Source: Candidatus Zipacnadia bacterium (lineage in GTDB: Bacteria > Armatimonadota > Zipacnadia > Zipacnadales > Zipacnadaceae). From it: a stretch of 46,146 bases of DNA. Of the stretch, positions 1 through 46,146 are shown piece after piece. The position numbers were made by a program, and so were the translations under genes. The notes beneath the pieces are model-generated. The model was not told the DNA's origin, searched no databases, and saw nothing but the letters and a program-made list of their open reading frames with translations. The stretch is from assembly GCA_029820565.1 (NCBI GenBank), contig JALGUR010000015.1, positions 1 through 46,146 of the forward strand. Direction: 5' to 3'. Position 1 is the first letter of the stretch; every line of letters starts with the position of its first letter.

Positions 1-1006
1 GCACTCCCGCCGCCTTAGCATTATAAGCGCCCAAGTAGGCCGCAACTACGGCCACGGTATCTGGAGCATCGCGCATACTCCACTGGTGGGCCTCGTTGCA
101 CTCAACTGGTATGTTTCGCTGGGCATACCAATGCATTGCCGCCTGATTCTCGACAATGGACTGCACTGGGGGCCGCTCGGAGCGGCGGTCAAGGGTATTG
201 TACCAGGACAGGGGGATGGCCGCCCAGGCATTGTGGATACTCTCAATTGATAACTCGGCCCATTTTATCAAGTCCTGAGTGCCGCTGTAGATGCGCAATA
301 GTGGATAGTTGCCGCAGCGGGTGGCCTCATATATGGCGCGCAGGTCGTCGGCACAGCGCAGCGGTACTCCTCCAGCCCCATCAAGTTGGGCTTTCATCTG
401 GTCAGGACGGAAGAAATACTGCTGAGCATTCTGATCAGGGCCGAGGGAAAGCACATCCAGAACCTCTGCCTCGGCTATCTGCCGGGCGCCGTCTATGGTC
501 TCTTCAACAGTCGGCTGACCATAGTGATGTCTTAGCAACGGATAGGGCGTCTTATTGGTGATCCGCTCCCCAATAGTGTCTCCCCACCGCCGAACAGTAT
601 CCTTACCGCTCTCGCCTTGCAGATAGGCCAGGACCTCTTCGGGGTCTTCCTCGCCAGTGAAAACCTTTTCAAATAGTCCGACACCTTGCGCCTCTTTGGC
701 TACGGGCGGTGTACCGCCAAACACAAAACGACGCTGCTCCAGGCCCTTATCCTTGACCTTGGCCGTAAGTTCTTGAAGCAGCCGGCCGCCGACCTGTGGC
801 GTCAACCGGTAACTGATGGCGACCATATCAGGTTGCTGCTGGGCGATGGCGTCTACCAATTGGTCTATCCCCACGGCGGCTCCCAAAAAGGTAGTGTGGT
901 AGCCAACCCGACGGGCCAGGTTGAGAAAATTAAGTATCCCGGCCACATGCACGCAGTTACCGATGGCTGCCGCCAGAATCTTGTTGTCAGGGCGTTCCGG
1001 GTTCAC
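1..1006 (-). CDS. Cobalamin-binding protein with glutamate-mutase-E-like barrel (partial, 3' end outside window)
   Basis: Reading the minus strand from GTG at 1006 gives 335 codons with no stop before the window edge. The first ~130 residues resemble a B12-binding Rossmann domain: a CVHVAG stretch (residues 18-23) sits where the DxHxxG cobalt-ligand motif belongs, with His20 as candidate ligand, and a later FGGTPP matches the usual GG turn. After a linker the C-terminal part carries PLLRHHYGQPTVEETI and LDVLSLGPDQN, which recall the barrel of methylaspartate (glutamate) mutase component E. Family knowledge: such fusions catalyse adenosyl-B12 carbon-skeleton rearrangements or are mis-labelled methionine synthases; the substrate is unknown here. 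The in-frame TGA at 1013-1015 forces the GTG start, so the gene overlaps the end of the upstream dehydrogenase gene by 20 nt, implying translational coupling. B12 binding is fairly likely; the mutase reaction is inference. Confidence 0.6.
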   Translation of the reverse strand, partial: MNPERPDNKILAAAIGNCVHVAGILNFLNLARRVGYHTTFLGAAVGIDQLVDAIAQQQPDMVAISYRLTPQVGGRLLQELTAKVKDKGLEQRRFVFGGTPPVAKEAQGVGLFEKVFTGEEDPEEVLAYLQGESGKDTVRRWGDTIGERITNKTPYPLLRHHYGQPTVEETIDGARQIAEAEVLDVLSLGPDQNAQQYFFRPDQMKAQLDGAGGVPLRCADDLRAIYEATRCGNYPLLRIYSGTQDLIKWAELSIESIHNAWAAIPLSWYNTLDRRSERPPVQSIVENQAAMHWYAQRNIPVECNEAHQWSMRDAPDTVAVVAAYLGAYNAKAAGV

Positions 1007-2108
1007 CTTCCATCACCAGCCTTTGAATTTGGTGGATACTCAGCCCTTGCAGGCCCAGGCGTTCTACCGTACGGCCAGCAGCCCACAAATCTCTGCCCAC
1101 CAGTGCCGAGGCCAGTTCCGCCACCGCACGCATAGTCCGGCACTCGACACCGAGCATCTCCCCCAGGGAAATCATCGGCACCAGACTCATCGGGACGTCT
1201 TCTATGATATAGCGGTGCACGACCGTAGCCGGAGCCATGATGCCCTTATAACCGACGTTGGCCATAATGCTTTCATACAGAGTCTCGCCGGCGGCGCTGT
1301 AGGCAATGAATAACCAGTTCTTGGCCGACAACACCCCTACGCCTAATGCGTCGCCCACCTGTACTCGCTCGTGATCCACTTTCTCTAACGCGCGGGCTAC
1401 CGCGGGAGTAATACCCTCCAAGTAGTATTGGAAGTTGCCGTGGGTATCCTCCACGCGAGCGGCATTCATTACCAGCACGGTAGGATGGAAGACTGTGCCC
1501 ACATTATTCAAACTGGTTTTCAGAACGTTATCGCCCGGTACAAATTGCGGGTAAGCCACGCGTAGCGCGCGTACCACCTCATTGGTGCGATAGCCCGGCA
1601 GGGCCGCTACGGGCACGGAGTTCTTCACCCCGAAGATGCGCACCTGAGCCGGTTGAGTGGCGCGGCTGGCATAAATAAAGGTCTGGGCTTCGGCAATAAG
1701 GACGTCGGCGGGGCAGCGCATCTCCTGGAGAACGTGATGAAACTCCAGAGCGCCGCCGGTCCGACCCGGATTTAGGACCACAATCTGCCCATCACGCAGA
1801 TGAGGTGCACATTCTTCGGCAATAAAAGCGTGAGCAAAAGCGGGGAGCACCACCATCAGAATGTCGGCACCTGCCAGGGCTTGGGCGGGGTCGGTGCTGG
1901 CGACCTGTATCGGGCCAAAGCCGGTCTCCACGTCGTCCAGGCCCGGACTAAGCAACTCAATGCCGCCCCGCTCTCGTATGGGGATTAGCCGCTCCTCCGA
2001 ACGGTTATATAAGTTTACTTCAAAGCCCTTAAGGGCCAGGTGAGCGGCCATGGCCGTCCCGCCGTGGCCCGCGCCGAGCACGCAGAATCTGGGTTGCTTC
2101 TCGCCCAT
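987..2108 (-). CDS. NAD/NADP octopine/nopaline dehydrogenase family protein
   Basis: Predicted cytosolic 373-aa oxidoreductase of the opine dehydrogenase family, which reductively joins or oxidatively cleaves an amino acid and a 2-oxo acid using NAD(P)H. The N-terminus shows a Rossmann VLGAGHGGTAMAAHLALKG near residue 10, then PAFAHAFIAEE, NPGRTGGALEF and an ALEKVDHERVQVGDALG segment typical of the C-terminal substrate domain. I chose ATG 2108, with ATG 2111 the alternative: an AGGAGG lies just upstream, while the longer GTG 2138 frame has no ribosome site. Its last 20 nt overlap the start of the B12-binding gene, so the two are probably made together and act on related substrates. The actual opine or amino acid cannot be read from sequence. 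Confidence 0.85.
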   Translation of the reverse strand: MGEKQPRFCVLGAGHGGTAMAAHLALKGFEVNLYNRSEERLIPIRERGGIELLSPGLDDVETGFGPIQVASTDPAQALAGADILMVVLPAFAHAFIAEECAPHLRDGQIVVLNPGRTGGALEFHHVLQEMRCPADVLIAEAQTFIYASRATQPAQVRIFGVKNSVPVAALPGYRTNEVVRALRVAYPQFVPGDNVLKTSLNNVGTVFHPTVLVMNAARVEDTHGNFQYYLEGITPAVARALEKVDHERVQVGDALGVGVLSAKNWLFIAYSAAGETLYESIMANVGYKGIMAPATVVHRYIIEDVPMSLVPMISLGEMLGVECRTMRAVAELASALVGRDLWAAGRTVERLGLQGLSIHQIQRLVMEGEPGTP

Positions 2109-2311
2109 CATCCCTCCTGGAGTAGGAATTGCCATCACTTAGATCACAGTTCACGCAGGTACTGACAGCCCTGGCAGGTGGCTACTCTTTGGTGCCCGCA
2201 ACAAGGTGCCAATGACTATTTCCCTATCTGTCTGGATTTTCCTGCTTGCAGACAGAGATGGATGCGAATCTGACCTGGGGAGTTTTCCGAGGATGGCCGG
2301 CAGTGCCGACT

Positions 2312-2539
2312 CTAATAACCTAATTCGCGTTTCAGATTCTCATCTACGGTCCCGTCGGGCAGCACGTAATCAGGCGATACATAGCCTTCTTGTTCAAATC
2401 TCTGCTTCCTCACACAATCCTTGCCGCCGTTCCAGCAATAATCCTCCACCCACTTCTTCTCTATCAGACCTCGGTCATAACCCCGCTTGATACCCGAGGT
2501 CTCATCATACCATCGGCAAAGATTCTTCTTCTTTACCAT
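2312..2539 (-). CDS. Small Cys-containing conserved-type protein (75 aa)
   Basis: A 75-aa protein with ATG 2539 preceded at good spacing by AAGGAAGG. It has cysteines at residues ~8, ~35 and ~42, then a VRKQRFEQEG segment, a PDYVLPDGTVDENL signature and a tyrosine C-terminus. I associate the pattern Cys-x6-Cys-hRxxxxExEG-x3-PDxxLPDG with a small protein family found next to unrelated genes in anaerobes and sometimes mis-named uracil-DNA glycosylase, but I cannot confirm the family here. It is isolated by short non-coding gaps on both sides. The clean ribosome site and non-random composition argue that it is real. Function unknown; the cysteines could bind metal. Confidence 0.6.
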   Translation of the reverse strand: MVKKKNLCRWYDETSGIKRGYDRGLIEKKWVEDYCWNGGKDCVRKQRFEQEGYVSPDYVLPDGTVDENLKRELGY

Positions 2540-2576
2540 TACTTTATACCTTCCTTCGTCGCTGCTACCACGCGGT

Positions 2577-3146
2577 TCACGGCCTGGCCAGGGTGACCGG
2601 CCAATGCGCGGTCACTTGCCATTTCTCGACTTGCGTAAAGGTGCCGTCAGACTTCTGAACCTTAGCAGAGCCACCGCCGCAGATAAGTGGTTTACCAGGC
2701 GTAACCTTCACAGTGGTCTTCATCTTCCTCCGTGTTGGCACCGGCACTGCTTCACCATGGGCGCGAGCCCAGATTGTGGGTATGATTTTGATTTCCAGGT
2801 CCTGGAGCAGGATTTGGCTGTTATCTGAAACACTCGGAGTGCAGGCAATTTGGACCTCCATCATATCACCGGTCCGGGGGCCGCTCCAGATGGACTGCAT
2901 ACTCTCACCCGGTCTCACCTGTACGAGCGGCAGAGACAATACCTCAAAGTGGCTGAGGTCTGCGCGCCGCGGATCAAGTGCCTCAATAACTGTCAGTATC
3001 TCAAACTTTAGCTCGATGAAACGCGCCGTCGCTGGCGACGCCTCACGGATGGCTTCTTCCTCCTGGCCTACTGCACCCAGGACCACACCTACCAAGATGC
3101 CCGTCATTATTACCGCGGTCAAAACTGCCCACATTCGCCTACTCAT
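2577..3146 (-). CDS. Secreted or membrane-anchored protein of unknown function (189 aa)
   Basis: ATG 3146 is preceded by GGAGCGAGG; the open frame continues upstream to 3374 but runs antisense through the metF end and a palindrome, so that extension is rejected. Residues 1-5 are basic (MSRRM), followed by a hydrophobic segment to about residue 27, a signal peptide or signal anchor. The mature part has two blocks: FIELKFEILTVIEALDPRR, and LLQDLEIKIIPTIWARAHG followed by a basic PTRRKMKTTVKVTPG strand. The alternating beta pattern suggests an extracytoplasmic beta-rich domain. I recognise no family. It lies 112 nt downstream of metF, separated by a strong palindrome, so co-transcription is uncertain. 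Confidence 0.6.
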   Translation of the reverse strand: MSRRMWAVLTAVIMTGILVGVVLGAVGQEEEAIREASPATARFIELKFEILTVIEALDPRRADLSHFEVLSLPLVQVRPGESMQSIWSGPRTGDMMEVQIACTPSVSDNSQILLQDLEIKIIPTIWARAHGEAVPVPTRRKMKTTVKVTPGKPLICGGGSAKVQKSDGTFTQVEKWQVTAHWPVTLARP

Positions 3147-3231
3147 TATCCTCGCTCCTTCATCGCATTTGAACGACCTAAACGTATTCCTTTTACTTTC
3201 TCTACGGTACGAGGAGCCTCTGGCCTGTCGG

Positions 3232-3250
3232 GACAGGCGAGACGCCTGTC
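3232..3250 (-). repeat. REP-like palindrome, copy 1
   Basis: GACAGGCG-AGA-CGCCTGTC, a perfect 8-bp stem with a 3-nt loop, directly after the metF stop codon. The same palindrome occurs at 4187-4205 and 6834-6852. In RNA it would form a compact hairpin that may end or stabilise the upstream message. Confidence 0.85.
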
Positions 3251-3258
3251 CTACCCTT

Positions 3259-4128
3259 TTACAATCCCACCTCGTCCAGGACGGTGACGACGTGCTTGTT
3301 CCAGCCCAGGGGCATCGTATGGACGCCCTGGCACAGCGGCCGCAGGCCCTTGACCAGTTCCACCGTAATCTCAATGCTGGTAGCGACCTTGTCGTCGGTC
3401 TCTTTCATCTGGGCGATCATTTCGTCGGGCACCTTGACTCCAGCCACGTTTTTGTTCATAAACCGAGCCATGCCGGCACTCTTCAGCATCACAATGCCCG
3501 CCAGGATAGGTATACCAATATCTCCGACCTGCTGCATAAACTCGGCGAATTTGGCCACATCGTAGACCGCCTGAGTCTGGACGAACTGGGCACCAGCCTT
3601 GACCTTCTTGTACAATTTCATAATCTGGGGCTCTAACGGCTCCGAGCCGGGGTTGACTACACAGCCTAATGTCAACTGCGGCGGGTCGCCTTCCAGTTCG
3701 TTGCCGACCATATCATAGCCCTCGGTCAAGCCCTTAGCCGCCTGGAGCAGTTGCACCGAGTCCAGGTCAAATACCGGCCGGGCCTGGGGATGGTCACCCA
3801 GGGTGGTGTAGTCACCGGTCAGACACAGTACATCAGTGATGCCCATAGCCGCCGCGCTGAGCAACTCAGACTGCAAGGCCAGGCGGTTGCGGTCGCGGCA
3901 GACCATCTGCAAGACCGGATGCAAACCGGCTTCCTGCAATTTCAGGCAACCGACCAGACTGCTGGCCCGCATCACCGAGGACTGGATATCGGTAACATTG
4001 ATACCGTCCACTCGCCCGCGACAATACTCGCCCTCCTCTACCATGTGCTCTAAATGGTGGCCCTTGGGCGGAGCCACCTCAGTAGTTACGATAAACTTGC
4101 CCGAATCTATAGCGTTACGTAGCGCCAT
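3259..4128 (-). CDS. metF: Methylenetetrahydrofolate reductase (MTHFR, metF type)
   Basis: 289-aa FAD enzyme predicted to reduce 5,10-methylene-THF to 5-methyl-THF, supplying methyl groups to methionine synthesis or to a corrinoid methyl carrier. Visible family marks are the early TTEVAPPKG (general acid Glu followed by PP), INVTDIQSSVMR, VLCLTGDYTTLGDHP (folate-binding Asp region), LGCVVNPGSEP, AGAQFVQTQAVYD and GIPILAGI. ATG 4128 has AAAGGAG seven bases upstream; the longer frame to 4167 starts inside a palindromic repeat and is rejected. The length matches the catalytic-domain-only bacterial form. A zinc MetV partner, typical for acetogen MTHFRs, is not adjacent. Genes for folD, fchA and fhs lie upstream on the same strand, interrupted by two sialidase-like genes. 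Confidence 0.93.
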   Translation of the reverse strand: MALRNAIDSGKFIVTTEVAPPKGHHLEHMVEEGEYCRGRVDGINVTDIQSSVMRASSLVGCLKLQEAGLHPVLQMVCRDRNRLALQSELLSAAAMGITDVLCLTGDYTTLGDHPQARPVFDLDSVQLLQAAKGLTEGYDMVGNELEGDPPQLTLGCVVNPGSEPLEPQIMKLYKKVKAGAQFVQTQAVYDVAKFAEFMQQVGDIGIPILAGIVMLKSAGMARFMNKNVAGVKVPDEMIAQMKETDDKVATSIEITVELVKGLRPLCQGVHTMPLGWNKHVVTVLDEVGL

Positions 4129-4159
4129 TGCTGGACTCCTTTCAATTCTTCGTGGTACA

Positions 4160-4205
4160 ACGGGCATCTCGCCCGTCGGTGTTAGAGACAGGCGCGACGC
4201 CTGTC
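4160..4205 (-). repeat. Double palindromic repeat upstream of metF (copy 2)
   Basis: Two hairpins side by side: ACGGGC-ATCTC-GCCCGT (4160-4176) and GACAGGCG-CGA-CGCCTGTC (4187-4205). The second matches the palindromes at 3232 and 6834 except for the loop. They fill the gap between the first sialidase-like gene and metF. Confidence 0.8.
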
Positions 4206-4284
4206 CTACTTTTGCAACTGAGTAACCCGCAGTGTGCTCTGCGGCAGCAGGTCGTTAGTGACAGGGCGGCGATGCCCCCTATCG

Positions 4285-5502
4285 CTACGGTTGCCAGCGG
4301 ATTAGAGTCATACCCATTGTCAGATAATTATTGTGCACAGTCAGGATGGAGCCGTCATCCAGCAGCGTGGCGTACAAGTGTCCGCACTGGCCGATAGCAG
4401 GGCTCTGTGGATCAAAGAACTCCCACTCATCCAGGATATATTTGTGCTCCAGGTCCCAGGTCAGGCCGTTATCGTGGCTGACAATGGCCTCCACGCCTCG
4501 GCGATAGCTGACCAGTCCACTGTCGTCCATGTCGTGCCGAACTGTGACAGTCAGGACCAGGTCACCGTTGGGCAGGGTCATAATGTGACCGTGCATGCGA
4601 CCGGCTGGAAACAGGATGTTTACCGGCGACCAGGTCTTCCCATTGTCCTTGGAAATGGATATTCCCGTCCCCATGTACTGGTCACTGTGCGGCCAGGCAA
4701 AGAACTGTGCTGGCACCGCGGTGCGCAGGGCCGCAACCAGCCAGCCGTTGGCGGCCCGCGTCAGTGCGCCCTCATCTCCGCTCCGCACGTATGTCTGCCC
4801 CTGATAAGTCTCTTCCCAGCGCCATGCCTGAGGTTCGGTTTCGTCTACCCACGTCCGGCCACCATCATAGGACCATCGCAGAAAAACATGCTCGGGCTCC
4901 TGAGGAGACCAATGGCCTCCAGGACCAAAGTTATAGCCGATTTCAGCGATCCGTACACCGTTTCCTTGCTCATCGCGATCCACCACGGGGTTGCCCTCCG
5001 TGTGGAAGGAGGCGCCATTGCTGGCCGGTGGCACCTCTATGCCCTCCGACCAGGTCCGTCCGTAATCGCTGCTATAGTACCGCTTGCCTGAGACGAACGT
5101 CAGGTCGCCCCCGCCCAGATAGGCCGTCATCATGGGCCGACCATTGATATTGGGGATTGCCTCCAAGTCCGTCCACGTGTTTCCGCGGTCATTACTGAAG
5201 GCGATAATGGTCTTTTCGCCTTGTCCGCCACCGTACCACAGACTATTGCCCGGGTTGCAGATGCCCACCAACACCACTTCGCCACTGTCCATCTGGACCA
5301 GGCCGAAGCCTGCCGACCAGGCCTTCTCGCGATAGCTCAATATTTGACATTGGGCGGGTTTCAGTATCCAACCCCCCTGGCCATCGCCCTGTTTCATAAG
5401 GTGCTCTTTCCAGCCCTGCGCTTGGACGCCCGCGGTGGTCACCAGTAAAGCAGTAACTGCGAGCGACAACATGCACGCCGACCAACTTGATAGCTCAGAC
5501 AT
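4285..5502 (-). CDS. Secreted sialidase-like (BNR/Asp-box) beta-propeller protein, copy 1
   Basis: 405-aa exported protein with a signal peptide (hydrophobic core LAVTALLVTTAGVQAQ ending near residue 27). Five Asp-box turns SxDxGxTW mark a six-bladed sialidase fold: SNDRGNTW, SSDYGRTW, SYDGGRTW, SKDNGKTW and SHDNGLTW. The family includes sialidases and other exo-glycosidases acting outside the cytoplasm; substrate cannot be assigned. ATG 5502 has GAGAGGTGAG upstream and aligns with the start of the next gene. It is a tandem paralogue of 5599-6765, nearly identical in the signal peptide and in the C-terminal HNNYLTMGMTLIRW region, and more diverged in the middle, which here has a longer insertion (GPGGHWSPQEPEHV). 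Confidence 0.88.
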   Translation of the reverse strand: MSELSSWSACMLSLAVTALLVTTAGVQAQGWKEHLMKQGDGQGGWILKPAQCQILSYREKAWSAGFGLVQMDSGEVVLVGICNPGNSLWYGGGQGEKTIIAFSNDRGNTWTDLEAIPNINGRPMMTAYLGGGDLTFVSGKRYYSSDYGRTWSEGIEVPPASNGASFHTEGNPVVDRDEQGNGVRIAEIGYNFGPGGHWSPQEPEHVFLRWSYDGGRTWVDETEPQAWRWEETYQGQTYVRSGDEGALTRAANGWLVAALRTAVPAQFFAWPHSDQYMGTGISISKDNGKTWSPVNILFPAGRMHGHIMTLPNGDLVLTVTVRHDMDDSGLVSYRRGVEAIVSHDNGLTWDLEHKYILDEWEFFDPQSPAIGQCGHLYATLLDDGSILTVHNNYLTMGMTLIRWQP

Positions 5503-5598
5503 CTTACTCACCTCTCTTGTTCGAGGTTTTTTACCGTCGTCTTTGCTTCCCTCCGACGAGAGCCGTAAACCCGCCCAACACACTGGCTGAGCTGGCTC

Positions 5599-6765
5599 CT
5601 ACGGCCGCCAGCGGATCAGAGTCATACCCATTGTCAGATAGTTATTATGCACAGTCAGGATGGAGCCGTCGTCCAGTAGTGTCGAGTACAGATGCCCACA
5701 CCCGCCATTGTCGGGGTTATTGGAGTCAAAGAACTCCCACTCATCCAGTATGTATTTGTGCTCTAAGTCCCACGTTAGGCCATTATCATGGCTAATAATG
5801 GCCTCACAACCCCGGCGGTAACTGGCCAGTTGCCCATTTTGGAAGTCGTGCCGCACGGTCACCGTCATTACCAGGTCGCCACTGGGCATACTCAGCAGAT
5901 TCGCGTGCATTCTTCCGTCCACCACCCACTGGGCGGGCGACCAAGTTTGCCCTTCATCTCGGGAAATAGACACCCGCGTGCTGCGATAGCTGTCGTCGTG
6001 ACCAGCGAAGGGCAACAGCAGCGTACCGCAGCGCAGCGCGGCCACCAGCCAACCATTGTGGGCGCGAACCAAAGCTCCCTCGGTCCCGCGGCACCAGGGT
6101 TGGGGCCCACCGGTGCGACGGTCGGCATCAGGCTCAACGTCGTCAGTCCACGTCCGGCTCCCATCATAAGACCAGCGCAGGAACGTGGCCTCGGCGTTAT
6201 ACCCGATCTCAGCTATGCGCGTAGCCATTCCCTGCTCATCTCGGTCCACCAGGGGATTGCCTTCCGTGTAGAAGGGCCCACCGTTGATAGCCGGCTGCGC
6301 CGGTATGCCGGACCAAGTTCTACCGTAGTCGCTACTGAAGTAGCGCTGGCCTGACAGAAAGGTGAGGTCGCCCCCGCCCAGATAGGCCAGCATCATGGGC
6401 CGACCAGTTATCCCGGGAATGGCTTCAAGTTCAGTCCAAGTGTTCCCCCGGTCATTGCTGAAGGCGATAAGGGTCTGCTCAGCTTCGCCGCCACCATACC
6501 AGAGACTCTTGCCCGGACCACAAACACCCAACACCATCACTTCGCCGTTGTCCATCTGGGCGAGGCCGAAGCCCGCCGACCAGCCTTTCTCGCGGAAACG
6601 GAGGATCTGGCATTGAGCTGGTTTCAATACCCAGCCGCCCTGGCCATCGCCCTGTTTGATAAGGTGCTCTTTCCAGCCCTGCGCTGGGACGCCCGCGGTG
6701 GTCACCAGCAAAGCAGTAACTGCGAGCAACAACATGCACGCCGACCAACTTGATAGCTGAGACAT
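5599..6765 (-). CDS. Secreted sialidase-like (BNR/Asp-box) beta-propeller protein, copy 2
   Basis: 388-aa exported paralogue of the downstream gene, with the same signal peptide (ending GVPAQG) and five Asp boxes: SNDRGNTW, SSDYGRTW, SYDGSRTW, SRDEGQTW, SHDNGLTW. ATG 6765 was chosen because its upstream region (AAGAGAAGTGAGCGAG) is homologous to that of copy 1; an in-frame GTG lies at 6774. The two genes are 97 nt apart and both end in nearly identical DNA, so they arose by tandem duplication. Differences concentrate in the middle (copy 2 has VEPDADRRTGGPQPW), suggesting diverged substrate specificity. Both sit inside the C1/folate cluster without an obvious link to it. Confidence 0.88.
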   Translation of the reverse strand: MSQLSSWSACMLLLAVTALLVTTAGVPAQGWKEHLIKQGDGQGGWVLKPAQCQILRFREKGWSAGFGLAQMDNGEVMVLGVCGPGKSLWYGGGEAEQTLIAFSNDRGNTWTELEAIPGITGRPMMLAYLGGGDLTFLSGQRYFSSDYGRTWSGIPAQPAINGGPFYTEGNPLVDRDEQGMATRIAEIGYNAEATFLRWSYDGSRTWTDDVEPDADRRTGGPQPWCRGTEGALVRAHNGWLVAALRCGTLLLPFAGHDDSYRSTRVSISRDEGQTWSPAQWVVDGRMHANLLSMPSGDLVMTVTVRHDFQNGQLASYRRGCEAIISHDNGLTWDLEHKYILDEWEFFDSNNPDNGGCGHLYSTLLDDGSILTVHNNYLTMGMTLIRWRP

Positions 6766-6833
6766 CTCGCTCACTTCTCTTTTCGAAATCCGTCACTATA
6801 AGGAAGTGGTTCAGTCTCATCTGCTGGAGCGCA

Positions 6834-6852
6834 GACAGGCGAGACGCCTGTC
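6834..6852 (-). repeat. REP-like palindrome, copy 3
   Basis: GACAGGCG-AGA-CGCCTGTC abutting the folD stop codon (TAA at 6853-6855). Same sequence as the copy after metF, and again placed immediately after a stop codon of a folate gene. Confidence 0.85.
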
Positions 6853-7719
6853 TTACCTGTGAGACTGGCAGGCATACAACGTGCTTTTCAGCAGCATCGC
6901 TGTTGTTACAGGTCCGACTCCCCCGGGGACGGGAGTAATCGTGCCAGCGACCTCTACGGCGCTGTCAAACTCCACATCGCCGACGATCTTGCGCTTGCCC
7001 TCTTCGTCCTTGACCCGGTTGATGCCCACGTCAATCACGGTAGCGCCGGATTTGATCATACTGCCCTTGATTAGTCCCGGCACGCCAACGGCCACAATCA
7101 GGATATCAGCGCCGGTAGTATGCTGCTCTAACAGGCCGGCGTCACTGGTGCCAATGTGGCAGACGGTCGTGGTAGCGAATTTGTCCAGCAGCAGCAGGGC
7201 CACCGGCTTGCCCACAATTTCACTATGGCCGACGACTACTACCTCTGTCCCGTACAGGTCAATGCCGGTCTCCTGCACCAGTCGCACCACGGCTTGAGCG
7301 GTACACGGCGCACCTTCCACCTGGCCCATCACTACCGCGCCCAAGTTGGCCGGATTGACTCCGTCCACATCCTTGACCGAGGCAATGGCCGCCTGGACCG
7401 TCCGGGCATTGATGTGCTCGGGTACAGGCATCTGCAATATTATGCCGTCTACCGCCCCATCTTCGTTGAGTTCATCTACTGCCGCGATTAGGTCAGCCTC
7501 GGAAATGCTCTCGTCAAACTCCTTGAGTTCATACACGATACCCACTTCATCGCAAGACTTACGCTGCATCTTGGCATAGGCCCGGGCTCCCGGATTATCA
7601 CCGACCATCACCGCAACCAATTGTGGCCGCTGCTCTTGGGGCATTTGGGCAATTGTTTCCTTCACCTCCGCCTTAATCGCGTCGGCTATCGAACCACCTT
7701 CTAAAAGCTTTGCACTCAT
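6853..7719 (-). CDS. folD: Methylenetetrahydrofolate dehydrogenase (FolD), cyclohydrolase Lys replaced by Gln
   Basis: 288-aa protein with the FolD layout: an N-terminal catalytic domain containing DGIILQMPVP and VKDVDGVNP, then a Rossmann domain with VVVVGHSEIVGKPVA, ATVIDVGINR and a C-terminal GTITPVPGGVGPVTTAMLL. It should oxidise 5,10-methylene-THF or reduce 5,10-methenyl-THF with NAD(P). Oddity: the family's catalytic YxxxK reads Y48-A-K-M-Q52 in an ungapped match to E. coli FolD around Lys54, so the Lys essential for methenyl-THF cyclohydrolase is Gln (codon CAG, 7564-7566). In human MTHFD1 the equivalent Lys-to-Gln change is known to abolish cyclohydrolase while leaving dehydrogenase. 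The neighbouring fchA can supply the missing step. ATG 7719 has AGGAGG eight bases upstream. Confidence 0.95.
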   Translation of the reverse strand: MSAKLLEGGSIADAIKAEVKETIAQMPQEQRPQLVAVMVGDNPGARAYAKMQRKSCDEVGIVYELKEFDESISEADLIAAVDELNEDGAVDGIILQMPVPEHINARTVQAAIASVKDVDGVNPANLGAVVMGQVEGAPCTAQAVVRLVQETGIDLYGTEVVVVGHSEIVGKPVALLLLDKFATTTVCHIGTSDAGLLEQHTTGADILIVAVGVPGLIKGSMIKSGATVIDVGINRVKDEEGKRKIVGDVEFDSAVEVAGTITPVPGGVGPVTTAMLLKSTLYACQSHR

Positions 7720-7771
7720 TGTCAATTCCTCCTAAGTTTATTGAAAGTATCCAGGGCAACGTCCGTCAGGG

Positions 7772-7795
7772 CACCCTTCGACAGGCTCAGGGCAG
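7772..7795. repeat. Short dispersed-type repeat (CCCTTCGACAGGCTCAGGG)
   Basis: A core CCCTTCGACAGGCTCAGGG lies in the 112-nt gap between fchA and folD. It is an imperfect palindrome of a type I recall as dispersed in many bacterial genomes. Only one copy is seen in this window. Confidence 0.4.
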
Positions 7796-7831
7796 GGCGG
7801 ATGCGCCGCCTACAAGTTTGTCAACAGTGTT

Positions 7832-8467
7832 CTATTCTGGCTGAATCTTATTGCGCACGTAATCAACGGCGGCTTGGGCTGCCGGCTCGGACTGAGTCAT
7901 TAACTGGTGGAGGAGTTGGCGCTTGCGGTCAATGTAGTCTTCATCTTTTATAAATGCCAGATTCACTTCTACGTTTAGCCTGGCACACCGCAAGGCGGCC
8001 AGAGCCAATTGTGCAGCGACACCTACATCACTTATTAGATTGGGATTGCCTTTGTGGGCCAACTCCCCCAATACCGCCATTGTCTGGGCACAGGCCTCGG
8101 CTACGCCCATCGGCACCTCAGCCGCCGTTTTCAGAGCCTCTTGGATGGCGGCGCGGCGGGCCTGCTTTTCCTCATCAGTTTGCTTGGGCAGACCATATGC
8201 CGCGCCTACTTTGCCATAAGCCTCGGCATCGGCGTCAGTGAGTTGCAGCAACTGTTCACGCTGTTCGTCCAGCGTTGATAGCATTCTCTGAATATCTTCT
8301 TCTACCTCGGCGAACTTCTCCCTGCCCACGGTGAAACTAGCGACCATTGCGGCCGAGGCCGTAGCCAAGGCTCCCGCGAGAGCCGCAGCACTGCCCCCGC
8401 CCGGGGTAGGCTCATCCGACGCTAAACGCTCAGTGTATTGGCGTACGGTGTCTTCGGTCAGTTGCAT
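7832..8467 (-). CDS. fchA: Methenyltetrahydrofolate cyclohydrolase / cyclodeaminase family (FchA)
   Basis: 211-aa, mostly helical protein of the formiminotransferase-cyclodeaminase C-terminal family. Stand-alone members in clostridia and acetogens act as 5,10-methenyl-THF cyclohydrolase. Marks: SDEPTPGGGSAAALAGALATA near residue 17, a long LTDADAEAYGKV helix, and AHKGNPNLISDVGVAAQLA followed by ALRCARLNVEVNL. ATG 8467 has AAAGGG upstream. It lies between fhs and folD in reaction order (formate to formyl-THF to methenyl-THF to methylene-THF), the fhs side being interrupted by a transposase unit. Given the FolD Gln substitution downstream, this is the likely sole cyclohydrolase of the pathway. 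No formiminotransferase domain is fused and no histidine-degradation genes are nearby, so a role in histidine breakdown is less likely. Confidence 0.9.
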   Translation of the reverse strand: MQLTEDTVRQYTERLASDEPTPGGGSAAALAGALATASAAMVASFTVGREKFAEVEEDIQRMLSTLDEQREQLLQLTDADAEAYGKVGAAYGLPKQTDEEKQARRAAIQEALKTAAEVPMGVAEACAQTMAVLGELAHKGNPNLISDVGVAAQLALAALRCARLNVEVNLAFIKDEDYIDRKRQLLHQLMTQSEPAAQAAVDYVRNKIQPE

Positions 8468-8532
8468 TGGTTAGCCCTTTCTTGATGTGTCAGATGGGCC
8501 GGCCTCGCTGCCCGATGCTACCTGTTTTCCAT

Positions 8533-8558
8533 TGTGGGAGGGGCATCCCTGCCCCGAC
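8533..8558 (+). repeat. Left REP end of the RAYT unit
   Basis: 26-nt end; inner hairpin GGGGC-ATCCCT-GCCCC. Inverted partner at 9076-9101 differs at one base. Confidence 0.85.
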
Positions 8559-8571
8559 TATTGGCTGGGCC

Positions 8572-9057
8572 CTACCACGCATCCATTAGGCCAGAATAAC
8601 CCTCATGAGCCGACGAATAGGGCCAGTCTTGGGCTTTCGCAACCAATCCCGCATCAACGGGATTTCTCGCCACATACTCAACTGCGTGCTGCATAGCATC
8701 TCCGGTACGTAGAGCCTGCTCATGGAAGCCTGCCTGCCACATTGAATCCTTCAGCCCTAAGATTGCGTTTGACTCTTGAGCACTGTAGCTCTTCAACAAA
8801 TGCATGACCTTGGATAGAGTCTGACTGTGGCTCGGCGTAATAATAAGATGGATATGGTCAGGCATAACCACGAAGCCATGCAAGGCCAGCCGCCCTTGGT
8901 CTCGGATCCACAATAGAGTGTCACATATCCCTTTCGCGACTTCTGGCGGCTTTGCCAGAGAGCGATTAGGGGTGGCTCTGGTAGTTACCAGGTAGGTGTA
9001 CCCAACGGCCCCGGTCCGGCCTTTTCGCAGCGCGGAATATCCATGGCCTTGTCTCAT
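8572..9057 (-). CDS. REP-associated tyrosine transposase (RAYT, IS200/IS605-like Y1)
   Basis: 161-aa single-strand DNA endonuclease of the TnpA_REP family, which cuts hairpin REP sequences using a HUH motif and a nucleophilic Tyr. Seen here: HGFVVMPDHIHLII (the HUH-type His pair), followed by a helix LSKVMHLLKSYSAQES with candidate catalytic Tyr, WQAGFHEQALR, and the C-terminal YVARNPVDAGLVAKAQDWPYSSA typical of RAYTs. Length fits the family. The gene lies between inverted 26-nt REP ends, the genuine substrate arrangement. No convincing ribosome site precedes ATG 9057. RAYTs are usually single-copy domesticated elements that spread REP or BIME sequences rather than themselves. Confidence 0.92.
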   Translation of the reverse strand: MRQGHGYSALRKGRTGAVGYTYLVTTRATPNRSLAKPPEVAKGICDTLLWIRDQGRLALHGFVVMPDHIHLIITPSHSQTLSKVMHLLKSYSAQESNAILGLKDSMWQAGFHEQALRTGDAMQHAVEYVARNPVDAGLVAKAQDWPYSSAHEGYSGLMDAW

Positions 9058-9075
9058 ATCACATTAGTAATTCGG

Positions 9076-9101
9076 GTCGGGGCAAGGATGCCCCTCCCAC
9101 A
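9076..9101 (-). repeat. Right REP end of the RAYT unit
   Basis: Inverted partner of 8533-8558 with one mismatch. Its outer end runs directly into the 16-bp tandem array. Confidence 0.85.
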
Positions 9102-9224
9102 GTATGTAATACCCACAGTATGTAATACCCACAGTATGTAATACCCACAGTATGTAATACCCACAGTGCGTAATACCCACAGTGCGTAATGCCCACAGTG
9201 CGTAATGCCCACAGCGCATAATAC
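9098..9224. repeat. 16-bp tandem repeat array, about 8 units
   Basis: Seven full units and one 15-nt partial unit of CACAGTATGTAATACC. The first four are identical (9098-9161); the others drift to CACAGTGCGTAATACC, CACAGTGCGTAATGCC and CACAGCGCATAATAC. The array fills the gap between the right REP end and the fhs stop codon. Units are head-to-tail with no spacers, so this is a minisatellite, not CRISPR. The gradient of divergence suggests recent expansion at the REP side. Confidence 0.95.
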
Positions 9225-9241
9225 GCTTTCGGCCGCCAGAC

Positions 9242-10939
9242 TCAGAACAGCCCCACGGTATTGCCCTCCTCATCAATGTCCACGGCCGCTGCGGCGGGCG
9301 TGGTAGGCAGAGCGGGCATAGTGCTCATCTCGCCGCACAGAGGATACAGGAAGCCGGCGCCGGTTGAGGGACGAATGTCACGAATGGGCAGCGTGAAGCC
9401 CTCCGGCCGCCCCTTGATGTCCGGGTCATGGGTCAATGACAGATGGGTCTTGGCCATGCAGATGGGCAGGTTGTCCAGCCCTTGCTTGGTGAACTGCTTT
9501 ATCTTGCGCTCCGCGATAGCCGAGTAGTCTACAGCGCCGGCCCCGTATATTTCAGTGGCTATCGTCTCTATCTTCTCCTTGATGGGGGCATCCAGCGGAT
9601 ACAGGAAGCGGAAATCGCTCTCCTGATCACAGGCGGCCACGACGGCCTCGGCGAGCTGCGCTCCACCTTCGCCGCCTTGGGCGTGAACATTGGTCTCTAC
9701 TGCCGCGTGTGCTCCAGCCTTCAGTGCCTCTTGGCGCAATGCCTCGATTTCCTCGGGACGGTCCGCTGGGAAGACATTGGCTGCTATCACTACGGGCACG
9801 CCCATCTTGTTCATATTCTCAATGTGCTTGGCCATATTAGCACAGCCCGCAATCAAGGCCGCCATATTGGGTTTCTCAATTTCCTCCTGGGGCGGCTTGC
9901 GCCCGGGCTTGAACTGGAAGGCACCTCCGTGCAATTTCATCGCTCGGACGGTACTAACGATGACTACTGCCGACGGGGTCAATCCTGCGGCGCGGCACTT
10001 AATATTGATGAATTTTTCCGCCCCACAGTCAGCGCCGAAGCCCGCCTCGGTCACCACATAGTCGGCCAGCTTCAGAGCGATTTTGTCGGCCAGAATTGAG
10101 TTGCAGCCGATAGCAATATTGGCGAATGGGCCCGCATGCACTATCACCGGCCCGCCGTCCAGACGCTGGATAAGATTGGGCTTGATGGCATCCCTCATCA
10201 GCACGGTCATGGTCCCAGCCGCGCCCAGGTCCTCGGCAGTGACCGGATTGCCATCCTTACTTAACGCTACTTGAATTCGCCCCAGCCGCTCACGTATATC
10301 CTGTAGACCGCTGGTCAGCGCGAGTATGGCCATTACTTCTGAGGCCACCGTGATGTCAAATTGCGACTCGCGGGGAACCCCGCCCCGCCTGCCACCCAGG
10401 CCAATGACAATATTGCGCAGGGCGACATCGTTCATATCCACCACGCGGTTCCAGGTGATGGATAGGGGATCAATATTCAGCGGATTTTTGTGCCAGATAC
10501 TGGCGTCCAGCATGGCGGCTAACAGATTATTGGCCGCCCCGACGGCGTGAATGTCACCGGTAAAGTGCAGATTGAGATCCTCCATCGGTACGGCCTGGGA
10601 GTACCCGCCGCCGGCCGCTCCGCCTTTGATACCAAAGGTCGGACCCATAGAGGGTTCCCGGATGGTGCTGATTACCTTCTTGCCGATGTAATTGAGGGCC
10701 TGGGTGAGGCCCAGGTTGGTCACCGTCTTGCCTTCGCCCATGGGGGTGGGAGTGACGGCAGTGACCAAGATGAACTTGCCGTCAGGTTCGTCCTTGAGCC
10801 GATCCAGGGCTTCCAGTTTGATCTTGGCCTTGTAATCACCGTAATATTCAATTTCCTCCTCTAACAGTCCCGCCTCCTCGGCTACGTCCCGAATGTGTCG
10901 CAGTTGTGCTTGTTGAGCAATTTCCAAATCGCTGAGCAT
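9242..10939 (-). CDS. fhs: Formate-tetrahydrofolate ligase
   Basis: 565-aa cytosolic enzyme joining formate and THF with ATP to 10-formyl-THF, the entry step of the methyl branch of the Wood-Ljungdahl route and of formate assimilation. Family marks: P-loop TPMGEGKTVTNLGL near residue 65, EPSMGPTFGIKGGAAGGGYSQ shortly after, then MEDLNLHFTGDIHAVGAANN, VTEAGFGADCGAEKF and the C-terminal IRPSTGAGFLYPLCGEMSTMP. Full family length. The start codon ATG 10939 has an AAAGGG about 13 nt upstream, a rather long spacing. It lies upstream of fchA and folD on the same strand, separated by the RAYT unit and tandem repeat. Confidence 0.97.
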   Translation of the reverse strand: MLSDLEIAQQAQLRHIRDVAEEAGLLEEEIEYYGDYKAKIKLEALDRLKDEPDGKFILVTAVTPTPMGEGKTVTNLGLTQALNYIGKKVISTIREPSMGPTFGIKGGAAGGGYSQAVPMEDLNLHFTGDIHAVGAANNLLAAMLDASIWHKNPLNIDPLSITWNRVVDMNDVALRNIVIGLGGRRGGVPRESQFDITVASEVMAILALTSGLQDIRERLGRIQVALSKDGNPVTAEDLGAAGTMTVLMRDAIKPNLIQRLDGGPVIVHAGPFANIAIGCNSILADKIALKLADYVVTEAGFGADCGAEKFINIKCRAAGLTPSAVVIVSTVRAMKLHGGAFQFKPGRKPPQEEIEKPNMAALIAGCANMAKHIENMNKMGVPVVIAANVFPADRPEEIEALRQEALKAGAHAAVETNVHAQGGEGGAQLAEAVVAACDQESDFRFLYPLDAPIKEKIETIATEIYGAGAVDYSAIAERKIKQFTKQGLDNLPICMAKTHLSLTHDPDIKGRPEGFTLPIRDIRPSTGAGFLYPLCGEMSTMPALPTTPAAAAVDIDEEGNTVGLF

Positions 10940-11026
10940 TTAGTTGTACCAACCCTTTCTTTAACAATATTCTGACAATGCTGGCGCATACATACCGGCG
11001 GAGTCATTTAGCCCCCGCCGGCGGCT

Positions 11027-11046
11027 GCACAGGTGAAAACCTGTGC
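11027..11046. repeat. Palindromic repeat GCACAGGT-GAAA-ACCTGTGC
   Basis: Perfect 8-bp stem with GAAA tetraloop in the gap between folB and fhs. Another REP-type hairpin, or a weak terminator after folB; there is no T-tract. Confidence 0.7.
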
Positions 11047-11064
11047 TACGCCATGATGTTCCTA

Positions 11065-11436
11065 CTATCCTATTTTCCTCCCGCGCTGTATTTCTACCTC
11101 GGTATGATCAATTAACCCGCCCAGCGGCACACTCTGCTTGCGGGCCCGCACTACGACCTTCTCGACAGCAAAGTTAGTTAGGATAGATTCGGCCACATCG
11201 TGAGCCAGGGCCTCAAGCAGTTGATAGCGCCGACTGCTCTCCATCCGCCGCACCAGATCATATACCGCCTTGTAATCTATAGTCTTTGTCAGGTCGTCAG
11301 TCCGACCGGCGGGTTCCAGGTCCAAATACAATTCTACATCAATGGCAAAACGACCTCCTAATTCCCTCTCACTTTCCTCCACTCCGTGATGGCCGTAGAA
11401 GGTCATATTCACGATGCGGATGCAATCCCGGGCCAT
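11065..11436 (-). CDS. folB: Dihydroneopterin aldolase
   Basis: 123-aa enzyme of folate biosynthesis converting 7,8-dihydroneopterin to 6-hydroxymethyl-dihydropterin and glycolaldehyde; acts as an oligomer in the cytosol. Signature: MTFYGHHGVEESERELGGRF near the N-terminus (catalytic Glu), SSRRYQLLEALAHDVAESIL, and VVVRARKQSVPLGGLIDHTEVEI with the active-site Lys. ATG 11436 has AGGAG at suitable spacing. It follows the 5-formyl-THF cyclo-ligase and folP genes closely on the same strand, forming a small folate-synthesis block next to the folate-using enzymes. Confidence 0.93.
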   Translation of the reverse strand: MARDCIRIVNMTFYGHHGVEESERELGGRFAIDVELYLDLEPAGRTDDLTKTIDYKAVYDLVRRMESSRRYQLLEALAHDVAESILTNFAVEKVVVRARKQSVPLGGLIDHTEVEIQRGRKIG

Positions 11437-11466
11437 GTGTCGACTCCTATTGGGAGCAGTGCAGCG

Positions 11467-12075
11467 CTATCGGTTTTCGACTACCAGCCGCAGTTCAGTA
11501 GCAATGACGGCGACACGGGCGTCAAAGAAACCCACAGGCACCTCTTGCACAATCTGTAACTCATACGCTAAGCCTATTGATACGTGAGCCTGGGCAGGCG
11601 TAAGGGAGTTGAGCAGCCTATCGTAATAGCCTCCTCCGTGGCCTAATCGGCCACCCCAGCGATCAAAAGCAATACCTGGGGCGATAATACAGTCCACTTC
11701 CGCTAACGAACTCGGCTCACACCGTTCTACAATTGGCTCGCGGAGGCCCCAGGCGCTCGGGGCAAGTTCGCGTTCCACGTCGGTGACATAGTACAGGTCA
11801 AGTTGATGAGCCGGGCGGTTAACTCGCGGTAAAATCAGCCGTCTGCTCGCATCCAGAGTAGCCGCCATCAGCCGACTGGTGTCCACCTCCGACCCAAATG
11901 AGGCGTACAGCAACACCGACTCAGCCTGCTGAAACTCCCAGGTCTGTACCACGCGATTGAAGATAATATTGCTCTTGTCGGCCCGCTCTGCCTCGGACAG
12001 GCTGTCACGCTTGTGCAGAACTGCATGCCGGATTGTCTCCTTTTTGTCTTTTCTTCGGCGCCGCCGCGGGTGCAT
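11467..12075 (-). CDS. 5-formyltetrahydrofolate cyclo-ligase
   Basis: 202-aa enzyme (MTHFS) that uses ATP to turn 5-formyl-THF into 5,10-methenyl-THF, rescuing a dead-end folate formed during C1 flux. Marks: a basic N-terminus (RRRRRKDKKETIR), LYASFGSEVDTSRL, ILPRVNRP, VDCIIAPGIAFDRWGGRLGHGGGYYDRLL and IGLAYELQIVQEVP. ATG 12075 begins 2 nt after the folP stop (12078-12080) and has GGAAGAAGAA upstream; a TTG at 12093 in the same frame would overlap folP. Tightly coupled with folP. Confidence 0.92.
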   Translation of the reverse strand: MHPRRRRRKDKKETIRHAVLHKRDSLSEAERADKSNIIFNRVVQTWEFQQAESVLLYASFGSEVDTSRLMAATLDASRRLILPRVNRPAHQLDLYYVTDVERELAPSAWGLREPIVERCEPSSLAEVDCIIAPGIAFDRWGGRLGHGGGYYDRLLNSLTPAQAHVSIGLAYELQIVQEVPVGFFDARVAVIATELRLVVENR

Positions 12076-12077
12076 CG

Positions 12078-13328
12078 CTATTCTTCTTCCCAACCTTGTA
12101 TGATCGCATCGGTCATTCGGGCTACTTGTGCTATCTGGGCCACATCATGCACGCGAATGATGTCCGCCCCGTTCATTATAGCCGCGGCACAAGTAGCGGC
12201 CGTGCCCCACAGGCGCTGTGGGGCCGGACGACCCAGCACCTTGCCGATGGTGGACTTGCGCGACGGGCCAATCAGTACAGGCCGGCCCAGGCTGCGAAAC
12301 TCGCGCAGCCGCCGGACTATTTCCAGATTGTGATTTACCGTCTTCCCAAAGCCAAAACCCGGATCAATGATTATCTGCTGCTCGGCGATACCGGCAGTCA
12401 CTGCTGCATCAAGACGCCGTACAAAGAAATCGTAAATCTCAGTGATGAGATCGTCATAGGTGGGATTATCCTGCATAGTGCGGGGCATGCCCAACATATG
12501 CATTATCACCACCGGCACCCCGGCCTCGGCAGCCACGCCAAGCATTCCTTCACCCCTTAATGCGTAGACGTCATTTATAATGTCGGCCCCGTGCGCCACG
12601 GCTATCCGCGCTACCTCAGCCTTGGTGGTATCAATGGATATGGGTACATTGACTACCGGCCGGATGGCATCCAGAGCCGGCAGCACTCGCTCCAGTTCTT
12701 CCGCGACACCGACTCCTTCGCTACCTGGGCGGGTGGACTCGCCGCCGATATCAATGATGTCAGCGCCATTGGCAGCGAAGTCCTTTGCCTGTTGTAAAGC
12801 CGCCTGGTCGCTGCCACTAATCCCATCACCGGCGAACGAATCCGGGGTCATATTGATAATGCCCATCACGACAGTGCGCTGGCCGACGACTATCTCTCCC
12901 TGAGGACATCGGAGCGCCGGGCGCTGATGTTGCTCGTAGTGCTCAAGGACAGTGTGCACTTGGTCGGCGATCTGAGCCAACCCCAAAGGCTGCCTTCGCA
13001 ATTTGGGGAGCAGATGCTCGTATTGTCGGATAGTGGCCAGCAATATCACCGGGCGGGGACTATCATCAAAATTGGCCACCTGCGGCGAGACTACACAATC
13101 TCCTCCTACGGCCAACAGTTCTTGCTTCAGAATAGCAGCAGCCTTCCCCCTGACTCCCTCCAAGCGCATGGCCCGTACACTGGCCTTATCTGCCAACCAG
13201 CCCAGGGCGGGCAGTGAAGGGCCAATTCGGGCTATCTCCGCCCGAGCCTCTTCTACACTGGGCAACGACAACACTCTGGGCCGATGCGTCCTTGTTGAAT
13301 TGCTTCTCGTCTCACTACTTTCTGACAC
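12078..13328 (-). CDS. folP: Dihydropteroate synthase with N-terminal extension
   Basis: 416-aa protein. The C-terminal ~270 residues are a standard DHPS TIM barrel condensing hydroxymethyl-dihydropterin pyrophosphate with p-aminobenzoate: VMGIINMTPDSFAGDG, DIIDIGGESTRPGSEGV, ISIDTTKAEVA, DIINDVYAL, IIDPGFGFGKTVNHNLE, VLIGPSRKSTIGKVLGR and a final IIRVHDV. The N-terminal ~140 residues (SLPSVEEARAEIARIGPS, then AAILKQELLAVGGD) form the extra domain known from several clostridial and thermophile DHPS proteins; its role is unclear. GTG 13328 starts 2 nt after the stop of the ABC ATPase gene, so folP is probably translated from the exporter transcript. Confidence 0.95.
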   Translation of the reverse strand: MSESSETRSNSTRTHRPRVLSLPSVEEARAEIARIGPSLPALGWLADKASVRAMRLEGVRGKAAAILKQELLAVGGDCVVSPQVANFDDSPRPVILLATIRQYEHLLPKLRRQPLGLAQIADQVHTVLEHYEQHQRPALRCPQGEIVVGQRTVVMGIINMTPDSFAGDGISGSDQAALQQAKDFAANGADIIDIGGESTRPGSEGVGVAEELERVLPALDAIRPVVNVPISIDTTKAEVARIAVAHGADIINDVYALRGEGMLGVAAEAGVPVVIMHMLGMPRTMQDNPTYDDLITEIYDFFVRRLDAAVTAGIAEQQIIIDPGFGFGKTVNHNLEIVRRLREFRSLGRPVLIGPSRKSTIGKVLGRPAPQRLWGTAATCAAAIMNGADIIRVHDVAQIAQVARMTDAIIQGWEEE

Positions 13329-13330
13329 CG

Positions 13331-14113
13331 TTATCGTCTTCTCATCTCGCCGGAACCTTGCTCCTGATAGGCGGCGCTCTGTCGGTAGGCGCTCAACACT
13401 TCTTCGGTGGGCCCATCACTGCGCACCTGGCCGTCTTCCAGCCGGATGCAGCGATCACAGACCCGCCGAATCGCGGCCAGGTCATGCGAAACCAGCCCCA
13501 GGGTAGCTCCTTGGCCGCGGAAGTTGTCCATCCAGTCATAGCATTTCTGCTGAAAGTGTTCGTCACCTACTGCCAGGGCCTCATCAATTAGAAGAATATC
13601 AGGGTGCAGATGCGTGGCTACCGCAAAGCCCAGGCGCAGTCTCATTCCTGCCGAGTAGGTACGCACCGGCATATCTTGGAATTGCAGGAGTTCAGCAAAA
13701 TCCAAAATCTCCTCGCGTACCTGGTCAATCTCGGCTCGGCTCAAGCCGATTATCGCTCCATTGAGATAAATATTCTCCACCGCAGTCAGGTCGGGATGGA
13801 AACCAGCCCCTACTTCCAACAATACCGAGACTCTTCCTGAAAGGTAGACTTCTCCTGTGGTGGGCTTGATTACCCGAGCAATAACTCCCAGCAAGGTAGT
13901 CTTACCTGAGCCGTTAGGGCCGATGATTCCTACCGCCTCCCCACGCCGGATTTCCAGGTTTATGTTGTCGAGCGCCAGCAACTGATTCGCCGGCAATTTG
14001 CGGAAGGTCAACTTGGAGATGACCAGGTCCTTGAGCCGCTCAGGCCGGTCGTGAATCACCTGATAACGCTTGGTCAGATTCTCAGTTTTGATTGCCAACT
14101 CTGACGAAGCCAT
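13331..14113 (-). CDS. ABC exporter ATP-binding protein, polysaccharide/teichoic acid type
   Basis: 260-aa ATPase of the Wzt/TagH/KpsT group that powers export of lipid-linked polysaccharide. Walker A GPNGSGKTTL, the switch VLLEVGAGFHPDLTAVENI, ABC signature YSAGMRLRLGFAVA, Walker B ILLIDEALAVGD and the H-loop LVSHD are all present. It lacks the long C-terminal sugar-binding domain of O9a-type Wzt, so termination of chain length is probably not coupled to recognition here. It pairs with the permease gene 32 nt upstream. No glycosyltransferases are in the window, so the cargo is unknown. Confidence 0.93.
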   Translation of the reverse strand: MASSELAIKTENLTKRYQVIHDRPERLKDLVISKLTFRKLPANQLLALDNINLEIRRGEAVGIIGPNGSGKTTLLGVIARVIKPTTGEVYLSGRVSVLLEVGAGFHPDLTAVENIYLNGAIIGLSRAEIDQVREEILDFAELLQFQDMPVRTYSAGMRLRLGFAVATHLHPDILLIDEALAVGDEHFQQKCYDWMDNFRGQGATLGLVSHDLAAIRRVCDRCIRLEDGQVRSDGPTEEVLSAYRQSAAYQEQGSGEMRRR

Positions 14114-14145
14114 TAGTCTATTATCTTTGTTGGAGGCCAGCGCGT

Positions 14146-15012
14146 CTATATTACCTCAGGGAATTGCCATTCATGACCCAGGAAGATTTTGTAACCAATG
14201 ATAAACAGGATTAGCGAGGCTGCCGCAATCGGCAGCAGAAAACTCATATCCGGGACCTGGTGGTCCAACAGGGCGGAGCGGTACGACTCAATGATTGTCG
14301 CCATAGGATTGTACATATAAAGTCGTTCTAAGGTAGTCGAGAAATCACCAAACTTATCATGCAGCAGTGCCGCCGGATACATTACGGGCGTAGCAAAGAA
14401 AAACACCCGCAGCAACGCCTGGAGGACAAACTTGATATCGCGGTAAAAAGTATGCAGACAGGCTACTATCATTCCCAGCCCCATTAGCAGTAATGTCTGG
14501 ATTATCATCAACGGGATGATGAACAGAAATAACCGGTCCGGATAACAGCCAATGGCCGTCAACCATACTAACAGTACCACCGTGGAGAGAGCAAAGTGAA
14601 TCAGATTGCCCACTACTACTGATAGAGGAAGTGCCGGACGAGGGAAGTAAACTTTCTTCACTAAGTCTCGGTTATTCAGTACACTGTCGCAAGAATCCAA
14701 TATGCCGTTTTCGAAGAAAGTCCAGGCAATTAGTCCGCACAGGATCTTTACTGAAAGGTTGGCGATTGGCACGTCCATAGCATACTTGACTACAAAGGTC
14801 AGAATTACCATCTGTAGCAATGGGGTTACCAGGGACCAAAAGAAGCCCAGCACCGAGTTGCGGTAGCGGACCTTCAGGTCGCGCACCACCAGGGCCCACA
14901 CCAGTTCCCAGCGCCGGCTGACCTCGGCGAGCGAAGTTAGTAGCGAGTGGCTGTAGACCTGGCGACGCCAGCAGATCGTTGATTGGGAAGAGTTAGGCAT
15001 ACCCATAGACAT
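14146..15012 (-). CDS. ABC-2 type polysaccharide export permease
   Basis: 288-aa inner-membrane permease of the Wzm/TagG family. It begins with a cytosolic stretch ending in VVRDLKVRYRNSVLGFFWSLVTPLLQM, the family's amphipathic entry, followed by about six hydrophobic segments and a final GHEWQFPEVI. Partner of the downstream ATPase. Start is ambiguous among ATGs at 15012, 15006 and 15000; none has a strong ribosome site. A TGGTATAAT extended -10 lies about 55 nt upstream on this strand. Confidence 0.9.
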   Translation of the reverse strand: MSMGMPNSSQSTICWRRQVYSHSLLTSLAEVSRRWELVWALVVRDLKVRYRNSVLGFFWSLVTPLLQMVILTFVVKYAMDVPIANLSVKILCGLIAWTFFENGILDSCDSVLNNRDLVKKVYFPRPALPLSVVVGNLIHFALSTVVLLVWLTAIGCYPDRLFLFIIPLMIIQTLLLMGLGMIVACLHTFYRDIKFVLQALLRVFFFATPVMYPAALLHDKFGDFSTTLERLYMYNPMATIIESYRSALLDHQVPDMSFLLPIAAASLILFIIGYKIFLGHEWQFPEVI

Positions 15013-15068
15013 TATTGTTGGCGCTCCACCAGTTGCCTCGTAGCTATCGCAGAGCGCCGTATAACTGT

Positions 15069-15077
15069 ATTATACCA
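15069..15077 (-). promoter_or_regulatory. Extended -10 promoter element for the exporter/folate operon
   Basis: On the minus strand this reads TGGTATAAT, an extended -10 with a perfect TATAAT. The -35 region upstream is weak (TTTCGT), as is usual for extended -10 promoters. It fires away from the plus-strand promoter at 15131. Confidence 0.6.
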
Positions 15078-15130
15078 TATTCATCTGGCGACGAAAAGGC
15101 TGACCAGTAACTCCTCAGTGGCTGGCCGCG

Positions 15131-15160
15131 TTGACAAAAGTAGTGGCTTTAGCCTATAAT
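15131..15160 (+). promoter_or_regulatory. Consensus sigma-70 promoter of the TPR operon
   Basis: TTGACA at 15131-15136 and TATAAT at 15155-15160, both perfect, with an 18-nt spacer. The first ATG with a ribosome site follows 43 nt downstream. This rules out the longer open frame that begins within the -35 box. Confidence 0.85.
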
Positions 15161-15202
15161 AGAATAGTCAGTGTACACAAATTCGGAAAAGGAGACTCGG
15201 CA

Positions 15203-17158
15203 ATGAGATGCACCAGAATCTATTCAACGGTAGTAGTGGTAGTTCTCGTCATAGTAGCCCCTGCCGCGCTTGCTCAGCAACAGCAACCGAATCCCGATTT
15301 CGTATCTGCCCTTAACAGTATAGAGGCTGGTGAATATGCCCAGGCCCGCACTGCGCTCCAACGAGTGGTGAAGGCTGAGCCGGACAATGAAGCCGCCTGG
15401 TATTACCTGGGTGTGGCCGAGTATATGACCGAGAATCTGGAGGAGGCTGTCCAGGCATTCCAAGAGGCCCTGAAGCTCGCGCCCAAGCGTGTGGGCATAC
15501 GACTATATATTGGCCGTATCTATGAAGCCCAAGGCGCTCTACAAGAGGCCATCGGCGTGTATGAGCAAGAAGTGTTCCGAGCCAAAGGCCCCCAGAAGGC
15601 CGAAGTATTAGTGGCCCTGGGGCGAGTGTATTCGGAAACTGGCAGCCTCAATGAGGCCCGTCAAGTGCTGCGCGAGGCGGTTGAAATCGAGGCCAACTAC
15701 GTCGAAGCGCTGTACCACTTGGGTAGGAGCGAAATGCAATTAGAAGAATATGCCGATGCCATTGAGACTTTCAAAAAAGCAAAGAAGAGCTTGGAGGAGT
15801 GGAATGATTTTCAGGTGCGGCTGCAACGGTTGAGTGTTGAAGAGCAGCGGCGTCTTAAACAGACTGAGGAGACAATGGTCCAGCAATACGCGCGGGTCGA
15901 GCACTTTGCCAAGCAACTCGGGCTATGGCCGGCTCTGAACAAAGCCCGGGGAGACGCCTATCTGGCCGCAGGTCAGTGGGCTGCGGCCCGCAACGCCTAT
16001 CGCGCTGCCCTTGACCGCAAGCAACTGGGAAATCCCTCCGACTCCGACGCATATGCCCGAGTGGCGGGCGCTTTCTTGGCCGATGCCAAAGAAATGTTCG
16101 AAGTTAAGGGTATGCTCTTTAGTTGTATAGCCGTCCTGAAGCAAGCAGAGAAATCCATTGATGAAGCCTTGGAGTATGATGCTCAATACGCCTCGGCCCA
16201 CGAGATTCGGGGCGAAGTCTATGCCTTTCAGGCCGCTACCTATGTGTCCGACCCTGAGCGAGAGATTGTCTCGCATACCTATGAGGAGGCCATAGAAGAG
16301 TTCGCCAAGGCGTTGGAAGTAGCCCCGCAATATCAGCGGGCAATGCTCCACCTGGGTCGGGCTCACCTGGCGCGGGCGGCGCGGTTGCCGGCGGGCCAAG
16401 CCGAAGCTGCGCAGGCGTTGCAACAAGCCCGCACGGTTATTGATGAGGCTCTGGCTCTGAGCCCGGGTGACGCTGAGTTGTATGCCGAGTTAGCTCGGGT
16501 AGAACTGGCGGAAGAGAAGTGGCCGGCCGCCTTAGAGACGGCGCGGCATGCCCTGACTATTGACGCTGATAATGTTACCGCCCTTAATACTGCGGGCCTG
16601 GCTTGTTATTATCAGAACCGACTGGGTGAGGCGGCTGAATATTTCACCGACGCTATCGCCGCCGCACCCGAGCAAGGCCAAGCCTACACCAATTTGGGTA
16701 ATACCTTCTTGCAGATGCAGTCCTGGTATCGGGCGCGCCGTGAGTATAGAAAAGCCTTGGATCGCATCCCTACTGCAGTGACCGCCAATACTGCCTACCA
16801 ACGCTCCTACATTCTATATCTAATAGGGTTGACCTACCACCAGACACGAATGTATGACCAAGAAATAGAAGCGCTTAATAACGCACTGGCCCTGGATCCC
16901 GCCTACGCGTTGGCCTATCGGCAATTGTCCCGAGCCTATCTGGCTAAGGAAGAATATCGGGCCTCACGCCGGGCCTTGGAGATTGCGCTGCAGCAGACAC
17001 CGACGGAGGAGGAGAAAGCACAGGTGCACGCGCAAATTGGCCAGGTTTATGAGGCCGAGGATGATACCCATAGCGCGATAGCGGCCTATAGTCTGGCGCT
17101 GAAACTCAACCCCGAAAATCTCATCGCCGCCGACGCCATCCGTCGCCTAACTCAGTAA
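15203..17158 (+). CDS. Exported TPR repeat protein
   Basis: 651-aa protein with a signal peptide (MRCTRI, hydrophobic VVVVVLVIVAPAALA, cleavage before QQQQPNP). The rest is a long series of tetratricopeptide repeats, at least twelve by eye, with typical W/LG/Y/A-P patterns such as AWYYLGVAEYMTENLEEAVQAFQEALKLAP and the final IAAYSLALKLNPENL. TPR arrays are protein-binding scaffolds, here in the periplasm or on the outer surface. ATG 15203 has AAAAGGAG upstream. First gene behind a strong promoter, followed by an M16 homologue, a PQQ propeller and a small membrane protein on the same strand; it may scaffold an envelope complex with them. Confidence 0.9.
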   Translation: MRCTRIYSTVVVVVLVIVAPAALAQQQQPNPDFVSALNSIEAGEYAQARTALQRVVKAEPDNEAAWYYLGVAEYMTENLEEAVQAFQEALKLAPKRVGIRLYIGRIYEAQGALQEAIGVYEQEVFRAKGPQKAEVLVALGRVYSETGSLNEARQVLREAVEIEANYVEALYHLGRSEMQLEEYADAIETFKKAKKSLEEWNDFQVRLQRLSVEEQRRLKQTEETMVQQYARVEHFAKQLGLWPALNKARGDAYLAAGQWAAARNAYRAALDRKQLGNPSDSDAYARVAGAFLADAKEMFEVKGMLFSCIAVLKQAEKSIDEALEYDAQYASAHEIRGEVYAFQAATYVSDPEREIVSHTYEEAIEEFAKALEVAPQYQRAMLHLGRAHLARAARLPAGQAEAAQALQQARTVIDEALALSPGDAELYAELARVELAEEKWPAALETARHALTIDADNVTALNTAGLACYYQNRLGEAAEYFTDAIAAAPEQGQAYTNLGNTFLQMQSWYRARREYRKALDRIPTAVTANTAYQRSYILYLIGLTYHQTRMYDQEIEALNNALALDPAYALAYRQLSRAYLAKEEYRASRRALEIALQQTPTEEEKAQVHAQIGQVYEAEDDTHSAIAAYSLALKLNPENLIAADAIRRLTQ

Positions 17159-17228
17159 CGACTGCCCGGCTGGCTTATACTTACATTGATACTTCTGGCG
17201 CATACCAAACAGGCAAGGTAGAAGTAAC

Positions 17229-18608
17229 TTGAAATCTCCAGTACTCAAGATCATCTGCGTAGCGTTAATGATGGTAGTGGGCAGCGACTACGCGCCATGC
17301 TCTGAACAAGGCTACCCACCGGTGCATCCGGCAACTCTGGACAACGGAGTGGAAGTCATTTTCCGCGAGTGTCCAGGGTCGGCAACTGTGGCCTGTGGAG
17401 CGTTTGTGCAAGTTAGTACTATTCGCGAAAGCACTCTGACCGCTGGCATACGCCAAGTGATACAATTGATGCTGGTCGGTCCTCCCCCAGTAGTCGGTGG
17501 GTCCCCTCAAACCCAACAACCGGTGGGCATCAATCTGGAGGGGGCTACTACCAGGGACTATGTAGAGGTGATTGCCCAGTGTCTGCCGGAAGACCTCCCA
17601 GCAGCGCTGGCGTTGTTGCGTCGTCGGGTATTTGAAGCCCAATTCACTCCATATCAGTTTCAAATCGCTCGTCAGCGGCTCCGCCACAGCCTTGCCGTCA
17701 GGCGACAGATACTGACTTCGCTATCTTTAGATACTCTCGTCCGCCGACTATATCCAGCCCAACCCGGCTCCTGGCCACTGACCGGCAGTTTCGCCGCAGT
17801 GGGAGCCATGCGCCTGGAGCAAGTGCAACAGTTCTACGAACAGCACTTTTTACCGAATGCTACAGTCATAGTGGTCACCGGACCCCTGACCCGGGAGCAG
17901 GTCCTCACCCCGGTCAAAGAAATGTTTGAAATGCTGCTCCCCGGGGATGTCAACTGTCAGCCACCTCTGTTCTCGGCCCAGACCAACTTGCCCAAAAACT
18001 GGCGGGCCGCAATACGAGGCAGTAGCAATTCAATAGTGGTAATGGGAGGGCGGGGCCCGACTCTCAGCGATTCGGGCTACCCGGCAGCCGCAGTATTGGC
18101 CGCTGTGTTAGGTTCGGGGATGGGATCGCGGCTCTATCAGAGTTTGCGTAGCGAGCACACCTTAGCCTATAGCATTGATGCGGGATTAACTCCCTCGCAG
18201 GCATGCAGTTACGCCTATGTCCTGGCAACCTGTTCGGCGGCCAATTTGGATGCAGTCCAGCAACTCATTGATGACCAACTGCAAGATATTTGCAGGCACG
18301 GGCCGAGTGCCCAGCAACTGGGCCGCGCTCAGCGCTACCTGCAAGGCAGTTTCGCGCTCAATCAGCAGTCAAGCCGCGACTTGGCCCACTATCTGGGTAT
18401 GTTTTCTGTCTGTGGTGATACTCAAGGCATTATGATCCATCAGCGGTTTCCGCAGCTGGTTGCGGCAGTTACTCGCCAAGACGTTCAAGAAGCCTGTCGC
18501 GAGATTTTCGCCGCCCCGGCCGTCATAATTCTGCAGGGAACTGGCCAACACCAGGTTCTGCATAGAGCAAAGCAATGGAGACTATCCGGCGTAACGGCAG
18601 TCAACTAA
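17229..18608 (+). CDS. M16 peptidase-family protein lacking the zinc motif
   Basis: 459-aa exported protein with the two-lobed half of an M16 (insulinase/processing peptidase) fold: VHPATLDNGVEVIFREC at the start, an LYPAQPGSWPLTGSFAAVGAMRLEQVQQFYEQHFLPNATVIVVTG middle typical of the family, and LGSGMGSRLYQSLRSEHTLAYSIDAGL. The catalytic HxxEH, expected in the GlaHfleH helix, reads GIRQVIQL, so no zinc site remains; this is the non-catalytic PqqG/beta-subunit type. No proteolytic partner with HxxEH is adjacent. TTG 17229 gives a plausible signal peptide (KIICVALMMVVGS); an internal ATG is at 17271. A structural or substrate-binding role is inferred. Confidence 0.8.
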   Translation: MKSPVLKIICVALMMVVGSDYAPCSEQGYPPVHPATLDNGVEVIFRECPGSATVACGAFVQVSTIRESTLTAGIRQVIQLMLVGPPPVVGGSPQTQQPVGINLEGATTRDYVEVIAQCLPEDLPAALALLRRRVFEAQFTPYQFQIARQRLRHSLAVRRQILTSLSLDTLVRRLYPAQPGSWPLTGSFAAVGAMRLEQVQQFYEQHFLPNATVIVVTGPLTREQVLTPVKEMFEMLLPGDVNCQPPLFSAQTNLPKNWRAAIRGSSNSIVVMGGRGPTLSDSGYPAAAVLAAVLGSGMGSRLYQSLRSEHTLAYSIDAGLTPSQACSYAYVLATCSAANLDAVQQLIDDQLQDICRHGPSAQQLGRAQRYLQGSFALNQQSSRDLAHYLGMFSVCGDTQGIMIHQRFPQLVAAVTRQDVQEACREIFAAPAVIILQGTGQHQVLHRAKQWRLSGVTAVN

Positions 18609-18628
18609 TGTGGCAAAGGAGAAATGAT

Positions 18629-20674
18629 ATGAAGCGTTATAATGCCCTGCTATCAATTACGGTAACATTATTAGGAATCAGTCTGATAACAGCCGGCAGC
18701 CAGGCGGCCCCGACGGGTGACTGGACCTATCTATATGATGCGGCTCACAGTGGCGTTAGTCCTGCGCCGGTCAACTTACCTCTCGCCCTGAGTTGGAAGC
18801 ACAACACTAATCAGGTGTCAAAGGCCGTTTCCACCCCGGCCGTGGGGCCGGACCGCGTCTACTTTGTGGTGGAGCAAAACATCTACGCAGTGAACCGCCA
18901 GACTGGGGTTATGGACTGGAAACTGGGAGTGGGCACTGCCATCCACTCGGGTCTCATATTGCACAATGACACGTTATATTTGGGAGCCGACGATGGCAAA
19001 CTGTGGGCGGTTGATGCAACCGGAGGCACAGCTAAGTGGAAATTTGCAGCCAACGACGCCATAAAATCCGCACCGGTGCTGGCAGATAATGTAATGTACT
19101 TTGGTTCGGACGATCACCGCGTCTATGCGTTTGATTTGGGCGCCAATAGGCTTAAATGGCAATTCGAAACCGGCGGCAAGATACAGAGTACGCCTGTGGT
19201 GCACAAGGATTTTGTGTATGTGGCCTCCCAAGACAAGAATTTGTATGCTCTGCGGCGGAAAGATGGGGGGCTGTTCTGGCAATACTCACTGGGCGATGCC
19301 GATGTATTCTCGTCTCCGGCTATCCACGGACACCTGATCCTGGCAGCGGCCGGGGACCATCTGCACGCTATTGATGCAGAGCGCGGTCAGAAGCGCTGGA
19401 CTTTTACGGCCGGCGACCTGATTACCGGCACCCCAGCAGTCCGCTCCCAAATGGCCTTTGTTGGTACCAGAGCCGGCGTGGTCTATGGTATTGATACTAT
19501 CCGGGGTCAGGCCACATGGCGCTTCCCCGCCCAGGGAGGACGAGGGGCGGTGCAGTCTTCGCCGGTGCTGGCCGGCGAGGTGCTATTGTGTCGCGCGGGG
19601 TATTCCGAAACCGCTGCCCGCTCGGGCGCCTATGGTCCCGGCGCAATACCTGGCTATGGCCGCCCTTCAATGCCTGGGGCACCGACCCCGGGCCGGGGTC
19701 CCACTGGTGGAGCACGGCAGTCGTCGCCAGCCACCACCCGTGGTGCCAGTGTGATTATGGGGCTCTGCCCTACCGATGGGACTGTGCTGTGGGAGTATCG
19801 TATTCCCAAACCCCCAACTCCTGCTGCGTATTCAGGATATGGTGCGCCAGGCGGACCTGGTGCATATCCAGGGTACGGCCCAACACAGCCGGGAGCACCA
19901 GGGGCGTTTCCGGGCGGCACTCGCGGGCCGGCCGGGCGTCCGGGAATGCCCGGCCAGCCAGGCGCCGGCATGGGATATCCAGGCGCAACTCGGTGGGGTT
20001 GGGCTCACCGAAGCTACGAAGACGTGGTGGACGCCTCCCTGTGCCTGTCGGATGGTGATCTTTTCATAGTCGGTGATGACGGCATCCTGTATTGCTTCAA
20101 GTCACAAGGCGCAGACAATATTGTGCCGGCCGTGGAAGAGACTATCATCCAACTTCAAGGCCCGCAGCAGGCCCAATACAGTTATCAACTGCCCAGTGAT
20201 CCCGCCGAGCAATTTGTGCCGGCACCAGACACCGATAATTTACTTCACCTGCCCGGTGCGCCACCCATACGCGTCTCAATGAAGGTATATGATGAAGGTT
20301 CAGGAGTTGATTCGGCTTCCGTAGAACTGCGGATTGATGACCGACCCGTTCCTGCCGAACAACTACTTTACGATCCCAAGGAAGGGCTACTGTGGTGGAT
20401 ATATGAGTCCAGGGAGGAGGTCGCCAGGAACTATCCCGATGGCCAGCATCACTTAGTGGCCCTGATATCAGACTGGAGTGGCAACCAAGGAGGAACGCAA
20501 TTGTTCTTCGTGGTAGATAACTCGTTAATGGTGCCCCAAGTGCCCAGTGCACCCCAATATGGACCTAGTCCTTATGGACCGGGGGCCGGGTATGGACCTG
20601 GTCTGGGCCCTCCTGGTGGTCCACTTATGCCCGGACCTGTCGGTCCCCCGGGTTACGGGCAGCCACCGTACTAA
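18629..20674 (+). CDS. PQQ-type beta-propeller protein with Gly/Pro/Tyr-rich inserts
   Basis: 681-aa exported protein; signal peptide MKRYNALLSITVTLLGISLITAG then QAAPTGDW. Residues ~25-320 hold PQQ-repeat propeller blades (repeating V-Y-x-D/G-x-x-G-x-x-x-W units, e.g. LYLGADDGKLWAVDA, MYFGSDDHRVYAFDL), like BamB or quinoprotein domains; no cofactor residues can be argued. Two low-complexity tracts rich in G, P and Y (about residues 330-370 and 392-452) interrupt the last blades, and a third forms the C-terminus after an Ig-like stretch (VSMKVYDEGSGVDSASVELRID). ATG 18629 has AAAGGAG seven bases upstream. Likely envelope scaffold or surface protein acting with its operon neighbours. Confidence 0.85.
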   Translation: MKRYNALLSITVTLLGISLITAGSQAAPTGDWTYLYDAAHSGVSPAPVNLPLALSWKHNTNQVSKAVSTPAVGPDRVYFVVEQNIYAVNRQTGVMDWKLGVGTAIHSGLILHNDTLYLGADDGKLWAVDATGGTAKWKFAANDAIKSAPVLADNVMYFGSDDHRVYAFDLGANRLKWQFETGGKIQSTPVVHKDFVYVASQDKNLYALRRKDGGLFWQYSLGDADVFSSPAIHGHLILAAAGDHLHAIDAERGQKRWTFTAGDLITGTPAVRSQMAFVGTRAGVVYGIDTIRGQATWRFPAQGGRGAVQSSPVLAGEVLLCRAGYSETAARSGAYGPGAIPGYGRPSMPGAPTPGRGPTGGARQSSPATTRGASVIMGLCPTDGTVLWEYRIPKPPTPAAYSGYGAPGGPGAYPGYGPTQPGAPGAFPGGTRGPAGRPGMPGQPGAGMGYPGATRWGWAHRSYEDVVDASLCLSDGDLFIVGDDGILYCFKSQGADNIVPAVEETIIQLQGPQQAQYSYQLPSDPAEQFVPAPDTDNLLHLPGAPPIRVSMKVYDEGSGVDSASVELRIDDRPVPAEQLLYDPKEGLLWWIYESREEVARNYPDGQHHLVALISDWSGNQGGTQLFFVVDNSLMVPQVPSAPQYGPSPYGPGAGYGPGLGPPGGPLMPGPVGPPGYGQPPY

Positions 20675-20762
20675 ATAACACAAGAAACGCTCCATAAGGG
20701 CGTCCAGTTGACTGAAGTAGGAACCTGGTCACCAATAGCAATAGCGGGGAGAGTGATTACCT

Positions 20763-21200
20763 ATGATCAACGTCATCCTGAAGGTATTGATACTGATAGT
20801 CATAATCGGCTATGCAGCTTTATTTATATCCTGGAATCCCGGCTATGTCGAAGTCTGCGGCGGGGTATGGCCTCCAGGGCCGCAGGGCCAGCGGTGGGTT
20901 GAGGAGTTGCCTCTGGGCTACCTGCCGCTGATCGGTGCTGGCTTGGGAGCTGTGTTTATGGCCATCGCCGCCTGGGGCGAGTGGGCCCGGCAAAAAGCCA
21001 CTGCCAACCAGGCCCGCGCTCAAGTTCAGAAGGCCAAAGCCAAACTCCAAGAATTAGCCGATAGAATAAAGCAGCAGCGTACCCAGATTGACCAGTTAGG
21101 GCGACAACTGGCGGAAGCAAAGTCATCGGCGGGTGAGGAGCCGGTTGGGGACGAAATCCCGGCGAGCGAGGAAGAGTCATCCTCCGCATCCCAGCAGTAG
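20763..21200 (+). CDS. Small membrane protein with coiled coil (LapA-like)
   Basis: 145 aa with two membrane segments (residues ~5-24, VILKVLILIVIIGYAALFI, and ~50-70, GYLPLIGAGLGAVFMAIAAW), then a charged coiled coil with heptads (QVQKAKAKLQELADRIKQQ) and an acidic Ser-rich tail. The layout matches LapA/DUF1049 proteins, which assist envelope assembly. ATG 20763 has GGGGAG upstream. Last gene before a hairpin, so probably the end of the operon started at 15131. Confidence 0.75.
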   Translation: MINVILKVLILIVIIGYAALFISWNPGYVEVCGGVWPPGPQGQRWVEELPLGYLPLIGAGLGAVFMAIAAWGEWARQKATANQARAQVQKAKAKLQELADRIKQQRTQIDQLGRQLAEAKSSAGEEPVGDEIPASEEESSSASQQ

Positions 21201-21280
21201 CGCTGCTGAAGGCCTAATCTGGCCAAGAGATACATACCTGCGGCCCAGACTACGCGATGTTCGCATTGGCTTGGCAAGTA

Positions 21281-21310
21281 ACAAGAGGCTTCGGCCTCTT
21301 GTGACGCTTT
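21281..21310 (+). terminator. Probable intrinsic terminator between the TPR operon and dprA
   Basis: ACAAGAGGC-TTCG-GCCTCTTGT, a 9-bp stem with a stable TTCG tetraloop (21281-21302), followed by GACGCTTTT. The T-run is short and offset, so termination may be partial. Confidence 0.6.
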
Positions 21311-21348
21311 TAGGACGCGACTATTCACAGTAGAGTGAACCCACGCAA

Positions 21349-22437
21349 ATGCCTAACGACATAGATGCATGGCTGTTACTAAATGCCAGTGGGCTCTCGG
21401 CACTGCGCCAGCGCCAATTGCTGGCGGCCTTTTGCTCAGCCGAGGAGATAATAGCAGCGTCTGATAACCAACTATCTCAGGCGGAAGGAATTACCACAGC
21501 CCATATTAAGAAATTGCGCCGCGCCCAACGGGAAACGGACTTGCCTTCGCTGCGGCAGAAGTGTGCTGACTTCAGCATCCACCTTCTAACCATCAATGAC
21601 GATAACTACCCTCCTCTACTCAAAGAAACTCGTACTCCCCCGGCGATGCTGTTTGTCCAGGGAGAGATTACCAAGTCCGACGAACTGGCGGTAGCCATCG
21701 TCGGGACGCGCAAGTGCACTCCTTACGGGCGGACAGTAGCCCGGCGACTGGCCGGCAACCTGGCGCAGCGCGGCTTTACCATAATTAGCGGCCTGGCCGT
21801 AGGGATTGACGGTGAGGCCCACGAGGGAGCCTTGGAGGCCGGAGGCCGTAGTATAGCCGTACTCGCCTGCGGACCTGATATTACCTATCCGACTTCCCAT
21901 AAATCTTTGCGCCAGCGTCTGGCCGAATCCGGGGCAGTGGTGACTGAATATGCCTTTGGCACTCGGCCACTTCGCGAACGTTTTCCGGCTCGCAATCGTC
22001 TGATAAGCGGCCTGAGCCTGGGGACAGCAGTAGTGGAGGCCCCGGCCAAAAGCGGGGCATTGATTACTGCCCGACTGGCCGGTGAGCAGGGCCGGGAGGT
22101 CTTTGCCGTCCCGGGCGACATCAATAGCCCCACCAGCCGCGGTTGTCATGCCCTGATTAAAGACGGGGCCCAACTGGTTGAGGTGGCCGAAGATATCGTT
22201 GACGGCCTGGGCATACTGCTGCAAGCCGTACCGGCCCGCCCTGAGCCGCTTGAAGTTGAACTTCACGGCGATGAAAAGATAGTGTACGAGGCCCTTAGTC
22301 ACGAGCCGATTCATATTGACCAGATTGCTGAGGCTTGCGGCCGGCGGCCAGCCCAAGTTACCTCGGCCTTAATGCTGTTAGAAGTCAAGGACTTGGTCCG
22401 CCGTTTCCCCGGGAATACTTTCGTCCGGTTGAACTAA
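21349..22437 (+). CDS. dprA: DNA-processing protein DprA
   Basis: 362-aa cytosolic protein that loads RecA onto incoming single-stranded DNA during natural transformation. Layout: N-terminal helical SAM-like domain (SGLSALRQRQLLAAF, then AEGITTAHIKKLRRA), central Rossmann fold with VAIVGTRKCTPYGRTVARRLAG, ISGLAVGIDGEAHEGAL, VLACGPDITYP, FPARNRLISGLS and EVFAVPGDI, and a C-terminal winged helix (IVYEALSHEPIHIDQIAEA). Complete three-domain form. No strong ribosome site before ATG 21349. Followed by topA after 17 nt, a gene pair conserved in many bacteria. Confidence 0.96.
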   Translation: MPNDIDAWLLLNASGLSALRQRQLLAAFCSAEEIIAASDNQLSQAEGITTAHIKKLRRAQRETDLPSLRQKCADFSIHLLTINDDNYPPLLKETRTPPAMLFVQGEITKSDELAVAIVGTRKCTPYGRTVARRLAGNLAQRGFTIISGLAVGIDGEAHEGALEAGGRSIAVLACGPDITYPTSHKSLRQRLAESGAVVTEYAFGTRPLRERFPARNRLISGLSLGTAVVEAPAKSGALITARLAGEQGREVFAVPGDINSPTSRGCHALIKDGAQLVEVAEDIVDGLGILLQAVPARPEPLEVELHGDEKIVYEALSHEPIHIDQIAEACGRRPAQVTSALMLLEVKDLVRRFPGNTFVRLN

Positions 22438-22454
22438 TGTGCAGGTGAGATTTT

Positions 22455-24644
22455 GTGGCAAAGAAAGCAGCGATCATAGTTGAATCACCTACTAAAACCC
22501 GCACCCTCGCCCGATTCCTGGGTGATGAGTACAAACTGCTGTCATCCAAGGGTCATGTGCGCGACTTGCCCGAGGACGACATAGCGGTAGATATAGACAA
22601 TGACTTCCAACCTCATTACCAGATAATTCCTCGCCAGCGTAAGACGCTAAGCAAAATTCGTCAGGAACTTGAAGGAATAGAGCAGGTATACCTGGCCGCC
22701 GACCCCGACCGCGAGGGCGAGGCCATTGCCTGGCATCTGATGGAGGCTCTGGACCTGCCTGATGCCCGACGCATCGAGTTTAACGAGATCACCGAGGAGG
22801 CGGTCCGGGCGGCTCTGCAGAATCCGGGAGAGATAGACTTCAACCGCGTCAATGCCCAACAGGCCCGGCGCATCCTGGACCGCCTGGTCGGCTATAAATT
22901 GAGTCCGCTGTTGTGGAAAAAGATAGGCAGCAAAGGTCGGGACTCGGCCCTTAGTGCCGGACGCGTGCAATCGGTAGCTCTGCGCCTAATCTGTGACCGC
23001 GAGCGAGAAGTTGCCGCCTTTGAGCCTGAGGAATACTGGACTATTGAGGCGCTGCTGACTGCCGATGAAGACTTGCCGCCCTTTCCCGCCGAACTGAAGA
23101 CTAAAGATGATGAAGACATCGCCCTGGCTAACGAAGAGCAGACCCAGGCGGTAATTGACGAGCTGCGCCCGCAAAAGTTTATTGTAAGCGAGGTTGAACA
23201 TAAAACCCGAAAGCGGCGGCCCTGGCCTCCGTTTATCACGTCCACTTTACAGCGCCAGGCAGCCTCGGACCTGCACTTCTCGGCGCGCAAGACGATGCGG
23301 CTCGCCCAGCAACTCTATGAGGGCGTTGACACTAACGAGGGCACCGTAGGGTTGATCACCTATATGCGCACCGACTCCACCCGGGTAGCCAAGCCGGCGC
23401 AAAGCCAGGCCCGTAAATATATCCGAGAGCACTTTGGCGAAGAATATATTGGCAAAGGCGTCCGCGGTAAGAAGGCTAAAGGCGCCCAGGAAGCCCACGA
23501 GTGTATTAGGCCGACCTCGGTCTATCGCGAGCCTGATAAAATGAAGCAATTTCTGGGCAAGGACCAAGCCGCTCTATATGAACTTATCTGGCGGCGGTTC
23601 GTGGCCAGTCAGATGAAGGCAGCTGTCTACGATCAGTACGGTGTGGACATCAGCGCCGGACCTTACGGGCTGCGGGCTGCCACTTCTACGGTCAAGTTCC
23701 CCGGATTCCTGCGGGTACTTCCGGATAGGAAAGAAAAGCAGCAGGCGCAAATACCGCCGTTGAAGGTAGACCAGGAGTTAGGACTGGTTGATCTTGACCC
23801 TGAGCAACACTTTACCCAGCCCCCGCCTCGGTACAACGAGGGGAGTCTGGTGCAGGCCCTGGAGGAGAATGGTATCGGCCGCCCCAGCACCTATGCTCCC
23901 ATCATTGAGACGCTGCGCCAGCGCCGCTATGTGCGAATGCAGAAACGCGCCTTCTTGCCGACGCCGCTGGGATTCGCGGTCAGTGACTACTTGGTGGAAC
24001 GATTCCCCAATATTATGGATATTGAATTTACAGCCCGGGTCGAAGAAGACTTGGATACCATAGAGAGTGGTCAGCGCGAATGGGTCACGCTACTCCACGA
24101 GTTCTACCCCGAGTTTGAAGCCAGTCTGCAGCAGGCAATTGAGGCGGGCCCTAAACCCCTGGAGGGAGAGAAGTGCCCTGAATGTGGCGGTCAACTGTAC
24201 GAAAAGTACTCGACGTATGGCAAATTCGCGGGCTGTGAAAACTACCCCGATTGCACCTACAAGCGAGACCTGTTGGAGGACGTCCTGGGGAAAAAGGAGC
24301 CTGCGGAGCCCACTGGCGAGAAGTGCCCTGAATGTGGCCAGGAATTGGTCAAACGTACCAATCGGCGCGGGCAGGCGTTTATTGGCTGCAGTGGCTATCC
24401 CGATTGTCGCTATACGCGGCCACTGCCTGGTTCATCGCCGAAGGAACCACGCAAGAAGCCGGTTCCGACCGACATAGACTGCCCAGACTGTGGCCAGAAG
24501 CTGGTGCTACGTTATGGACGGCGCGGGCCGTTCTTGGGCTGTTCCGGATATCCGAAATGCCGGCACACTCAGAATGTGAAGAGTGAAGAAGTCCAGCGGA
24601 TTGAGGCCACGGTTGACCAAGGCGCCGAAGGAGACCCGACATAG
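22455..24644 (+). CDS. topA: DNA topoisomerase I
   Basis: 729-aa type IA topoisomerase relaxing negative supercoils. TOPRIM motifs AIIVESPTKTRTLARFLG and ADPDREGEAIAWHL at the N-terminus; active-site Tyr in GLITYMRTDSTR; YNEGSLVQALEENGIGRPSTYAPII later. The C-terminus carries three four-Cys zinc fingers starting CPECGGQLYEK, CPECGQELVK and CPDCGQKLVL, each closing with GCxxYPxC. GTG 22455 has a modest GGTGAG upstream. Its stop is directly followed by the TTG start of the next gene. Confidence 0.97.
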   Translation: MAKKAAIIVESPTKTRTLARFLGDEYKLLSSKGHVRDLPEDDIAVDIDNDFQPHYQIIPRQRKTLSKIRQELEGIEQVYLAADPDREGEAIAWHLMEALDLPDARRIEFNEITEEAVRAALQNPGEIDFNRVNAQQARRILDRLVGYKLSPLLWKKIGSKGRDSALSAGRVQSVALRLICDREREVAAFEPEEYWTIEALLTADEDLPPFPAELKTKDDEDIALANEEQTQAVIDELRPQKFIVSEVEHKTRKRRPWPPFITSTLQRQAASDLHFSARKTMRLAQQLYEGVDTNEGTVGLITYMRTDSTRVAKPAQSQARKYIREHFGEEYIGKGVRGKKAKGAQEAHECIRPTSVYREPDKMKQFLGKDQAALYELIWRRFVASQMKAAVYDQYGVDISAGPYGLRAATSTVKFPGFLRVLPDRKEKQQAQIPPLKVDQELGLVDLDPEQHFTQPPPRYNEGSLVQALEENGIGRPSTYAPIIETLRQRRYVRMQKRAFLPTPLGFAVSDYLVERFPNIMDIEFTARVEEDLDTIESGQREWVTLLHEFYPEFEASLQQAIEAGPKPLEGEKCPECGGQLYEKYSTYGKFAGCENYPDCTYKRDLLEDVLGKKEPAEPTGEKCPECGQELVKRTNRRGQAFIGCSGYPDCRYTRPLPGSSPKEPRKKPVPTDIDCPDCGQKLVLRYGRRGPFLGCSGYPKCRHTQNVKSEEVQRIEATVDQGAEGDPT

Positions 24645-27089
24645 TTGCCTGCGTCCGCCTCCGCCGTCAGTAATCTACCTGCCTCCTCGCGACCATCCCG
24701 GGGATTGCTGGTAGCCATCTTCATCGTGACTCTCAGCATGCTGGCTTTCGAGATAGCCCTAACTCGAGCCTTTTCAGTGCTTCTGCATTACCATTTTGTC
24801 TTCCTGGCTGTATCTTTAGCCACCTGCGGTCTGGGCGTCGGTGGTCTGATTGATTTTATCATTCGCCACAAAGCCGCCGCCACCCAACCGGCGGGCGTAC
24901 TCATAGTAGCCGCCGCCGGGCTGGCTATTTTGGCCCCGTCAAGCGTACTGGTATTGTTCTCCACCCCGCTATCGGCTCATCTGACTTCAGTGTGGGTGCT
25001 AACCGCGGTGTGCCTGCCCGTGTTCGTATTTGCGGGCATCTTTCTTAGTCACGCCTTTGCCCAATATACCCGCTGGAGTGGTCATCTGTACTTTGCTGAC
25101 CTCAGCGGCGCTGCCCTGGGGAGCCTACTGGTAATTGTCTTCCTCCAGTTGGCCGGCGGCATCAACACTCCCATTATCTGTGGAGTACTGGCCGCTGCAG
25201 CAGCGCTAATCGTCGCGTATCTTAGCCGACGCACCCTTGCCGTGGTTGCTACCGGTGTACTGATGGTGCTACTGATAGCAGCCTTAGTAGGCAATCTTAG
25301 TAGGCGCTGGATTGATTTGCCCCACCTTCCTCGGGCAGCCTATCCTGCTGCCAAGTCGCTGTATCGCGAATTAGGTGACCCGTCTGCCAAAGCCCGAATC
25401 ATATATAGTGAGTGGAATGCCTTCGCCCGTACCGACGTAGTGGCCTATGCCCGACCTGACGGCCAGTTCCACAAAGGTGGTGATCTGCTCATATACACCG
25501 ATGGCGAAGTGCCCACCAACATGATACACTTCGCGGGCGACCTAAGTGGCATCCAGCAACGGTGCGCGGATTTTATCGGCTTTCTGCCCTTCCGCACTCA
25601 ACGGCCCAACAAAGTATTGCTGATTGGTCCTGGTGGGGGACTGGATGTGTTGATGGCCTTGGCGGTAGGCGCCCAGCAGATTGATGGCGTGGAATTGAAT
25701 CCTTCTATGCTGAAGATTGTACGAAAGTTCCGGGAGTTCGCTGGGCCGGTGTATGATTATGAAAACGTCAATGTCTGTGTCGGTGAGGGGCGCAGTTTCG
25801 TTAGCCGATCGGCCGAGAAATATGATTTAATATATATGGCTTTGACTAAAACCGGCGTCACTGCAAGCAGTTCTCTGGCCGTGACGGAAAGCTATGCTCA
25901 TACACGGGAAGGTTTCAGAGCATACTTCCGCCATCTATCTCCCTCAGGGCGTCTGGCGTTTGTTTGTGAACATCCGGCGATACTGTTACGTGCCTTACTA
26001 AGTGCCCGAGAGGTCATCAAGCAAGTTGAGGACGTCTCAGGTCAACAGGCGATGAACTACCTGGCCGTTGCCAGTGTCCCGCAAGTGAACCGCAACGCCG
26101 GGCCCTACCGGCATCTGTTGATAATGTCCCGACAGCCCTTCACTGCCGCACAGTCACAGCATTTAGGGGAGCAAGTAGTGGGCCTGGGCCTGGTGCCGGC
26201 GTTCTTTCCGGGCGCCTATGAGTCGGTACCGTTTCGCTGGCTGAGTCACCACGAGTTGACCTCGCGAGAGTTCGTTGCCAAGTACAATACCTGGAAGGGA
26301 TATCCGGCCGGGCAGAGGATTAACTTTATGCCCTGCACTGACGACCGTCCCTTTGTGTGGGACATAAGCTTCGGCATTCCGGCCCAGTTCCGCCGATTTG
26401 TGTGGCTTGTCCTGATAAGCGCTCTTATCCTTTCCGCCCTCGCCTGGGGTTGGTTGAGTAGTAAATCGCCGCGAGTCATCTCTGGTAGACAATTTGTGCT
26501 GGCTGTTTTATACTTTTCTTTACTGGGGGCGGGCTTTATGCTCCTGGAGGTGGTGTTGATTCAGCGACTGATTCTATATCTTGGCTATCCTGTATTGACT
26601 TTGTCAGTGATATTGTTTTCACTGCTGGTCGGTGGCGGCATCGGCAGTTTGGTAAGCCAGAGATGGACGAACAGGGCGATAGCCGCACGGGCCGCGTGGG
26701 CCGCAGCTGGCGCAGCCACATTGACTTTGGCGGTGCATCTCTTGTTGCCTTTGCTAACCTCAGCGACTATGTCTCTTGACATCCGCCTCCGCTCACTGGG
26801 CGCTATGGCCATTCTCCTACCAATAGGCTTCTGCCTGGGCATCCCTTTCCCCAGTGGCCTTAGGCTGGTGGGTACGGCCAACGCTGACATCGTGCCCTGG
26901 TTGTGGGGCATCAATGGTTTGACCTCAGTAGTAGGCTCAGTGGCGGCGATGATCTTGGCTAAACTGGTTGGCTTCAGCACTGTTATGCTCGTAGGCATTG
27001 GCATCTATGTGGTGGTCAGTTGCCTGTTGGCAACCGGGCTGATGGGCTACCCGGGTTCGCACCTCCCTAAGCCTGCCGCCGGAGATTGA
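24645..27089 (+). CDS. Membrane protein with spermidine-synthase-like domain
   Basis: 814 aa in three parts: an N-terminal membrane domain with about six to seven hydrophobic segments (to ~residue 230), a central spermidine-synthase/methyltransferase-like Rossmann domain (~235-580) with VLLIGPGGGLDVLMALAVGAQQIDGVELNP and YDLIYMALTKTG, and a C-terminal domain of about seven membrane segments. Large transmembrane SpeE-like proteins of this build exist in several phyla and have no proven reaction. The usual aspartate acting on the amine is not evident: SpeE proteins have DxxD near here, whereas this one has LIYMAL. TTG 24645 lies immediately after the topA TAG; the first good hydrophobic segment begins at residue ~20, so a slightly later start is possible. 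Confidence 0.8.
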   Translation: MPASASAVSNLPASSRPSRGLLVAIFIVTLSMLAFEIALTRAFSVLLHYHFVFLAVSLATCGLGVGGLIDFIIRHKAAATQPAGVLIVAAAGLAILAPSSVLVLFSTPLSAHLTSVWVLTAVCLPVFVFAGIFLSHAFAQYTRWSGHLYFADLSGAALGSLLVIVFLQLAGGINTPIICGVLAAAAALIVAYLSRRTLAVVATGVLMVLLIAALVGNLSRRWIDLPHLPRAAYPAAKSLYRELGDPSAKARIIYSEWNAFARTDVVAYARPDGQFHKGGDLLIYTDGEVPTNMIHFAGDLSGIQQRCADFIGFLPFRTQRPNKVLLIGPGGGLDVLMALAVGAQQIDGVELNPSMLKIVRKFREFAGPVYDYENVNVCVGEGRSFVSRSAEKYDLIYMALTKTGVTASSSLAVTESYAHTREGFRAYFRHLSPSGRLAFVCEHPAILLRALLSAREVIKQVEDVSGQQAMNYLAVASVPQVNRNAGPYRHLLIMSRQPFTAAQSQHLGEQVVGLGLVPAFFPGAYESVPFRWLSHHELTSREFVAKYNTWKGYPAGQRINFMPCTDDRPFVWDISFGIPAQFRRFVWLVLISALILSALAWGWLSSKSPRVISGRQFVLAVLYFSLLGAGFMLLEVVLIQRLILYLGYPVLTLSVILFSLLVGGGIGSLVSQRWTNRAIAARAAWAAAGAATLTLAVHLLLPLLTSATMSLDIRLRSLGAMAILLPIGFCLGIPFPSGLRLVGTANADIVPWLWGINGLTSVVGSVAAMILAKLVGFSTVMLVGIGIYVVVSCLLATGLMGYPGSHLPKPAAGD

Positions 27090-27128
27090 GCGAATCTTTT
27101 GGACATACACAATTGAGAGGAACAGTAG

Positions 27129-27734
27129 ATGCGAGAAACTACCGCAGCCGCAATACATAATCAACGAGTCGGCGAGCAATTGGCGCAAATGACCCAGCAG
27201 ATGGCGCAATGGACCCAGCAGGAGGTCCGTAGCCTTAAGATTACCGACCCGGTGCGCCGCGCCGTCCAGCAGGCTTATCGCAAAGTAGTCTGTGGCCGTA
27301 AGTACCTGGTGCTGCCCCGGCACACTGAGGTGCAGCGCGGTTTTTTGCAGATGATGTTGACGCTGGCATTGGCCACTGATAGCCGTTTGCAGATGCAGGC
27401 GGCGAGAGTAGCGAAATACTTGAGCAGTAACTATACTTTCGAGTGGTGCACCAGTCCCATAACAGCGCCCGCTCGGCGGACAGCACGAGATATGATCATG
27501 CGTGCCGCCGACGGCCGGTTTGATGAGGCCCCTTATGCCCCACAACTCGCCTATGTAATGTTTCATCATGAAGAACTGCGCATTACTAATGTTTCAGACT
27601 ACACAGAATTGTACACCCGGGCGTTAGCTATGGATAATGAGGGGGCTTTTCGTGATGTGGCCCGAAGTGAGCGACAGGAACTGGGCTTCCACCGTCATCC
27701 CGAGATTCGCGCGGCTAAGCACAAATTTGACTAA
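27129..27734 (+). CDS. Uncharacterised protein (201 aa)
   Basis: ATG 27129 is preceded by GAGAGGAA at good spacing. The N-terminal third is Gln-rich and helical (VGEQLAQMTQQMAQWTQQEV), followed by a mixed segment with VVCGRKYLVLPRHTEVQRGFL and a C-terminal half with CTSPITAPARRTARDMIMRAA. No signal peptide or membrane segment. I do not recognise a family. It sits 39 nt after the SpeE-like membrane protein and 44 nt before an exported L,D-transpeptidase, so may belong to the same transcript. Confidence 0.7.
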   Translation: MRETTAAAIHNQRVGEQLAQMTQQMAQWTQQEVRSLKITDPVRRAVQQAYRKVVCGRKYLVLPRHTEVQRGFLQMMLTLALATDSRLQMQAARVAKYLSSNYTFEWCTSPITAPARRTARDMIMRAADGRFDEAPYAPQLAYVMFHHEELRITNVSDYTELYTRALAMDNEGAFRDVARSERQELGFHRHPEIRAAKHKFD

Positions 27735-27778
27735 CTGACAAGCATCGCGACAGTTCACTCTCTCAGAAAGCCACGGAT

Positions 27779-28681
27779 ATGTGTCCACAGTCGCGACGAG
27801 TAACCGGCATTGGTAGGGTACTGCTGCTGGTAACTGTAGTCGGGTGTAGGGTCGCAGGTTGCTGTGTGGCTTCACTCTATGCAGCCGAGCAAGAGGCGGC
27901 TTGGTGCTCGCCGATTAGTCGTGATCTCGCCCTCGGCGTCGGAGCCGTCCGCCACTTGCCCCTGACTCCGTCCATCAGTCTCCTCTCGCCCCGGCCAGAT
28001 GAGGAGTGGACTGAGGGGTCAACCGTAATCATACGCTGGGAGGCTACTGGGCTTCTTTACTGGGTGCGCCTCTACTATTACGGCGGCAACTGCCCTCTGG
28101 GAGGCCGCCCGCGCGGTAGTTTTGGTGAGGTCATTGCTGACCGGGTTCCCAATACCGGGTCTATTCAGTGGACAGTTCCCTGGATTGATGCTACTTGCTT
28201 CCGGCTGCGCATTGCCGGTTTTGGCGTTAATGATCAGCGCTTAGCCGACTTTGAGCGTGTGGTGCGGTTTCGGCCCCGCGAGTTGGTAGACCTACCGGAT
28301 ACCTGCATAGCCATTATCAAGCGCAAGCAGCGTCTGTACTATTATGAAGAAGGCCGCATTGTTCGCATGCATGTAATCTCTACAGCCAGGCGCGGTTATA
28401 GTACACCGACGATGACGCCAGGTGACTACAGCCCCCGCCGCGGCGCGATGGGTCAGGTATTTAGAAAATCGCGCCGCCCCCGCAGCCGCCGTTATGACGT
28501 GACAATGCCCTATTGGCTGCAGATCACCTCTACCGGCAGCCACGGTATTCATGCCACTTCGCCTAATCTGTACTACCGATTAGGCCGCCCCGCCTCGCAC
28601 GGCTGCATCCGCCAGCACCGTAGCGATGCCAAAGTGCTCTACCAACTGGTCCCGGTAGGGACACCAGTTTACATCTTTTAG
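27779..28681 (+). CDS. L,D-transpeptidase (YkuD domain)
   Basis: 300-aa exported or membrane-anchored protein. After a hydrophobic leader (GRVLLLVTVVGCRVAGCCVASLYAA, with VVGC resembling a loose lipobox) comes a beta-sandwich Ser/Thr-type domain (SLLSPRPDEEWTEGSTVIIRWEATG, about residues 60-160), then a YkuD catalytic domain: IAIIKRKQRLYYYEEGRIVR, STPTMTPGDY, GSHGIHATSPN and the active-site SHGCIR. Such enzymes make 3-3 cross-links or attach proteins to peptidoglycan in the periplasm. ATG 27779 has only a weak ribosome site. The sandwich may bind the cell wall or a partner. Confidence 0.88.
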   Translation: MCPQSRRVTGIGRVLLLVTVVGCRVAGCCVASLYAAEQEAAWCSPISRDLALGVGAVRHLPLTPSISLLSPRPDEEWTEGSTVIIRWEATGLLYWVRLYYYGGNCPLGGRPRGSFGEVIADRVPNTGSIQWTVPWIDATCFRLRIAGFGVNDQRLADFERVVRFRPRELVDLPDTCIAIIKRKQRLYYYEEGRIVRMHVISTARRGYSTPTMTPGDYSPRRGAMGQVFRKSRRPRSRRYDVTMPYWLQITSTGSHGIHATSPNLYYRLGRPASHGCIRQHRSDAKVLYQLVPVGTPVYIF

Positions 28682-28697
28682 CAATCTATTTCTTCGC

Positions 28698-28726
28698 TTG
28701 TACAAGACCCCAATTAGTGATATTAT
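28698..28726 (+). promoter_or_regulatory. Possible promoter for the aminotransferase gene
   Basis: TTGTAC and TATTAT separated by 17 nt, in the 184-nt gap ahead of the aminotransferase. -10 matches 5 of 6, -35 only 3 of 6, so weak. Confidence 0.35.
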
Positions 28727-28865
28727 TGGTGCAGATTCGGGCCACCACGATGTGCAGTCATTGATACGTCAGGAGTGCTGCAAGTGGACGGGGGTTGGAT
28801 TATCTGGGCCCGGCGGATCAATTTAACATTATGAGAATCACTTTTAAGAGTGGGAAGTGAAGTAG

Positions 28866-30188
28866 ATGCCTAAGATTATTACGGAACTGCCTGGCCCTAA
28901 GGCACAGCAGTACTTGGAGAAATCACAACGGTACGAGCCACGCTCCATTGGTTACCAGACGCCGCTGGTATGGGAACGCGCGCAAGGTTGCGAAATTGTG
29001 GATGTGGATGGCAACCAGTTCCTGGATTGGTGCAGTGGAGTCCTGGTGACAAACGTGGGCCACTGCCACCCTTACTACGTTGAGCAGGTCAAAGACCAGG
29101 CGGAAAAACTGTTTAATTGCTATGATTTCCTTAATGGTCCCCGAGTGAAGTTGGCGGAGAAACTGGTGCAGATTACTCCTGATTATCTGGAGAAGGCGTT
29201 CCTGGTGACCACAGGTAGTGACGCCACAGAAGCAGCGCTGCGCACCGCTCGCCGGGCTCACGAAGGCTGGGAAATATTGGGCTTTCATGGCGCTTTTCAT
29301 GGCCGCACGTTGGGAGCAGCCTCAGCGGGTGGTTCCTTGGGCGTCAAGCAGGGCTACGGTCCCTTGGTGCCGGGCTTCATCCACGCGCCTTTCCCCTACT
29401 GCTACCGATGTCCCTTGGGGCAGGAAAGCCCCGAGACCTGCGGGCTGAAGTGCTTAGAGTACATTGATTGGGTAGTATCCAAAGAGAGTTGCGGACAGAT
29501 GTGTGCGGTCATCACCGAACCGTACCAGGGGGGAGCCGGTAGCATCATTCCTCCGGCTGGCTGGTTTGAAGGACTTGATCAATGGCGCAGCCAGCAAGGA
29601 ATGTATTTCATACTTGACGAGGTGCAATCGTCTTTTGGCCGCACGGGTAAGATGTTTGCTTTGGAACATTATGACATCCAGCCCGACCTGATATGCTTGG
29701 GCAAGGGCCTGGGCTCCGGCGTGCCCTGCTCCGCGGTAGTCGGTACAAGCGAGGTAATGGATGCTTTGCCCCCTGGTTCAATGGGCTCCACTAACGGCGG
29801 CAATCCCCTCAGTTGCCGGGCGGCGCTGGCTGCAATACATATAATTGAGCAGGAAGATCTGGTGACCAACTCTGCCCAAATGGGCCAGATGATGCTTGAT
29901 GTCTTTACCGAAATGAAAAGCCAGGTCGAACGACTGGGCGATGTGCGCGGGCAGGGGCTGGTGCTCGGCCTGGAGATGGTTACCGATAAGAAGTCCAAGA
30001 CACCCGCGCCGGACATAGCCCGTCAGGTTATCTATGAGGCTTATCAGCGAGGGCTGGCTATGATTGCGCCTATCGGTATGTACAGTAATGTCATCCGGGT
30101 AGCCCCGCCCCTGGTCATAACCGAGCAGCAGGTCCAAGAGAGCCTGGACATCTTCCAGGCCAGTCTGCAAGCCGCGGTAACCGACTAA
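28866..30188 (+). CDS. Class III aminotransferase (4-aminobutyrate/ornithine type)
   Basis: 440-aa PLP enzyme of fold type I. Seen: VDGNQFLDWCSGVLVTNVGHCHP near residue 45, VTTGSDATEAALRTAR, FHGAFHGRTLGA, EPYQGGAGSIIPP, ILDEVQSSFGRTG and the PLP-lysine in ICLGKGLGSG. Family members move an omega-amino group (GABA, ornithine, beta-alanine and others) to a 2-oxo acid. An unusual Cys-rich stretch (PYCYRCPLGQESPETCGLKC) in the middle is found in the 4-aminobutyrate aminotransferase-like subgroup. GGGAAGTGAAG precedes ATG 28866. Last plus-strand core gene before the accessory region; substrate not decided. Confidence 0.9.
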   Translation: MPKIITELPGPKAQQYLEKSQRYEPRSIGYQTPLVWERAQGCEIVDVDGNQFLDWCSGVLVTNVGHCHPYYVEQVKDQAEKLFNCYDFLNGPRVKLAEKLVQITPDYLEKAFLVTTGSDATEAALRTARRAHEGWEILGFHGAFHGRTLGAASAGGSLGVKQGYGPLVPGFIHAPFPYCYRCPLGQESPETCGLKCLEYIDWVVSKESCGQMCAVITEPYQGGAGSIIPPAGWFEGLDQWRSQQGMYFILDEVQSSFGRTGKMFALEHYDIQPDLICLGKGLGSGVPCSAVVGTSEVMDALPPGSMGSTNGGNPLSCRAALAAIHIIEQEDLVTNSAQMGQMMLDVFTEMKSQVERLGDVRGQGLVLGLEMVTDKKSKTPAPDIARQVIYEAYQRGLAMIAPIGMYSNVIRVAPPLVITEQQVQESLDIFQASLQAAVTD

Positions 30189-30299
30189 TTAGACAATGAC
30201 ATGGCTGTTGACGACGCCATAACACAGTGATGATGACCATTTATTCACTCGGTGCAGACATCTAATCGTAGTTCAATACATTCGTCAGGGGGTAGGCAG

Positions 30300-32996
30300 A
30301 TGGTAAACTCATCTTTTGTTGTAATCTACTTGGTGTTCCTGTGCCTTCTCGTCTCTGGTGTGACTTTCGCAACACAGGACGGCTTGGTGGCTCACTACAC
30401 CTTTGAGGAAGGCTCTGGCGATGTACTGCGCGACCACAGCGGGAACAACAACCACGGCCAAATCCACGGAGCCAAATGGGTCCGGAATGGCAGCGGCTGG
30501 GCGCTGCACTTCGACGGCGTGGATGATTATGTGAACTGCGGCGCGGGCCCCACCCTGGACCTGCGCGATGCCTTCACCTTGGAGGCCTGGGTTTATGCGG
30601 AGCCCATCTATTGCGTCTGGCTGGCGGTGCCGATTTTGGGCAACGGTAACTACGCGATCGGCCAGCAGGTCTCGGAGATATTCGTGCCCGCCGGCTATGC
30701 CGGCTTGCTGCCGTTCCGCAAGTGGGTGCACTTGGCCGTAACGTATGATGGTAGGGTGCAGCGTGTCTATGTTGACGGCGTACTGCGGAACGTGGCCAGG
30801 CGCGACGGCCCGCTGCCGCCGGGTGGGAAGTTCTGGATCGCAGATGCCAGACAGGCCGAGGGATGGGAGCCGCCCGACTACGCCAAACGCTTCAAGGGCA
30901 AAGTCGCCGAGGTGAGACTCCACAACCACGCCCTAACATACGAGGAAGTCCTGGCGGAGTTGCGCACCACTAACATCACGAGCAGCGTCATTGCCTCACC
31001 TGTTCCCCTGCCTGGTCGCGGCCAGATACTGGTTGAAGTTGACGCGGCGCGTCTCGGCCAGCCATTGGACAATCTCACTGTTGACGTAAGTGTTTACCCG
31101 ACTCACTCCTACAACGCCCCTGCCCTCATTGCCGACTCTGTAAAGCAGTTCAATGACTTAGGCCGAACGCTGGTGGTGCTCAATGCGCCGGAATTGGAAC
31201 GCGGAGAGTACATCATCCGGACAATCGCGCGCGATGTTGGTGGGAAAAGGATTGGCGTTCCCGGCACCGAGCGGCTATCCTGGCCCGGGGCCAGCCAGTT
31301 TCCCAGAGGACCACAGAGCACAAAAAAACTCAACAACCTGGTGACCGAACTTCTGCGTGTACCCGGGTCTGACTCGTCGGGAGCCGATTATACCTTTGTC
31401 AATCCCCGGTTAGGCTGGGTCTACATTGCCAATCGCGGCTTGGCGGAGGTGGAGCTGGTCGCCGAAGGCGCGAGAGAAGTGATGAATGTGACGCTGTCGC
31501 AAGACTACGGCGATGCGTATGAGACCATGCGTTACCTACCCGAGGGCAAGTACACAATTACAGTCCCGGTGGTCCAGGATTTGATCGTGCGGGCGGTGGC
31601 CGAGACAGTCTACGACTACACGCCGTCTACTCCCCACATCGCCGAGTTTGGTCCCTACGCGGGAGAGTTCGAAGAGCGCTACGTCTACCCGCACACCAGT
31701 ACCTTTGTGCTCGTGGGGGATCCCGACGCGCCGTATGTGGCAAAGTGGAAGGCTAAAGGGAGGAGATTCCTGGGGAATGTGGCAGTTTCGGTTTACAAGA
31801 ATCCCCACGAAGGTCAATCCAAGGTTGACGCTGCTTATGAAGCACTCACCAGCGGCTATGGCTTCACGCATTCGCACGGCGACGGCTGCGTGCTGGACGA
31901 ATTCTCGGCATCTGACGAGGGCTGCGCGATCTGGGCCCAGGCGATTGATAAAGCTCTCTCTGAGCCGCGCTTCCAAGGCAAAAGCACGCACACGTATGAC
32001 TATGCGCTGTTCGACTTGGTTCACGGAATGCGCGGCGGCTACACCGAAGCCGATGGCCGCGAGCTGCTAATGATACTTAACAAGCACGGGAGCGCAGTCC
32101 TCTGGGAATGCTATGTTAAAGACCGGCGAACTGAACTCGAGGCCTGGTTGAACATGAATGATAAACTGGTGGGCGAGCCGGTGGCCGGCGAGAAATGCTT
32201 TCCCGGTTTGATAGACAATGTGATCGTAGTTTTCTATGGGTATGTGACCGGCGGACCGCCCTGGATGACAACGACACTGCCCAATGTCAACGTGAAGACC
32301 TATCTGGACATGCAGTTCCAGATGGTCGCCACTCACCCGGTCTACGGCAATGTGCACGGTTTGGGGGTGTACCGTTCCAGCTACGCGGACGAGGAGACAG
32401 TGCGCTGGGTGGCGCGGCTTTTCCGGCATTACGGCATTGAAGGCCACACCGAGATGCTCAGCAAAGACCCCTACCTGCTCACCCACATTCAGAATCCCGA
32501 TTTCGAGCAGCACGGTCAGGGTTGGAGCCTGAAGCCAGCAGACGAAGAGTCCATTCGTTTTGACATCATCCCCGGATTCGGTACCCGGCAGGGACGGTAC
32601 AACCGGGTCAGTGCGGGTGACACAGTCATTGTCACCACCCGCTCCGACCAAGGCCCGAATGTCTTCTCACAGGAAATCAAGGGCCTGGAACCCGGCAGGC
32701 TGTATTCGTTGCGCTTGTTCAGCGCTGATCACCAGGATATGTCCAAGAAGGAGAAGCACGCTGTTATGATCAAACTGGACAATGCCACTCTGGTCCCGGA
32801 CAAATGCTTTACTCATCTGGGCCGCACGCGAGATAAGAAAGGCTGGCTGAACTATCACTACCGCGTGTTCCGCGCCGAGGGCCAGACCGCTACGCTATCA
32901 ATCTCAGACTGGCAGAGCGAAGAAGAACCAGGTGGCCCCATCGGCCAGGAACTTATGTTTAACTACATCAAAGTCCAACCTTACTGGTCAGAATAG
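30300..32996 (+). CDS. Large secreted LamG-domain protein, probable carbohydrate-active
   Basis: 898 aa; signal peptide VIYLVFLCLLVSGVTFA, then a concanavalin-like LamG domain (residues ~25-220: GLVAHYTFEEGSGDVLRDHS, LHFDGVDDYVNCG, FTLEAWVYAEP, WVHLAVTYDGRVQRVYVDG). A long central part contains beta-sandwich stretches and a region from ~500 to ~740 with GDGCVLDEFSASDEGCAIW and HTYDYALFDLVHGMRGGYTEADGRE, which looks like a barrel enzyme, candidate acids being D/E in VLDEF. The C-terminus (~740-890) resembles a carbohydrate-binding jelly roll (NPDFEQHGQGWSL). ATG 30300 has AGGGGGTAGG upstream; the frame extends to 30252 without a better start. A polysaccharide-degrading role is inference. Confidence 0.75.
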   Translation: MVNSSFVVIYLVFLCLLVSGVTFATQDGLVAHYTFEEGSGDVLRDHSGNNNHGQIHGAKWVRNGSGWALHFDGVDDYVNCGAGPTLDLRDAFTLEAWVYAEPIYCVWLAVPILGNGNYAIGQQVSEIFVPAGYAGLLPFRKWVHLAVTYDGRVQRVYVDGVLRNVARRDGPLPPGGKFWIADARQAEGWEPPDYAKRFKGKVAEVRLHNHALTYEEVLAELRTTNITSSVIASPVPLPGRGQILVEVDAARLGQPLDNLTVDVSVYPTHSYNAPALIADSVKQFNDLGRTLVVLNAPELERGEYIIRTIARDVGGKRIGVPGTERLSWPGASQFPRGPQSTKKLNNLVTELLRVPGSDSSGADYTFVNPRLGWVYIANRGLAEVELVAEGAREVMNVTLSQDYGDAYETMRYLPEGKYTITVPVVQDLIVRAVAETVYDYTPSTPHIAEFGPYAGEFEERYVYPHTSTFVLVGDPDAPYVAKWKAKGRRFLGNVAVSVYKNPHEGQSKVDAAYEALTSGYGFTHSHGDGCVLDEFSASDEGCAIWAQAIDKALSEPRFQGKSTHTYDYALFDLVHGMRGGYTEADGRELLMILNKHGSAVLWECYVKDRRTELEAWLNMNDKLVGEPVAGEKCFPGLIDNVIVVFYGYVTGGPPWMTTTLPNVNVKTYLDMQFQMVATHPVYGNVHGLGVYRSSYADEETVRWVARLFRHYGIEGHTEMLSKDPYLLTHIQNPDFEQHGQGWSLKPADEESIRFDIIPGFGTRQGRYNRVSAGDTVIVTTRSDQGPNVFSQEIKGLEPGRLYSLRLFSADHQDMSKKEKHAVMIKLDNATLVPDKCFTHLGRTRDKKGWLNYHYRVFRAEGQTATLSISDWQSEEEPGGPIGQELMFNYIKVQPYWSE

Positions 32997-33001
32997 TCCT
33001 G

Positions 33002-33196
33002 GCTGGGCCCTATTCCGTGGCTCCCAGTCTTATCTCTAACAGTGTAATATCTCCGCGCACTGGCTGGTTCCAGGGCACTTCCAGCTTCTACGACGATGGG
33101 CACGTACCTCTAATTGTTACCATAGTACAGGCCAGAGAAGGTCTGATTAGGTACTACGACGAAAAGTCACTCCAACTGTCGTTTGCCCAGTGGTAA
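33002..33196 (+). pseudogene. Possible small coding remnant
   Basis: An open 64-codon frame ending in TAA (33194-33196) reads coherently (WFQGTSSFYDDGHVPLIVTI, then REGLIRYYDEKSLQLSF) but lacks a convincing start; a GTG at 33017 has no ribosome site. Probably the C-terminal scrap of a lost gene, or a small protein. No family recognised. Confidence 0.3.
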
Positions 33197-33235
33197 CTCG
33201 GTTCTGGTAGGTAGTAGTATCGTCCAGGTGTCAAT

Positions 33236-33763
33236 ATGAATACCTCCCGTGCTTGGAGTCTGGCTCTATTTATCATCGCCTTTGGCTGGCTGGGCTTGTG
33301 GGGGCTGTTTTTTGTCAGTGGAGTATACGCGGGCAAGACTGATGTACCGGCGATGATCTTAGGTGTCGGACTATTCGGGGTTGTACCCGCCCTGATATTG
33401 GGAGGTATTGGTGGTTACCTACGCGCGCGGGGAACGCAAGAAGCCCAACAGATGGTCCAAATCGACCTCCAACAGCAGATATTAGGCGCAGTGGAGACTC
33501 GGGGCCACGTCGACCTGGGGCGACTGGCGTTTGAACTGGGAACTGATGAGCAGCAAATTCGGCGAGCAGTCTATGACTTGGTTAACAAGCGCTTATTCAC
33601 TGGCTACGTCAACTGGAACCAGCGGGAGCTGTACTCAGCCCAGGCTGCTGACCTACCGGAGGGGCAGTGTCCCCACTGTGGCGGACGGCTGGAACTGGCC
33701 GGCAAGGGTGCCGTCGTCTGCCCCTACTGCGGCACCGAGACATTCCTGGATACACAACACTAA
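33236..33763 (+). CDS. Membrane protein with winged-helix-like domain and zinc ribbon
   Basis: 175 aa. Two membrane segments (residues ~7-30 and ~40-62), a helical module (VETRGHVDLGRLAFELGTDEQQIRRAVYDLVNK) resembling a PCI/winged-helix domain, and a C-terminal zinc ribbon with CPHCGG and CPYCG. Such membrane-tethered zinc-ribbon proteins are common and mostly uncharacterised. ATG 33236 follows a GTGTCAAT stretch with no strong ribosome site. The TIGR04076-type gene starts 27 nt downstream. Confidence 0.75.
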   Translation: MNTSRAWSLALFIIAFGWLGLWGLFFVSGVYAGKTDVPAMILGVGLFGVVPALILGGIGGYLRARGTQEAQQMVQIDLQQQILGAVETRGHVDLGRLAFELGTDEQQIRRAVYDLVNKRLFTGYVNWNQRELYSAQAADLPEGQCPHCGGRLELAGKGAVVCPYCGTETFLDTQH

Positions 33764-33790
33764 CATCAGCGTCAAAGGAGCAAATAGGCT

Positions 33791-34084
33791 ATGGATGCAA
33801 AGGTTAAGATAACAGTACTGCGGCGGCTCTTTCATCAGGACCTGGTGGACGAGTATGCCGATGGCCCCTGGGAGCCTTGCGAGCGCTTCACTGATGGGCA
33901 GCAATTCGTCTCCGAGGGCGTCAATATGCCCGAGGGCTTTTGCAGTTGGGCCTGGGCTGATATCCAGAAGTATGTGATGACCCTCGCCCGGGGCGGGGAT
34001 TTTGTGGGCGTGCAGCCCGGGGTTTTCATCACCTGCTGCACCGACGGCTTCCGTCCGGTAATCTTCAAGGTGGAAAGAATCTAA
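33791..34084 (+). CDS. TIGR04076 family protein
   Basis: 97-aa soluble protein; AAAGGAG upstream of ATG 33791. Family pattern: KITVLRRLFHQDLVDEY, CERFTDGQQFVSEG, PEGFCSWAWADIQKYVMTLARGG and CTDGFRPVIFKVE. The conserved cysteines and length agree with TIGR04076, an unassigned family often found in anaerobes. Function unknown. Confidence 0.8.
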   Translation: MDAKVKITVLRRLFHQDLVDEYADGPWEPCERFTDGQQFVSEGVNMPEGFCSWAWADIQKYVMTLARGGDFVGVQPGVFITCCTDGFRPVIFKVERI

Positions 34085-34208
34085 CAGGAAGCAGCCGTCA
34101 CCTCAAGGTTCTCCTCGCTCCCGTGCGTGGGCGCAGACTGCGGGCCCCAGTAGCCTGCGGAAGTCCGACGGTTTCATTAAGCCCCGCCGCCTGGGCGCTA
34201 TGGCGAAC

Positions 34209-34748
34209 TCAACCGCGCAGTGTGTCATGAAATATCCGTGCCGTCTCATCATCAAATAGGACGAAATCAATTTGCTTGACCGAACTGTCGGGGTTATCAG
34301 ATAGATGCCTGCGCGCGGTGGCGATCAGTATTTCGGCACACCGGCCTTTGGGAAAGCCGAATATGCCCGAACTAATGGCGGGCAGCGAAACGCTCGCCAA
34401 ACCCAGTTCCTCGGCTTTCGTGAGGCTATTGCCTACAGCCCTCTCTAATTTTTTATCGCCTTCGGGATCACCGCCCTTGGGCCCGACAGCGTGAATCACG
34501 TATTGAGCCGCCAGAGCCCCGGCGGTGGTAACGGCGACCTCGCCCTCCGCCACAAAGCCGATTCTATCAGATTCTTCCTGGATGACGTTGCCGCCGCGGC
34601 GGACGATGGCTGCGGCCACACCGCCACCATGTTTCAGGTGTGAATTCGCAGCATTGACGATGGCCTCGGTCTGGGCTAAAGTTATATCACCTTGCAGGGT
34701 GCGGAGCACGCCGGAACCAATCTTTTCTTCAGCAATCAATTTGTTCAC
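34209..34748 (-). CDS. Macro domain (ADP-ribose-binding/hydrolase) protein
   Basis: 179-aa single macro domain. Marks: LQGDITLAQTEAIVNAANSHLKHGGGVAAAIVRRGG, then YVIHAVGPKGG and LPAISSGIFGFPKGRCAEI, the ADP-ribose-binding loops. Family members remove ADP-ribose from proteins or O-acetyl-ADP-ribose. GTG 34748, with AGGAGG five bases upstream, forms a GTGA overlap with the stop of the upstream membrane protein gene; an upstream open frame to 35030 runs antisense through that gene and is rejected. Confidence 0.93.
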   Translation of the reverse strand: MNKLIAEEKIGSGVLRTLQGDITLAQTEAIVNAANSHLKHGGGVAAAIVRRGGNVIQEESDRIGFVAEGEVAVTTAGALAAQYVIHAVGPKGGDPEGDKKLERAVGNSLTKAEELGLASVSLPAISSGIFGFPKGRCAEILIATARRHLSDNPDSSVKQIDFVLFDDETARIFHDTLRG

Positions 34749-35203
34749 AGTGACCTCCTCTCTGGAAAGAACAACCGCCGCCGCGTTGCCAGCAGCCACA
34801 CGAGCAGGGCAATTGTGCCTACCCATGTTGCGTAGAGAATTGACACAAGTAGGATGATGCTGTTCGCCTGCGCTGTAGTTGTTATTGAATCTCCACCCCA
34901 GACCGCAAGAAACAGAATGAATACCCCGAAAACCCCCAGGGGAATAACACTCCATACAACTACAGACCACCACCCCCACGGACGTAGGCGAACCAGCCCC
35001 CACGTTGTGAGAAGTCCTAAAAAGCCCCATATTCCGCAGAGCGCGACCCTGAAGGGCAGGTCAAGATAGTAACCGGCAATCCATATCTGAATGACCCTAG
35101 TCAAAAGTCCCAGACTTACGAGCGCCACTATTGCTGCCGCCAGATACACCGGCCAGACCGATGACCTGGCTTTGCCCTCGTCAGTGTCTCCAATCGTACT
35201 CAT
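34745..35203 (-). CDS. Four-helix membrane protein of unknown function
   Basis: 152 aa with four hydrophobic segments (VYLAAAIVALVSLGLLT, ALCGIWGFLGLLTTWGLV, WWSVVVWSVIPLGVFGVFI, IILLVSILYATWVGTIALLVWLL) and a basic C-terminus. AGGAGG-like sequence (GAGGAAGACAG) precedes ATG 35203. Its stop overlaps the macro-domain start by 4 nt, so the two are translationally coupled. It lies 50 nt downstream of cdsA. Confidence 0.75.
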   Translation of the reverse strand: MSTIGDTDEGKARSSVWPVYLAAAIVALVSLGLLTRVIQIWIAGYYLDLPFRVALCGIWGFLGLLTTWGLVRLRPWGWWSVVVWSVIPLGVFGVFILFLAVWGGDSITTTAQANSIILLVSILYATWVGTIALLVWLLATRRRLFFPERRSL

Positions 35204-35253
35204 CTGTCTTCCTCCTCTGGTGGGCTCTCCCAGCGCGTGTTGTGAGGGGCCGC

Positions 35254-36192
35254 TTACATCCCGCTAACCTTCATGATTGCAAACCAGAAGTACCAGTAGA
35301 CCAGGGGCATGCTGAACAGCATCGAGTCAAAACGGTCCAGCACGCCGCCGTGGGGCCCAAAGATGGTACCAAAGTCCTTGATCCCGATGTCGCGCTTCAA
35401 CACTGATTTGCCCAGGTCCCCGAGTTGCCCCACCGCTCCCATCATAGCGCCGAGGAGAGCGGAGTCGCCAACGGGAATGCCCAGCCATGCCCCTACCAGC
35501 AGGGCACCAATGATGGCAGCAACCAGTCCGGCGACGGAGCCTTCCACACTCTTGCCGGGACTGATTGCGGGTGCCAGTTTCACTCGGCCCCACAGGTTCC
35601 CCACGAGATAGGCAGCCGTGTCGCACATCCAGATGGGCGCGATGACGAAGACCAGAGCACCCAGACGGCGCCCGAATTCGTGGCTGGGTTCATAGCCCAT
35701 CAGCGCGGGAACATCAACGTACCTCATGTGCAGTACGAAGGAAAAAAGCAGGCCGATATACACTACACCGAACACCGTGGTCGCGGCATTGACAACCTGC
35801 GACTGGCCCGGCCGCATCTTGAACTGGCAGACCAGCGTCCCCGCGACGCAGAACAGCAAGACCAGCAGGGTGAGATGCAGCGCTCCGATGATGACATTCA
35901 AATCCTCCAGACCAAGCGCTGCGGCCCCGCCGTCTGGGATCAAAGACTGGCGCACATTCTCACTGTACTGGGCGATGATAAGAATGAGCAAGGCGCACAG
36001 CGATCCCAGTTTAGCGTTGGGGCGTATCTGCTTGACACGAAGTGATGAGTAATACTCGTGGAGCGCGAAGACCGTCACCAGGGCGATAACGACGAAGAAC
36101 GGCCACCCCCCGATATACCCAATCCCGAACAGAATACCCAGAATAACAGCACCGAACAGGGCGCGAACCAGGAAATTGAGAAGCAGCCGCAT
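35254..36192 (-). CDS. cdsA: Phosphatidate cytidylyltransferase
   Basis: 312-aa membrane enzyme with about eight hydrophobic segments making CDP-diacylglycerol from phosphatidate and CTP. The C-terminal family signature is intact: GQLGDLGKSVLKRDIGIKDFGTIFGPHGGVLDRFDSMLF, with the usual PGHGGxLDRxDS slightly altered to GPHGGVLDRFDS. SPGKSVEGSVAG also present. ATG 36192 has AAAGGAG upstream with long spacing. Part of a minus-strand lipid block: dagK-like, CDP-alcohol phosphotransferase and PAP2 genes lie upstream. Confidence 0.93.
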   Translation of the reverse strand: MRLLLNFLVRALFGAVILGILFGIGYIGGWPFFVVIALVTVFALHEYYSSLRVKQIRPNAKLGSLCALLILIIAQYSENVRQSLIPDGGAAALGLEDLNVIIGALHLTLLVLLFCVAGTLVCQFKMRPGQSQVVNAATTVFGVVYIGLLFSFVLHMRYVDVPALMGYEPSHEFGRRLGALVFVIAPIWMCDTAAYLVGNLWGRVKLAPAISPGKSVEGSVAGLVAAIIGALLVGAWLGIPVGDSALLGAMMGAVGQLGDLGKSVLKRDIGIKDFGTIFGPHGGVLDRFDSMLFSMPLVYWYFWFAIMKVSGM

Positions 36193-36381
36193 GGCAGTAT
36201 TTCTCCTTTTCGGAGCCTCGGGCTTCGAGGTTCTCCATAAGATTCCTGTATGTACTTATACTTCGTGCCTGACAGATCACTTCCTCACTTGCCGGTTTGC
36301 CTTTCTGGGAATAAAAGAAATCGGTGGCGCCGCAGGCGGCTCCTCAGTTCGCTGTTGCTGAAGAGCGCCACAGCCCACGAT

Positions 36382-36966
36382 TCACACCTCTTGCCCTCCA
36401 TTGCACTGAACTTCTTCGCCTCTTCCTAACCCCAGCCGGGGCCAGTAGCGGCGCTGGATTGTGACGAAGATGGCGGCCATGGCCAGCCCGGTGAGCGCGC
36501 CGCCGACAACGTCGGACGGCCAATGCACCCCGGCTGCCACCCGCGCGGTGATTATCAGCAGTGAGACCGCCAGCATTATGACGGCCCCCAGCCGATACCG
36601 GCCCAAGAGCACTCCGCCGGTTAGGCCAAAGGCGACCACGGCATGGATGCTGGGGAAGGAGTCAGGCCGCACGATCAGTTCAATGTGACGCACATCCTTG
36701 GGAAACAGGACAAACGGTCGGTCGCCGGTCACGATCTGGTTGATGATCTTGCCGGCCAGCAAAGCCACGAACGCGCTGCCCAGGGCACAAAAGAGCACCT
36801 GACGGCCAGCCGGCTTTTTCAAGGACAGGTACAGCACGATGGCCGCGAGCAGGTACATCAGGCCGGTGGCCAGCAAGCGGATAAACACCTCGCGGGCGAG
36901 TCCTTCTGCCCCCAGATGGTTCAGGAAGAAAAGAATCTCTCGGTCCAGGTGGCGTATGGTCTGCAT
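36382..36966 (-). CDS. PAP2-family phosphatase
   Basis: 194-aa membrane phosphatase of the PAP2 superfamily (lipid phosphates such as phosphatidate or undecaprenyl-PP). The three motifs are visible: KIINQIVTGDRP (KxxxxxxRP), FPSIHAVVAFG (PSGH with Ile for Gly) and RVAAGVHWPSDVVGG (SRxxxxxHxxxD, with Ala before Arg). About five to six membrane segments. Lies between the CDP-alcohol phosphotransferase and cdsA genes; it could remove the phosphate from PA or PGP in the same pathway. Confidence 0.88.
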   Translation of the reverse strand: MQTIRHLDREILFFLNHLGAEGLAREVFIRLLATGLMYLLAAIVLYLSLKKPAGRQVLFCALGSAFVALLAGKIINQIVTGDRPFVLFPKDVRHIELIVRPDSFPSIHAVVAFGLTGGVLLGRYRLGAVIMLAVSLLIITARVAAGVHWPSDVVGGALTGLAMAAIFVTIQRRYWPRLGLGRGEEVQCNGGQEV

Positions 36967-37009
36967 TCACACCCCGCTGAAAGTCTCTATGCTCGGCGAC
37001 TCCTGCTAT

Positions 37010-37591
37010 TTAGACGCCGGCCCGCCGGCGTTTCATAAAGGCTGAAATAACTGTTTCGTCCAGGTCGCGTCTCGTGGTAAGCAGATATATCTCCTCGAAC
37101 AAGCAGAAGAAGATGACCCCGAAGGTCAGCCATTTTAGGAACGGATTGACATCAAAGACAAGCGAGTGCAGGATGAATAGAAACAGCAACGCAGAGGCGA
37201 GCTTGCCCGAAAACAGATGCAGCGGGACTCGCTTGCCGTGCCGTAGGTACTGAAGGGCAAGGTCCGCCAGATAAATGGCCAGTATGACCCCGATGACCAC
37301 CAAGTTGCCAAGCAGCAGCTCGGGTATGAGCAGGTAGATCCACGGGACGAGGGACAGGTACACCAGCGTGTCAGCGATGTTGTCCAGCTTCGCGCCCAGT
37401 GCAGACTCCAGTTGCCACCTACGGGCGACGTAGCCGTCCACAGCATCGGTGGCGACACAGACCAAAAAGACCACTGCGAATAGCACGTTCTCCCGGGGCA
37501 GTACCAGAGCCAACCACCACAACACACCAACCAGCAGTATCCTGCTGAAGCTGATTAAGGAAGGCGCACGCTTAAGCTCCATCGGCAGCAT
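37010..37591 (-). CDS. CDP-alcohol phosphatidyltransferase
   Basis: 193-aa membrane enzyme carrying the full CDP-AP signature DG-x2-AR-x8-G-x3-D-x3-D as DAVDGYVARRWQLESALGAKLDNIAD, with about five membrane segments. Family members join CDP-diacylglycerol (or a related donor) with an alcohol such as glycerol-phosphate or inositol-phosphate. Product class not determined. An N-terminal MLPMELKR offers two starts (37591 and 37582); GGAGGCCC lies upstream. CDP-DAG made by the downstream cdsA is the natural donor. Confidence 0.9.
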   Translation of the reverse strand: MLPMELKRAPSLISFSRILLVGVLWWLALVLPRENVLFAVVFLVCVATDAVDGYVARRWQLESALGAKLDNIADTLVYLSLVPWIYLLIPELLLGNLVVIGVILAIYLADLALQYLRHGKRVPLHLFSGKLASALLFLFILHSLVFDVNPFLKWLTFGVIFFCLFEEIYLLTTRRDLDETVISAFMKRRRAGV

Positions 37592-37670
37592 CTCTTTGGG
37601 CCTCCTTTGAACATGGGCCGTGTGCCGGCAGCTCTGGTACCGGCCCGACGACTCATGGCCTCAATGTCAT

Positions 37671-38567
37671 TCATTTGCTTTGCATCCATAGCAGGGCAGC
37701 ACCGGGCGCAACTTCAATCTCAAGCGGCGTCTGAGCCCGCACGTCGCCGTCCACCAACGCCGGGCAGGGCTGATCCGTTCGTATTGCCACGTTCTGAGCT
37801 GTCAGCATGGTGACTTTGGGATCACTCATATGCGCACCGCGCCTTACCCGGGGCAGGGCACGCAGCACTGCCAGGCGGCCTCGCATGCCTACCAGCACCA
37901 CATCCAGCAGGCCGTCATCGCAACGCGCCCGCGGCGCGATCTTGAAGCCGGCACCGTAGGAGTATCCGTTGGCAACGGCCACAAGCAGCCAGTCGTCCTC
38001 GTAGCGCTGCCCGTCAACCTCCACAACGGCCGCCAGGGGCTGGCACCAGACCAACTCGGCAAGGACTGCCGGTAGGTACGCGACTAACCCAGATGTCAGG
38101 CGCCGGCGACGATTGATGCGTTCCGCGACGCGGGCGTCGAAGCCTACGCCGACAGAGTTAATAAAGTACCGCGAGGTAGCGACGAAGCGTCCCATGTCAA
38201 TGCGCCTGGGCGAGCCATCCAGCAACTGGCGCACCGCCCCGACGAGGTCACCGCTCAGCCCGACAAAACTAGCGAAATCGTTGCCAGTACCGCAGGGAAT
38301 AATCCCGCAGGGCACACCGGTGCCAACCAGGCCGTTGAGTAGTTCTGATAGCGTGCCATCACCGCCAACCCCAACCACCAGGTCATAGCCGCTCTCCGTG
38401 GCTTCGCGCGCCAGTTCGCCGGCTTCCCCTGGTGCTTTGGTCTCGATGAGTTCAATGCGCCAGCCGTCGTCCGCCATGAGGCGCGCTGCCTGGCGCCCTA
38501 CTAGGCCGCCGCGCAGCCTTCCGGCCTTTGGATTAACTATCAGCGCGACTTTCATCGTAATTCCCAT
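37671..38567 (-). CDS. Diacylglycerol kinase family lipid kinase
   Basis: 298-aa soluble kinase of the DagK/YegS family. Marks: VALIVNPKAGRLRGGLVGR at the N-terminus, VVGVGGDGTLSELLNGLVG and GIIPCGTGNDFASFVGL (the GGDGT and GTGNDFA motifs), and the closing VDGDVRAQTPLEIEVAPGAALL. ATG at 38567 or 38555 (MKVALIV); weak ribosome sites for both. A 52-bp piece of this gene (38071-38122) recurs at 40381-40432. It opens the lipid block. Confidence 0.93.
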   Translation of the reverse strand: MGITMKVALIVNPKAGRLRGGLVGRQAARLMADDGWRIELIETKAPGEAGELAREATESGYDLVVGVGGDGTLSELLNGLVGTGVPCGIIPCGTGNDFASFVGLSGDLVGAVRQLLDGSPRRIDMGRFVATSRYFINSVGVGFDARVAERINRRRRLTSGLVAYLPAVLAELVWCQPLAAVVEVDGQRYEDDWLLVAVANGYSYGAGFKIAPRARCDDGLLDVVLVGMRGRLAVLRALPRVRRGAHMSDPKVTMLTAQNVAIRTDQPCPALVDGDVRAQTPLEIEVAPGAALLWMQSK

Positions 38568-38738
38568 GATGTGGCGTCATCTATGAGAAGTTCGACAATA
38601 AGTGGCTTCTTCCCTTCTTCGCCCAGATGCCTGGGGTGGTGAAAACAGGCGGCAGGCCGACAGTGATGTGGGCGGCCCAACTCCTGTGGTAGTGAACGCG
38701 GCTGCTGAGGCGCTCAGTCTCATCAGATCCCCCAGGGA

Positions 38739-38767
38739 TTGAAACACTTGCCTTACTCTGGTATAAT
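38739..38767 (+). promoter_or_regulatory. Sigma-70 promoter ahead of the split PAP2 remnant
   Basis: TTGAAA (38739-38744) and TATAAT (38762-38767) with a 17-nt spacer. It faces the remnant and the nitronate-monooxygenase-like gene. Confidence 0.65.
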
Positions 38768-38779
38768 GAGATGTATATC

Positions 38780-38890
38780 CCCTGGCACGCTCCAGCGCTG
38801 ATAGCTATTCGATGCCCAGCGGCCATGCGCTGCTGCCAACCGTGGTGTGGGGGTACAGTGCGATGCAACTGCGGCCGTGGCGATGGGGCC
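38780..38890 (+). pseudogene. PAP2 pseudogene, first fragment
   Basis: About 111 bp matching 40701-40811 of the intact PAP2 gene at high identity, including the motif DNA for MPSGHAL and the following TVVWGY (here with scattered changes and a shifted frame upstream). Similarity stops abruptly near 38890. The 449-nt gap it lies in (38568-39016) holds otherwise only the promoter and an uninterpreted open stretch near 38582-38700. Confidence 0.8.
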
Positions 38891-39016
38891 GGACAAGCTT
38901 GCCGATCGCTGCTGCTTGTGCATACATCGCGCACCGGAAAAGGAATTGCTCACAGACTCGAAGAATACATCATTGACTAAAAGCCAAATGCGACATTTGA
39001 GAGAAAGCGAAAACTT

Positions 39017-40102
39017 ATGCGACGTAGCAAAATGCCCTCACTCAAGATCGGCGATCTCGAGGTCAACCCACCTATTATTCAAGGAGGAATGGGGGTCAGA
39101 GTCTCGAAGGCGAACCTGGCTGCCGCAGTGGCTAATGAAGGATGTGCGGGCATTATTGCCACGGTTGGTTTAGGGAAATTCGAAGACCATCCGGGATCGC
39201 AATTTGTCAGAATAAATGAGGAAGCCTTAAGGCAGGAAGTGCGGCGAGCGAAAAGCATGACCGATGGAATCATCGGCGCCAACGTGATGGTTGCGCTTTC
39301 CAATTATGCTAATCTGGCAACAACCGCTGCCGAAGAAGCGGTGGACATAGTTATCTGTGGCGCAGGACTTCCCCTTGATCTTCCCAAATTCATGAACGGG
39401 AAACACATCAAGTTGATCCCTATTGTCTCCTCCGCGAGAGCACTGAACCTCATCTACAGGAAATGGCACAGACGGTACGACAAAACACCTGATGCCGTGA
39501 TTGTAGAAGGGGTAAAAGCCGGTGGCCACCTGGGATTCAGGTATGAGGAAATAGTGAACGGAACAGTCCCGGCACTTGATGAAATCCTCGCCGAGGTGAT
39601 CAAAGCTGCCAATTCATTTGAACCCCATATCCCAGTAATCGCCGCCGGAGGAATCTTCGATGGACAGGATATCGCCCGGGCCATTACGTTAGGTGCTGCC
39701 GGTGTTCAAATGGGAACCCGTTTCGTTTGCACGGACGAATGTGATGTTCACGTGAGTTTCAAGCAAGCCTATCTGGACGCCAGGAAAGAGGATACAACCA
39801 TTATCAAAAGCCCCGTGGGGATGCCGGGAAGAGTCCTCAACAACGAATTCGTAGAGAAAATTAAGCAGGGCGACTCGGTTCCCTTCAAATGTACGTATAA
39901 ATGCCTAAAAACCTGCGACCCGAAGACCGCTCCGTATTGCATCGCCAAGGTTCTGGTGAATGCTGCCGAGGGAAATCCCAATGAGGCCTTTGTTTTTGCC
40001 GGGGAAAATGCTTACCGGTGCAACGAAATTGTTCCCGTCAAACACCTCATAGATGAGTTGGCTGAAGAAACTGCATACCATCTGACGAAAGATGCGGAGT
40101 GA
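39017..40102 (+). CDS. Nitronate monooxygenase / FMN-dependent TIM-barrel oxidoreductase
   Basis: 361-aa FMN enzyme of the 2-nitropropane dioxygenase/FabK family. Seen: NPPIIQGGMGVRVSKANLAAAVANEG at the N-terminus, VICGAGLPLDLPK, AVIVEGVKAGGHLGF with the active-site His, PVIAAGGIFDGQDIARAITLGAAGVQMGTRF. The C-terminus has a Cys-rich stretch CTYKCLKTCDPKTAPYC that is unusual and might hold a metal. ATG 39017 has GAGAGAAAGCG upstream; ATG 39032 is an alternative. By eye the gene is more AT-rich than its neighbours, and it lies between two halves of a PAP2 pseudogene, so it is probably acquired. Confidence 0.85.
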   Translation: MRRSKMPSLKIGDLEVNPPIIQGGMGVRVSKANLAAAVANEGCAGIIATVGLGKFEDHPGSQFVRINEEALRQEVRRAKSMTDGIIGANVMVALSNYANLATTAAEEAVDIVICGAGLPLDLPKFMNGKHIKLIPIVSSARALNLIYRKWHRRYDKTPDAVIVEGVKAGGHLGFRYEEIVNGTVPALDEILAEVIKAANSFEPHIPVIAAGGIFDGQDIARAITLGAAGVQMGTRFVCTDECDVHVSFKQAYLDARKEDTTIIKSPVGMPGRVLNNEFVEKIKQGDSVPFKCTYKCLKTCDPKTAPYCIAKVLVNAAEGNPNEAFVFAGENAYRCNEIVPVKHLIDELAEETAYHLTKDAE

Positions 40103-40244
40103 TGATGCCCGACGAAGCACTATACGAGGTGTCTGACGGTAACCTCCAATGCCGGTGGCACGGCACAGTGCATTCAACCTATCTGGCGTCGCTCAGTGTC
40201 GCCGTGTTCGTCGTGGCCCCGAGGTAAGCCTGACCCATCTTCAC

Positions 40245-40320
40245 CGGGCTGCCCATAGGCGCTTGCCTGCCGGTCGTGTACGTCAAGGTCCTGGCCTTCA
40301 CGCAGAAGCGGGAACTGCGG
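40245..40320 (+). pseudogene. PAP2 pseudogene, second fragment
   Basis: About 76 bp matching 40891-40966 of the intact PAP2 gene (GIGACL-VVYVKVLA region), with the sense frame preserved through a further stretch of hydrophobic codons (LSLVVSGAVLITATTLLY). It continues where the first fragment broke off, missing about 79 bp of the gene. Surrounding sequence 40103-40444 shows no intact gene. Confidence 0.8.
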
Positions 40321-40380
40321 CTTTCTCTGGTAGTTTCCGGGGCGGTGCTCATTACAGCCACAACTCTGCTGTACACATCT

Positions 40381-40432
40381 GGCAGGTGCGCGACTAACCC
40401 AGATGTCAGGCGCCGGCGGCGGTTGATGCGTT
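40381..40432 (+). repeat. Duplicate scrap of the dagK-like gene
   Basis: 52 bp matching 38071-38122 inside the diacylglycerol-kinase-like gene, with about five mismatches and in the same strand orientation. It ends 12 nt before the intact PAP2 start codon. Confidence 0.85.
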
Positions 40433-40444
40433 TGGCGGTTCAGC

Positions 40445-40984
40445 ATGAATAGTCTACATCTATTCTTGGCCCTGGAGACTATGCGTAATATTGCGCTGGA
40501 TGGCTTCTTCTGCGCCGTCACCTACCTGGGATCTGAGGAAGCATACTTGGCGTTGATTATCATCGTCTATCTGTGCGTGAGCCGCCGCCTGGGGTTTCGC
40601 CTGCTGGTGATATTCGCCCTGTCGGCCTACGCCGTGTCGGTGCTCAAGGAACTACTCGCTACTGACCGGCCATTTGTGATGTATCCTGACATTGTCCGTC
40701 CCCTGGCACTCTCCACCGCCGATGGCTATTCCATGCCCAGCGGCCATGCGCTGCTTTCAACCGTGGTGTGGGGGTACATTGCGCTGCAACTGCGCTCGTG
40801 GCGTTGGCGCCTGGCTGCGCTGGCTGTAATCCTATTGGTGTCATTCTCGCGTGTATATCTGCACGTGCACTGGCCGGCAGATGTGCTGGCCGGGCTGGCC
40901 ATAGGCGCTTGCCTACTGGTCGTGTACGTCAAGGTCCTGGCCTTGAAGGAAAAGCGAGAACTGCAGGCTGTATGGATATGGTGA
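40445..40984 (+). CDS. PAP2-family phosphatase, second gene
   Basis: 179-aa membrane protein with family motifs KELLATDRPF (KxxxxxxRP), MPSGHALLSTVVWG and SRVYLHVHWPADVLAG, so the active site is complete. About five membrane segments. Similar full-length relatives that I recall extend ~100 residues further; here the reading frame stops at 40982-40984, while codons for PTAGALLGGGLGYM and further hydrophobic helices continue in the +1 frame downstream (to 41300). The gene is thus probably truncated by a frameshift, or has evolved a shorter form. Its upstream flank is a scrap of the dagK-like gene. Confidence 0.82.
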   Translation: MNSLHLFLALETMRNIALDGFFCAVTYLGSEEAYLALIIIVYLCVSRRLGFRLLVIFALSAYAVSVLKELLATDRPFVMYPDIVRPLALSTADGYSMPSGHALLSTVVWGYIALQLRSWRWRLAALAVILLVSFSRVYLHVHWPADVLAGLAIGACLLVVYVKVLALKEKRELQAVWIW

Positions 40985-40985
40985 A

Positions 40986-41300
40986 AATTTAGCCAACGGA
41001 CCGCCCACGGCCGGCGCATTGTTAGGGGGCGGACTAGGCTACATGGCCCTTGGCCAGGTGGGCGGCTATACGGAGCGGGTTAGGCCCACCGGTCAAATTG
41101 TCAAGGCAGTGTCCGCTCTGGCCGTGGTGCTGTCGGGGAGATACCTTCTGACGAAACTGCTCGGTCCCGCTCCGTGGGCCGGATTGCTAACCTATATGGC
41201 CCTGGCCTTCGTGGCCACCTTCGGCCTCCCTGTGGCCATCACCTTAAGCACACAAATCGCCACACCCGAGAAGCGGCACTCCTCGCCGATGGCGAAGTAA
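40986..41300 (+). pseudogene. Displaced C-terminal part of the PAP2 gene (+1 frame)
   Basis: Reading on in the +1 frame from about 40950 gives NLANGPPTAGALLGGGLGYM and hydrophobic stretches (AVVLSGRYLLTKLLG, AGLLTYMALAFVATFGLPVAI) before TAA at 41298-41300. This resembles the extra C-terminal membrane segments of long PAP2 proteins. It has no own ribosome site (first start TTG 41019). A single frameshift between about 40945 and 40985 would explain both pieces. Confidence 0.6.
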
Positions 41301-41352
41301 TCCGATAGTGTGGCGTCCTGCAGTTGCACGCGCAACTCTCGGCAAGTTTTCC

Positions 41353-41529
41353 GAGGAGGTCAAGGCAGACAAATACACTCAAAGATGTGCGCAAGCCCGT
41401 GGGCCATGTGAAGGGTGACAGTCAGCACCAGGTATGGGGTTGATCCTGTTCAATCCGACGGGCATGGGTGTGGCGTTGATGGCGGGGGGCTGGGGGGACG
41501 CCAAGTTCTACTCAGAGTTTTACTCATGA
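41353..41529 (+). pseudogene. Decayed coding fragment with frameshifts
   Basis: Coherent peptide pieces appear in successive frames: KFSEEVKADKYT, then LKDVRKPVGHVKGDSQHQVWG, then LILFNPTGMGVALMAGG and GDAKFYSEFYS ending in TGA (41527-41529). Joined they read like the C-terminus of one protein with two frameshifts. The last piece overlaps a possible ATG start (41526) of the following gene. Family not recognised. Confidence 0.35.
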
Positions 41530-41546
41530 TAGAGGGGGTGAGTCTG

Positions 41547-42266
41547 GTGAGCCAGGCGTCTGAGAAGAAGCAGAGAAATCACGGCTGCATTGTGTTAGCA
41601 ATGGGCCTTTGGGCCTTCATCCTGGCCGGATTGTTCACGCCGAGTTTCAGGCCGTATCATCCCTCTATAGAGGTGCTCTTGGGTACTGCGCTGGCAATAG
41701 TCCTAGCGGCAGCTACTGTGGTCGGGGGTGTGCTGGTTCTGGTCTCTCGGGGCAGAGGAGCATTGTACAGCATTCTAGGGATACTGTGCGCGGGTATAGG
41801 ACTTTACATTTGGATTAGCGGATACTTCTGGGTGAACCAACGAGGGCTCTCACCTGGTACGCATTGTATGAGCAACGTAAAACAATTGACTCTCGCGCAA
41901 CTAATGTACGCGCAGGAGGGCGAAGGGCGCTTCCCGCCAGCGGACAGTTGGCCTGAGGCGATCTCCCAATATGTGAGGGAAGAGGAGACGTTTTTCTGTC
42001 CGCGCGATAGCCGGCCCAAGGCCCAGCGTCAAGGCTCCGGCAAGCGGAAGAGCAGTTACACAATGAGCAGACACCTGGGCGGGCAGCGGAGCCAAAGCGA
42101 GGATGCGGCGGAAGTGAGCCTGCTGTTTGACGGGGAGATGCTTTTCGGAGGGCACGAGGCCGCTGCCTTCCGGCATAGCACCTCCTTACGTCTGAACGTC
42201 GGCTATGCTGATGGCCATGCGAGTAGCCTGACCCGGGAGGAGTTCGGCGAACTACGCCTGAAATAG
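41547..42266 (+). CDS. Membrane protein with DUF1559-like H-X9-DG C-terminal domain
   Basis: 239 aa from GTG 41547 (AGGGGGTG about 8 nt upstream); ATG 41526 and the frame from 41415 are alternatives. Four hydrophobic segments (AMGLWAFILAGLF, LLGTALAIVLAAATVVGGVLVLV, ILGILCAGIGLYIWI), then a soluble domain with CMSNVKQLTLAQLMYAQ, FFCPRD, SYTMSRHLGG, LLFDGEMLFGGHEAAAFRHS and NVGYADGHASSL. This C-terminal half matches the H-X9-DG region of type II-secretion pseudopilin-like proteins, but the prepilin helix is replaced by a multi-helix membrane domain. Unusual fusion; function unknown. Confidence 0.7.
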   Translation: MSQASEKKQRNHGCIVLAMGLWAFILAGLFTPSFRPYHPSIEVLLGTALAIVLAAATVVGGVLVLVSRGRGALYSILGILCAGIGLYIWISGYFWVNQRGLSPGTHCMSNVKQLTLAQLMYAQEGEGRFPPADSWPEAISQYVREEETFFCPRDSRPKAQRQGSGKRKSSYTMSRHLGGQRSQSEDAAEVSLLFDGEMLFGGHEAAAFRHSTSLRLNVGYADGHASSLTREEFGELRLK

Positions 42267-42359
42267 TCACGCGGGAACGATGGATAGTTCCAAGATTAGA
42301 ACGAAGGCACTTCTGGCACCGCTCATCTTCGGCGTTCGCGCCGGCATGGTGCAGGTCTG

Positions 42360-43484
42360 GTGACCTTCGCCACTGTACTGTTGTTCTGGACCGTCAGTTC
42401 CGAAGCCTGGACGTCCGTCGGCTGGCAGATTGGCCAAGACGAGGCGGCGCAGCACTTCGCACTATCCGGCGTGTGGGTCATCTTCGGCGCTGTGCTCATG
42501 GCTATTGGCGTGGCCCGCGACGTAGGCTCCCTGCGCTGGGCGGCCCTTGCTCTGTTCGCTGTAACAGCTATCAAGATCTTCGGTGCGGACCCACCCCTGA
42601 GTGACCCGGATTATGCGCCGCTCATCAATCCGCACGCCGGCCCGCTGCTGGCCATTACGGTCCTGCTGTATACGGCCGGAGCCTGGTACGCCAGGAAGAA
42701 GGACGCGGATGATCCAGAGCGCACCGTGGGTACAGCATTGGTAGTGGCTGCCACCGGCCTGCTGCTATGGGTTGCTAGCTCGGAGGCGTGGCTGTTCCTC
42801 GGCTGGCGCACCACGGCCGGCGTGGCCGGACAGCACATGGCCCTGTCCATAGTGTGGCTGATCTTCGGCGCCACCATGCTCATCATGGGCCTGCAGCGAC
42901 GCCAGGCCGCTCTGCGCTGGCTGGGCCTGGTGACATTTGGCTTGACCGCTGGCAAGGTCTTCATCGTTGACCCGGACTTGACGGCCTCAACCTACCAACT
43001 GCTGGCAAATCACCACGCCTTCCCGCTGCTGGTCATTGCGGCCATGCTGTTCCTGGCACCGCACTGGTACCGGCGGGACTTGGAGCACGTGGGGGAGGGC
43101 GAAGAGATGGTGGCCACGGCCATGCCCTTCCTCGCCAGCGTCCTGCTGTGGTGGGTTCTGACCTCCGAGGCCTGGCACTTCGTGGACTGGGGACTCGGGG
43201 CGGAAGGAGATGCTCAACAGTACGCGCTGTCGGCGGTTTGGACAGCATATGGCGCAGTGCTCGTCGCGATTGGGCTCATACGCCGGAACGCTTCCCTCAG
43301 GTGGATAGGGATGGCTCTTCTGGCTATCACCATCGTGAAAGTCTTTTCCCTCGATCTGCGTGAACTCGACATCGTCTATAAGATCCTGGCATTGCTAGGC
43401 CTCGGGCTGGTGCTAATAGCGGTGGGGTTCGGCTATCAGCGTCTCGTCAGGGACCAGGCTGAGCAAGGTAGAACTGAAGATTAG
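42360..43484 (+). CDS. DUF2339-like membrane protein with three internal repeats, likely 5'-truncated
   Basis: 374 aa, almost entirely hydrophobic segments. A unit of about 110 residues occurs three times: SSEAWTSVGWQIG...AAQHFALSGVWVIFGAV, SSEAWLFLGWRTT...AGQHMALSIVWLIFGAT and TSEAWHFVDWGLG...DAQQYALSAVWTAYGAV, each followed by LRWxGLxxxxxTxxKVFxxD. This pattern is that of the C-terminal part of DUF2339 proteins, which normally run 600-1000 residues. GTG 42360 is the first usable codon: an in-frame stop at 42297 lies upstream. A short out-of-frame ATG ORF (42280-42362) may be a remnant of the lost 5' end. Confidence 0.75.
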   Translation: MTFATVLLFWTVSSEAWTSVGWQIGQDEAAQHFALSGVWVIFGAVLMAIGVARDVGSLRWAALALFAVTAIKIFGADPPLSDPDYAPLINPHAGPLLAITVLLYTAGAWYARKKDADDPERTVGTALVVAATGLLLWVASSEAWLFLGWRTTAGVAGQHMALSIVWLIFGATMLIMGLQRRQAALRWLGLVTFGLTAGKVFIVDPDLTASTYQLLANHHAFPLLVIAAMLFLAPHWYRRDLEHVGEGEEMVATAMPFLASVLLWWVLTSEAWHFVDWGLGAEGDAQQYALSAVWTAYGAVLVAIGLIRRNASLRWIGMALLAITIVKVFSLDLRELDIVYKILALLGLGLVLIAVGFGYQRLVRDQAEQGRTED

Positions 43485-43608
43485 CCAGCGACGCCGCCCC
43501 CCTCGGAGGGCCGCAGTGGGCACAGCAACCAGCCCTCTCAGACCCCTCCGGGGCTACTGCAATGCACCTTAATAACGGCCCTTTGCCTGTCCTGACAACC
43601 GGGGCCAC

Positions 43609-43896
43609 CTACAACCGCCGCAGGAAGTTACCAAGATTGTACGCCAATACAAATAGGGCCAGGTGCACTTGGTTGGCCCCGAACCAATGACAGGATAGGC
43701 GCGTCCAGTGCAGAGGATCTTTGCCTTCTTTGATCCACGCGCCGTCGCCGAAGCTATGGCGCGTAGGCGACTGCTCGGCAGTGCCCCGCCCGCTATAGAA
43801 GTGTACCACCGCTTGGCCTGGGGCCGTCAGGTTAGTCACGACAGAATCGCTGTCCGGGAATAGCTGGCCAGGGTGCCACTTGACCTCGGCTACCAC
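43609..43896 (-). pseudogene. IS1380-type transposase C-terminal remnant
   Basis: Minus-strand frame with VVTNLTAPGQAVVHFYSGRGTAEQ and IKEGKDPLHWTRLSCHWFGANQVHLALFVLAYNLGNFLRRL, the end of an IS1380-family DDE transposase (RGTAEQxIKE and the final LAYNLGNFLRRL). Only the last ~90 residues remain of ~430. An insertion inside the motif (SPTRHSFGDGAW) shows further decay. Ends were not found. Confidence 0.75.
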
Positions 43897-43930
43897 CCGC
43901 CACTATCCCGATACCGCCTTACAACGGGCC

Positions 43931-46093
43931 CTAACACCTGCCGACCGTGGGATTCGTCCCAGAGGGTTCAATGATGACGGCCGCATAGGCGTGGAGGACG
44001 GAGACCTGCATAATCAGTTGGTCCCCGTCGCGCTGCACAGTGACATCGGCCCCGCGACAGGATACCTTCGGTTCCCGGTATGGGGTAAGCATTGTCAACT
44101 CCACATCGTGAACGGGGAGGATCTCGGTGATCTGACGTGCACCAGTGGGGAGGGTCCACGGCACGCTGCGGTTGGCCAGGTGGATGATAGTGCGCGGCAG
44201 CGCCGGTTGCCGCCATACCGTAACCTCGACGGTGCGTGGGGCTTTGACCACGAGCTGGCGTGCCGGCAACACGGCGTCCAGCAACTCGGCCATCCAGGTT
44301 CCGATGTGCGCGTCGCCATGCAGCGTGTAGTAACGACCGATTGCAAGGGCAGCGTAGAGGCTCTCCCCGACGCCAAAGGGGTGCTGGACAAAGGCGGGCC
44401 AGGGGGTGGGCTCCATTGGCATTGGGTCTTTCATCCCGGCGAGAGAGCCGGCGGGGTCAACCGCCACGACGTGCGCCAGCGTCTTTGCCTCCGTGGCGAC
44501 CTGTTGGAAGCAGCCGGACGCTGGTTCCGGCTCGCGGTGCCCCGCGATGGCAAAGGGGCCGTCAGCCTCGCCCTGCCAGCAGATGCCGAAGACATCTCCC
44601 AGCCCAAAGTCGGCGCGTGTTCCCCCACGCTCGTCACCTCGCGACGTCGCCGCCGTCGCGAGCACGCGGCCGCCACCACACACATAGGCGCTTATCATCT
44701 CGCAGCAGCGGCCGCTGAGGTTGACGACGTTCGGCAACACGACGAGATCATACTTCTCCAGCACCTCGGCTGTCGTGATGCGTTCGGCTACTATGATATC
44801 GAAGGGCAGGTGCTCTTCGATCATCAGCCGAGCCCAGCCATTGAACTCTTCGGACCACTGCATCCCCAAGAGATCGGCCTGATCATACTTTCGCGTCGCC
44901 CACGAGAAGACCAGGGCAATCCGGGCGGCGGACTCCGCGCCGGTGTCCAGATCGGCGTCCTGCATGTAGAAGTCCAGACCAGCGGTGATCGCCTCCAAGG
45001 CAGCCTGGGTACTGGTGGTATCCGGGTGCGCCCCGACCCCACAGGGCCCGAAGATTTTCCCGCCATTGGCCTTGCAGGCCGCCGCGTACAATTGCCACTG
45101 CGCCGGAGTGATGGTCCAGTGGGCGTAGTGAATCGGCGAGAAGTGCCGCAGAATCCAGGACGGCTTGCCGATGGCATGTTGCCAGCGAACGTTGATACTG
45201 GTGGAGTTCAGGTCCGTGCACGGGACCCCGAACACGTCGAAACATTCCGACACAAATACGTCCAATGAAGGCAAACATTCTTCGGACATTCCCCGTAGCG
45301 CCGGCATGAACAGGGGGGCAAACCCGTTGTGCGCGGCGATGACGCCGTGGGGGCGCAGCACTTCAGCGAGCTCGGCAAGGAGAGCAGCGGTGCGGGCGCA
45401 GCGCCAGTCGATATACTCGGGCCAGTGGGCCCTAATCAGATCCTGCGTAAGATTGGCTGTCCCGCAGATCTCTTCCAGGGCAGGCCGGCAATACTGACAC
45501 ACACAGATGTCCGAATCAAGAAACATGTCCAAGTGGAACGCGTCCGGCTGATAACGCTCGACAATCTCCTGCGCGAGGGCGACTACCTGCTCGCGCTTGG
45601 GGGAATTGAGACAGGGCAGTTGCCACTGCCCTCCAGCCAAGGCAAGCACCCGCCCGTTCGGCCTATCGGGGTCCGCCCAACTGGCCAGCGGATACTCCAT
45701 AACGCTGTCTGGTGCTGCCTGCTGGCCGAGCCGTACCGTGTTCCATTCCGGATGTTTCGAGTCCAGCCAGTTGATGTAGAGCATGATCTTCTTGCCCTGC
45801 GCCCGGAGGCGAGTGGTCAGATCACCTACGTAGTCCCGCCCCTGTAAATTGGGGTGCTGCGGCCAGATGGCGCTGGGATAGTAGGCGATGCCGTACTGGT
45901 TGGCCGCATAGATGGCGATGATGTCGGCGCCGGTACGCACCAGTTCCTCGGTGATCCGGTCAGGGTCATAGGCGCGAAATGCCGTCTCCTGCTCGTTCAA
46001 CACATACTGGTCATACCAGTAGATTCGGCTGCGGGTGTTGACCCACGCCGGCAGGGGCGAGTGCGCATCGTGGTTCTCAGGAATGCTGTACAT
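43931..46093 (-). CDS. Glycoside-hydrolase-like protein (GHL6 / beta-galactosidase trimerisation type)
   Basis: 720 aa without signal peptide, so probably cytosolic. The N-terminal ~330 residues form a TIM barrel of the hypothetical glycosyl hydrolase 6 type (TEELVRTGADIIAIYAANQYG, KKIMLYINWLDSKHPEW, PDAFHLDMFLDSD with a candidate acid, CVCQYCRPALEEICG); a Rossmann-like beta-galactosidase trimerisation domain follows (~390-560: ARIALVFSWATRKYD, YDLVVLPNVVNLSG, VCGGGRVLATAATS) and a C-terminal beta domain ends it (TVEVTVWRQPALPRTIIHLANRS). ATG 46093 has AAGGTG upstream at long spacing. It ends 35 nt from the IS1380 remnant. Sugar substrate unknown. Confidence 0.8.
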   Translation of the reverse strand: MYSIPENHDAHSPLPAWVNTRSRIYWYDQYVLNEQETAFRAYDPDRITEELVRTGADIIAIYAANQYGIAYYPSAIWPQHPNLQGRDYVGDLTTRLRAQGKKIMLYINWLDSKHPEWNTVRLGQQAAPDSVMEYPLASWADPDRPNGRVLALAGGQWQLPCLNSPKREQVVALAQEIVERYQPDAFHLDMFLDSDICVCQYCRPALEEICGTANLTQDLIRAHWPEYIDWRCARTAALLAELAEVLRPHGVIAAHNGFAPLFMPALRGMSEECLPSLDVFVSECFDVFGVPCTDLNSTSINVRWQHAIGKPSWILRHFSPIHYAHWTITPAQWQLYAAACKANGGKIFGPCGVGAHPDTTSTQAALEAITAGLDFYMQDADLDTGAESAARIALVFSWATRKYDQADLLGMQWSEEFNGWARLMIEEHLPFDIIVAERITTAEVLEKYDLVVLPNVVNLSGRCCEMISAYVCGGGRVLATAATSRGDERGGTRADFGLGDVFGICWQGEADGPFAIAGHREPEPASGCFQQVATEAKTLAHVVAVDPAGSLAGMKDPMPMEPTPWPAFVQHPFGVGESLYAALAIGRYYTLHGDAHIGTWMAELLDAVLPARQLVVKAPRTVEVTVWRQPALPRTIIHLANRSVPWTLPTGARQITEILPVHDVELTMLTPYREPKVSCRGADVTVQRDGDQLIMQVSVLHAYAAVIIEPSGTNPTVGRC

Positions 46094-46146
46094 GCTGTAA
46101 GTGCACCTTGTCAGATATTCTTAGACAAATCGAGCTCAATAATAAA

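Follow-up and report, generated by a model that had tools for sequence, protein, structure and literature searches.

A FabX-like gene of apparently foreign origin behind a promoter-like repeat, among duplicated gene fragments, in a Candidatus Zipacnadia genome

Anatomy of the locus

The window, the 46,146 nt stretch of DNA analysed here, belongs to a MAG in 165 contigs with an estimated contamination of 4.87%. Within it, a complete lipid-kinase gene (DAGK) is followed by two incomplete copies of a PAP2 gene, between the parts of which lie a dispersed repeat (R1), an FMN enzyme gene and short pieces of neighbouring genes (Table 1).

Table 1. Features of the locus in the window, with their coordinates and the evidence for each.
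Feature	Position	Strand	Evidence
DAGK/YegS-type lipid kinase gene, complete; left native flank	37671..38567	-	Pfam DAGK_cat and YegS_C
Intergenic remnant with orphaned promoter of PAP2 copy A	38586..38769	+	DNA alignment to relatives
PAP2 copy A, fragment 1	38772..38890	+	38778-38890 corresponds to nt 255-367 of the local PAP2 ORF
R1, dispersed promoter-like element of about 110 bp, native to the bacterial family	38895..39002	+	86.5 bits, profile
FMN gene, NMO family, FabX-like, 361 aa, apparently foreign	39017..40102	+	Pfam NMO, structure matches, Chloroflexi homologue
Apparent opening codons of the next gene of the putative foreign operon (beta-ketoacyl synthase), then cut	40103..40118	+	Nucleotide match past the FMN stop
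DUF2339 gene fragment	40180..40251	+	86% over 72 nt to G009 L084 3157-3086, within its DUF2339 ORF
PAP2 copy A, fragment 2	40244..40386	+	Relatives' PAP2 and local PAP2 copy
DAGK gene fragment, copy of 38071-38127	40381..40437	+	89% over 57 nt; DAGK of G009 and G006 also match
PAP2 copy B, short upstream remnant and ORF 40445-40984 (179 aa)	40429..40984	+	Relatives' PAP2
PAP2 copy B, C-terminal part, out of frame	40985..41300	+	40429-41267 aligns with G009 PAP2, L084 5056-4171
DUF2339 C-terminal remnant, about 970 N-terminal residues lost	42338..43484	+	Pfam DUF2339; 90% aa identity to residues 971-1316 of the G009 protein
R1 copies	38895-39002; L015, L016, L017, L022, L091-L159		Family genomes

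The two fragments of PAP2 copy A, described in an earlier note on this DNA, are real. The first (38778-38890) aligns without gaps with 40699-40811 of copy B (100 of 113 nt identical, 88.5%; E = 1.7e-36) and the second (40244-40322) aligns with 40890-40969 (about 80 nt, 89% identity, one gap; E = 6e-23); these identities are far beyond chance, and the order and strand of the fragments are those of the local copy, as claimed. The second fragment had been thought to end at 40320, but comparison with the relatives carries it 64 nt further, to about 40386. It loses its match to the local PAP2 because copy B itself has lost about 47 nt near 40966, a stretch that the alignment places in three relatives and in fragment 2. 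Copy B, previously taken to be intact, is thus truncated to 179 aa, although it keeps the catalytic PAP2 domain (Pfam).

At the protein level copy B is 89, 88 and 86% identical to the PAP2 proteins of the family relatives G009, G007 and G006, respectively. Fragment 1 is 89% identical to G007 over 38772-38883; fragment 2 is 79-83% identical to PAP2 of G006, G009 and G007 over 141-143 nt and matches 40890-40964 at 89%. Nonsynonymous changes make up 7 of the 12 differences between fragment 1 and copy B and 9 of the 13 between fragment 1 and G007, whereas the differences of copy B from G007 and G009 are mostly synonymous; this contrast points to a history of decay in copy A. Different PAP2 copies may have supplied its two halves.

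An uninterrupted PAP2 gene is present in G009, G006 and G007, and the fragments in the window represent a second copy, as had been supposed. In G009:C14 and G006:C50, DAGK and a single PAP2 gene are divergent, and the window DAGK is syntenic with both (91 and 86% protein identity, respectively). PAP2 of G009 comprises 292 aa from the aligned start codon and is followed directly, in the same direction, by a DUF2339 gene whose product exceeds 1,316 residues. The region upstream of PAP2 in G007:C498 resembles the remnant at 38586-38769 in the window, with 82.8% identity over 38648-38769. This remnant contains the orphaned PAP2 promoter, TTGAAA-17-TATAAT with TG ahead of the second hexamer (38739-38767; 11 of 12 consensus matches), a stretch that can be aligned in G009 and G006 too. 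The ancestral order, as read from the gene order of the relatives, is DAGK(-), PAP2(+), DUF2339(+), as kept in G009. The two genomes of the same genus (G001 and G002) contain no close DAGK orthologue and no PAP2 above 61% identity; they are 76 and 84% complete, so that an absent locus is indistinguishable from a missing one. In G006:C50, the PAP2 sequence (L085, 5728 onwards) changes abruptly near the C-terminal part, which suggests that this neighbourhood has been rearranged in more than one lineage.

The position of the FMN gene between the PAP2 halves stands as first described, but R1 and the DUF2339 fragment on either side of it had been overlooked, as had the DAGK fragment beyond the second PAP2 fragment. 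For 40119-40179 (about 60 nt, from the end of the apparent foreign operon piece to the DUF2339 fragment) neither the genome nor the relatives' locus yielded a source. Elsewhere in the genome, the N-terminal residues lost from DUF2339 have no copy above 41% identity. An ORF that by eye is prepilin-like (41415-42266) separates PAP2 copy B from the DUF2339 remnant; at this place G009 carries the N-terminal portion of its DUF2339 gene. Elsewhere in the window, an array of about 8 copies of a 16-bp unit, CCCACAGTATGTAATA and its variants, occupies 9096-9223, and within 4285-6610 direct repeats that have diverged to 77% identity over 300 nt stand about 1.3 kb apart; they are probably paralogous domains or genes in tandem.

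The FMN gene and the element in front of it

The FMN protein matches Pfam NMO over residues 11-350 (E = 1.2e-61). Among solved structures, its best matches carry the name 2-nitropropane dioxygenase; one of them is 7e1q (E = 5e-71), the structure of FabX of Helicobacter pylori. FabX of H. pylori has been described, including the role of the catalytic histidine H182 (PMC8626469). This histidine (SGGHQGF) is aligned with H171 of the FMN protein (AGGHLGF), and the FabX cluster cysteines C300/C304/C308/C320 are aligned with C292/C296/C300/C308. The loop ahead of the last cysteine differs, being x11 in FabX and x7, four residues shorter, in the FMN protein. The likeness thus comprises membership of the NMO family, the catalytic histidine and the C-terminal cysteine quartet, together with a beta-ketoacyl synthase as the donor-type neighbour gene. 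Judged by its residues the FMN protein is FabX-like, and it is predicted to be a FabX-type [4Fe-4S] NMO enzyme. An assignment to FabK (enoyl-ACP reductase II) was rejected, the score being 173 bits against a TIGR03151 equivalog cut-off of 453 bits.

The FMN gene, judged by eye in the earlier note to be AT-richer than its flanks, indeed has a GC content of 50.7% compared with 56-63% for its neighbours, and a GC3 of 0.54 compared with 0.64-0.77. A close homologue is absent from all 14 other genomes of the family, and the only one among 40 relatives (57% identity) is in G019, which belongs to another family of the order. The nearest gene in the genome collection is that of a Chloroflexi MAG (L073; 79% amino-acid identity over the full length), and a partial match of 80% occurs in a Pseudomonadota MAG. 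The nucleotide match to these MAGs sets in with the FMN start codon and breaks off 9-13 nt beyond the stop (at 40111 for L073 and 40115 for L083); in both MAGs the next gene begins right after the FMN stop, and in the Chloroflexi MAG it is a ketoacyl-synt gene (Pfam). A match that runs from the start codon to just past the stop points to a piece of a foreign operon that was captured and cut. In a plasmid search the NMO relatives were all below 60% identity, so that a plasmid donor is not indicated. The gene therefore looks foreign, a lateral acquisition AT-richer than its surroundings. A simple codon count against the Chloroflexi gene gives 151 synonymous and 126 nonsynonymous differences; these counts, the open reading frame and the conservation of the key residues suggest that the gene has been maintained.

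R1 lies directly upstream of the FMN gene. With a profile built from six copies, and matches counted at E <= 0.1, R1 has 20 matches in the genome and occurs in 10 of the 14 other family members; genus g4 and G004 gave no match in this search, and outside the family a single genome of another family (G016) did. The 3' edge of the element is sharp and the 5' edge softer. Its core, AGGANTT-N15-GAATA, occurs 17 times in the genome in this orientation and 0 times reversed; it is also given as AGGAATT-N15-GAATA with a conserved downstream box ending AAATCTCGG. The start of a long same-strand ORF lies within 300 nt downstream of 36 of the 59 testable copies (21% at random places), while 5 of the 59 have a divergent ORF start upstream (19% at random places) and 5 of the 59 lie inside a long ORF (41% at random places); the test was mechanical, with copies chosen by similarity to the six founders, and the asymmetry is large nonetheless. 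The copies are divergent in sequence and stand in front of unrelated genes: the 47 downstream proteins include 3 similar pairs and are mostly unrelated, with varied metabolic roles. A further pattern match that resembles R1 (L024) lies within a histidine-kinase-like ORF and was dropped as a chance occurrence. No consensus base pairs were predicted in alignments of 6 or 69 copies and no Rfam match was found at E <= 1, and a riboswitch or structured leader was rejected on these grounds. No known family was found for R1, and a literature search for such an element returned nothing relevant.

From its orientation and placement we regard R1 as a putative promoter. The 15 nt between its end and the FMN start codon are the usual distance for R1. 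R1 was found neither in the contigs of the foreign FMN homologues nor at the relatives' PAP2 loci; a single weak match (10.3 bits) lies 2.6 kb past the G006 locus. Since R1 normally lies just upstream of gene starts, the foreign gene has probably taken over a host promoter, from which it would be expressed. The joining of R1 and the FMN gene could also have preceded their arrival at this locus.

Junctions and the history of the locus

Compared with the ancestral order, the sequence of the locus steps back twice from left to right, once from DUF2339 to PAP2 (at about 40244) and once from PAP2 to DAGK (at about 40381), and duplication junctions are therefore needed besides an insertion. In G009 the DUF2339 piece lies about 1.4 kb downstream of the PAP2 stretch that matches fragment 2. 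The parental sequences, read by eye, overlap by 10 nt at the DUF2339/PAP2 junction (CCGGGCTGGC), by 7 nt at the PAP2/DAGK junction (CGGTAGG) and by 4 nt at the DAGK/PAP2-B deletion junction at about 40430 (CGTT). Overlaps of these lengths would arise at a random junction with chances of about 1e-5, 5e-4 and 0.017, respectively; they are estimates, with present-day sequences standing in for the parents, for the 3 of about 7 junctions at which each side has a usable parent. Overlaps of 10, 7 and 4 nt are as expected if the joins were made by short-homology illegitimate recombination. At both back-steps, the repeats are in direct orientation and the junction falls at short shared sequence, the pattern of a tandem duplication. 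The left edge of the inserted stretch is the native-type R1 rather than the foreign gene, and the start of PAP2 copy A has also been deleted.

Taken together, these observations make it probable that the locus is the debris of tandem duplications and of one lateral gene acquisition, in which a foreign gene captured a promoter within a decaying duplication. Illegitimate recombination at homologies of 4-10 nt would have duplicated parts of a stretch of about 4 kb in direct orientation, giving rise to the two back-step junctions and to deletion junctions from DAGK to PAP2-B (about 40430) and from the promoter to PAP2-A (about 38774). A piece of a foreign fatty-acid operon, consisting of the FabX-like gene and the first codons of the ketoacyl synthase, would have landed in the redundant PAP2 copy A, with the foreign gene joined 15 nt behind the native-type R1. 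Copy A would have decayed afterwards, while copy B lost about 47 nt and DUF2339 its N-terminal part. We infer both this order of events and the recombination mechanism from the arrangement of the fragments. Events of an ordinary kind, taken together, suggest how an imported gene may have gained a host start signal.

The most serious competitor, possible although we consider it the less probable course, is a single replication-repair accident with serial template switching (MMBIR-like) that copied 72 nt of DUF2339, 143 nt of PAP2 and 57 nt of DAGK at once, perhaps together with incoming FMN DNA, in place of large tandem duplications that were eroded later. It would account for pieces that are short, directly oriented, joined at short homologies and all drawn from within about 4 kb, and the similar identities between copies A and B for all three pieces (88-89%) fit a single date. 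However, serial deletions in an old tandem array would leave the same picture, and the orphaned PAP2 promoter and the intergenic remnant (38586-38769) point to a formerly larger copy A.

The earlier note took the FMN gene to have entered a PAP2 duplicate in one step, at a cost of about 79 bp of that copy; this reading is unlikely. It agrees with the order and orientation of the PAP2 fragments and with an FMN gene that is foreign by composition and by phylogenetic affinity. It is contradicted by the piece of DUF2339 that separates the FMN gene from the right-hand PAP2 fragment, unless the insert carried this piece, and by the DAGK fragment that follows; copy A also lacks its 5' end. None of these features follows from one insertion and the loss of 79 bp.

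Arrival of the FMN gene on a mobile element (an IS, a transposon or an integron cassette), with R1 as one of its ends, is very unlikely. The dispersed repeat does lie exactly at the left edge of the insert, but the right edge carries neither R1 nor another repeat, the other R1 copies each precede one gene start and bracket no genes, and R1 is missing from the contigs of the foreign homologues. As first noted, the insert contains no transposase ORF among those listed and no convincing terminal inverted repeats at its edges; it has no integrase ORF either. As regards the folded attC site that would border an integron cassette, the R1 alignments predict no base pairs and Rfam gave no match at E <= 1. 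An assembly artefact joining DNA of different organisms, a concern for a fragmented MAG with the contamination estimated here, is the least credible explanation, as both flanks are native and syntenic with relatives, the window contains no runs of N, no read-length repeat accounts for a false join, and the family-native R1 directly adjoins the foreign gene.

Comparison with known systems

R1 resembles REPINs (PMC8049555) and mobile promoters in being short, dispersed, intergenic and upstream of unrelated genes. It differs from them in its strict gene-ward orientation and in having no conserved RNA structure, inverted ends or known transposase. R1 may be a plain promoter or operator class rather than a mobile element. 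A bolder proposal, which we put forward tentatively and hold to be rather improbable, is that R1 is a mobile promoter, or a class of alternative-sigma promoter, not previously described, which occurs family-wide and has been placed before many unrelated genes, with the present locus catching a foreign fatty-acid gene soon after it gained this promoter. For an uncultured bacterial family such as this, R1 would be of practical use in approaching gene regulation.

To our knowledge, promoter capture of transferred genes is known chiefly from laboratory evolution. In experiments with Escherichia coli and Bacillus subtilis, spontaneous tandem duplications formed by illegitimate recombination activate transferred genes via promoter capture (PMC11111574). 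Capture through spontaneous deletion is treated in the same work. The locus described here shares with that system a foreign coding sequence at a host promoter-like element, recombination at short homologies and direct tandem duplication in the same place. It differs in being an old natural locus, known from its sequence alone, in which the junctions of the duplication are found next to the captured gene instead of at its promoter, and in which activation is putative. As a natural locus in which the foreign part (beginning at the start codon), the host-type upstream element and the scars of duplication can be separated by comparison, it provides a useful worked example alongside these laboratory systems.
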